The notes below the pieces were generated by a model. The model worked only from the letters and a program-made list of their open reading frames with translations. It made no database searches and was not told the origin of the DNA. Shown one piece after another: positions 1-39,482 of a DNA stretch of 39,482 nucleotides (the stretch's first letter is position 1; each line of letters begins with the position of its first letter). The stretch lies in NCBI GenBank assembly GCA_005843815.1, contig SZYA01000045.1, positions 1-39,482 of the forward strand, given 5' to 3'. The position numbers and the translations under genes are program-made. Source of the DNA: Chlorobium sp. Lineage in GTDB: Bacteria > Bacteroidota > Chlorobiia > Chlorobiales > Chlorobiaceae.

Positions 1-55
1 TTTTAAGCCGGCACCAGTTACGACGAAAGAACAAGTCGCCATATTAAGAAAATAG
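1..55 (+). CDS. C-terminal fragment of an unidentified gene cut by the window edge
   Basis: Reading from base 2, the plus strand is open and encodes a short tail ending in KEQVAILRK before a TAG stop at 53-55. The composition looks like ordinary protein, and the stop lies about 24 bases from the end of the convergent PIN toxin gene. A second plus-strand frame is also open over this stretch, so the reading is not unique. I do not recognise the family from 17 residues. It could equally be non-coding. Confidence 0.25.
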   Translation, partial: FKPAPVTTKEQVAILRK

Positions 56-78
56 TGGCATAAAAAAAATAGTATGTT

Positions 79-456
79 TTAGTGAATAACTTCGATTGGA
101 TTTACCACGCTCAACCCTTCAATCCAATCAAAATCGGAGACATTACGAGTTACCAGTGTGAGCCGCTGTGTTAGTGCAGTAGCAGCAATAACAGAATCTC
201 CAACCGACATTTTTCGTTGCTGCCTAAGCTTGATTGCTGTAGTTACAATCCATGACGAAACAGGATAAAGTGTGGTTAGTTCAAAGAGTTGCGTTATATC
301 GCGTTTATCAAGTTCGTTGAGATGGTGATAGCCCAACACCTCAAGTCGGGTCATATCGGAAGCCATTACCTGTTGTTGAAAGCACCAGTCGCGCAATGGT
401 TGATACTTTGGCTGAATGGCATAAATAAAAATATTACTGTCGAGTAACCTCGCTAT
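79..456 (-). CDS. VapC-like PIN-domain ribonuclease toxin, non-standard start
   Basis: This is the toxin of a type II toxin-antitoxin pair; PIN toxins are Mg-dependent RNases that cleave tRNA or rRNA. The first canonical start in frame is a TTG at 396-394, but that would remove the first PIN strand. The same frame continues upstream and reads LLDSNIFIYAI, the usual PIN opening with its first catalytic Asp, back to an ATA codon at 456-454. That ATA overlaps the antitoxin stop as ATAG and follows a purine-rich AGGGAGAG. Counted from the ATA the protein has 125 residues, with Asp6, Glu39, Asp87 and the TRNVSDF segment near 83-89 forming the acidic centre. All catalytic positions look intact. Either an AUA start is used, or an ATG was mutated and the toxin is weakened. 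The family call is firm and the start is not. Confidence 0.75.
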   Translation of the reverse strand: MARLLDSNIFIYAIQPKYQPLRDWCFQQQVMASDMTRLEVLGYHHLNELDKRDITQLFELTTLYPVSSWIVTTAIKLRQQRKMSVGDSVIAATALTQRLTLVTRNVSDFDWIEGLSVVNPIEVIH

Positions 457-725
457 TCTCTCCCTGGTAGTGGACGATCCTTCCGAATTTCACGTTGCCA
501 TGCTGCAGGATCTTCAATGCCCTGAAATGCACTGCCGCGTTGAGCAATTTCTGTCATCAACTGTGCTAATTTTGGGCCATTTGGTTCATTGTTCTCACGA
601 GCCAATGATTGGGTTGATTGGTTTATTTTTAACGTGAGAAATTCCACAAAATGAAGCGCTTCTTCCTGCAGGGCAGGTGGAAGGGTTTTAACATTACTTA
701 GTAACTGTCGGGTAATGGCGCTCAT
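453..725 (-). CDS. VapB-like antitoxin, DUF2281-type
   Basis: This 90-residue protein is the antitoxin partner of the PIN toxin immediately downstream. The N-terminal half has the DUF2281 signature around residues 14-32, LPPALQEEALHFVEFL, an amphipathic helix found in antitoxins of VapBC-like pairs. The C-terminal tail (DPAAWQREIRKDRPLPGRE) is charged and Pro-rich, as expected for a flexible segment that wraps the toxin. Antitoxin-first order and stop-start overlap with the toxin indicate translational coupling. Such antitoxins normally repress their own promoter together with the toxin; I see no obvious operator in the 80 bases upstream. Confidence 0.75.
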   Translation of the reverse strand: MSAITRQLLSNVKTLPPALQEEALHFVEFLTLKINQSTQSLARENNEPNGPKLAQLMTEIAQRGSAFQGIEDPAAWQREIRKDRPLPGRE

Positions 726-1098
726 GGTTGCAACTCTTTTTATGACTCTTTGCCACTGTTGAATCGGGAATTATTGATTATCTCTATGGGTAAGTTTATC
801 TGTTTATTGTGCTCGAAAAAAATAGTTTTTCCAATTTTCTATCGTCGCGACTAAAAAAAAATACTTATCGCTCATTTTTCCATCCATTGAGCACTTTTCG
901 GGCAGCGGCAATGCCATTTTATTTGCGACCATCTTCATAAGGTCTCCGTTCCGAATGAATTGCCTTACAGACAACTTGCAAGACGAATGTTTCAGCCACG
1001 TTCAGTATAAACCACCACCAGCAGACAACACTTTTCAGAACGCTCAACGATCAATATATCGAAGCTTAAAACAAATTGTTTACCGCGACAACAAACGC
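726..1098. other. 373-bp intergenic stretch between the VapBC-like pair and the Na/Pi transporter gene
   Basis: AT-rich DNA separating the promoter side of the antitoxin from the 3' end of the minus-strand transporter gene. Apart from one weak short ORF on the minus strand (804-938, listed separately) I see no gene, tRNA or clear palindrome. It may be a relic of accessory DNA that came with the toxin-antitoxin module. Confidence 0.4.
804..938 (-). CDS. Possible 44-residue small ORF, unknown
   Basis: An ATG at 938-936 follows GGAG with about five bases between, a reasonable ribosome binding site, and opens a 44-codon frame ending in TAA at 804. The product begins MKMVANKMALPLPEK and ends in an aromatic, basic stretch. 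I recognise no family. It is on the same strand as the VapBC-like pair and upstream of it, so it could be an accessory leader or a gene relic. The ribosome binding site is the only positive evidence. Confidence 0.2.
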   Translation of the reverse strand: MKMVANKMALPLPEKCSMDGKMSDKYFFLVATIENWKNYFFRAQ

Positions 1099-2799
1099 TT
1101 ACTGTTCTTCTTTCCCTGAAGCAAGCATACTATTCGCAATACTTTTACAGTAATGGTGCAGTTGTTGCAGAAGATTGATGATCTCCATGTGAATGTTATG
1201 CGTAATCTCTGCTTCAGGGAGGCGGCTGACTCTTTTCAGATGAGCAATTTCAGCCTGCGCAACAAGCTGTTTAAAGTGATCATCACCCTTGAAAAGCTCT
1301 TCAGCCTGAAACGCATCCATACTTTTCAGGGCCTCGGCAAGCTGTTCACTTTCCTGGCAGACAAAAGTATGCATCTCCTTCAGCTCACGTTTACCCTCTT
1401 CACTCAAATCGCCTTTCAGGCCCCTTTTTTTATGAACAAGTTTCTCGGCAAGTGACTCAATCACATCACCGATTGATTCGAGCTCCTTAACAATGTTCAT
1501 GAATGCAAAGAGCTCCCTTGATTCTCGTTCACTAAGCTCACTGCGGCTTATTTTAATGAGATAATCAGAGATACGGGTATCAAGAAAATCAAGCTTCTCC
1601 TCTCTCATACTTATCCCCTTGATGACGGAAAGTTTCGGGAACACCTCATCCCGACCAGGCTCGCTGTTGATAACGGGGTAGAGTGAGGCATGCACCATTT
1701 TACTGGCGATGCCACCCATTCTTGCCACCTCAGCCCTTGCATAACTGAGAGCGAGAACAGGGGTAGAGATCGCTGACTCTTTGAGATACCAGACGGCTGG
1801 AATCAGCCTGGTCTCATCTGGATCATCCGGAAGCATCCAGTAAAGCAGTCGATCAAAGAGCGAAATAAAGGGAAGAAAAAAAATCGACATGAACAGATTG
1901 ATCAGCAGATGAGCATTGGCAATCTGCCGAGGCACTTCAAGGGCAAGTTTTCCGGTGCCAAACCCCTCTCTTAATGGTGAAAGCAGACGGACCAACTCTG
2001 AAAATTGTGCAATGAATGGTGAAAAGAGGAGCACTCCTGTCACATTGAAAAGCACCTGGGCCAATGCCACCCTTTTGGCAGCATGCTGCATCCCCGAACT
2101 TGCCAGCACAGCCGTAATACAGGTTCCAATATTTGCGCCAAGCAGCAGGGCAATACCTGCGTCAAGGGTAAGCGAACCCTGTAGTGCAAGAGTGATGATA
2201 ATACCAATAAACGCTCCGCTGCTCTGCATAAGAGCAGTTAAACCCATTCCAGCGATAACACCGATCAATGGATTATCCAGATACTGAAAGAGGGAGAGAA
2301 AGGGGGCATAGTGCTGCAGCGGGTAGACCGCTTCAGACATCACCTTAAGTCCAAAAAAAAGAAGTCCAAACCCCGAGACAGCCTGGCCTGTAAAGCGCAG
2401 TGATTCCGATTTTCCCAGAATGCTGAAGGCAAAACCCACAGCAAAAATCGTCAGTGCATAGTCATGCAATCGGAATGCCACAAGCTGGGCCATGGCTGTT
2501 GTACCTATTTCAGCGCCAAGAATCACGGCCAGAGCCTGAGTGCTGGTCATAAAGCGGGATTGCACAAGACCGACAAGAATAGCAATAATAGTACTGCTGC
2601 TCTGAACAATCATGGTGGCAAATGCTCCGGAAAAGAGCCCGTAGAACCGGTTCCGGGATATCTTCGAAACCAGTTGCCGCACCCGCTCACCAGATGCCTT
2701 TTTCAGCCCGCTGCTCATCATCCTGATACCAAACAGAAACAGTGCCAGTCCCCCACTAAAAAGAGTAGCTATGCCTGGCAACGAAAGTGTTTCTTGCAT
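1099..2799 (-). CDS. Na/Pi cotransporter family protein with PhoU-like tail
   Basis: The 566-residue membrane protein belongs to the NptA/YjbB group of Na-dependent phosphate transporters. The N-terminal 320 residues are strongly hydrophobic and contain the duplicated transport unit: the first repeat carries the QSSST motif at 66-70 and the second carries a matching LMQSSG near 190. The first helix has the typical GLALFLFGIRMM sequence. From about 340 to the end the protein is soluble and helical, as expected for a PhoU-like regulatory domain. In bacteria this architecture usually mediates phosphate uptake or export across the inner membrane. It stands alone, divergent from the NUDIX gene with a 170-base gap between them. 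The start is the ATG at 2799-2797. Confidence 0.9.
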   Translation of the reverse strand: MQETLSLPGIATLFSGGLALFLFGIRMMSSGLKKASGERVRQLVSKISRNRFYGLFSGAFATMIVQSSSTIIAILVGLVQSRFMTSTQALAVILGAEIGTTAMAQLVAFRLHDYALTIFAVGFAFSILGKSESLRFTGQAVSGFGLLFFGLKVMSEAVYPLQHYAPFLSLFQYLDNPLIGVIAGMGLTALMQSSGAFIGIIITLALQGSLTLDAGIALLLGANIGTCITAVLASSGMQHAAKRVALAQVLFNVTGVLLFSPFIAQFSELVRLLSPLREGFGTGKLALEVPRQIANAHLLINLFMSIFFLPFISLFDRLLYWMLPDDPDETRLIPAVWYLKESAISTPVLALSYARAEVARMGGIASKMVHASLYPVINSEPGRDEVFPKLSVIKGISMREEKLDFLDTRISDYLIKISRSELSERESRELFAFMNIVKELESIGDVIESLAEKLVHKKRGLKGDLSEEGKRELKEMHTFVCQESEQLAEALKSMDAFQAEELFKGDDHFKQLVAQAEIAHLKRVSRLPEAEITHNIHMEIINLLQQLHHYCKSIANSMLASGKEEQ

Positions 2800-2972
2800 G
2801 ATATCAAGTGCTTTAATATTCTATAATGGTTTTACAACCAGATTTCCCAACTCTAAGTATAGCGATGAATGATTTATAACCATCTTTCCAGGGTAGTACC
2901 CAAAGATATGGATATTTTTTTGCATTCTGCGAACATCTGCCTTACCTTGGCTCAACTCTATATACTGACAAT

Positions 2973-3383
2973 ATGCCCAAAGCCACCGTTGCCGCTATCA
3001 TCACTCCAGAAGATGGAACGCCCGATCTGATTCTGCTGACAAAACGAAGTGTTCGCCCTTTTCAGGGACACTGGTGCCTGCCGGGTGGGCACATTGACGA
3101 TTATGAAACTGCTCAAGATGCTGTGGTGCGGGAGGTGATGGAGGAGACCGGCCTTCGCTTTACCAGACCCATCTTCCTCGCCTTCTTCGACGAAATCTTT
3201 CCAGAACACAACTTTCATGCTGTAGCGCTCGCATTTTACGGCAGAGGAACAGGTGCGCCTGAATTAATGCCCGACGAGGTAGAGGAGATTGCCTGGTTTA
3301 CCCTGGATGAAGCCCTTGCCATGCCACTTGCTTTCAATCACTTGCAGATACTTCAACGCTATGCAGAACATCGCGCCCTGTAA
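2973..3383 (+). CDS. NUDIX hydrolase
   Basis: A 136-residue protein with a complete Nudix box at 39-61: Gly39, Glu45, then REVMEETGL at 53-61 fits GX5EX7REUXEEXGU exactly. The three Glu of the REVMEE core bind the Mg or Mn that assists hydrolysis of a nucleoside diphosphate-X bond. Upstream of the box, [11 protein letters not shown] is the usual substrate-side strand. The substrate cannot be deduced; small single-domain members include MutT-like sanitisers and nucleotide-sugar or ADP-ribose hydrolases. The last 23 bases overlap the start of the downstream lipoprotein gene, which suggests co-transcription. Confidence 0.88.
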
Positions 3384-4254
3384 AAATTTTGTGCCATTGA
3401 TGCTCTCCTTTCTGTTGCTGATTGCATCAGGATGTACACAAAATCAGCTCGATCACACCGGAAATACGCCAGCAAAACCTCACATTGTAAGCTTGGCGCC
3501 AAGTCTGACGGAGATGATTTTTGCCATTGGGGCTGGCGATCAGCTTGTTGGCAGAACCACCGCCTGCGACTGGCCTGCGGCAGCAGCAAAGGTTCCGGTT
3601 GTCGGCGCATTCGGTCGCCCATCACTGGAGATGCTGGCCTCAATCCATCCTGATCTGGTGGTTGATGTCGATCTGGCGGACGAAGAGATGGGCAAGAAAA
3701 TAGCAGCCCTTGGCATTCATCGCGAGAGCATCACCTGCAGATCGCCGGACGACGTTCCCACTGCCTTACAGAAACTCGGCAAACTGACAGGCCACAGCCG
3801 GGAGGCCGACAGCCTGGCGCTCACCATCAGCAATGGCCTGGCAACATTCAAAAAAAAGGCAGAGAGTTCCGGCAGCAAAAAGAGTGTCTATCTTGAAATC
3901 TGGGACGACCCCTTCTGGACTGGCGGCAAAGGCAGCTATACCTCCGCACTGATCGCCTACGCAGGTGGCAAGAATATCGGCGATGTGGTAAATAAAGAAT
4001 ATTTCGAGATCTCCCAGGAGTGGATCATCAAGCAAAACCCTGATGTGATCGCCTGCATGTATATGGCTCGCTCATCGTCAGTTGCCGAGAAGGTGATGAA
4101 CCGTCCCGGCTGGAGCTCCATTGCTGCTGTAAAAAACCATAACGTCTATGACAAGTTCGATAACAACCTGTTTCTGCGGCCCGGCCCGAGAGTGCTTGAA
4201 GGAATTACTCTCCTGAGCAACGTGATCTCTCCCCAAGCGCAACCTGCTCCCTGA
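3361..4254 (+). CDS. BtuF-like periplasmic substrate-binding lipoprotein
   Basis: This is a substrate-binding protein of the class that delivers cobalamin, haem or iron-siderophores to an ABC importer (PF01497). Starting at the ATG at 3361 gives 297 residues with a signal peptide ending in the lipobox IASGC, Cys25 being the lipidation site. A longer in-frame reading from 3289 lies inside the NUDIX gene and has no signal peptide, so it is rejected. ATG 3400 is a second possible start. The [20 protein letters not shown] segment is the classic first strand and helix of the family, and later segments read PDLVVD and GRPSLEML. No permease or ATPase lies nearby, so it works with a transporter encoded elsewhere. 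In green sulfur bacteria B12 uptake would be a reasonable role, but this is inference. Confidence 0.85.
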
Positions 4255-4332
4255 TTTTTTGGCAATCGCTATCAGAATCGGTGGTAATTTTTTTATCTTT
4301 GTGGCTTTAGCAGAACAAAACAGTATGCTGGC

Positions 4333-5592
4333 ATGAAGCGCTCCCCTCTGGTCATTTTACTCCTGACAGTGTTGCTCGATCTGATCGGATTCGGTATTGT
4401 GCTTCCGTTGCTGCCTACTTATGCCAAGGCGCTCGGCGCAAATCCCTTCATGATCGGACTGATTGCGGCGATTTTCTCCATCATGCAGTTTATTTTTTCC
4501 CCGATATGGGGCAAGTTGAGCGACAAGATTGGCCGTCGCCCAGTCATGCTGATCAGCATTTTCATTACCGCCATATCCTATCTGATGCTGGCACAGGCGA
4601 CCACCATTCCACTGCTCATTTTCGCCCGTGGCCTTTCGGGTACCGGCTCGGCCAACATTGCGGCCGCCCAGGCCTACATCACCGACGTTACCGACAGCAA
4701 AAGCCGCTCTGGTGCCATGGGTATGATTGGCGCGGCATTCGGTATTGGCTTTATCATTGGGCCGGTGGTTGGCGGAATGCTCAAGCACAATTATGGTATT
4801 GAAATGGTGGGCTATGTCGCCGCCACACTGATTTTTATCGACTTTGTGCTGGCTGTCTTTTTACTTCCCGAATCCAACAAGAGTGCCCGGAAAATCTCCA
4901 CTTTTTTTCTGAAAAAGTCAAAAGAAAATGACGCACCCAGGCAATCAATGCCTGGATATCTTGCTCAAAAAACAGAAGAGTATGGCGAAGGGCTGAAGCT
5001 GGTGTTCAGCTCGCGTCCACTGGCGCTGCTGATGATTGCCAACTTCATCTACACCGTAGCCATCGTCAATATGCAGCTCGCCTCGATTCTGCTCTGGAAA
5101 GAGTATTTTGGAGCTTCAGACCAGCAGATTGGTTACATTTTTGCTTATGTGGGCGTATGGTCAGTAGTGGTGCAAGGTGGCCTTATCGGCAAACTCATCA
5201 AAAAATTTGGTGAACATAAACTCTTTTTATGGGGACATATCTTCACCTTTGTCGGTGTCTTTTTTGTCCCGTTTGCTCCGCAGAGTTCACTCTTTTCCCT
5301 TGGCCTCGTTATCCTCTTCTTTTTTGCCATTGGCACCAGCCTCGTTGCGCCTATCAACCTCTCCATGATATCGCTCTACAGCTACAAACAGCAGCAGGGG
5401 CAGATTATGGGACTGTCACAATCAGTGAACTCGTTTGCCCGCATTATGGGGCCATTCAGCGGCAGCATCCTCTACGGCATGAATTTTCATGCTCCCTATA
5501 TTGTTGCAGGTGCATTAACCATTGTAGGAGCAGTCATTGCCACGAATCTCTTCAAATACAATATTGACGCACTTGACTCATCAAAAAGCTGA
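4333..5592 (+). CDS. MFS drug-efflux type transporter, TetA-like
   Basis: A 419-residue major facilitator with twelve predicted hydrophobic segments. The first helix carries [15 protein letters not shown], typical of the tetracycline/multidrug H+ antiporter branch. Motif A lies at 60-70 as [11 protein letters not shown], between helices 2 and 3. [13 protein letters not shown] stretch in helix 5 is motif C of drug/H+ antiporters. The central loop near 185-215 is long, basic and hydrophilic, as expected for the cytoplasmic link between the two six-helix bundles. The actual substrate is unknown. It is followed after 33 bases by an oxidoreductase with a clear GAGGAG ribosome binding site. Confidence 0.87.
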
Positions 5593-5625
5593 TTCATCCA
5601 CCATATCGATAGAGGAGAGTAACGT

Positions 5626-6660
5626 ATGAATATTGGAGTTATTGGTGTAGGCAAGCTGGGTGAGTTTCACACGAAGTTGCTCGCCGAAATAGCAGAAGAT
5701 CAACCTGATGTTCATCTGGCGGGCATTTATGATCTCGACACCAAATGGGCTGAAGAGATGGCAACAAGATATAATGTCCTCCTCCTCAACTCACTTGAGC
5801 AGCTTGCAGAAGAGTGTGATGCCGCCATTATTGCCACAACCACAAGCTCACATTTCGCCATTGCAAAGCGACTGCTTGGCGAAGGGCTGCACCTTTTCAT
5901 TGAAAAGCCAATAACAACAACGGTTGAAGAGGCTGATGAGTTGATTCGGCTTGAAACTGAACAGAAGGTTCGCATACAGGTTGGCCACATCGAGCGCTTC
6001 AACCCCGCACTGCGCGCCGTTGAGGCTAAAATCGGTCGTCCTGTCTATATCCAGGCTGAGCGACTGACCGGCTTCTCAAAGAGGGTAACGGATGTCTCTG
6101 TTGTGCTCGACCTGATGATTCACGACATTGATCTGGTGCTCTCCCTCATCCAGTCCGATATCAAACATATTGCCGCTTCGGGAGTCAAGGTCTTCTCCAA
6201 CCAGCTTGACATGGCGACGGCCAGAATCGATTTTGTCAACGGTGCCACGGCAAACGTGACGGCAAGCCGACTCAGCCGCAGCCGGATGCGAAAGCTTCGC
6301 TTCTTTTGCAACAATCCAAAAAGCTACGCATCACTCGATTTAACCACTGGCAAATCGGAGGTCTTCAGGCTTGTAAGGGAGGAAGAGGTCTCATCAAAAA
6401 ATCCCCTGAAATCTTTTGCTGCACGAAAAATTCTGGAACAGTTCGGCGAAATTCATGATACGATGGAGGGGATGACGCTCGACTACATCCATCCGGAAGT
6501 ACCAAAAGTTAATGCGCTGCGTGACGAACTTGAACATTTTATAACGGCAATCAGGGATAACACTCCAACGGCAGTCACCTCAGCGGACGGCCGCAGGGCA
6601 CTCATGGTTGCAGGCAGAATTGCGGAGGAGATTGCCGCCAATGCCACTTCGCAAGAGTGA
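5626..6660 (+). CDS. Gfo/Idh/MocA family NAD(P)-dependent oxidoreductase
   Basis: The 344-residue protein has the N-terminal Rossmann fold with GVGKLG at 7-12. The EKP motif at 93-95 is the cofactor and catalytic Lys signature of the family, and GHIERFNP follows at 120-127. MIHDID around 164-169 holds the His-Asp of the active site in the C-terminal alpha/beta domain. Family members oxidise or reduce sugars, inositols or sugar-nucleotides. The GHIERFNP form is common in proteins annotated as UDP-GlcNAc or related sugar-nucleotide 3-dehydrogenases, so a cell-envelope sugar substrate is plausible but unproven. The start has a strong GAGGAG site. It is followed by the CCA-adding enzyme after 25 bases. 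Confidence 0.88.
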   Translation: MNIGVIGVGKLGEFHTKLLAEIAEDQPDVHLAGIYDLDTKWAEEMATRYNVLLLNSLEQLAEECDAAIIATTTSSHFAIAKRLLGEGLHLFIEKPITTTVEEADELIRLETEQKVRIQVGHIERFNPALRAVEAKIGRPVYIQAERLTGFSKRVTDVSVVLDLMIHDIDLVLSLIQSDIKHIAASGVKVFSNQLDMATARIDFVNGATANVTASRLSRSRMRKLRFFCNNPKSYASLDLTTGKSEVFRLVREEEVSSKNPLKSFAARKILEQFGEIHDTMEGMTLDYIHPEVPKVNALRDELEHFITAIRDNTPTAVTSADGRRALMVAGRIAEEIAANATSQE

Positions 6661-6685
6661 CTGACCATTGCATAGCTAACCTGTC

Positions 6686-8113
6686 ATGACCCAACACTCA
6701 CTACCCGCCATACCCGAGCTGCTTTACCGGATAGGCGATCTTGCCGACAAGAGTGGTACCGCCTGTTACCTGGTCGGTGGTTACGTGCGCGACATGCTCA
6801 TGCAGAGGCCCTGCACCGACATTGATATTATGGTGATCGGTGACCCTGTTCCTTTTGCAAAAACCCTACACGATGAGCTGCACGGCAGAAATTTTGTCCT
6901 CTTTGAACGATTTCGCACGACACAGATGGAACTCTCTGACCCCATCTATGGCAGTTTCAAGGTTGAGCTGGTCGGTGCCCGAAAAGAGTCCTATAACAAC
7001 GATTCGAGAAAACCGGTAACTCTCATCGGAACGCTTGACGACGATCTTTCACGACGGGATTTCACCATCAACGCACTGGCTCTCACGCTCAACAGTGAGG
7101 GACGAAACCAGATCATTGACCACTTTCACGGTATTGATGATATCGGGGCAAGAATCCTGAGAACACCGCTTGACCCCGAGCAGACCTTTTCAGACGACCC
7201 GCTTCGCATGATGCGAACCGCCCGTTTTGCGGCACAGCTCAACTTCAAGCCTCTTCCTGAAGTGCTGGATGCGATGAAGTTAATGTGCGATCGGATAACG
7301 ATTGTTTCGATGGAGAGAGTCAGTCAAGAGTTCCTTAAAATCATGCTCTCCCCTCGCCCCTCAATCGGCCTCACCATCCTCTACGAAACAGGGTTACTGA
7401 GGGAGTTGATGCCTGAAGTGGCAGCAATGGCCGGCATTGAGCAGGTGGATGGCATGGGGCACAAGGATACCCTTTTCCACACCTTTCAGGTGATTGACAA
7501 TGTTGCCGCACACTCCCAAAACCTCTGGCTCCGCATTGCCGCACTGCTGCACGATATTGCCAAACCGGTCACAAAACGGTTCACAAAAAGCGCAGGGTGG
7601 ACATTTCATGGCCATGATGCCGTCGGCATAAAATTTGTCTCAAAAATTTTCAGATATATGCGCTGGCCGCTCGATCCGCTCGACTATGTCCAAAAGATGG
7701 TGCGCCTTCACCATCGCCCCATTCCCCTGTCGAAAGATGAGATCAGCGATTCGGCCATCCGGCGGCTCATGTTTGATGCAGGAGAGAATCTGCAGGATCT
7801 GATGAGCCTTTGCAAAGCAGATGTGACCAGCAAAAATCCGAAAAAGGTCTCACGAATCATGAGCAATTTCAGGCTTGTTGAGTCAAAAATTGCGGAGGTT
7901 GGGGAAAAAGATCAGCTTGCCAAATGGCGCCCGCCGGTCAGTGGCGAAGATATCATGGGGCTTTTGGGTCTGCCGGAAGGAAAAACGGTAGGCATCATCA
8001 AAAAGAGGATGGAAAATGCCGTGATCGACGGGCTGATCCCTTATGATCGAGATGCTGCTCTCGACTTCATCCGGCAGATATATAAGGAGATGAAAAATTC
8101 CGAAACCCCATGA
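6686..8113 (+). CDS. CCA-adding tRNA nucleotidyltransferase with HD domain
   Basis: A 475-residue class II nucleotidyltransferase that builds or repairs the CCA end of tRNA, or a close poly(A) polymerase relative. The head domain has GGYVRD at 31-36 and the metal-binding DID at 45-47. RRDFTINA at 123-130 is the conserved nucleotide-binding segment. The neck follows at 170-250 with DPLRMMRTARFAAQLNF. A C-terminal HD domain carries LLHDIAKP around 287-294 and a further HHRP near residue 344, so the enzyme may also have phosphohydrolase activity. The length and domain order fit HD-containing bacterial CCA enzymes, but the tRNA nucleotidyltransferase and poly(A) polymerase choices cannot be separated by eye. 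Confidence 0.9.
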   Translation: MTQHSLPAIPELLYRIGDLADKSGTACYLVGGYVRDMLMQRPCTDIDIMVIGDPVPFAKTLHDELHGRNFVLFERFRTTQMELSDPIYGSFKVELVGARKESYNNDSRKPVTLIGTLDDDLSRRDFTINALALTLNSEGRNQIIDHFHGIDDIGARILRTPLDPEQTFSDDPLRMMRTARFAAQLNFKPLPEVLDAMKLMCDRITIVSMERVSQEFLKIMLSPRPSIGLTILYETGLLRELMPEVAAMAGIEQVDGMGHKDTLFHTFQVIDNVAAHSQNLWLRIAALLHDIAKPVTKRFTKSAGWTFHGHDAVGIKFVSKIFRYMRWPLDPLDYVQKMVRLHHRPIPLSKDEISDSAIRRLMFDAGENLQDLMSLCKADVTSKNPKKVSRIMSNFRLVESKIAEVGEKDQLAKWRPPVSGEDIMGLLGLPEGKTVGIIKKRMENAVIDGLIPYDRDAALDFIRQIYKEMKNSETP

Positions 8114-8176
8114 ATTTCATGGCTTCGGTCATTATATTGCATAAATTTTCGAAAACACACTAAACCGACCCCACAA

Positions 8177-9481
8177 GTGATTCCACGTTATTCACCCAAA
8201 GATATCTCGGCAATCTGGACTGACGAAGCTAAATTTGAGCGTTGGCTCCAGCTTGAAATCGCTGCTGTAGAGGCACGTATGGAGGCTGGTGTTGTGCCTG
8301 CTGAGGCGTATGCGGTCATCAAAGAAAAAGCCACCTTCAATGTTGCTGAAATTCTTGAGATTGAGAAGGAGACGAAACACGATGTTATAGCCTTTTTGAC
8401 CAACGTCGCCAATAATGTCGGGCCCGAATCGCGCTACATTCACGAAGGGTTAACCTCGTCGGATGTTGGCGATACGTCGCTCGCCATGCAGATGCGCGAT
8501 GCCGGCAAAATTCTGGTTGCCGATATTGAGCGCCTTGTTGAGGTACTTGCCAAACGGGCAGTAGAGTTTAAATACACCATTGAGATGGGCAGAACCCATG
8601 GCATTCATGCCGAGCCAACCACCTTTGGCTTGAAGCTGCTGCTCTGGCACCAGGAGATGCTCCGTAACCTCGAACGGATGAAAAAGGCTGTCGCCACAAT
8701 CTCTGTCGGCAAAATCTCCGGAGCGGTCGGCACCTATCAGCACCTTTCGCCCGATATTGAAGCCGCAGTATGCCAGAAACTTGGCCTGACCCCCTCATCC
8801 ATTTCGACCCAGATTCTCCAGCGCGACCGCCACGCTGAATATGCCACAACCCTTGCCATCATCGCCTCTTCCATCGAAAAGTTCTCGGTTGAACTGCGCC
8901 ACCTGCAAAGAACTGAAGTTCGTGAAGCCGAGGAGTTTTTTAGCAAGGGGCAGAAAGGAAGTTCGGCCATGCCTCACAAGCGCAACCCCATTACCTTCGA
9001 GCGCCTTACCGGCCTTGCCCGTGTGGTCCGCTCCAACTCCATCGCGGCAATGGAAAATGTTGCACTCTGGCATGAACGGGATATCTCCCACTCCTCGGTT
9101 GAACGCATTATCATGCCCGACTCTACAACAGCCCTCTGCTACATGCTGCGTACCTTCAGCGAAGCCGTCGATACACTGCTTGTCTATCCGGAGAGAATGG
9201 AGGAGAACTTCAACTCATCCTACGGCCTGACCACCTCACAAACCGTCCTGCTTGCCCTTACGGCGAAAGGGTTGACTCGTGAAGTGGCATACAAGCTTGT
9301 GCAGCGTAACGCCATGGAGAGCTGGTCAACCAAGGTACACCTGCGTGACTTGCTGCTGAAAGATGAAGAGTTGCTGAACTATCTCACTGCTGACGATATC
9401 GCCCGACTCTTCAGCGCTGAAACAATTCTTGGGAAGTTGAAAAACAGTGTTGATATTATCTTCAAACGTAACGGACTATGA
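8177..9481 (+). CDS. purB: Adenylosuccinate lyase
   Basis: PurB catalyses two eliminations of fumarate in purine synthesis: SAICAR to AICAR, and adenylosuccinate to AMP. The 434-residue protein has the fumarase/aspartase superfamily signature [11 protein letters not shown] at 261-271, whose flexible serine loop supplies the catalytic base. The segments KHDV at 67-70 and [10 protein letters not shown] at 138-147 hold the active-site histidines. The length is normal for bacterial PurB. The start is GTG at 8177 ([10 protein letters not shown]), the usual N-terminus of the family; no strong ribosome binding site precedes it. The stop overlaps the DoxX start by four bases (ATGA), so the two are translationally coupled. 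Confidence 0.96.
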
Positions 9482-9960
9482 GTGAAGAAAAGAGACATCG
9501 TCTGACTGGAAAAATTGGCATAACCCTTTTTCTGCTTGGACGATATCTTTTTGCATCTTTTTTTCTGTATGGCTTCTGGCACAAGCTGGTAAAGGGGTGG
9601 TTGTGGAGCGACCTCATGGAGCGGTTTTTCATCAAGAGACTTGGTGAACTTTCCGCTGGCTCATTTCAGGCGGGCTACCTGGAACACTTTGCTATTCCCT
9701 GTGCGGTGCCGATTGCCTGGGTTGTGACCGTTGGCGAACTTGTTATCGGAATCTGCCTGATTCTGGGGTTGACGGTCAGGGCAAATGCAGCATTTGCCCT
9801 GTTTCTGGTACTCAATTTCGCGGCTGGGGGTTATTATAACCTCACACTGCCACCCTTCATGCTCTTCGCTCTCCTGATGATGCTCTTCCCGTCAGGCCAC
9901 TGGCTCGGGATGGACAAGCAACTCCACCGCAAGTACCCCTACTCAATCTGGTTCAGGTAA
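9478..9960 (+). CDS. DoxX family membrane protein
   Basis: A 160-residue protein with four hydrophobic segments and the DoxX-like arrangement: [17 protein letters not shown] near 21-37, a periplasmic stretch, and then [19 protein letters not shown]-like helices. DoxX proteins are found in thiol and quinone redox complexes, including thiosulfate:quinone oxidoreductase subunits and stress-linked membrane complexes. A thiosulfate link would suit a sulfur-oxidising phototroph, but the sequence does not show it. The gene overlaps purB by ATGA, which suggests co-expression rather than shared function. Confidence 0.75.
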
Positions 9961-10008
9961 ATCCTGTTCCTTGCCAAAACCAATTCTCAATTTTTTTGGT
10001 GGCGGGAG

Positions 10009-10051
10009 CCGGGTACGCCTCGATACGCGCTTCGCGCTACTCGGCGACCGG
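10009..10051. repeat. Intergenic palindromic repeat (REP-like)
   Basis: The element has a small perfect hairpin, GCGC-TTC-GCGC at 10027-10037. Outer arms CCGGGTACGCC (10009-10019) and GGCGACCGG (10043-10051) pair imperfectly. Similar short GC-rich palindromes of this type are dispersed in many bacterial intergenic regions. The surrounding 231-base gap between DoxX and aroQ contains no gene I can support. Confidence 0.45.
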
Positions 10052-10136
10052 CTTTGATGGCTATTTAGTCAATAAAATCAAAGTTCAAGACGATTACTGG
10101 GATAGCGGCAATAGTTGCGGCTTTCCGGCACGAAAA

Positions 10137-10167
10137 CTGCTTGCCATGAGGGATTGCGAGCAAGCAG
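10137..10167 (-). terminator. Probable intrinsic terminator of aroQ
   Basis: The arms CTGCTTGC (10137-10144) and GCAAGCAG (10160-10167) are perfectly complementary over 8 bp with a 15-base loop. On the minus strand the stem is followed by TTTT. It begins 25 bases beyond the aroQ stop, the expected place for a rho-independent terminator. The loop is rather long, which weakens the call. Confidence 0.5.
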
Positions 10168-10191
10168 ATTCCGTTTATACCAAAACGTGCG

Positions 10192-10647
10192 TTATGGGTG
10201 GCCTTGAGAGGTAATGGCCATGAGAGCCCTCACGCCAAGATGGTAGCTGTTGGCGCCAAAGCCGCTGATAACTCCCGTACAGACTGCCGAGATCACGGAC
10301 TTGTGGCGGAACTCCTCCCGCGCATAGATATTGGAGAGGTGAACCTCTACCACTGGAATGGTTATGGCGCTGATGGCATCACGTAGAGCAATCGAATAGT
10401 GGGTAAGCGCTCCGGCGTTCAAAACCACACCACGATACCCGCCCTTGTCTTCGATATGAAAAAGTTTTCCCAGCAGTGCCCCCTCATCTTCCGAGTGAAA
10501 AAACTCAAAGGAGAGTTCAGGAAAAGCTTCCGCCAGTTCACGATTGATATCGTCAAGCGTCTTGCTGCCGTAAACCTCCGGTTCGCGTTTGCCAAGCCGT
10601 GAAAGATTCGGCCCGTTGAGAACAAGTATTGACATCTCGCTTTTCAT
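10192..10647 (-). CDS. aroQ: 3-dehydroquinate dehydratase, type II
   Basis: Type II dehydroquinase converts 3-dehydroquinate to 3-dehydroshikimate in the shikimate pathway. The 151-residue length is typical for the dodecameric enzyme. LNGPNLSRLGKREPEVYG at 10-27 contains the catalytic loop with Arg21 and Tyr26. EVHLSN at 101-106 contains the catalytic His, followed by REEFRHKS. The family more often has LNGPNLNLLG, so Ser16 and Arg17 are mild changes. A second ATG four codons in (MSILVLNG) is an alternative start, and neither has a clear ribosome binding site. A terminator-like hairpin follows. Confidence 0.95.
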   Translation of the reverse strand: MKSEMSILVLNGPNLSRLGKREPEVYGSKTLDDINRELAEAFPELSFEFFHSEDEGALLGKLFHIEDKGGYRGVVLNAGALTHYSIALRDAISAITIPVVEVHLSNIYAREEFRHKSVISAVCTGVISGFGANSYHLGVRALMAITSQGHP

Positions 10648-10698
10648 CTCTTTGAATATTTCTAATTCCGTGAATTACAGGTTATTCGGTAAGGATGT

Positions 10699-10728
10699 GG
10701 GAACGCCGAGCTGGAGCTCGGCGTTCCC
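10699..10728. repeat. Perfect 14-bp inverted repeat between hslU and aroQ
   Basis: GGGAACGCCGAGCT at 10699-10712 and AGCTCGGCGTTCCC at 10715-10728 are exact reverse complements with a 2-base spacer. CCCGGGACGCTTTAGCCCGG follows, which can itself fold. No T run follows on either strand, so it is not a standard terminator. It looks like a dispersed REP-type element sitting between the hslU end and the aroQ start. Confidence 0.7.
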
Positions 10729-10770
10729 GGGACGCTTTAGCCCGGAAGATAGTTATCGTTACGATTCGCA

Positions 10771-12309
10771 TTAAAGAATATACTGACTCAAATCGCGATC
10801 TGCCACCACATGGTTCAGCTTCTCCTTCACCATGGCTTCATCAATCTCTACGTGGTCATCAGAGAAATTTTCAGGAATATTGAACATCAACTCCTCAAGA
10901 AGATTGGTCATGATGGTATGCAGTCTCCTGGCTCCAATATTTTCAACACTCTCATTAACCTGGGCTGCAATGCGAGCAATCTCGCGAATTGCCCCCTCAC
11001 TGAAGCTCAAAGCAACCCCCTCTGTAGCGAGAAGCGCAGAATATTGCTTGATGAGAGCATTATCCGGCTGGGTGAGAATCAGGTAAAAATCCTCTTCCGT
11101 CAAACTTTTCAGCTCAACCCTGATTGGAAAACGGCCCTGTAACTCGGGAATCAAATCTGAAGGCTTTGCCACATGAAATGCGCCGGAAGCAATAAAGAGT
11201 ACATGGTCAGTCTTCACCATTCCATGCTTGGTGGCAACATTTGACCCCTCAACAATCGGCAGAAGATCCCGCTGTACCCCCTCACGACTCACATCAGGCC
11301 CTTTTCCTCCCGCTCCTGTTGATGGAGAAGCAATTTTATCGATCTCATCAATAAAGACAATGCCGGACTGCTCAACTTTGTTAATCGCCTCCTTGACCAC
11401 ACTCTCCATATCGATCAGCTTCTGTACCTCCTCCTGCTCCAGGAGCTTGCGGGCTTCAGCAATAGAGACTCTTCTCTTCTTCCGTTTCCGTGGCAATCCA
11501 CTCATCAGATCCTGCATAATGCCGCCAATCTCCTCCATCTGCCCGAGGGGCCCAAAAACCTGCATCATGCCACCGCCTGGTGAATCACCGGAGATGTCCA
11601 TCTCAATCTGACGATCCTCAAGCTTTCCACTGCGAAGACGATCCAGCATCTTTTTGCGACTTCTGCGATTCAGCTCAAGCGATTTATTCTGGCCTTCATT
11701 GGTTGGAGTCTCCCGTCCCTCTTCATCACCACTCTCCTCATCCGAAGTTTCATTCGACGGAGCAACAGGAGGAAGAAGAATGTCGAGCAGGCGATCTTCA
11801 ACAATCCGCGCCGCCTTTTCCCTAACCTCTTCCGAGCGCTCACTTCTCACCATAGCCACCGACTGATCAACAAGGTCACGGATCATCGACTCCACATCAC
11901 GCCCCACATAACCAACTTCCGTAAACTTGGATGCCTCAACTTTGACAAAGGGTGCCCGAGCAAGTTTGGCAAGCCGGCGGGCAATTTCAGTTTTTCCAAC
12001 GCCGGTAGGGCCGATCATGATAATATTGTTTGGCATAATCTCATCGCGCAAGTCATCACTCACACTCTGACGACGAAGCCTGTTGCGCAAGGCAATTGCA
12101 ACCGATTTTTTGGCATCCTTCTGACCGATAATATATTTGTCGAGCTGCGAAACAATCTGGTTCGGTGTCAGATTACTCGATGCAATAGCACTTTGCCTCC
12201 CCTTTATTGCTTCGGGCAATGCTATGACATCACCCTCACTTTTTGTACTCATATCCATGCACATTGTTAATTTCAAAAAACCGACACTGCCTGCAACCCT
12301 GACGACCAT
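10771..12309 (-). CDS. hslU: HslU (ClpY), ATPase subunit of the HslUV protease
   Basis: HslU is the AAA+ unfoldase that feeds proteins to the HslV peptidase. Numbered from the start used here, Walker A is GPTGVGKT at 100-107, the pore loop GYVGRD lies at 133-138 and Walker B VFIDE at 318-322. The inserted I-domain spans about 145-290 and contains a very acidic run near 185-206. The C-terminus ends LSQYIL, the tail that docks into HslV. The first 19 residues are atypical; ATG codons at 12264, 12258 and 12252 are alternative starts, the last giving 493 residues. The start at 12309 has a GAGG eleven bases upstream and lies 6 bases after the hslV stop. It is the last gene of the DUF3109-rpoN-hslV-hslU operon. 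Confidence 0.95.
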
Positions 12310-12315
12310 GAACAG

Positions 12316-12864
12316 TCAAACCTCCTCAACAACAATATGGTCGTTGGTGTAAATACAGATATCTGCAGCTATCTTCAAACTTTCATGCACGATCTCCTTT
12401 GCAGAAAGAGTGGTGTGCTGCATGAGAGAACGAGCTGCCGCCAGCGCGTACATACTCCCGCTGCCAATGGCGACAATACCATCCTCCGGCTCAATCACAT
12501 CCCCGGTTCCAGAGATTATCAGCGCCTTGTCGTTACTGACAATGGCAAGCATCGCCTCCAGACGGCGAAGGTACTTGTCTGTTCTCCAGTCTCTGGCGAG
12601 CTCAACGGCAGCACGCTCAAGCTTGCCATTATAGGCTTCAAGCTTCGTCTCAAAGCGGTCCAGCAGGGTCAGGGCATCCGCTGTTGCTCCAGCAAAACCT
12701 GCAACCAGCTTTCCCTGATAGAGCCTCCTGATCTTCCGGGTTGAATGCTTGACAACCGTATTGCCAAGGGTCATCTGGCCATCGCTTCCAAGCGCAGCCT
12801 TGCCATCACGTATCACACCAATAACCGTCGTTGAACGGATCTGAGGCCTTTCACTATGCTTCAT
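12316..12864 (-). CDS. hslV: HslV (ClpQ), peptidase subunit of the HslUV protease
   Basis: HslV is a threonine peptidase that forms two stacked hexamers capped by HslU. The 182-residue protein has the catalytic region RSTTVIGV, so Thr12 should become the N-terminal nucleophile after removal of an 11-residue propeptide; this is longer than in E. coli but similar to some other bacteria. [11 protein letters not shown] and ICIYTNDHI at the end are family hallmarks. I chose the ATG at 12864 over the adjacent TTG at 12867. The gene starts 3 bases past the rpoN stop and ends 6 bases before hslU, so it belongs to the same transcript. Confidence 0.95.
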
Positions 12865-12867
12865 CAA

Positions 12868-14322
12868 TCAAAATATTTTTTTTCTTAATCTTGCCACTGG
12901 AATTTGCATTTGTTCACGGTATTTTGCAACCGTTCTTCTTGCAATATGCACTCCCCTGTTAACCAGCATCTCCGCCAGACGATCATCACTCCATGGCTGC
13001 TCAGGCTCCTCCTCCTTCACCATCTCTGCAATATACTGCCGGATTATCTTGCTCGAAAGATCGTCACCCTCCTCCATCGAAAGTCCTATTCCGAAAAAAT
13101 ACTTCAGTTCATACAAACCAAAACGGGTCTGCACATATTTGCCATTGACTGCCCGACTGATGGTCGAAATATCAAGCCCGGTCTCAGCCGCAATGGTTTT
13201 CATGCCAAGCGGTATCACCTGCTCAGGCCCGGAGATAAAGAAGGCATACTGATGCTTCATCAACGCCTCAATCACCTTAAGCAAGGTCTGCCGTCGTGTT
13301 GCCAGCGCTGTGGTAAACTCCTGCGCCCTCTGCATATTCTTTCGGATAAACTGCTTCTCCTCTTTCGGCCCTTTTCTGTTTTTCAGCAGCTCCTGATAGC
13401 GATCTGTCACCTTGACCGATAGTGCGCTTCGATCATTGAGTGCAGCAGTCAACTCGCCATTGTCGTAAGTGACCACAAAGTCAGGGGTGATATAGTGCCC
13501 CCCCTCATCATGAAAAATTCCGGGATGCGGATCAAGGGCGATAATCGCCGAAACGGCCGCTTCGACTCTCTCTTTGGGCACCCCAAGCTTTTTAATGAGC
13601 AGCTCAAACCGGCGATGGAAAAAATCATCAAAATGGTCATGGAGAATTTTTGTCGCAAGCTCAACAGTTCTCAAGTCATACCGGCTGGCGACAACCCGCA
13701 GTTGCACAAGAAGCCGTTCACGAAGATCACGAACAGCCACCCCCGGCGGATCAAGAACATGGATCTTACAAAGGATCCGTTCCATATCGACCTCGCCCGC
13801 TTCAATGCCCTGAAAGTGCAGACTATCAATAATAATATCATACCCTTCAGTAAAGTAACCATCACCATCAAGATTTCCGAGTATCTCAATAGCAATCTTC
13901 ACCTCACGCTCCCCGACATCCTCATGCAGCGCCAGTTGCTTCAACAGCGTCTCATGAAAACTGTCGTACTGAACCGCCTGAAAAAATCGCTCTTTCGAGG
14001 GACTTTCATGGGTGAAATTGAGCCGTCCTTCAGAGGTTTCGCCAGATGGAGGAGCTTCGGAGCGCTCCTTGAGAGAGCTTTTGCTGAACCTCTCAACAGC
14101 ATCGAACATATCGTCACCTGCTGAGCGATCAATCTCTGTGGTAGCAGCATCACCACCACCCTCTCTTGGCTCCTCAACCAGCTCCAGAAGAGGATTTTCC
14201 TGCACCTCTTCATAAATCCGCTGTTCAAGATTCTGCATTGGAAGCTGAAGAAGCTGGCTGCTGAGTATCTGTTGTACCGAGAGCTGTTGCTGCTGTTTTT
14301 GCTGAAGCCTTATTTCAGCCAT
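12868..14322 (-). CDS. rpoN: RNA polymerase sigma-54 factor
   Basis: RpoN directs RNA polymerase to -24/-12 promoters that need an AAA+ activator, often for nitrogen fixation and related regulons. The 484-residue protein starts with the Gln- and Leu-rich region I (LQQKQQQQLSVQQILSS) that contacts activators. An acidic region II follows at 50-70, then the core-binding domain, then the RpoN box ARRTVAKYRE at 461-470, which reads the -24 element. The length is normal. It overlaps DUF3109 by one base upstream and is followed by hslV after 3 bases. Confidence 0.96.
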   Translation of the reverse strand: MAEIRLQQKQQQQLSVQQILSSQLLQLPMQNLEQRIYEEVQENPLLELVEEPREGGGDAATTEIDRSAGDDMFDAVERFSKSSLKERSEAPPSGETSEGRLNFTHESPSKERFFQAVQYDSFHETLLKQLALHEDVGEREVKIAIEILGNLDGDGYFTEGYDIIIDSLHFQGIEAGEVDMERILCKIHVLDPPGVAVRDLRERLLVQLRVVASRYDLRTVELATKILHDHFDDFFHRRFELLIKKLGVPKERVEAAVSAIIALDPHPGIFHDEGGHYITPDFVVTYDNGELTAALNDRSALSVKVTDRYQELLKNRKGPKEEKQFIRKNMQRAQEFTTALATRRQTLLKVIEALMKHQYAFFISGPEQVIPLGMKTIAAETGLDISTISRAVNGKYVQTRFGLYELKYFFGIGLSMEEGDDLSSKIIRQYIAEMVKEEEPEQPWSDDRLAEMLVNRGVHIARRTVAKYREQMQIPVARLRKKIF

Positions 14323-14894
14323 TATCGGAAGAATGACGCATCGACATAAGCTTTCAGATCCGCTACCCAGTCACGACCAAACCGTAACTCAAGAGCGGGA
14401 GAGAGATAATCAATAAGTTGCACCTTGCACTCCCGGCCCGCCTTTCTGGCAGTGCGACACATGGAGTGCTGCTCATAGACAAGATAATCCAAACCAAACT
14501 TTTTTCTTACCCTTATTGGAAACAATCGGCAGGATATTGGCTTGTCAAACCCCAAAACCCCCTCACGACGGGCGATCTCAATGGCGCAGAAGGTGATGCC
14601 GTCACGACTACAGGTAAAGACACACTCCGCATTCTCGACTGTTCTCGTGTACTGAACACCCTGATACACCTCGACAGGGCCATGTCGGCGGAGATAGCGC
14701 AACCCTTTTTCCGGGAGCATCCTGAGCAACTCTTCAGGCAACTCCTGGAGCTGCTCTGCCTCTACTGGCGATAATGGTGCGCCAAGCTCCCCTTCAACAC
14801 AACACGCTCCCCGACATTCATGGAGATCGCAGGAAAAAAAAGCCTTTAACACCTCTTTTTCTATCAGAACACTACCAATGGAAACCAGCGACAT
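14322..14894 (-). CDS. DUF3109 family cysteine-rich protein
   Basis: About 190 residues with a conserved set of Cys: HECRGACC near the N-terminus, CVFTCSRDGITFC in the middle and CRLFPIR then MCRTARKAGREC later. This pattern is typical of DUF3109, whose spacing resembles zinc or Fe-S binding sites. The function is unknown. The ATG at 14894 is preferred to the GTG at 14900, because the GTG lies inside the AGG ribosome binding site. The last base of the gene is the first base of rpoN, so the two are tightly coupled. It is probably the first gene of the rpoN-hslVU operon. Confidence 0.82.
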   Translation of the reverse strand: MSLVSIGSVLIEKEVLKAFFSCDLHECRGACCVEGELGAPLSPVEAEQLQELPEELLRMLPEKGLRYLRRHGPVEVYQGVQYTRTVENAECVFTCSRDGITFCAIEIARREGVLGFDKPISCRLFPIRVRKKFGLDYLVYEQHSMCRTARKAGRECKVQLIDYLSPALELRFGRDWVADLKAYVDASFFR

Positions 14895-15156
14895 AACCAC
14901 CTGTCATTTCATGAGAATGAGGAAGAAGATCAAATATCCGCACTGAACCTCCCTGTCAAGGGCAGAACCGATAAATATTGTTGATGGACATTGTGCAATC
15001 AGCATCAGGGAATTGGCAATCATCTCTTATTTCAACCCAAAACATCCAATATCTCCTTTATATGGGATTTACATACAATTAAATATTATCTACCTTCAAA
15101 GCTTGCAGAAACCTGGTATGGCACACCGTGACATCGAGAACAAGATGGAGACCATC
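14895..15156. other. Non-coding region upstream of the rpoN operon and Nif11 relic
   Basis: This AT-rich stretch should hold the promoters of both the leftward DUF3109-rpoN operon and the rightward relic. A TGGCAC matching a sigma-54 -24 element occurs at 15119-15124, but the -12 position lacks GC, so I do not call a promoter. No further gene is visible. Confidence 0.4.
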
Positions 15157-15328
15157 ATGTCAGTAGAACAAGCTAAATCGTTAATTAATTGAACGAATAA
15201 AATCAGATATTGTTTTCAAAGTTCGGCTCATATCAATAGATAATGTCGATGAAAAGTTGAAGACACCATTTATGATCGACACCAGTGGATTCTACTACAA
15301 ACACCTCTTTACGGAAGATCGTCATTAA
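15157..15328 (+). pseudogene. Frameshifted Nif11-like peptide gene
   Basis: An ATG at 15157 preceded by GGAG with six bases of spacing opens MSVEQAKSLIN and then stops at TGA 15190-15192. The DNA around the break is TTAATTAATT at 15181-15190, a tandem TTAA. Removing one 4-base unit joins the frame to ERIKSDIVFKVRLIS and onward to TAA at 15326-15328, giving a 55-residue protein. This pattern (MSxEQAKxLIERIKSD, then a GFYY segment before the acidic end) matches the Nif11 domain found in nitrogen-fixation-associated peptides and leader peptides of RiPP precursors. No core peptide with a double-Gly cut site follows. The broken frame lies 21 bases before an MFS exporter. The gene is called a pseudogene because no recoding signal is evident. 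Confidence 0.65.
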
Positions 15329-15349
15329 TAACAATCCGATAACCGCTTC

Positions 15350-16567
15350 ATGCCATTTTCAGCTCACTCCAATCGACCTTTTTTAAAGCTGTTGTCCTTT
15401 CGACTCTTCATCGTGCTGGCCTATCAGATGATGGCGATTGTCGTTGGCTGGCACATCTATGAACTGACGCACGACACCCTTGCGCTTGGCTTAATCGGGC
15501 TGGCTGAGGTTATCCCCTACTTCTCCTGCGCACTCTTTGCCGGTTATGCGGTAGATCACCACTCTCGCCGCCTCTTTGGTGTTCTCGCCTCTCTGATGGT
15601 CTTTCTTAGCGCGCTGGCGCTTACTGCTGTGGCTTTTGGCTGGATATACGGCAATACCGTCTGGTGGCTTTACGGTGCCATTGCCTTTAATGGGGTAGCT
15701 CGCGCCTTTATCAGTCCATCATACAGCTCAATGTTCGCCATCATTCTGCCGCGTGAAGAGTATGCGCGTGCCTCCAGTATCGGCAGCTCGGTCTTCCAGC
15801 TTGGGCTGGTGGTCGGCCCGGCGTTAGGAGGCATTCTTGTTGGATGGGCTGGCAAGAGCGCTGGCTATGGGGTGTCTGCTCTTTTGAGCCTCGCCGCTGC
15901 CGCATCTCTGCTGTCGCTCCGGGTCAAAGAGCCTCCACCAGCGGAAAGCGCACCCATCTTCACCAGTATCGCGGGAGGACTCCGATTCGTCTTCAGCAAC
16001 CAGATTATCCTCGGCGCACTCTCACTCGATATGTTTGCCGTACTCTTTGGTGGAGCGGTGGCGTTGCTTCCTGCCTTTATTCAGGATGTCTTTCATTACG
16101 GCCCTGAGGGTCTCGGTATTCTTCGTGCTGCCCCGGCAATAGGAGCGGTGGCAACCGGACTGTTCCTTGCTCGACACCCAATCAATCTTCATGCCGGGCG
16201 CTGGCTGCTGGCGGCTGTGGCAGGGTTCGGCCTCTGCATTATCTCCTTTGCCTTATCCACAAGTATCTGGCTTGCAGGCTCATTCTTGATTCTCTCGGGT
16301 ATTTGCGACGGCGTGTCGGTGGTGATGCGCACCACCATCATGCAGTTGGTGACCCCCGACGACATGCGTGGCCGAGTTTCGGCCATCAACGGCATCTTTA
16401 TTGGCTCATCCAACGAACTGGGGGCTCTGGAATCGGGTATTGCCGCACGCTTGATGGGGCTGATACCATCGGTGATTTTTGGAGGAGTGATGACGCTGGC
16501 TGTGGTTGCGACCACAACAAAACTGGCACCAAAACTGAGGCGGCTGGAGCTGCATCAGTTGTACTGA
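15350..16567 (+). CDS. MFS transporter, EntS-like exporter branch
   Basis: A 405-residue protein with about twelve hydrophobic segments. The opening FRLFIVLAYQMMAIVVGWHIYELT and the following helix (GLAEVIPYFSCALFAGYAVD) match the EntS/DHA3 branch, which includes siderophore and macrolide exporters. DMRGRVSAINGIFIGSSNELG between helices 10 and 11 is also typical of that branch. The substrate is unknown. It follows a broken Nif11-type gene after 21 bases and may have been co-transcribed with it. Confidence 0.85.
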   Translation: MPFSAHSNRPFLKLLSFRLFIVLAYQMMAIVVGWHIYELTHDTLALGLIGLAEVIPYFSCALFAGYAVDHHSRRLFGVLASLMVFLSALALTAVAFGWIYGNTVWWLYGAIAFNGVARAFISPSYSSMFAIILPREEYARASSIGSSVFQLGLVVGPALGGILVGWAGKSAGYGVSALLSLAAAASLLSLRVKEPPPAESAPIFTSIAGGLRFVFSNQIILGALSLDMFAVLFGGAVALLPAFIQDVFHYGPEGLGILRAAPAIGAVATGLFLARHPINLHAGRWLLAAVAGFGLCIISFALSTSIWLAGSFLILSGICDGVSVVMRTTIMQLVTPDDMRGRVSAINGIFIGSSNELGALESGIAARLMGLIPSVIFGGVMTLAVVATTTKLAPKLRRLELHQLY

Positions 16568-16580
16568 TGGCGAAGGCGGC

Positions 16581-16916
16581 TCAGGCTTTTCTGACAAATT
16601 CCGATTTTAATTGCATCGCCCCAAAACCATCGATCTTGCAGTCGATGTCATGATCACCGTCAACAAGGCGAATGTTCTTCACCTTCGTGCCACCCTTCAG
16701 CGGCGATGAAGAGCCCTTGACCTTGAGATCCTTGATCACTGTCACCGTATCACCATCCTGCAACAGGTTGCCATTCGCATCCTTCCAGACTCGGGCCGTT
16801 TCCGACAACGGGGCTGAGGCGCTCCATTCGTGGGCGCACTCGGGGCAGGTCAAAAGGGCCCCAACCTCGTAGGTGTATTCCGAATTACATTTTGGACAGT
16901 TCGGCAAGTGGCTCAT
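16581..16916 (-). CDS. yjdM: YjdM (PhnA) family zinc-ribbon protein
   Basis: A 111-residue protein with an N-terminal zinc ribbon, Cys7, Cys10, Cys24 and Cys27. A compact domain follows with [23 protein letters not shown] and [18 protein letters not shown], the signature of the YjdM/PhnA family. The historic name PhnA came from the phosphonate operon, but the family is widespread without phosphonate genes and its function is not settled. None of the neighbours is a phosphonate gene. It is convergent with the MFS gene, with a 13-base gap. Confidence 0.88.
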
Positions 16917-17173
16917 GATGGTACCTTTTCAAAATTTTCCAGCAAAAACTTTTTCGACATAATAAGAATCTTCGCGATAAAGCATTGAAAACCTTTGACC
17001 ATATTGCCTGCTTCGATTACATCATCTCTTTTTTCAACAATCAGGTAGCCTCTTCTCTTTGCTTTCCGCCTGGTGACAGCGTTGCACGAGCATCGCAGAC
17101 AAGACAAAAGGTTGTTTTTACCAGATAAGTATGTATATTGAAAGCAAAGTATTCAATCTGCATACTTGCCACC

Positions 17174-18340
17174 ATGAAATATCTCAAGCGATTGATCACA
17201 ACCGAGGTTGAAGAGGGGCTGAAACACTCCCCGGTCACTGCGGTTATCGGGCCACGGCAGTGCGGAAAATCAACCCTGACACGCCATCTTCTCACCTACG
17301 ATCGCCCGTTTCTTTACCTCGATCTTGAAAAACCCTCCGACCTGCGAAAACTCGAAGAGCCGGAATGGTTTTTTATTTCACAGAAGGAGAAGCTGATCTG
17401 CATTGATGAAGTGCAGCGAAAACCCGATCTCTTTCCCCTTATCCGGAGCATGGTGGATGAGTGGGGTGAGAATGGTCATTTTCTTGTTCTCGGTTCAGCC
17501 TCCCGTGATCTGCTCAGGCAGAGTTCGGAATCACTTGCCGGACGCATTACCTACAAGCAGTTGACCCCTTTTTTATGGGAGGAGGTTAAAGAGCAGCTCT
17601 CTATTGAACACTATCTCACGGCTGGAGGGTTCCCGCGAAGCCTGCTGCAAAAGATACCGGAGGTCTCATATCAATGGCGAGAGGATTTTATTGCAACCTT
17701 CCTTGAGCGCGATCTTCTGCAATGGAGTGGCTTTTCACCACAAACCATGCGACGGCTGTGGCTGATGCTGGCTCATAATAACGGTCAGATGGTAAACCTC
17801 TCAACGATCGGCGGATCTCTCGGAGTCAGCCACACCACCGTGCGAAACTACCTTGACTTGCTGCAGGAGACCTTTATGGTGAACATCCTGCTGCCGTTTA
17901 TCTCCAATACCGGCAAGCGTCTGGTCAAAACGCCAAAAGTCTATATTGCTGACACAGGTATCATTGCTGCGCTGCTTGGATTGAACGATTTCAACCAGTT
18001 TGCTGGCCATCCGGTTTTTGGCTCATTATGGGAGAGTATGGTGATTGCCAATCTCAAAGGGATATTTCCGCGTGCAGAGCTCTCATTTTACAGAACCTCC
18101 AATGGAACAGAAATCGATATTTTGCTCCAACTTTCAGGAAAGCTTATTGCCATTGAGTGCAAGGCATCCGTGGCACCAGCGCTTTCGAGAGGGAGTTATT
18201 TTGCAAGAGAGGATATTGCTCCGCTGCATACATTTGTTGTTGCTCCGGTAGCGCAAAGCTACTCTCTCAAACCTGGAATTTCCGTTGTGACGCTGTCGGA
18301 TCTTGTAACAGGAATACGGGAGCTGTTTGCAAACAATTGA
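17174..18340 (+). CDS. AAA_14 ATPase with DUF4143 C-terminal domain
   Basis: A 388-residue protein starting MKYLKRLITTEVEE at the ATG at 17174; a TTG in frame at 17138 is less likely. Walker A GPRQCGKST lies at 26-34 and Walker B LICIDEVQ near 74-81. The C-terminal DUF4143 ends in TEIDILLQLSGKLIAIECKA, where Asp, Glu and Lys form a PD-(D/E)XK-like pattern, though nuclease activity is unproven. Proteins of this design are very common in Chlorobi and other bacteria and archaea; they are often called ATPases of unknown role. It is flanked by accessory genes (yjdM and a DinD chimera), so it may have arrived by transfer. Confidence 0.85.
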   Translation: MKYLKRLITTEVEEGLKHSPVTAVIGPRQCGKSTLTRHLLTYDRPFLYLDLEKPSDLRKLEEPEWFFISQKEKLICIDEVQRKPDLFPLIRSMVDEWGENGHFLVLGSASRDLLRQSSESLAGRITYKQLTPFLWEEVKEQLSIEHYLTAGGFPRSLLQKIPEVSYQWREDFIATFLERDLLQWSGFSPQTMRRLWLMLAHNNGQMVNLSTIGGSLGVSHTTVRNYLDLLQETFMVNILLPFISNTGKRLVKTPKVYIADTGIIAALLGLNDFNQFAGHPVFGSLWESMVIANLKGIFPRAELSFYRTSNGTEIDILLQLSGKLIAIECKASVAPALSRGSYFAREDIAPLHTFVVAPVAQSYSLKPGISVVTLSDLVTGIRELFANN

Positions 18341-18386
18341 CAACTCAATGTTCGAACAAGTGTGACTGTTCTGATTTTGGTGCTCT

Positions 18387-18833
18387 TTACTGAAATTCCT
18401 GATCGAGACGCTCCTTGAGAAACATCTTCAGGAGCGACTGGTACGGCACGTCACGCTCATTCGCGAGCACTTTCAGGCGCGTTTGCACGGCGAAGTAAGT
18501 TTGTGCAAAGGCTATCTCTTGCTTGCGAGGGTCGCCATTCTGAGCAATGAGGTAGCAGGCATACCGTATGAGTATGATGTCAAGTACCTCTTTTTCGGCA
18601 GTTTTTGGCATACTGATCGTTTTGTTGACATCAACAAAATGATCAGTGGCAGCATGGTCAGAAACTTCGCAAGCAGTTTTTGCTTTGGAAATGACTGCGC
18701 TGAAGTTGCGCCACTCGCCATAACCGAGCAAATGCTGAAGATCACGGGCGAGCCAATATTCGACCCCGTTTTCAGTTTTTTGGACGCATGACTCAAACGT
18801 CGTTGTGAGGCTTTGAATAACTTCGGGTTTCAT
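18387..18833 (-). CDS. DinD-like N-terminus fused to a CopG-type antitoxin tail
   Basis: Residues 1-118 match DNA-damage-inducible protein D: EYWLARDLQHLLGY at 25-38, then RYACYLIAQNGDPRK at 90-104 and QTYFAVQTR at 111-119. DinD is normally about twice as long. Here the last 30 residues (119-148) read LKVLANERDVPYQSLLKMFL and onward, the C-terminal helices of CopG/BrnA-like antitoxins. The product is therefore probably a chimera made by recombination, with the DinD C-terminal half lost. Whether it is functional is unknown. E. coli DinD inhibits RecA strand exchange; the fragment may not. No toxin gene lies beside it. Confidence 0.65.
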   Translation of the reverse strand: MKPEVIQSLTTTFESCVQKTENGVEYWLARDLQHLLGYGEWRNFSAVISKAKTACEVSDHAATDHFVDVNKTISMPKTAEKEVLDIILIRYACYLIAQNGDPRKQEIAFAQTYFAVQTRLKVLANERDVPYQSLLKMFLKERLDQEFQ

Positions 18834-18983
18834 AACTGAAGAATGCTAAAAATTTTGTCGGCAAGAGTTTGTTCGCGATTACCAGCCGATATGCTCAAGA
18901 CAACATTCTAACAATTACTCATTTACTACATTTTTCATTTATAACGCAGTAGTAGAGAAATCCTTTCCTACTGAGCTTGCAAT

Positions 18984-19859
18984 TCAAGCCTGCTGCCCAC
19001 GAAGCCTTGCAATGCGCTCATCAAGAGTTGGGTGGGTCGAGAATAACCTCCTGAGTCCGCGACTCTCCCTGCCTGAAATCCCAAAGGCGGCAATTTGCTT
19101 GGGCAGGGCGGAAGGGAGTTGCTGCATCTTCAGCTTTTCAAGCGCGGCAATCATCTTCTCTCTGCCAGCAAGCCCGGCCGCTCCGGCATCGGCACGGAAC
19201 TCCCGCTGGCGCGAGAACCACATCACCACAACAGAGGCCGCAATGCCAAGCAATATCTCGGCAACGATTCGGACAAGAAAAGATGCCGGGCCGGTACCCC
19301 GTCTGGTGTCGAAGACAAATTTGTCGACCGCATAGCCAATGACGCGTGAAAGAAAAACGACAAAGGTGTTCAGAACGCCTTGAATCAGGGTCAGCGTCAC
19401 CATGTCGCCATTGGTGATATGCGACATCTCATGGGCAAGCACCCCTTCGGCCTTATCGCGGGTCATGGCATTCAAAAGTCCGGCAGAGACCGCTACCAGC
19501 GAACGGTTTTTTGTCATGCCGGTGGCAAAAGCATTGACCTCCGGCGAGTCGAATATGGCAACTTCAGGCATGGTGATGCCAACCCTCTGCGCCTGGTTTC
19601 TCACGGTATTGACAAGCCATTGTTCTGTCGCCGTGGTGGGGTTTTTAATCACAACCGCGCCCGACATGCGCTTGGCTGACCACTTCGAAAGCGACAGTGA
19701 GAGAAAGGCGCCACCAAAACCGAAGCAAAGAATATCCATTACCTGCAAACAAGTTACGCCTCTCCCCCTCCAGAACATTGGAGATATGGGTTTAAAAATG
19801 ATTGCGACCACCATTGGAACACTCATCAACAGGATATCCATTCGCGGCAGCTTTGCCAC
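18984..19859 (-). CDS. htpX: HtpX-like membrane metalloprotease
   Basis: HtpX is an M48 zinc protease of the inner membrane that removes damaged membrane proteins. HEMSH at 143-147 (from the GTG at 19859) binds zinc, with a downstream [12 protein letters not shown] supplying the Glu ligand. Two hydrophobic segments precede the catalytic domain and two follow it. The C-terminus [13 protein letters not shown] is typical. The first 45 residues are unusual: the expected first membrane helix is poorly matched and interrupted by Pro and Arg. The ATG at 19841 (MDILLM) is an alternative start. A single-base indel near the 5' end is possible but I see no better frame. Confidence 0.9.
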
Positions 19860-20066
19860 GCTTGTCGCCCATTAACGTCAATACCCTTTCCGTTCGTGAG
19901 CCTCCTTGAAAACAGAGGTACTCCCCGATTGATACGACATATCCATCAAAAAGAATAAATGCCCCTCCTTTTGAAATTTGCTGCTCCGATGACTATTTCA
20001 TAACTATATTACGGTTTTGATAGTGACCACCAATCAGAAAACATTACACCATAAAGACACACCACC

Positions 20067-20954
20067 ATGCTTATTATCGACGGAAAAAAGGTCTCGCTTG
20101 ACCTGAAAGAGGAGCTCAAGGCGAGCGTTGACAGGTATAGAGCGCAAACCGGCAAAGTGCCCGGGCTGACCGTCATCATTGTCGGCCAGGATCCCGCATC
20201 ACAGGTTTATGTTCGCAACAAAGCGAAAACATGCAAGGAGATCGGGATGGTTTCGACGGTGATCGAAATGGCTGCCGACACCTCTGAAGAGCATCTGCTC
20301 AAGACCATCAAGGGGCTGAACAACGACCCGGCGGTCCACGGTATTCTTGTGCAGCAGCCACTTCCAAAGCAGATTGATGAATTTGCCGTCACTCTCGCTA
20401 TTGATCCATCGAAAGATGTTGACGGATTTCATCCCGAAAACCTTGGTCGCCTTGTGATGGGGCACCTTGACAAATGTTTTGTCAGTTGCACCCCTTATGG
20501 CATCCTCGAGCTGCTTGGCCGCTACAACATTGAGACCAGAGGCAAGCACTGCGTTGTGGTCGGGCGCAGCAACATTGTCGGCAAACCGATGGCCAACCTG
20601 ATGCTCCAGAAGCTGAAAGAGACAAACTGCACCGTCACCATCTGCCACTCGGCAACACCAAACATTGCGGAGTACACCCAGCAGGCCGATATCCTCATTG
20701 CCGCTATCGGGAAAGCGGGATTTATCACCGCTGATATGGTAAAACCGGGCGCGGTCGTGATTGATGTCGGCATCAACCGCATTGAGGATGCTTCCACAAA
20801 GAGCGGCTACCGCCTTGTCGGAGATGTCGATTATGCGGGCGTTTCAGCGGTTGCCTCGGCCATGACTCCGGTACCTGGTGGCGTTGGCCCCATGACCATT
20901 GCCATGCTCCTGAAAAATACGCTTCAGTCATTCCAGCGTACCAACGGACTGTAG
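20067..20954 (+). CDS. folD: Bifunctional methylene-THF dehydrogenase/cyclohydrolase
   Basis: FolD interconverts 5,10-methylene-THF and 10-formyl-THF through two activities in one active site. The 295-residue protein has the catalytic Tyr48 and Lys52 in QVYVRNKAK, with VQQPLPKQ and KDVDGFHPENLG further on. GRSNIVGKPMANLM is the NADP-binding loop and PVPGGVGPMTIAMLLKNT is the C-terminal signature. Length and order are standard. radA follows after 6 bases, so the two form an operon. The product supports purine synthesis together with purB. Confidence 0.97.
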   Translation: MLIIDGKKVSLDLKEELKASVDRYRAQTGKVPGLTVIIVGQDPASQVYVRNKAKTCKEIGMVSTVIEMAADTSEEHLLKTIKGLNNDPAVHGILVQQPLPKQIDEFAVTLAIDPSKDVDGFHPENLGRLVMGHLDKCFVSCTPYGILELLGRYNIETRGKHCVVVGRSNIVGKPMANLMLQKLKETNCTVTICHSATPNIAEYTQQADILIAAIGKAGFITADMVKPGAVVIDVGINRIEDASTKSGYRLVGDVDYAGVSAVASAMTPVPGGVGPMTIAMLLKNTLQSFQRTNGL

Positions 20955-20960
20955 GGCATC

Positions 20961-22331
20961 ATGGCCAGGTCAATCACCAAATATATCTGCTCAAACTGCG
21001 GAGCCATCTCCCTGAAACATCAGGGAAAATGTTTTGAATGCCAGAGCTGGGGAACCCTTCAGGAGACGCATATTGAAGCTGAGCCAAAAAAACAGCGTCC
21101 CGGTTCACCAGTATCTGCGGCTGTTGTGCAGAACCTGCATGATGTTGTGCCATCAGAATTTCAGCGAATCCTGACCGGCATGGGCGAACTCGACCGGGTG
21201 CTTGGGGGCGGGCTCATGCAGGCATCAGCCGTGCTGGTGGGTGGTGAGCCGGGTATCGGTAAATCGACCCTCATGCTGCACCTCGCCCCCCGACTTGCTC
21301 CGGCAAAAGTGCTCTATATTTCGGGTGAAGAGTCGCCGAACCAGATCAGGGAACGAGCCCGGCGACTCTCCATCAAGGCTGAGAACCTCTGGCTGGTACC
21401 GGAAGTGAACCTCGAACGCATTCTGGTGCTTATTGAACGGGAGAAACCGGCGCTGGTCATTATCGACTCCATCCAGACCGTCCACTCAGAGGAGTACCAA
21501 AGCTCTGCCGGCACCATCACCCAGATACGGGAGTGCGCCGCCTCGCTTATCCGTGCCGCAAAGCAGCAGAACTTTATCCTGATGATTATCGGCCATATCA
21601 CCAAGGAGGGGGCGCTGGCAGGCCCCAAGGCTCTGGAGCACATGGTTGATACCGTCCTGCAGTTTGAGGGCGAAGGGTACCAACGCTACCGCATAATCCG
21701 GTCAGTCAAAAACCGCTTTGGCTCCACCAATGAAATCGGTGTTTTCCGGATGGATGAAACCGGCCTCGAAGAGGTAAGCAACCCATCGGAGTTCTTTATC
21801 TCCGGACGCAGAACCGATGTACCCGGCAACTCGATTCTTGCCGCCATTGAAGGAACAAGGGCGCTTCTGGTAGAGGTTCAGGCGCTGGTCTCCAAAACCA
21901 ACTACTCCATGCCGCAGCGCATCAGCACCGGCTTCGACCTGAAACGGATGTCAATTATCCTTGCCGTGCTCGAAAACAGGCTGCACATTGAGACCTGGGG
22001 GCAGGATGTTTTTGTAAAAATAGCCGGGGGACTCAAGCTGGCAGAACCTGCGGCAGACCTCGCCATTGCGGCAGCCATAGCCTCAGGACTCATGAACCGC
22101 CCGGTCGATCCCGCGACGGTCTGCTGCGGAGAGATCGGACTGGCAGGCGAACTGCGAGCCATCAGCGACAGCGAACGACGCATCCGTGAAGCCGCCCACC
22201 TCGGCTTCCAGCGCATCGTGCTGCCCGAGGCGAATACCCGAGAGCTGAAGCCATCCCTGAAAAAACTTCCAATCACCATCGCCGGATGCGCAACCCTCCG
22301 CCAAGCCCTCGAAGAACTCAATATCATCTGA
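20961..22331 (+). CDS. radA: DNA repair protein RadA (Sms)
   Basis: RadA is a RecA-like helicase that processes recombination intermediates. The 456-residue protein has the N-terminal zinc finger Cys10, Cys13, Cys24, Cys27. Walker A GEPGIGKST lies at 95-103, the RadA-specific KNRFG at 250-254, and a Lon-protease-like C-terminal domain follows. SGEESPNQIRERARRL after the first strand is also typical. It lies 6 bases after folD and is followed by a small membrane protein after 12 bases. Confidence 0.96.
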   Translation: MARSITKYICSNCGAISLKHQGKCFECQSWGTLQETHIEAEPKKQRPGSPVSAAVVQNLHDVVPSEFQRILTGMGELDRVLGGGLMQASAVLVGGEPGIGKSTLMLHLAPRLAPAKVLYISGEESPNQIRERARRLSIKAENLWLVPEVNLERILVLIEREKPALVIIDSIQTVHSEEYQSSAGTITQIRECAASLIRAAKQQNFILMIIGHITKEGALAGPKALEHMVDTVLQFEGEGYQRYRIIRSVKNRFGSTNEIGVFRMDETGLEEVSNPSEFFISGRRTDVPGNSILAAIEGTRALLVEVQALVSKTNYSMPQRISTGFDLKRMSIILAVLENRLHIETWGQDVFVKIAGGLKLAEPAADLAIAAAIASGLMNRPVDPATVCCGEIGLAGELRAISDSERRIREAAHLGFQRIVLPEANTRELKPSLKKLPITIAGCATLRQALEELNII

Positions 22332-22343
22332 CCACTGACAACT

Positions 22344-22685
22344 ATGACGCACCTCCTCATCCAATGGCTGATCAACGCCCTCGCGGTTTACGCCACCGCC
22401 CATATCCTTGACGGCATTCATATCAAAAGCTTTGGCGCGGCAATTGCCGTAGCGCTGGTGCTTGGCCTGATCAACACCCTTGTCCGGCCCATACTGCTCT
22501 TCTTCTCTTTTCCCTTCATCATTCTCACTCTGGGGCTGTTCCTCCTCGTCGTCAACGCCCTTCTGCTGCAGTTCGCTGCGATGCTGGTCAGTGGATTTGC
22601 CATCGACGGCTTCTGGTGGGCTGTTGCCGGTTCAGTGGTGATCAGCGCTATTTCATGGCTGTTGGGGTCGCTTTTCAATCTGTGA
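22344..22685 (+). CDS. Four-TM phage-holin-family membrane protein (PF04020)
   Basis: A 113-residue hydrophobic protein with four predicted membrane segments. Its layout (LINALAVYATAHILDGIHI, then GLINTLVRPILLF) matches the family named mycobacterial 4-TMS phage holin. In most bacteria these are chromosomal membrane proteins with no phage nearby, and the function is unknown. There are no other phage genes here. It is third in the folD-radA operon and ends one base before the convergent ogt gene. Confidence 0.8.
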   Translation: MTHLLIQWLINALAVYATAHILDGIHIKSFGAAIAVALVLGLINTLVRPILLFFSFPFIILTLGLFLLVVNALLLQFAAMLVSGFAIDGFWWAVAGSVVISAISWLLGSLFNL

Positions 22686-22686
22686 A

Positions 22687-23169
22687 TCATTGTGGAAGGT
22701 GCGCCAGCGTGGAGCGTTCAAGCTCCAGCAGCGCCTGTTTTAATGCCACCCCGCCACGATAACCGGTGAGCGAACCATCACTGCCGACTACCCGGTGGCA
22801 TGGAATAAAGAGAGGTAAGGGATTTCTCTGATTTGCCATCCCCACCGCCCGAACGGCACGTGGATTGCCGATAGCGATGGCAACCTCTTTATAACTTGCG
22901 GTTGCGCCATAAGGGATGTTGAAGAGCATATCCCAAACACGCTGCATAAATGGTGTGCCCGCCGGAGCAAAAGGCAAGGTAAACTCATGCAGCTCCCCCT
23001 GGAGATAACCATGCAACTGCCGGAAAGCCTCTCTGATCAATGCAGTCTCACAACGCTCTGCATCATGCGGAAGAGTATCCTGCTGAAAATAGAGGTTGGT
23101 TATCCAGCCACCGCTCTCCGCAATGGCTACAGTACCAATCGGCATCTCCTGAAGAGAGAGTTTCACCAT
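22687..23169 (-). CDS. ogt: Methylated-DNA-protein-cysteine methyltransferase
   Basis: This enzyme removes alkyl groups from O6-alkylguanine by transfer to its own Cys. The 160-residue protein has the active-site PCHRV at 123-127 with Cys124, the Asn hinge in GMANQRNPLP and the helix-turn-helix region YKEVAIAIGNPRAVRAVG. The N-terminal domain is short, as in Ogt/AGT proteins. It is convergent with the holin-family gene, so repair genes for two kinds of damage (radA and ogt) sit together. Confidence 0.94.
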   Translation of the reverse strand: MVKLSLQEMPIGTVAIAESGGWITNLYFQQDTLPHDAERCETALIREAFRQLHGYLQGELHEFTLPFAPAGTPFMQRVWDMLFNIPYGATASYKEVAIAIGNPRAVRAVGMANQRNPLPLFIPCHRVVGSDGSLTGYRGGVALKQALLELERSTLAHLPQ

Positions 23170-23350
23170 TCCTTTGCTCTATTAATTTCCGCTTTACAAA
23201 TTTCTCCGCCCTGTTTATCTTCTTCCTTTGATTATCTTGGCAAGTCCACTCAAGGGAGGCAAGAAAATATGCCCAATGTCCATCAATCGTACCCGACAAG
23301 ATAACGGTGTATAACCGCTGAAACAACAGATTCTCGAAGTAACCAGACCA

Positions 23351-24313
23351 ATGACCATGAAGGGGGAAGCTCAAGCGATTGTTTTGCAAAAAGCCAACAA
23401 GCTTAAACTGCAGAGTGCTGCATACCATGCAGATCAGCCTGACGATGTGCTGATCAAAACTATTGCAAGCGCCATAACGCCTGGATATGACCGGCTTCTG
23501 CTGACGAACAAACCGGTATCAAACAGAGTGTTCAAATATCCTCTTATGCCCGGCAGTGAGGCTATTGGTCAGATTACTCAGACCGGGCCAGGGGTAACTG
23601 ATCTGCAACCTGGTGATTTTGTCTATGCCTTCAAGGCTGATCGTTGGGAAGGCATTGAGCCTTACGCAGGGTGCCATGCGGAGATTATCCCCACATCACG
23701 CCAAAATGTGCTTGCCCTTGGTCGCCATCCCATACACCGCGATCTGCTGACAGGCCTTCTCGGTTACGCGGTCGGCGCTCTTGAAAAAGTGCCCCTGAAC
23801 GCTGCATCAAGAATTCTTGTGCTGGGTCTCGGCTCGGTAGGGCTGATGGTGTCGGAGTACCTTCATACCCTCGGAATCTTGCATGTTGATGCGGTTGAAA
23901 CATTCGGCATCAGGGGACAACTCTCCCATGCTGAACATATTGCTCTCGACCTTGATGATTTTACATCGGAGTTCAATAATAGTTATGATCTCATTATTGA
24001 AACCACAGGAAGAATCCTGATGGTTGAAAAGGCTGTGCGTTTGATGAAACAGCAAGCGATGGTGCTACTGATGGGAAATTATGAGGTTATGGCTTATGAT
24101 TACCGTCTGATACAGCACAAAGAGCCTGCAATCATCAGCTCCAGCATTACCAGTAGAGAGCACCTGAAGAGGGCGTCATTCCTGCTTGAAGAGGGAAAGC
24201 TTGACACCGAAAAGTTCTTCACGTCGGTCTTTCCTGTTTCTCAATTTGAAATGGCCTACCGCAGAGCGCTTGACGGAAAAGAATCCATCAAAACCGTCTT
24301 GAGCTGGGTATAA
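23351..24313 (+). CDS. bchC: BchC-like bacteriochlorophyllide dehydrogenase
   Basis: BchC oxidises the 3-hydroxyethyl group to the 3-acetyl group on the way to bacteriochlorophyllide a. The 320-residue protein is in the medium-chain dehydrogenase superfamily. AITPGYDRLLL at 41-51 and YPLMPGSEAIGQI at 63-75 parallel the BchC segments ISTGTEKLL and YPLVPGYE. The Rossmann loop is GLGSVG at 159-164, and the end ...SIKTVLSWV also fits BchC. The catalytic-zinc Cys of classical alcohol dehydrogenases is absent, as in BchC. A more general MDR dehydrogenase is possible. It stands alone, with a nucleoside-type ABC transporter downstream. The start is uncertain by two codons (ATGACCATG). Confidence 0.68.
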   Translation: MTMKGEAQAIVLQKANKLKLQSAAYHADQPDDVLIKTIASAITPGYDRLLLTNKPVSNRVFKYPLMPGSEAIGQITQTGPGVTDLQPGDFVYAFKADRWEGIEPYAGCHAEIIPTSRQNVLALGRHPIHRDLLTGLLGYAVGALEKVPLNAASRILVLGLGSVGLMVSEYLHTLGILHVDAVETFGIRGQLSHAEHIALDLDDFTSEFNNSYDLIIETTGRILMVEKAVRLMKQQAMVLLMGNYEVMAYDYRLIQHKEPAIISSSITSREHLKRASFLLEEGKLDTEKFFTSVFPVSQFEMAYRRALDGKESIKTVLSWV

Positions 24314-24335
24314 ACCGACTGAAAATCATTTTGCC

Positions 24336-25877
24336 ATGGCCGTTGCTGTCCGTTTGAGCGCCGTTTCTAAAAAGTTTGGAAGCTTTGCGGCAAACAACAA
24401 TATCTCGCTTTCGGTGGAAGAGGGGACGATTCATGCGATTGTCGGTGAAAACGGAGCAGGCAAAAGTACACTGACAAAAATGATCTACGGGATGCACCGC
24501 CCGACTTCGGGAGAGCTCTCCATCAAGGAAAAAGCAGTGCGCTTCACCTCACCACGGGAAGCAATCAAGGCGGGTATCGGCATGGTTCATCAACACTTTA
24601 TGCTTATACCGGAACTCTCTGTTGCTGAAAACATCATCCTCGGCCATGAAGAGTGCGGCCTTTTTCGCCCTCTCCCCCTTGAACGCGCCAAAGCTCTCAT
24701 CAGAAAGGAGGCAGAGGCATACGGCCTGGCCGTTGACCCTGACGCTCCGGTTGCAACCCTCAGCATCGGCCAGCAGCAGCGGGTTGAAATCCTCAAACTC
24801 CTGTTCCGTCATGCGGAGATCATGATTTTTGATGAGCCAACCGCAGTGCTCACTCCATCCGAAACGGAGCGCCTGTTTATAACGCTCCGCGCACTCCGCG
24901 ACAGAGGAAAGAGCATCATCCTCATTACCCACAAACTTGACGAGGTGCTCGCTGTGGCCGACACGGTAAGCGTCATGAGAAAAGGGGAGATTGTCGCCAC
25001 AATGCCCGGCTCCTCGGCAACAAAAGAGGAGTTAGCCCAGATGATGGTGGGGCGCAGTGTACTGTTAAGCGTCACCAATCCGGCAGCCACACCGGGTGAG
25101 ATCCTCCTCGCCATCAACAACCTCAGCTATCGCACAACGAGGGGTGAACTGAAGGTGCAAAGCCTCTCGCTGAATGTCAGAGCCGGGGAGATCTATGGTA
25201 TTGCCGGCGTTGAGGGGAATGGCCAGAGCGAGCTGTTGCAAACGCTCTGGGGACTTGCGCCTGAGGGAACCATCATCTCCGGCACCGCAACGCTCAAAGG
25301 AGTGTCAATCATCGGCAAACGGCCTGGCGATATCGCCCTTATGGGCATCTCCTGCATCCCTGAAGACCGGCTGCTTCATGCCGTTATCACCGAGTACACC
25401 GTCTCTGAAAATCTTCTTTTCGGCCGGCACCGTGAGCACTCTTTTCACCGGGGTATCGGGTTCAACGGCCACGCCATCAAACACTATGCGGAGGAGATGA
25501 TCACCGACTATGCTATCAGATGCAGCTCACCCGGAAGCCAGTCGCTCGGATCCCTCTCGGGCGGAAACCAGCAGAAGGTGGTTTTTGCGCGGGAGATGAA
25601 CCGACCAGGAATCTCCCTGCTAATCCTTGCACAGCCAACCCGTGGAGTGGATATCGGCGCAATTGAGACCATCCATAACAAGATTATTGAGGCACGTCAT
25701 ACCGGCATGGCAATACTGCTTGTCTCGTCGGAACTGGAAGAGATCATTGCGCTCTCGACGCGGATTGGCTGTATCTATAAAGGTGCAATTCGCCACGAAT
25801 TCAGTCAGGAGGAGGTCGAGCTGAAGAGAGTGGCTGAACATGAGTTTCAGAAAGAGATAGGTCTCCATATCACCTGA
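24336..25877 (+). CDS. Nucleoside/sugar-type ABC transporter ATPase, two NBDs
   Basis: A 513-residue tandem ATPase. The first domain has Walker A GENGAGKST, signature LSIGQQQRVEIL and Walker B IMIFDEPTAVL. The second has GVEGNGQSEL, a degenerate Walker A typical of this group, LSGGNQQKVVFAREM and Walker B-like LLILAQPTRGVD, where Asp-Glu is replaced by Ala-Gln. This design belongs to the NupA/YufO and RbsA family. The permease next to it is of the BMP nucleoside importer type, so a purine nucleoside substrate is the best inference. It energises uptake from the periplasm. Confidence 0.88.
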   Translation: MAVAVRLSAVSKKFGSFAANNNISLSVEEGTIHAIVGENGAGKSTLTKMIYGMHRPTSGELSIKEKAVRFTSPREAIKAGIGMVHQHFMLIPELSVAENIILGHEECGLFRPLPLERAKALIRKEAEAYGLAVDPDAPVATLSIGQQQRVEILKLLFRHAEIMIFDEPTAVLTPSETERLFITLRALRDRGKSIILITHKLDEVLAVADTVSVMRKGEIVATMPGSSATKEELAQMMVGRSVLLSVTNPAATPGEILLAINNLSYRTTRGELKVQSLSLNVRAGEIYGIAGVEGNGQSELLQTLWGLAPEGTIISGTATLKGVSIIGKRPGDIALMGISCIPEDRLLHAVITEYTVSENLLFGRHREHSFHRGIGFNGHAIKHYAEEMITDYAIRCSSPGSQSLGSLSGGNQQKVVFAREMNRPGISLLILAQPTRGVDIGAIETIHNKIIEARHTGMAILLVSSELEEIIALSTRIGCIYKGAIRHEFSQEEVELKRVAEHEFQKEIGLHIT

Positions 25878-25892
25878 ATAACCCGACAACCA

Positions 25893-26918
25893 ATGTATGC
25901 AAAACAGCTCCGGTTTCTCATACCACTGCTCTCTCTTCTCTCAGCCCTTGCGGTCAGCAGCCTGATCATGGTTCTGGCAGATCGTGATCCACTGATGATT
26001 TTCGGGAAAATGTTCCATGCAACATTTGGCTCCTCTTATGGTACCGGGCAGGTGGTGTTCAGGATGACAACACTGCTGCTGGTGGGGCTCGCCGCCGCAA
26101 TTCCCTTTCAAGTGAGACTTTTCAATATTGGTGCCGAAGGGCAACTGCTCATGGGTGCATTCGCCGCAGCCATGACCGGAGCCATGCTTCCAGCCACCAT
26201 CCCATCCTTTCTGGCAATACCTCTCTGCCTCTTTTCGGCAATGGCGGCAGGAGCTGGCTGGGCTCTGCTGGCCGGCGCGCTCAAGGTACAATTCGGCGTC
26301 AACGAGGTCATAGGAACCATCATGCTGAATTTTATCGCCCAGGCCATTACCGGATACCTGCTGACCTACCATTTTGCACTCCCCTCAACCGTTCATACCG
26401 CCCCGATCGCAACTGCCGCCACAATATCAACCTTTGACAAGGTAACGGGATGGTTCGCCAATGCACCAGCCAATCTCAGCACCCTCCTGGCCATCGGTCT
26501 GGCCCTCCTCCTCTGGATTATGCTCTTTCGATCGAGGTTCGGCTATGAGATGCGAGCGGCTGGATTGCAGCCTGATGCCGCTCGGTATGGGGGCATAAAC
26601 GCAGGAGTGCAGAGTCTCACGGCAATGGGCATAGGCGGAGCTGTGGCAGGACTTGGGGCGGCAAACATTGTTCTCGGCTATAAACATTACTATGAGGCAG
26701 GAATGAGTGACGGAATCGGCTTTACAGGTATTGCCGTGGCGCTCCTTGCCGGGGCTCATCCCTTGTGGATTATCCTCTCGGCTCTTTTTTTTGGATTTCT
26801 CGAATACGGAGGGCTGACGGTGAACAGCTGGATACCAAAAGATATCTTCATGATCATCGAGGCAATGACCATCATCCTCGTCATTTCATTCACCGCCCTC
26901 GGAAAGCGCTTTTCATAG
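25893..26918 (+). CDS. ABC transporter permease, nucleoside (BMP) type
   Basis: A 341-residue integral membrane protein with eight to ten hydrophobic segments. FNIGAEGQLLMGAFAAAM near 72-89 and VNEVIGTIMLNF near 135-146 are the conserved loops of the YufP/NupB permeases; FGYEMRAAGLQPDAARYGGI is the cytoplasmic coupling segment. Such importers normally need a second permease and a BMP lipoprotein, and neither is present here. It starts 15 bases after the ATPase. Confidence 0.88.
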   Translation: MYAKQLRFLIPLLSLLSALAVSSLIMVLADRDPLMIFGKMFHATFGSSYGTGQVVFRMTTLLLVGLAAAIPFQVRLFNIGAEGQLLMGAFAAAMTGAMLPATIPSFLAIPLCLFSAMAAGAGWALLAGALKVQFGVNEVIGTIMLNFIAQAITGYLLTYHFALPSTVHTAPIATAATISTFDKVTGWFANAPANLSTLLAIGLALLLWIMLFRSRFGYEMRAAGLQPDAARYGGINAGVQSLTAMGIGGAVAGLGAANIVLGYKHYYEAGMSDGIGFTGIAVALLAGAHPLWIILSALFFGFLEYGGLTVNSWIPKDIFMIIEAMTIILVISFTALGKRFS

Positions 26919-27018
26919 CATGATTATTTTTTTCCTTTGAGAAAAAAGGATAAGTTCGCAATGCAGCAGAGCCATTCTGTCAGAGGGTGGCTATTTTTAT
27001 GACCACCAAACCATTTCC

Positions 27019-27192
27019 ATGGTAAAAAAAAGCATCTCATATCTCTGGGGATCAATCTCGATTTTCTTTGCCGGCCTCTGGCTGGTTGTGCGTATCATCC
27101 TTGAATATTTCGGCTTTATCAGCGACGGTAACGACCGGACGACAGGCATCAAGGATCTGCGCGAGGAGTATAAAAATACCAACTACAGATAA
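27019..27192 (+). CDS. 57-residue single-pass membrane protein, unknown
   Basis: The ATG at 27019 opens a frame ending in TAA at 27190-27192. Residues 5-33 form one hydrophobic helix (YLWGSISIFFAGLWLVVRII), flanked by a basic N-terminus (MVKKS) and a hydrophilic charged tail ending REEYKNTNYR. This looks like a real small membrane protein with the N-terminus inside. I recognise no family. There is no clear ribosome binding site, and the 100 bases between the ABC permease and the start show no promoter or terminator. Its stop lies 5 bases from the end of the convergent PASTA gene. Confidence 0.55.
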   Translation: MVKKSISYLWGSISIFFAGLWLVVRIILEYFGFISDGNDRTTGIKDLREEYKNTNYR

Positions 27193-27197
27193 AGCGG

Positions 27198-27929
27198 TTA
27201 CTCTGCGGTGACCACCGTAAGCTCAACAGGCTGTTCAGGAGACATATATGAGCCAACCGCAGGCTTTTGGCTGATAACGGTGTTGGGGACAAGAAGTGAG
27301 GAGTATTCGGTCGTGACCGTTCCCACCTTGAGACCGGCATCGGCTATACTCTGCCGAGCCTGAGCAAGAGACATGCCAAGAACGTCTGGAAGTGCAATTT
27401 TTTTCATGCCCAGAGCAGAGGCTTCATACCGTCCGATGATGAGAGAGGCCGCTGTTCCCGGCTTCACCATGGTTTGAGCAGGAATTGACTGGCTCAGCAC
27501 CTTACCATTCTCTTCTGGATTGGCCACCGCGCTGACCTGTACACCCTCAAGCAGAATATCCGTACGGGCAGCAGCCTGACGCGCCTCAACTTCAGGCCTT
27601 CCAACAAAATCAGGCATCGGAAAACCTGGTTTTTCACGCCGATTGACCACCAGATAGATATTTCTGCCCGGCTTCACCTCCATTCCCGCCTGGGGTATCT
27701 GGGAAATCACAAGATTCGAATCGACATTGCTGAGGTATTTGACATGGTAACTTTTGATCGCCTCAAAACCCGACATTCGGAGCCTCTGTGAGGCACTTTC
27801 GTAATCCATATTGGTGACATCAGGCACAACCTTGACACTTCCCTGTGAAATGTAGAGAGGCATAAGCAGTTTGTCAAACAGCAAGGCAATGCCGAAAAGT
27901 ATAAGAACAATCACACCTGCTTTTTTCAT
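27198..27929 (-). CDS. Membrane-anchored protein with three PASTA domains
   Basis: A 243-residue protein with an uncleaved hydrophobic anchor at 5-27. Three PASTA modules follow at about 34-98, 103-168 and 175-243, each starting with a VPDV/MPDFVG/LPDVLG-type strand and ending with a PGxxxxLVV/LIIG/LTVV strand. PASTA domains bind muropeptides or beta-lactams and occur on Ser/Thr kinases and penicillin-binding proteins. Here there is no kinase or transpeptidase domain, so it is probably a cell-wall sensor or scaffold. It is transcribed with the polyprenyl synthase 33 bases upstream. Confidence 0.85.
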   Translation of the reverse strand: MKKAGVIVLILFGIALLFDKLLMPLYISQGSVKVVPDVTNMDYESASQRLRMSGFEAIKSYHVKYLSNVDSNLVISQIPQAGMEVKPGRNIYLVVNRREKPGFPMPDFVGRPEVEARQAAARTDILLEGVQVSAVANPEENGKVLSQSIPAQTMVKPGTAASLIIGRYEASALGMKKIALPDVLGMSLAQARQSIADAGLKVGTVTTEYSSLLVPNTVISQKPAVGSYMSPEQPVELTVVTAE

Positions 27930-27962
27930 CTCGCCCGTAACGATTATTATCTTGACCGGAAA

Positions 27963-28937
27963 CTAATACTGCCTGACCATCACAAAATCGACAAGCCGCA
28001 ACAGCGAGGTTTTAGCCGTACAGTCAGAAAAAACACTGATTGATGCAACAGCTTTTGAGGCAAGGCTTTCTGCAACTTCAGCAGCATACTCAAGCCCGCC
28101 CTTGCCGGTAACAAAAGCGATCACCTCCCCGCTTTTCACCGCTCTTTTCCGGGAACTCTTTAAAATGGAGCGGATCATCTTCTGTTCGGAAACCGGAGCA
28201 TTGCGCAGCGCATAGATCAGGGGAAGAGTTATTTTTTTATCCTTGATATCAATACCCATCTGCTTGCCGGTTTTTTTTGAATCTCCGGTATAGTCGAGCA
28301 GATCGTCTCGAATCTGGAACGCAAGACCAAGATACTCGCCATAACATTTCAATGCGGCAATTTTATCCTCATCGGCAGTGGCGCTCATGGCCCCCATGGC
28401 ACACGATGAGGAGATGAGCGAGGCTGTCTTGTCGGAAATAACGCTCAGGTAATCCTCTTCGGAAATGTCGAGACTGCGGGTTTTCTGGATCTGAAGAATC
28501 TCCCCCTCACTCATCCGGCGCACAGCTTCCGACACCAGATGCAGAAAACCGTAATCTTTGTGATCGAGAGAATAAAGAAGGCCCCTGGAGAGAAGATAGT
28601 CGCCCATAAGCACCGATATCTTGTTCTTCCACAGAGCGTTAATCGATGGGATCCCGCGCCTCATCTCAGCGCCATCGACCACATCGTCATGAATGAGGGT
28701 TGCTGAATGAAGCAGCTCCACCATAATCGCCGCACGATAGCTCGCATCGGTAACACCACCGCACAACTGGGCGGAAAGCAACACCATGGCAGGACGAATC
28801 TGCTTGCCCTGCTGTTTGAGCACGTACCGGGTAACCTTGTCAACCAGGGTATTCCGGGCATAAAGCACCTCTTTGTACTTCTGCTGAAAAAGCTCAACCT
28901 CATCGGCTACCGATGCAGTAACATCCTTGATATTCAC
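27963..28937 (-). CDS. Long-chain polyprenyl diphosphate synthase
   Basis: A 324-residue trans-prenyltransferase that extends isopentenyl units, probably for menaquinone-type quinones. The first Asp-rich motif is HDDVVDGAEMRRG near 81-93 and the second IRDDLLDYTGD near 207-217. KQMGIDIKDKKITLPLIYAL is the usual region after the second motif. Chain length cannot be read, but the small residues before the first motif favour longer products (IspB/octaprenyl type) rather than geranylgeranyl. The start is GTG at 28937, placed five bases after GGGG; the TTG at 28940 is less well spaced. It heads the pair with the PASTA gene. Confidence 0.85.
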   Translation of the reverse strand: MNIKDVTASVADEVELFQQKYKEVLYARNTLVDKVTRYVLKQQGKQIRPAMVLLSAQLCGGVTDASYRAAIMVELLHSATLIHDDVVDGAEMRRGIPSINALWKNKISVLMGDYLLSRGLLYSLDHKDYGFLHLVSEAVRRMSEGEILQIQKTRSLDISEEDYLSVISDKTASLISSSCAMGAMSATADEDKIAALKCYGEYLGLAFQIRDDLLDYTGDSKKTGKQMGIDIKDKKITLPLIYALRNAPVSEQKMIRSILKSSRKRAVKSGEVIAFVTGKGGLEYAAEVAESLASKAVASISVFSDCTAKTSLLRLVDFVMVRQY

Positions 28938-29109
28938 CAATTCCCCGGACTTTTACATAACAAACTCTCAGAAACGGTTTAAGGTATAACATTTCCGGGA
29001 GCAAAAAAAATGGTCATACAGGAGTTCTTATAAAACATTTTCTTGTCTGCGAACTTCTTTGTTGCTATGTTTTGCGATTATTATCCTTATTTCATACTGA
29101 AGAGAGTTT

Positions 29110-29922
29110 ATGAGCCAGGAAACAGAATCAACAACATTAGCACCGTTTACTGAAGAGAGCCCCGAAAGCACAACCATCAGCGAACCGGAAGAGGGGGGGG
29201 AGCTGAATTTCATTGGCCATCTTGAAGAGATAAGGGGGCGACTGATCAAGTCCGCCATTGCGCTGCTTGTGGTTATGGTATTGTGTGCCAATTTTGCCGA
29301 TTTTCTGGTCAACGAGATCCTGATCGGCCCACTCAAACGGAGCAGCGAATCGCTGGTGCTTCAAAACCTTGTCCCTTATGGCCAGGTCTCCCTCTACCTC
29401 CAGGTTGTCTTTTTTTCAGGATTTATCATCTCATTTCCATTTATTGCATGGCAGATCTGGCAGTTTGTTGCTCCTGCGCTGCACGAGCATGAACGCAAGG
29501 CCAGCCGATTTTCCATACTCTTCATCTCCCTATGCTTTTTTTCCGGCATCGCCTTCGGTTATTTTGTTTTTCTTCCGATTTCTCTGCAATTCTTTGCCGG
29601 TTTCGGCACAAGCCTGATCAAGAACAATATCTCAGTCCAGGACTATGTCAGCTTCTTTATCGGCACACTCCTGACGGCAGGGTTTGTTTTTGAACTCCCG
29701 TTCATCTCATACATCCTCTCAAAAATAGGACTCCTCACCCCGGCCTTCATGAGGTTTTACCGTAAGCATGCTATTGTTTTTCTCCTGGTTGTCGCGGCGG
29801 TAGTAACACCCTCAACTGATGTTGTCACACAGCTCATTATCGGTATTCCCATGATCCTGCTCTATGAACTCAGTATTCTGATATCTGCCAGGGTCAATCG
29901 CAAGAATGCATCAGTAACATGA
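29110..29922 (+). CDS. tatC: Sec-independent protein translocase TatC
   Basis: TatC is the receptor for twin-arginine signal peptides in the inner membrane. The 270-residue protein has a hydrophilic N-terminal 40 residues, then FIGHLEEIRGRLI, the conserved signal-binding segment before helix 1. Six hydrophobic segments follow, with VAPALHEHERK between helices 2 and 3, a family hallmark. The long acidic N-terminal extension rich in Glu, Ser and Thr is unusual relative to E. coli TatC. AGAG precedes the ATG at 29110. The promoter side is shared with the divergent polyprenyl synthase. Confidence 0.93.
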   Translation: MSQETESTTLAPFTEESPESTTISEPEEGGELNFIGHLEEIRGRLIKSAIALLVVMVLCANFADFLVNEILIGPLKRSSESLVLQNLVPYGQVSLYLQVVFFSGFIISFPFIAWQIWQFVAPALHEHERKASRFSILFISLCFFSGIAFGYFVFLPISLQFFAGFGTSLIKNNISVQDYVSFFIGTLLTAGFVFELPFISYILSKIGLLTPAFMRFYRKHAIVFLLVVAAVVTPSTDVVTQLIIGIPMILLYELSILISARVNRKNASVT

Positions 29923-29937
29923 TCTGCCGTCGATGAA

Positions 29938-30585
29938 TCAGAGTTCACCACAAACGACAGCGGCTGCAGCAAGCAGCGTGTGGAGAAGGCGTTCCGTCTC
30001 TTTTTTAAGCTCATCCAGGGAGCCTTTGTTCACAAGGAGATAATCAGCCTTGGCTATAAGCCTCTCCTGGGGCCACTGCGTCAACATACGCTGCCGGATC
30101 TCCTCTGGAGTACCCATACCCTTCCGCACCGCCCTCTCCATTCGTATAAGGTTATCAGCCACAACAACCACAACCGCATCAACCCCCCGCTCTCCACCCG
30201 ACTCAAAAAGAATTGCAGCCTCTTTCACCAGAATTTTTAGTCCCCGCTGCCGGGCATCCTGCACAGCATTACAATATTCATCAAAAACTTTCGGATGGAT
30301 AAGAGCGTTCAGCTTTTGAAGGGTATCAGGCGAAGAAAAGACGGTCAAGGCAATTTTTTTTCGATCCAGAGCAAGCGCGCCATCACCATCAAACGAATAA
30401 ATATTTGGGCCAAAAAGCCCCTTTATTCCGGCAATCACCTCTGGATCACGAAGCTGCAGCTCTTTTGCCACCCGATCAGATTCAAACAACCCGCAACCCA
30501 TTTCAGAAAGAAAACGACAAACCATGGATTTGCCACTCCCGAGACCACCCGTTACTCCAACGAGGAAAGGATAGGTTCGCCTCAT
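29938..30585 (-). CDS. coaE: Dephospho-CoA kinase
   Basis: CoaE performs the last step of coenzyme A synthesis, phosphorylating the ribose 3'-hydroxyl of dephospho-CoA. The 215-residue protein has Walker A GLGSGKS at 14-20, followed by DRVAKEL near 38-44 and LIHPKVF near residue 97. KEAAILFESGG near 120 is the substrate-binding segment. The length is normal. It overlaps the upstream lipoprotein gene by four bases (ATGA). Confidence 0.93.
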   Translation of the reverse strand: MRRTYPFLVGVTGGLGSGKSMVCRFLSEMGCGLFESDRVAKELQLRDPEVIAGIKGLFGPNIYSFDGDGALALDRKKIALTVFSSPDTLQKLNALIHPKVFDEYCNAVQDARQRGLKILVKEAAILFESGGERGVDAVVVVVADNLIRMERAVRKGMGTPEEIRQRMLTQWPQERLIAKADYLLVNKGSLDELKKETERLLHTLLAAAAVVCGEL

Positions 30586-30932
30586 TTGACAGGAACTGTT
30601 TTTTTGCGGATAACAAGCCGTACCTGCTGAAGCACCGATCGCCAGAGATAAGGATTCCTCTTGTACACCTCTATTTTGCGATTCAGAGCCTCTTGAGTAA
30701 GTTCATGGCGCACCAGAAGCGCACTGATATCCGTCGAATCAAGCAGAGCGATATCCTGGCCTGCCCCAACGTCAGGCGGAACACCCGAGAGCAGGAGGTA
30801 ATCGCCATAGAATGCGGCAATACGGAGATCATCCTTGTCAAGAGCCAACGGTTTCTGTTCGACACATCCTGCCAGAGCGCAACAAAGTGCAACACAACAG
30901 CATAACGACCGGATGATATCGCAGCATTTCAT
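30582..30932 (-). CDS. Small lipoprotein, DUF4296-like
   Basis: A 116-residue protein with a signal peptide rich in Cys and a lipobox LAGC (Cys23). The mature part is helical and has LLVRHELTQEALNRKIEVYKR then NPYLWRSVLQQV. The pattern of a short helix pair with a Tyr-x-x-x-Pro turn resembles the DUF4296 lipoproteins of Bacteroidetes; this is a suggestion, not a firm match. The function is unknown. It is coupled to coaE by an ATGA overlap, and its own 5' side faces the superoxide dismutase gene. Confidence 0.65.
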   Translation of the reverse strand: MKCCDIIRSLCCCVALCCALAGCVEQKPLALDKDDLRIAAFYGDYLLLSGVPPDVGAGQDIALLDSTDISALLVRHELTQEALNRKIEVYKRNPYLWRSVLQQVRLVIRKKTVPVK

Positions 30933-31005
30933 CTCTGCAGTGGTGAATTTTCGAAAATCAGGAAACTAAATCGCAGGTATGGGAGTTTAATCATTTTTAA
31001 TGGTA

Positions 31006-31015
31006 TTGTATACAA
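31006..31015. promoter_or_regulatory. Perfect 10-bp palindrome upstream of sodB
   Basis: TTGTATACAA at 31006-31015 is its own reverse complement and lies 84 bases before the superoxide dismutase start. The position suits an operator or the -10 region of a promoter (TATACA lies inside). A single short palindrome is weak evidence and can occur by chance. Confidence 0.25.
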
Positions 31016-31099
31016 GTGGTGAAATCTTTTACCCCCTCTTTTGAAACATCTTGTTACCACTGTTTTAACCGCTCTTTTAACCTAAAACACAAAAGCTTT

Positions 31100-31708
31100 A
31101 TGGCCTATCAGCAACCAGCCCTCTCTTACGCAGAAACTGCCCTTGAACCTTATATTTCCGCGAAAACGCTCAGCTTCCATTATGGAAAGCACCATGTGGC
31201 ATACATCACCAACTACAATAACCTGGTTGCAGGCACTCCTCTTGATGCTCTGAGTGTTGAGGAGGTTATTGCCCAGAGCGCTGCAGACCCCCAGAAAATC
31301 GGCATTTTCAATAATGGCGCACAGGCATGGAACCACTCCTTTTACTGGAACAGCCTCACTCCCAATGGTGGTGGCGACCCCTCCGGAGCGCTTGCCGAAA
31401 AAATCACCCAGGATTTTGGCAGTTTCGACAAGTTTAAAGAGGAGCTCAAAGCCGCAGCAGCAACCCAGTTCGGCAGCGGTTGGGCATGGCTCGTCCTTGA
31501 TGGAACTACCCTGAAAGTGGTAAAAACCGGTAATGCCCAGACCCCGTCAACCAGTGGGCAAAAGCCAATTTTGACCATTGATGTCTGGGAACACGCCTAC
31601 TATCTTGACTTCCAGAACCGTCGCCCCGACTATGTGGCCGCTGTTATTGATAACCTGCTCAACTGGGCGTTCGCTGCTGAAAACTTCAAAAAAGCGATGG
31701 AAGCATAA
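31100..31708 (+). CDS. sodB: Superoxide dismutase, Fe type
   Basis: This enzyme disproportionates superoxide to oxygen and hydrogen peroxide, protecting an anaerobe during exposure to air. The 202-residue protein has metal ligands His27, His79, Asp161 and His165, in FHYGKHH, AWNHSFYW and DVWEHAYY. The AQAWNHSFYW segment favours iron over manganese. The start is the ATG at 31100 (MAYQQPALSYAETAL); an upstream in-frame extension to 31016 has no support. A palindrome lies 84 bases before the start and a hairpin follows the stop. Confidence 0.96.
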   Translation: MAYQQPALSYAETALEPYISAKTLSFHYGKHHVAYITNYNNLVAGTPLDALSVEEVIAQSAADPQKIGIFNNGAQAWNHSFYWNSLTPNGGGDPSGALAEKITQDFGSFDKFKEELKAAAATQFGSGWAWLVLDGTTLKVVKTGNAQTPSTSGQKPILTIDVWEHAYYLDFQNRRPDYVAAVIDNLLNWAFAAENFKKAMEA

Positions 31709-31782
31709 ACAGCAAACATCCCTCCCCTGCCGGGTTGAAACTTGCAGCTTGCATAACAGAAGGGGGGGATCTAAAATCGGAG

Positions 31783-31816
31783 GCTGTATGTCGTCATCAC
31801 CGAAGTGACATACAGC
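31783..31816. terminator. Possible bidirectional terminator hairpin
   Basis: GCTGTATGTC at 31783-31792 and GACATACAGC at 31807-31816 are exactly complementary, with a 14-base loop. It sits between the convergent sodB and lipoprotein genes, the right place for a shared terminator. There is no clear U run on either side, so the mechanism is uncertain. Confidence 0.4.
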
Positions 31817-31828
31817 TCTGCCGACAGA

Positions 31829-32689
31829 TTACAATAAAGGTTTTGACACCACGTCATCAATATTGACCACCTTCGCCTTTTTGGGGAGGGAAAACCTGAG
31901 CGACTGATTCGCTTTGTTAAAGACCCGTTCATCGTAGGCAATCACCAGTTGATGCTCACCAATACCATCACCACTGTTCAGCAGCACCATATCAATAACC
32001 TTCGGCACAAGCGTACGCTGTCCGTCAATAGTGAAAGCTTCAAAATTTTTGAAGTGCATCTCGGTTGTTCTCTTCCCCTGCCCGTCCCTTAAAAGAAGAG
32101 CGGTAAGCGTCCTCTGTACAGGGTCAATAACCACCTCTTTGCTTCCCGTAGCGCTGGCAACAGTATACAGCAGCATCCCCCCCCCTTTTTTCACCGACCT
32201 GATGGCGCTCAACGGCTCAGAAATCTTCACCAATCCTAAGAGAGATTCCGATAAAAGCTGATATCCCGAATTCACACTGAGCACCTTCTCAAGGTTCGCA
32301 TCACTGTTACTTCCCAGAAACAGCCGATTATTGAGCATATCATGCACATAAAGAGAATCTTTGGTGAAAAATATGTCAGCAACAGGCCAGCCAATCAAAC
32401 CGGCACTGACAATCATCCTCGACTCTCCACCCCGGTTGATCAGAATATTACAAAAGACCCTGTTTTTTCTCTTGGGGGTTGTTATCCAGACATCAGCATA
32501 ACCATCAAGCGAGTGAATAAACGGAGCTGCTGCTGTCACCTCACGATAAAGCGCCTCATGTTCCGCAATCAATGCCGTCTGTTCTGAAGGGAGCTCCTGC
32601 TGCCCAACGGTTCTGAAATCCGCACAGCCCCATATAAATACCGGGATGAAAAGCATCAAAAACAGCAATCCTTTGTTTTTCATCGTCAT
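31829..32689 (-). CDS. DUF4292-like lipoprotein with LolA/LolB-type fold
   Basis: A 286-residue lipoprotein with a signal peptide and lipobox IWGC. The mature protein reads as a series of amphipathic strands. The middle part (SRMIVSAGLIGWPVADIFFT, then KDSLYVHDMLNNRLFLG) matches the DUF4292 pattern, in which the LolA-like fold holds a lipid acyl chain. It may take part in lipoprotein or lipid transfer at the outer membrane. Either ATG at 32689 or 32683 could be the start; AGGAAGAG precedes the first directly. It is convergent with sodB. Confidence 0.7.
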   Translation of the reverse strand: MTMKNKGLLFLMLFIPVFIWGCADFRTVGQQELPSEQTALIAEHEALYREVTAAAPFIHSLDGYADVWITTPKRKNRVFCNILINRGGESRMIVSAGLIGWPVADIFFTKDSLYVHDMLNNRLFLGSNSDANLEKVLSVNSGYQLLSESLLGLVKISEPLSAIRSVKKGGGMLLYTVASATGSKEVVIDPVQRTLTALLLRDGQGKRTTEMHFKNFEAFTIDGQRTLVPKVIDMVLLNSGDGIGEHQLVIAYDERVFNKANQSLRFSLPKKAKVVNIDDVVSKPLL

Positions 32690-32912
32690 CTCTTCCTGTA
32701 AAATTAATCAGCATCAGCAATGCGCTGCACTTATTTCCTTTGAAATTCATCACGTTTGCTGCACATTACATCAAGGATGCTCAGGCAGCTCGTTGGTATG
32801 TTTGCGGACAGAAATGCACCACACTCTCGTCTGCGAAGCTGCCGCACGTTACTGCAGGTATAGTTAAGGTAAATTGCTGAGCTATCAAAACCACAACCAC
32901 ATTATTACCGTT

Positions 32913-34094
32913 ATGCACTCCCTTTACCTCAAGCCAAAAGAGCACCACCGGATTCAGAAAGGCCATCTCTGGGTGTTCAGCAATGAAATCGAAAACCTTC
33001 CCCGTGATATAGCCTCCGGCGAAACCGTCAAACTCTTTACCCACGATAAAATATTTCTCGGCACCGGCTTCTATAATCCCCATTCGCTCATCTCTGTTCG
33101 GCTACTTTCCCGCAAAGATGAAGAGCCTGACAAGAATTTTTTCCACAAAAAATTTTCTGAAGCGCTCTCTCTTCGTGAAAAGATTTACAACCAGAAAGAG
33201 ACCAACGCTTACCGGCTTGTCCATGGCGAGTCAGACGGTCTGCCGGGACTCATTGTTGACCGCTTCAACAAGGCAATTGTGTTGCAAGCTTTTTCGGCTG
33301 GCATGGATATTCACCTGCCACTGATCTGCGATGTTTTACAGGAGCTGCTCAACCCCGCAGTGATTATCGTGCGCAACGAGTCACCCCTGAGAGAGCTGGA
33401 GGGGCTGACGCTCCACAAAGATGTGGTGAAAGGCGAACGCTCCGAAACGGTGCAAACTATCCATGATGGAGGTATTACGTACGAGGTTGATCTGTTTGAG
33501 GGACAAAAAACAGGCTTCTTTCTTGATCAGCGTGAAAACCGCAAAATCATCAGAGCATTTTCAACGGGTGCGGATGTTCTGGATGTCTTTACCAACGACG
33601 GGGGCTTTGCCCTCAACTCCCTCTATGGAGGAGCACGCTCAGCCATTATGGTGGATGCTTCCAAACAGGCGCTGCAACGGGCAGACCACAACGCTCAACT
33701 GAACAAATTCTCAAACTACAGCCTTATTGCGGCCGATGCCTTCGATACACTTGATCAAATGGTGGAGTCAAAGGAGTCGTTCGACCTTGTCGTGCTTGAT
33801 CCGCCAAGCTTCACCAAAAGCCGCAAAAACCTTCCGGGTGCCCTGAAGGCATACAAACGGTTGAACAAACTGGGGCTGCAACTCTTGAGAAATGGCGGAT
33901 TTCTCGCCACGGCATCGTGCAGCCATCATGTATCGGAAGAGGATTTTCTGCAATCGATACACCAGGCTGCTCTTGCCGCCGACTGCCAGCTCAGGATGAT
34001 TCATAAAAACTCGCAGCCCTTCGACCATCCGGTACTGCTGGCTATGCCGGAGACAAGTTATCTCAAGTTCGCCTGTTTTTATGTAACACGCTGA
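32913..34094 (+). CDS. RlmI-like rRNA cytosine-5 methyltransferase
   Basis: A 393-residue protein with an N-terminal PUA domain (about 1-75, [15 protein letters not shown]) and a Rossmann methyltransferase domain. [15 protein letters not shown] is the SAM-binding motif I and [14 protein letters not shown] the catalytic motif with the aromatic-Pro. This layout matches RlmI (YccW), which methylates C1962 of 23S rRNA. The start at ATG 32913 places the PUA fold at the N-terminus; a TTG at 32874 is possible but gives an unneeded extension. The target base is inferred from the family. Confidence 0.85.
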
Positions 34095-34169
34095 ACCCGA
34101 AAGCGTAACCATACCGATTCCCCACTCTACTGGCAACCAGAATAGTGGGGATCATGGGGGGCATGGGGA

Positions 34170-34343
34170 TCACTTTGGAAGTTCAGAAATCGCCCCCCGC
34201 AGATACTCCACCGCCTCATCCAGAATCTTTATCGCCTGACGAATTTCATAATCGTCATCAGCATCATCCTTCGCTCTCTCCATCCGTCTTTTTGCATCCT
34301 GAATCGCATCTGCTGCAAGTTGCAGTTTTGAACCAATAGCCAT
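34170..34343 (-). CDS. 57-residue helical protein, unknown
   Basis: The ATG at 34343 has a perfect AGGAGAG ribosome binding site four bases upstream and gives a 57-residue product, MAIGSKLQLAADAIQDAKRR and onward. It is highly charged and helical, with repeated Ala, Leu and Glu/Lys spacing suggesting a coiled coil. A longer frame from 34394 lacks a ribosome site. The function is unknown. It is convergent with the methyltransferase gene. Confidence 0.7.
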   Translation of the reverse strand: MAIGSKLQLAADAIQDAKRRMERAKDDADDDYEIRQAIKILDEAVEYLRGAISELPK

Positions 34344-34449
34344 AACTCTCTCCTCTTGTTGATAATGGGGTTGCAGGTGTTGCATCATCCGCACTCATCC
34401 TCCAATCTACCACCAATTGAGGAAAAGTTTCTAATCCTGCTGCAGAAAA

Positions 34450-34869
34450 TTAGTTCTCTGACTCTTTGCTGAACGAAGAGAAAACCATAATCTTTCCGGC
34501 GCTGATAACATCGGCCACTGCGCCCGCAATATCGCCTTCGGTGAATTTTGCCGTAGCTCTGGCAGAATATGCCGTTGCTGATTTTGGATTCAGCTCAATA
34601 GCCTTCGTCAGGTCAGTAATGGCGCCCTTGTTATCTCCTGTGGCATATTTAACCGCGCCTCGACCAGCATAGACCTTCGCCGAAGTGGAGTCAAGTTTTA
34701 TCGCTTTTGAAATTTCAGTAATTGATCCATCCACAGCGGCACTGCCAATCTTTGCGCCCGTACTCAGCAAGCTGTTTTTTGACTCATCTGCCGCGTTATC
34801 GCAAGCTGAAAAAGTCATAACCATAAGCGCAATAACGGAAAAAAAGAGTGTTCGTAATGTTTTTTTCAC
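34450..34869 (-). CDS. TPR-repeat lipoprotein
   Basis: A 139-residue protein with a signal peptide and a lipobox, Cys23 in TFSAC. The mature part contains two tetratricopeptide repeats at about 58-91 and 92-125, for example AKVYAGRGAVKYATGD and SATAYSARATAKFTEGD. TPR lipoproteins act as adaptors for protein complexes in the periplasm. It follows the CDF transporter gene after 9 bases and is the third gene of a zinc-ribbon/CDF/TPR operon. Confidence 0.75.
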   Translation of the reverse strand: MKKTLRTLFFSVIALMVMTFSACDNAADESKNSLLSTGAKIGSAAVDGSITEISKAIKLDSTSAKVYAGRGAVKYATGDNKGAITDLTKAIELNPKSATAYSARATAKFTEGDIAGAVADVISAGKIMVFSSFSKESEN

Positions 34870-34878
34870 TGGCGACCT

Positions 34879-35901
34879 CTATTTTTTAAGAGTTGATGAA
34901 GCGTTGTGCTTGTGATTATTTGAAATGTTTTCAACCGTCCACTCTATGCTTCGCCTGAATTCGGCCTTGCGGACAGCACAGCTCTCCTTTCGACATATTT
35001 CACACGAAAAGTCAAGGCAGCCATCCGTATGGACCGATAACTCAATGTTCTCTCCCAAATTTTCATTGACCAGGTGACTGAGTTTGTCGATTTCCTGATG
35101 AGCTTCGTGAACATTGAGGTACCAGGGAACCGTCAAATGACAATCAAGATGGAGGGTACTGCCATACTTGATAATTTTCATGTTGTGAAGATCTATCCAG
35201 TTGTGTTCGCGATTTTTCTCCAGCAAGCTGACCATTGTTTTCAGTAACTCTTCATCAGCCTCATCCATAATTCCCCGGAGAGAGTCGCGAATAATCTTGT
35301 ACCCGGTATAAACGATAAGCAGGGCAAATATCAGGGCTACAACACTGTCGAGCCAGACCATCCTGGTAAAAAAGAGCAAAATCAGCCCTATAATGATACC
35401 AATCGTCGAGTAGGTGTCTGACTGCAGATGTTTTCCACTGGCAACAAGGGCAAGAGAGTTATTCTGGCGCCCTTTTTTTACGGCAATCGCGCCGACAAGA
35501 TAGTTTATTAGAGCGGTAACACTTATCAGAAGTATGCCATAATCAAGCTGGCCAATAGGCTCAGGAGTACCAAAAAGGTTTTTGATTGCCTCATAGATGA
35601 TGAGCAAACCAGCGCAGGCAATCAATGCTCCTTCAATGGCTGCCGAAATAAACTCTACCTTCCCATGCCCGTAAGGGTGGTCACTATCTTTTGGCTTTGC
35701 AGAGATATAGAGGCTGTACAAGCCAATAAAGGCGCTGGTAACATTGACGGTACTCTCCAGAGCATCAGTCAGAATCGCTACAGAATGAGTGATGTACCAT
35801 GCGGCCAATTTGATGACAAAAAGCAAAACACCGGTAACCGCAACAATCTTCTGAAAATCATAGTTTTGTTTTGCCTTTGTCATCGCAATACCACGCTCCA
35901 T
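34879..35901 (-). CDS. CDF-family metal efflux protein with Cys-rich tail
   Basis: A 340-residue cation diffusion facilitator with six membrane helices, which exports Zn, Fe, Mn or similar divalent ions using the proton gradient. HPYGHGKVEF between helices 2 and 3 is the family signature with metal-binding residues, and the C-terminal cytoplasmic domain forms the usual dimer. The end is unusual: Cys295, Cys300, Cys303 and Cys308 in CLDFSCEICRKESC form a metal-site-like cluster. The start could be 35901 or the ATG at 35883. It lies 24 bases after a zinc-ribbon gene and just before a TPR lipoprotein. Confidence 0.85.
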   Translation of the reverse strand: MERGIAMTKAKQNYDFQKIVAVTGVLLFVIKLAAWYITHSVAILTDALESTVNVTSAFIGLYSLYISAKPKDSDHPYGHGKVEFISAAIEGALIACAGLLIIYEAIKNLFGTPEPIGQLDYGILLISVTALINYLVGAIAVKKGRQNNSLALVASGKHLQSDTYSTIGIIIGLILLFFTRMVWLDSVVALIFALLIVYTGYKIIRDSLRGIMDEADEELLKTMVSLLEKNREHNWIDLHNMKIIKYGSTLHLDCHLTVPWYLNVHEAHQEIDKLSHLVNENLGENIELSVHTDGCLDFSCEICRKESCAVRKAEFRRSIEWTVENISNNHKHNASSTLKK

Positions 35902-35925
35902 TGTGTTAATAAAAATTACTGCTCT

Positions 35926-36222
35926 TTAGTCGAACAGTTCGCCAAGAAATCCAAATGCCCCTCCTTTTCTCTTTCTTCTTCCTGTTTTTGGATCAATATA
36001 ATAATCATGATCATCGTCATGGTGTCCATGATGTGAATCCTCTGTACGATACTCCCGACCATGATCCTCCTCACGCCCACGGGGCTGGGGAGCAGATCGT
36101 TCAATAATTTTATCCAGCTCACCCCGGTCAAGCCAGACTCCCCGACAAGAGGGACAATAATCAATCTCAATACCCTGACGTTCAGAAAGAAGCAAATCGG
36201 CATTGCAGGAAGGACATTTCAT
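35926..36222 (-). CDS. TFIIB-type zinc-ribbon protein with His/Asp-rich linker
   Basis: A 98-residue protein with Cys3, Cys6, Cys23 and Cys26 in a TFIIB-type zinc ribbon (PF13453), CPSCRGVWLDRGELDKII being the diagnostic segment. After it comes a low-complexity His- and Asp-rich tract, HHGHHDDDHDYY, then the basic end RKRKGG. The tract could bind extra metal. The function is unknown. It is the first gene of the operon with the CDF exporter and TPR lipoprotein, which suggests a role in metal handling. Confidence 0.8.
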   Translation of the reverse strand: MKCPSCNADLLLSERQGIEIDYCPSCRGVWLDRGELDKIIERSAPQPRGREEDHGREYRTEDSHHGHHDDDHDYYIDPKTGRRKRKGGAFGFLGELFD

Positions 36223-36532
36223 GGTACTCTCCTCGATTAGTTAATTCATTAGCAGAACAGTAACCTGTTTCTCTATTCTTGGTAAAAATATAACTGACCA
36301 AACCTTAAAGAAGTCGAAAGGCAAGCTTAAAAAATGGTTAAAAAGGATCATTGCATCTGCTGATGCCTGATAATATTTTTTTTCGCACATTGAAATCCTG
36401 TGAAACAATCTGGCATACCGGTGAGGATTGGTCCAGCGGCACGTTTATTTACTTTTCTCATGGTGTGTTTAGTTATGGCTATGGAGAATGCCTATCGATG
36501 CTTCTCATGTGCTTAACTCACAACGCGTACCT
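36223..36532. other. 310-bp gap before the VF530 gene
   Basis: AT-rich DNA that carries the promoter side of the zinc-ribbon gene. An open frame on the plus strand encodes MPDNIFFRTLKSC and onward for 63 codons, without a ribosome site or recognisable family, so I do not call it. No palindrome or RNA gene was seen. Confidence 0.35.
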
Positions 36533-36784
36533 TTACATCTCTTTCTTTTCTTGACCAATCAAGTCTTTATATATTGCTTCAATTTTTACCCTGGCCCAAC
36601 TTGTTTTTCGCAAGAATTTCAAGCTGGACTTAATACTTGGATCATTATAAAAACAACGAATTTCTATCATTTTATAGAGTTCATCCCAGCCATAGTGATT
36701 TACAAGATCACATAGTATTTTTTCAAGAGTTAATCCATGCAATGGATTATTCGGTTGATCAACTGAATTCGTAAATCGTTTCAT
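36533..36784 (-). CDS. VF530-family (DUF2132) DNA-binding-like protein
   Basis: An 83-residue protein. [20 protein letters not shown] then [20 protein letters not shown] and [14 protein letters not shown] are the complete VF530 signature, a small helical fold thought to bind nucleic acid. The family domain begins at NNPLHG, and the only in-frame ATG before it (36784) lies inside a truncated ATPase gene in another frame. The native 5' end may have been lost by recombination, and expression may depend on the ATPase transcript. No ribosome site precedes 36784. Confidence 0.8.
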
Positions 36785-37100
36785 CAATGAGGAGTTCGAA
36801 TGAAAAAGGTGAGGGCTTTGAGGCGCATTGCGTATCAAGGCGGAAGGTCTCGACGGGCATCAGGGCGTCGGGCAGTGTTCCCCTGACCACCAGATTTTTT
36901 GCAAAACTCAGCGCCTTGAAAAAGTTTGTCTTGCCTGAGGCATTGCCACCATATATAGCAGCGATCGGCAGTATCCGTGTCGAGTATTTTGCAACCTTTG
37001 GAACGCGCTCGCTATGCTGCCGTTCGCGGCTGGCAATTATGGATAAGGAGAGCGGCTCCATGAAGGAGGCCCAGTTTTCAAGAGAGAAATTGATTAACAC
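36759..37100 (-). pseudogene. Truncated AAA (AAA_15/21-like) ATPase
   Basis: The first 113 residues of an ATP-binding protein of the AAA_15/AAA_21 type. It begins [20 protein letters not shown] and has Walker A GGNASGKT near 51-58. Such proteins are usually about 400 residues, with a signature motif and Walker B that are both missing here. The frame ends at TGA 36761-36759, directly after ETIYEFS, where the family normally continues. The break coincides with the start of the VF530-like domain, so a recombination event removed the rest. The remnant cannot hydrolyse ATP. Confidence 0.78.
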
Positions 37101-37263
37101 AAGTGGCCTGTTTTATAAGACATAAATCACTCTCTGAGCCTTAAAATATTCTTTTGAGAAGATTATCCCTCTGTAAAAGAGAAAATTTCTCATGGTATTG
37201 AGTGATGGCGACCTGCTGGTGATTGACAAGGCGCTTGAGGAAGAGGAGCTGCGGGAGAAAATT

Positions 37264-37304
37264 CCCCTCCTCTGGAGGGGTGGCAGGCGAAACCTGACGG
37301 GGTG
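37264..37304. repeat. Double-hairpin palindromic element
   Basis: CCCCTCC-TCT-GGAGGGG at 37264-37280 is a perfect 7-bp hairpin and CAGG-CGAAA-CCTG at 37284-37296 a second one. GGGGTG follows. Elements of this form are frequent in intergenic DNA of green sulfur bacteria and some other phyla, according to my recollection; copy number cannot be checked here. It interrupts a short open frame. Confidence 0.5.
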
Positions 37305-37493
37305 ATCACAAAGGGAATAAAAATGTTTGGTTACTATGGGAAGCAGGGATGCGCGACTGCATGAAAAAGGCTGCTTTCAAACAGGCTTGGCAAATCATTC
37401 AAGGCGAAGGCTATTACTCAAAGGGAATTCAGAAATTTTATTTCGCATATAAAGAACCATTTAAAACTGTAACATACACGACATCCGCTTTGA

Positions 37494-37533
37494 GAGGGAC
37501 TTTTGCTACGCTGCCGCTCCGCAAAAGCCCCTC
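37494..37533. repeat. Inverted repeat, 13-bp arms with one mismatch
   Basis: GAGGGACTTTTGC at 37494-37506 and GCAAAAGCCCCTC at 37521-37533 pair at 12 of 13 positions with a 14-base loop. It lies within the relic region and near the end of a short open frame. It looks like another dispersed palindrome; no T run follows. Confidence 0.5.
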
Positions 37534-37671
37534 AAGCAAGGGTTAGCCATCATCGGATGCAGTCATGACGAAGACCACTGCCGCAATCGTGAGTAAAACC
37601 TTTGCGACAGCATTCACTTATTACTCGCATGAAGTCATCGAACTTACAATTTTGATACCAGGAGAATGTTT

Positions 37672-37881
37672 ATGATTGATCTTGTCATGGAGTTATCGCA
37701 GAAGTCCCAAGCACTTCGCCCAGAAGAACGAGCGCGTCTTGCGAAACTACTGCTTGAGGAGTTAGGCCAAACCTGGCTTTTGCGGAAAGGAAGAGGCTTG
37801 CCGTCTTGTGTTTCTTCTGTCAAAACCTTGCTTGTGTATGGAAAGATATGCCACGCTCTTTACAAGCCCCTGTTATTGTAA
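37672..37881 (+). pseudogene. Remnant of a RelB-like addiction-module antitoxin (PF09720)
   Basis: Starting at ATG 37672, seven bases after AGGAG, the first 34 residues read MIDLVMELSQKSQALRPEER and ARLAKLLLEELG, the helical start of the small antitoxins of the addiction-module component family. After ELG the sequence becomes QTWLLRKGRGLPSCVSS and onward, which does not fit the usual acidic continuation (typically a Trp, Glu, Ile and Arg-rich helix). The toxin gene is absent. The antitoxin has probably lost its C-terminal half by a deletion. The last 9 bases overlap the end of the convergent DUF3037 gene. Confidence 0.55.
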
Positions 37882-38793
37882 AGTATGTGCCTGGTGCTTG
37901 TTTATCCAGCTTGAAAATGGCTCAACACCTTTTTCCTTGACCTCTTCCAGGACATCGTTCATGAATTGTCGAGTATCAGAAACCTGAACAACCTCATAAG
38001 GCTTCTTGTCCGTAACTAATTCGATCAAGTTCAAGGCTTGTTTGGCCTCTTTTTGTTCGGCTTGCTTTTTGTCAAGAATAATTTTTTGTTCCTTTTTGCC
38101 CTTCTGATTACTGGAGCCATAAAGCTTATTCAAGCAATCGTAAAGGCTTATTGTTTTTGAAATATTTTCGGACAGTGTTGATTCAGCAGTATTGAGGTTC
38201 AGGATATGGCCGCAATAGATGGAACCGTTACCTCCAATAAAGTCAAGACGAATTTCAGGCAAAAGTATTTCTGTTTGCAACTCTTCTGACTCAAGCTTGT
38301 AATCAATATTCAGATAGTGTTGAAAATCGAAATTCTCTTTAGCCATTCTGCGAAAAGCTGTCGCAAAAGCATTGTTGCTTCTTGACGAGTTTGTTCTCTT
38401 CTCTTGTTTATCATCTATCAGCTTATGATACAACCTGTTAAAGCGTTGTTCCACAAGATCAGCGGCCGATTCGTCAGGGTTATCATGAGCAATGACAAGC
38501 GGCTTTGGCGCTGTGTAACGAATGACACCATTTTCGTAGACCGAAAGGTATTCAAGGTGTTTGACGTCAAGAGCATCCTGGCTCTTGACAAAACCTTCAG
38601 CTTGACGCATTGCGCTCTCAAGAAGTGAGGATTTTTCAATACCAAGGGCACGATTAATGAGATTCACCCGTTCCCGCGAAAAACGTACTTTTACTGCGCC
38701 GCTCTCAGGGCTAACCATGATTAATCCGATGCCAAAGTACTCCTCACGATCAGGATTCGGGGCGTATTTTACTGTTGTAAACCAGGTTTTCAT
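37873..38793 (-). CDS. DUF3037-like protein with long C-terminal extension
   Basis: Starting at ATG 38793 the protein has 306 residues. The first 130 (MKTWFTTVKYAPNPDREEYF, then GIGLIMVSPESGAVKVRFSR) match the DUF3037 pattern: an aromatic-rich strand, an acidic Arg-Glu turn, a Gly-rich strand and an ending NRLYHKLIDD-like helix. The remaining 170 residues are charged, with a Lys- and Gln-rich stretch near 230-250, and I recognise no domain. DUF3037 proteins often sit next to HipA-like kinase genes, which are not present here. A longer start at 38991 has a better ribosome site (AGGAG with three bases of spacing) but adds 66 residues that look like out-of-frame sequence. The function is unknown. 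Confidence 0.7.
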   Translation of the reverse strand: MKTWFTTVKYAPNPDREEYFGIGLIMVSPESGAVKVRFSRERVNLINRALGIEKSSLLESAMRQAEGFVKSQDALDVKHLEYLSVYENGVIRYTAPKPLVIAHDNPDESAADLVEQRFNRLYHKLIDDKQEKRTNSSRSNNAFATAFRRMAKENFDFQHYLNIDYKLESEELQTEILLPEIRLDFIGGNGSIYCGHILNLNTAESTLSENISKTISLYDCLNKLYGSSNQKGKKEQKIILDKKQAEQKEAKQALNLIELVTDKKPYEVVQVSDTRQFMNDVLEEVKEKGVEPFSSWINKHQAHTLQ

Positions 38794-38975
38794 GGTAACT
38801 TGATCTTTGCATCCTCTAAAAGCTGTTGATAGAAACCGCGAACCAAATTCTTTCGGGGTAACAAGTAGTGTTTTATAATCGATTCTTTTTCTGTGACTTG
38901 ACTTCCCGCCATTCCGATCTCTATGATTGGCCAATATACGATATCGGGGAAAGAACGGGTGGAAAAAGAAATCAC
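38790..38975 (-). CDS. Small ORF overlapping the DUF3037 5' end, possibly frameshifted
   Basis: This 61-residue frame ends in TGA that overlaps the DUF3037 ATG by four bases (ATGA), the usual sign of two coupled genes. Its sequence (AGSQVTEKESIIKHYLLPRK then NLVRGFYQQLLEDAKIKLP) looks like a real helical protein, unlike the frame it overlaps. The GTG at 38975 is a poor start. Removing one T from the run near 38960-38970 would join this frame to MSKLQSDFF, which begins at 38991 after AGGAG. I favour a frameshifted small gene, but a dual-frame artefact is possible. Confidence 0.4.
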   Translation of the reverse strand: MISFSTRSFPDIVYWPIIEIGMAGSQVTEKESIIKHYLLPRKNLVRGFYQQLLEDAKIKLP

Positions 38976-39067
38976 TTTGCAATTTACTCATAGGCTCCTG
39001 AATATTGAGAATGTTCGCATTTTTACTACATTATAAAAAACTGAAAATAAAAACAGGGGGAATATTC

Positions 39068-39482
39068 ATGGCAACGGTGCATGATGTTGCGCAGTATATC
39101 CTTGATCATGCTGGGGATATGTCAACATGGAAGCTGCAAAAGCTGGTCTATTATAGTCAGGCTTGGCACTTGGTTTGGGCTGATAAGCCGCTTTTTGAGG
39201 AGGCTATAGAGGCATGGGCTAATGGACCTGTTTCGCCATCTCTTTACGAAAAGCACAAGGGGTGTTTTACAGTATCAAGCATACACTGTGGCAATTCTGA
39301 AATGCTTACGGAAGATGAACGAGAAACGGTCGATAAGGTTGTAGCCTATTACCAACAATATAACGGCCAACAACTGAGCGACCTTACCCATGCAGAAACT
39401 CCATGGATGAAGGCACGAGAGGGCATGGCGTACAATGAGCGAGGCAAAGTGGAAATCACTAAGCGGTCGTTAATAAATAACT
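39068..39482 (+). CDS. Panacea-domain (DUF4065, SocA-like) protein, 3' end outside window
   Basis: The ATG at 39068 has GGGGG about seven bases upstream and opens at least 138 codons without a stop. WKLQKLVYYSQAWHL at 21-35, ANGPVSPSLY at 51-60 and LSDLTHAETPW at 103-113 are the diagnostic segments of the Panacea domain, an antitoxin module that pairs with many unrelated toxins. In SocAB it acts as a proteolytic adaptor. The partner toxin is either beyond the window or, less likely, encoded by the divergent DUF3037 gene 276 bases to the left. A complete domain needs about 150-170 residues, so only the C-terminal end is missing. Confidence 0.85.
   Translation, partial: MATVHDVAQYILDHAGDMSTWKLQKLVYYSQAWHLVWADKPLFEEAIEAWANGPVSPSLYEKHKGCFTVSSIHCGNSEMLTEDERETVDKVVAYYQQYNGQQLSDLTHAETPWMKAREGMAYNERGKVEITKRSLINN

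Follow-up and report, generated by a model that had tools for sequence, protein, structure and literature searches.

Adjacent Panacea and DUF3037 genes at a contig end of a green sulfur bacterium as probable remnants of two unrelated toxin-antitoxin modules

At the right end of the window, by which we mean the whole stretch of 39,482 bases analyzed here, a Panacea antitoxin-like gene on the plus strand lies next to a divergently transcribed DUF3037 gene, and the question is whether the two form a new toxin-antitoxin or defense pair, as a sequence-only reading had suggested. Both genes are real, but we consider it very probable that the site is the junction of two unrelated, partly destroyed, known toxin-antitoxin modules, a HipAD module with a deleted kinase and a PanAT module cut by an ISAzo13-like element, and an interaction between Panacea and DUF3037 is unnecessary to account for it. 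The window is one whole contig (C36) of an assembly of 1.9 Mb in 128 contigs (90% complete), most likely the metagenome-assembled genome of a green sulfur bacterium of the Chlorobiaceae; position 39482 is therefore the end of the contig.

The minus-strand side comprises two features.

37873..38793, minus strand: DUF3037 gene (PF11236), 306 aa, intact, the putative orphaned antitoxin-side gene of a HipAD/PDC-M66-type pair
38793..38894, minus strand: stump of a HipA-like kinase gene (PF20613), the last 34 of 271 codons (238-271), with the stop at 38790-38792

The DUF3037 protein matches PF11236 with 28.5 bits against a cut-off of 22.6, and its start is best placed at the ATG at 38793, giving 306 aa; a 372-aa frame (37873-38991) was rejected as an artificial N-terminal extension of this protein. 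The small ORF that had been reported to overlap the DUF3037 gene (38790-38975, minus strand) does overlap it; it is not a gene, however, but ends in the 34 C-terminal residues of a HipA_2 kinase, 32 of which (94%) are identical in the intact kinase of G030. The stump and the DUF3037 start share 4 nt, an overlap also present in intact relatives, where the whole kinase has 271 aa (PF20613, E=3.4e-21). DUF3037 orthologs occur in nine other genomes of the genus (62-83% identical), and eight of the nine loci have a HipA-like kinase gene, whole or partial, upstream of it on the same strand, usually with an overlap of about 4 nt; relatives in plasmids and viral contigs were not found. At the DNA level, homology of this module extends from about 37894 to 38907, an end point common to almost all relatives whose match reaches into the kinase. 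The stump and this homology edge together indicate that the kinase was deleted and DUF3037 orphaned.

Because the stump upstream belongs to a HipA-like kinase, we assign DUF3037 to the antitoxin side of a known pair. The combination of a HipA-like kinase and DUF3037 has been described as HipAD/DS-6 (PMC13092281), and in a HipAD system located beside Retron-Sda1 deletion of the kinase abolished defense, while deletion of DUF3037 was toxic (PMC12548924). The intact relatives share with HipAD/DS-6/PDC-M66 the same two genes on the same strand with the overlap of about 4 nt; their kinases match PADLOC PDC-M66A and their DUF3037 proteins match PDC-M66B weakly, and the DUF3037 protein of the window gave no match to PDC-M66B. 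By PF11236 the window has the DUF3037 component of this system, but only residues 238-271 of the adjacent kinase, which is intact in four relatives. By analogy with the published relatives, the window protein would act as an antitoxin.

The state of the kinase at the ten loci (the window included) follows a pattern consistent with the published antitoxin role of DUF3037. The kinase is whole at L040, L041, L045, and L047, carries a stop in L042, is truncated in L039, L043, L044, and the window, and is absent from L046, so that it is broken, stubbed, or missing at 6/10 loci while DUF3037 is full length at 10/10; every whole kinase found in the genus (101 genomes searched) was accompanied by DUF3037. 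This asymmetry of 6 to 0 (sign test p=0.03 if the losses were independent, the loci being related) agrees with the kinase as toxin and DUF3037 as antitoxin. Since the kinase decayed at six loci and DUF3037 at none, it might also be supposed that selection keeps orphan DUF3037 genes in Chlorobiaceae as stand-alone protectors against defense or addiction modules with HipA-like kinases, which we think rather unlikely. The wider form of this idea, in which the orphan DUF3037 of the window is functional in anti-addiction against incoming HipA-like kinases and the Panacea neighborhood is an island of protective antitoxins, draws on the same intact DUF3037 genes and on the lack of any intact kinase standing alone; it is similarly doubtful, as toxin-first decay is expected in any toxin-antitoxin pair without selection for protection, and the six losses, at related loci, are perhaps not all independent. 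At L042 and L046 the HipAD module immediately follows a gene for a possible type I restriction subunit of about 1000 aa.

On the other side of the junction the features are as follows.

38905..38948, no strand: filler at the junction of the two truncated modules (44 bp, 86% identity to G059)
38949..39067, plus strand: region upstream of the Panacea gene, common to G023 (blastn of 38949-39463 against L037, 96%)
39068..39463, plus strand: panA, a Panacea (SocA-like) antitoxin gene, codons 1-132 (PF13274; identity to G023 and G020)

The frame from the ATG at 39068 had been recognized as Panacea by its hallmark motifs WKLQKLVYYSQAWHL, NGPVSPSLY, and LSDLTHAETPW, all of which it carries, and it matches the Pfam family SocA_Panacea (PF13274) with E=4.1e-22 and 79.7 bits against a cut-off of 25.7. 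It thus has the Panacea/DUF4065 domain of PanAT, which SocA of SocAB also carries, but its score of 50.9 bits with the SocA model (NF047745) lies far below the equivalog cut-off of 190. The gene is 96% identical to that of G023 and 93% to that of G020, both of the same genus, and the comparison with these genomes shows a majority of synonymous substitutions (8 vs 3 and 20 vs 7 codons), which indicates that it was under constraint until recently. Homology begins at 38949 with G023 and at 39043 with G020, and the region 38949..39067 is the probable promoter region of the gene; a promoter scan returned only weak consensus matches, barely above those in shuffled sequences. Close relatives of this Panacea protein were not found in viral contigs, and searches of solved structures by sequence with Panacea and its partner toxin yielded nothing useful. 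The 44 bases of 38905-38948 match neither module past its edge and resemble a stretch that precedes a different Panacea gene, in G059. From the homology edges at 38907, 38949, and 39463, the neighborhood is a mosaic of a HipAD remnant, a short filler, Panacea, and an insertion sequence.

The suspicion that the usual same-strand partner of Panacea lies beyond the edge of the window was well founded in that the relatives have one. In G020 a gene of 153 aa follows on the same strand 11 nt after the Panacea stop codon, and in G023 the same partner starts and breaks after about 50 codons. A scan for the partner over genomes of 84,980 species revealed, in a planctomycete, a Panacea gene of 144 aa followed 4 nt past its stop by a partner of 147 aa. 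On Rhizobium plasmid pTH2b the Panacea gene overlaps its partner, which is 24-35% identical to partners of the G020 and planctomycete type, and a single-protein scan of viral contigs found the same Panacea-then-partner order in two of them. Of 394 genomes in the phylum, 18 match a profile of the partner, and at 15 loci of the phylum the partner comes directly after the Panacea domain on the same strand, the two domain matches being 75-209 bases apart, though some of these loci helped to build the profile, the independent ones being those of G010, G369, G294, G262, G391, G302, and G357 together with a second copy in G020. Since this operon recurs in relatives, we conclude that the partner of Panacea is the downstream family and not DUF3037. 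As in PanAT, the operon of the relatives is antitoxin-first, same-strand, and closely spaced, encodes a small toxin-like protein, and is conserved across phyla; in the window, by contrast, panA lacks the last ten codons and no toxin follows it. The toxin gene is absent from the window's assembly, which is 90% complete, and was either lost or left unassembled.

What emerges as a by-product is a conserved, apparently uncharacterized family of Panacea partners, antitoxin first, in Chlorobiota, Planctomycetota, a Rhizobium plasmid, and viral contigs. The partner belongs to no Pfam family. MAG6450 (NF046006) ranked first for each of the four partners tested, always below its cut-off, the best with 27.7 bits (E=3.1e-6) against 40; judged by sequence, the family is therefore related to MAG6450 without being a member by that cut-off. 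Both partners tested against PHROG 8366, a family of unknown function, match it. A structure model of the partner, of medium confidence (pLDDT 67, pTM 0.63), shows helices followed by a C-terminal sheet, and its most frequent Foldseek neighbors are RelE, ParE, and YafQ toxins, none of them significant (best E=0.35); a viral fold library gave no significant match. On account of these weak RelE-type structural matches and the predicted secondary structure, we tentatively favor a RelE-like mRNase that would stop translation over other mechanisms, although such an activity is somewhat less than an even prospect. Stand-alone Panacea antitoxins neutralize their toxins by direct binding (Kurata et al., 2022, PMC8832971; Kurata et al., 2023, PMC10440598), and by analogy the intact Panacea proteins of the relatives most likely neutralize the downstream toxin in the same way. 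The partner at L064:5004-5447 is also similar to the last 80 residues of PADLOC NsnC (E=2.8e-6), and its domain may accordingly recur in larger defense proteins.

How the Panacea gene came to be cut is indicated by the last bases of the contig.

39464..39482, minus strand: 19 bp, the probable outer end of an ISAzo13-like insertion sequence (all 19 bases recur in G030, and all but one in G006)

Homology to both G023 and G020 ends at 39463, after codon 132, so the frame is true Panacea only up to this base and the last 19 bases (39464-39482) are foreign to the gene. The relatives end in KVEITKESLAEYYGSL and a stop codon, while the window reads KVEITK up to the break and RSLINN after it, with the last ten codons of the relatives lost. 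In both G030 and G006 an ISAzo13 transposase ORF ends immediately before the 19-mer; the ORF of G030 matches the C-terminus of this transposase (PF07592/NF033519, E=3e-38) and that of G006 is nearly identical to it. The three copies of the 19-mer, in the window, G030, and G006, diverge just beyond the end of the element. If the frame of the window is extended through the G030 copy, a tail of about 45 residues coded by the insertion sequence replaces ESLAEYYGSL. The window shares the 19-bp terminus with copies that carry the transposase, but no transposase was found in its assembly. Searches of this 90%-complete assembly for the transposase C-terminus and for the far side of the Panacea gene found neither elsewhere, and we therefore infer the insertion step from the 19-bp terminus by itself. 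From the identity of these bases with the outer end of an ISAzo13-like element, an insertion most likely interrupted Panacea, separated it from its toxin, and ended the contig.

The divergence of the last 19 bp could instead be an assembly error at the contig tip, with Panacea intact in the real genome and the full PanAT operon beyond the edge. Contig tips are indeed error-prone, and the mostly synonymous substitutions in Panacea, with the constraint until recently that they imply, fit such an error. The 19 bases are not random, however, but equal the terminus of an insertion sequence that lies beside ISAzo13 transposase ends in two genomes, and even though a mixed-strain assembly is possible, the sequence appears genuine; we therefore judge this improbable.

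In the reading that we prefer, that of two broken modules, the left one would be of the HipAD type, its kinase toxin deleted save for the last 34 codons and its DUF3037 antitoxin orphaned. The right one would be a PanAT module with Panacea first, followed on the same strand by a toxin of about 150 aa, in the order seen in relatives. An ISAzo13-like element would have inserted between Panacea codons 132 and 133 and severed the toxin, the contig ending inside the repeat, whose course beyond the 19 bp we infer. A rearrangement would have placed the remnants of two separate systems side by side. Neither module is expected to work as a toxin-antitoxin pair in the window.

A count across the phylum bears on the proposed pairing directly. 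Among 394 genomes DUF3037 occurs in 86, Panacea in 91, and both in 24 against 19.9 expected (Fisher p=0.25); the two families co-occur at the chance level. Only in the window and in G014 do they lie within 10 kb of each other, and the Panacea gene of G014 belongs to another subfamily, is separated from DUF3037 by about 4 kb and other genes, and is followed immediately by a same-strand neighbor of its own. A divergent Panacea gene beside DUF3037 was found at 0/9 of the other related DUF3037 loci, and G020 and G023, the closest Panacea relatives, have no match to DUF3037. The idea of a new divergent toxin-antitoxin or defense pair, with DUF3037 or the small overlapping ORF as the toxin, can point to the adjacent, divergent genes of the window and to both families on one contig in G014, but it is hardly credible, as the adjacency is a two-sided homology break, each gene has a conserved partner elsewhere (a same-strand toxin-like gene following Panacea in relatives), co-occurrence shows no excess, the small ORF is a kinase stump, and published genetics make DUF3037 an antitoxin (PMC12548924). 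There is nothing new in the pairing, then, since both genes belong to known systems, and the finding is an ordinary one. Its use is to keep a false new pair out of toxin-antitoxin catalogs, as inference from gene neighborhood would here join two antitoxin genes that a rearrangement alone has brought together.

Several minor observations concern the surroundings. No RNA families were found in 34000-39482, and matches to aegerolysin, cytochrome b6f, and VHS fell below cut-off and were dropped. An AAA_21 ATPase remnant of 113 aa (36759-37100, minus strand) matches part of AbiLi (PADLOC, E=3e-21) and of AriA; the remainder of the protein is absent, and it is thus another broken defense gene, 1 kb from the HipAD remnant. 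A dispersed palindromic repeat (ATTCCCCTCCTCTGGAGGGGTGGCAGGCG...) lies at 37231-37310 and recurs on three further contigs of this genome. The 174 bp at 37583-37756 contain the start of an ORF (37666-37881) that resembles a small addiction-module antitoxin and has no Pfam match; they are 93% identical to stretches in G018 (L058) and G050 (L060), two loci that also carry short fragments of the Panacea-partner toxin.
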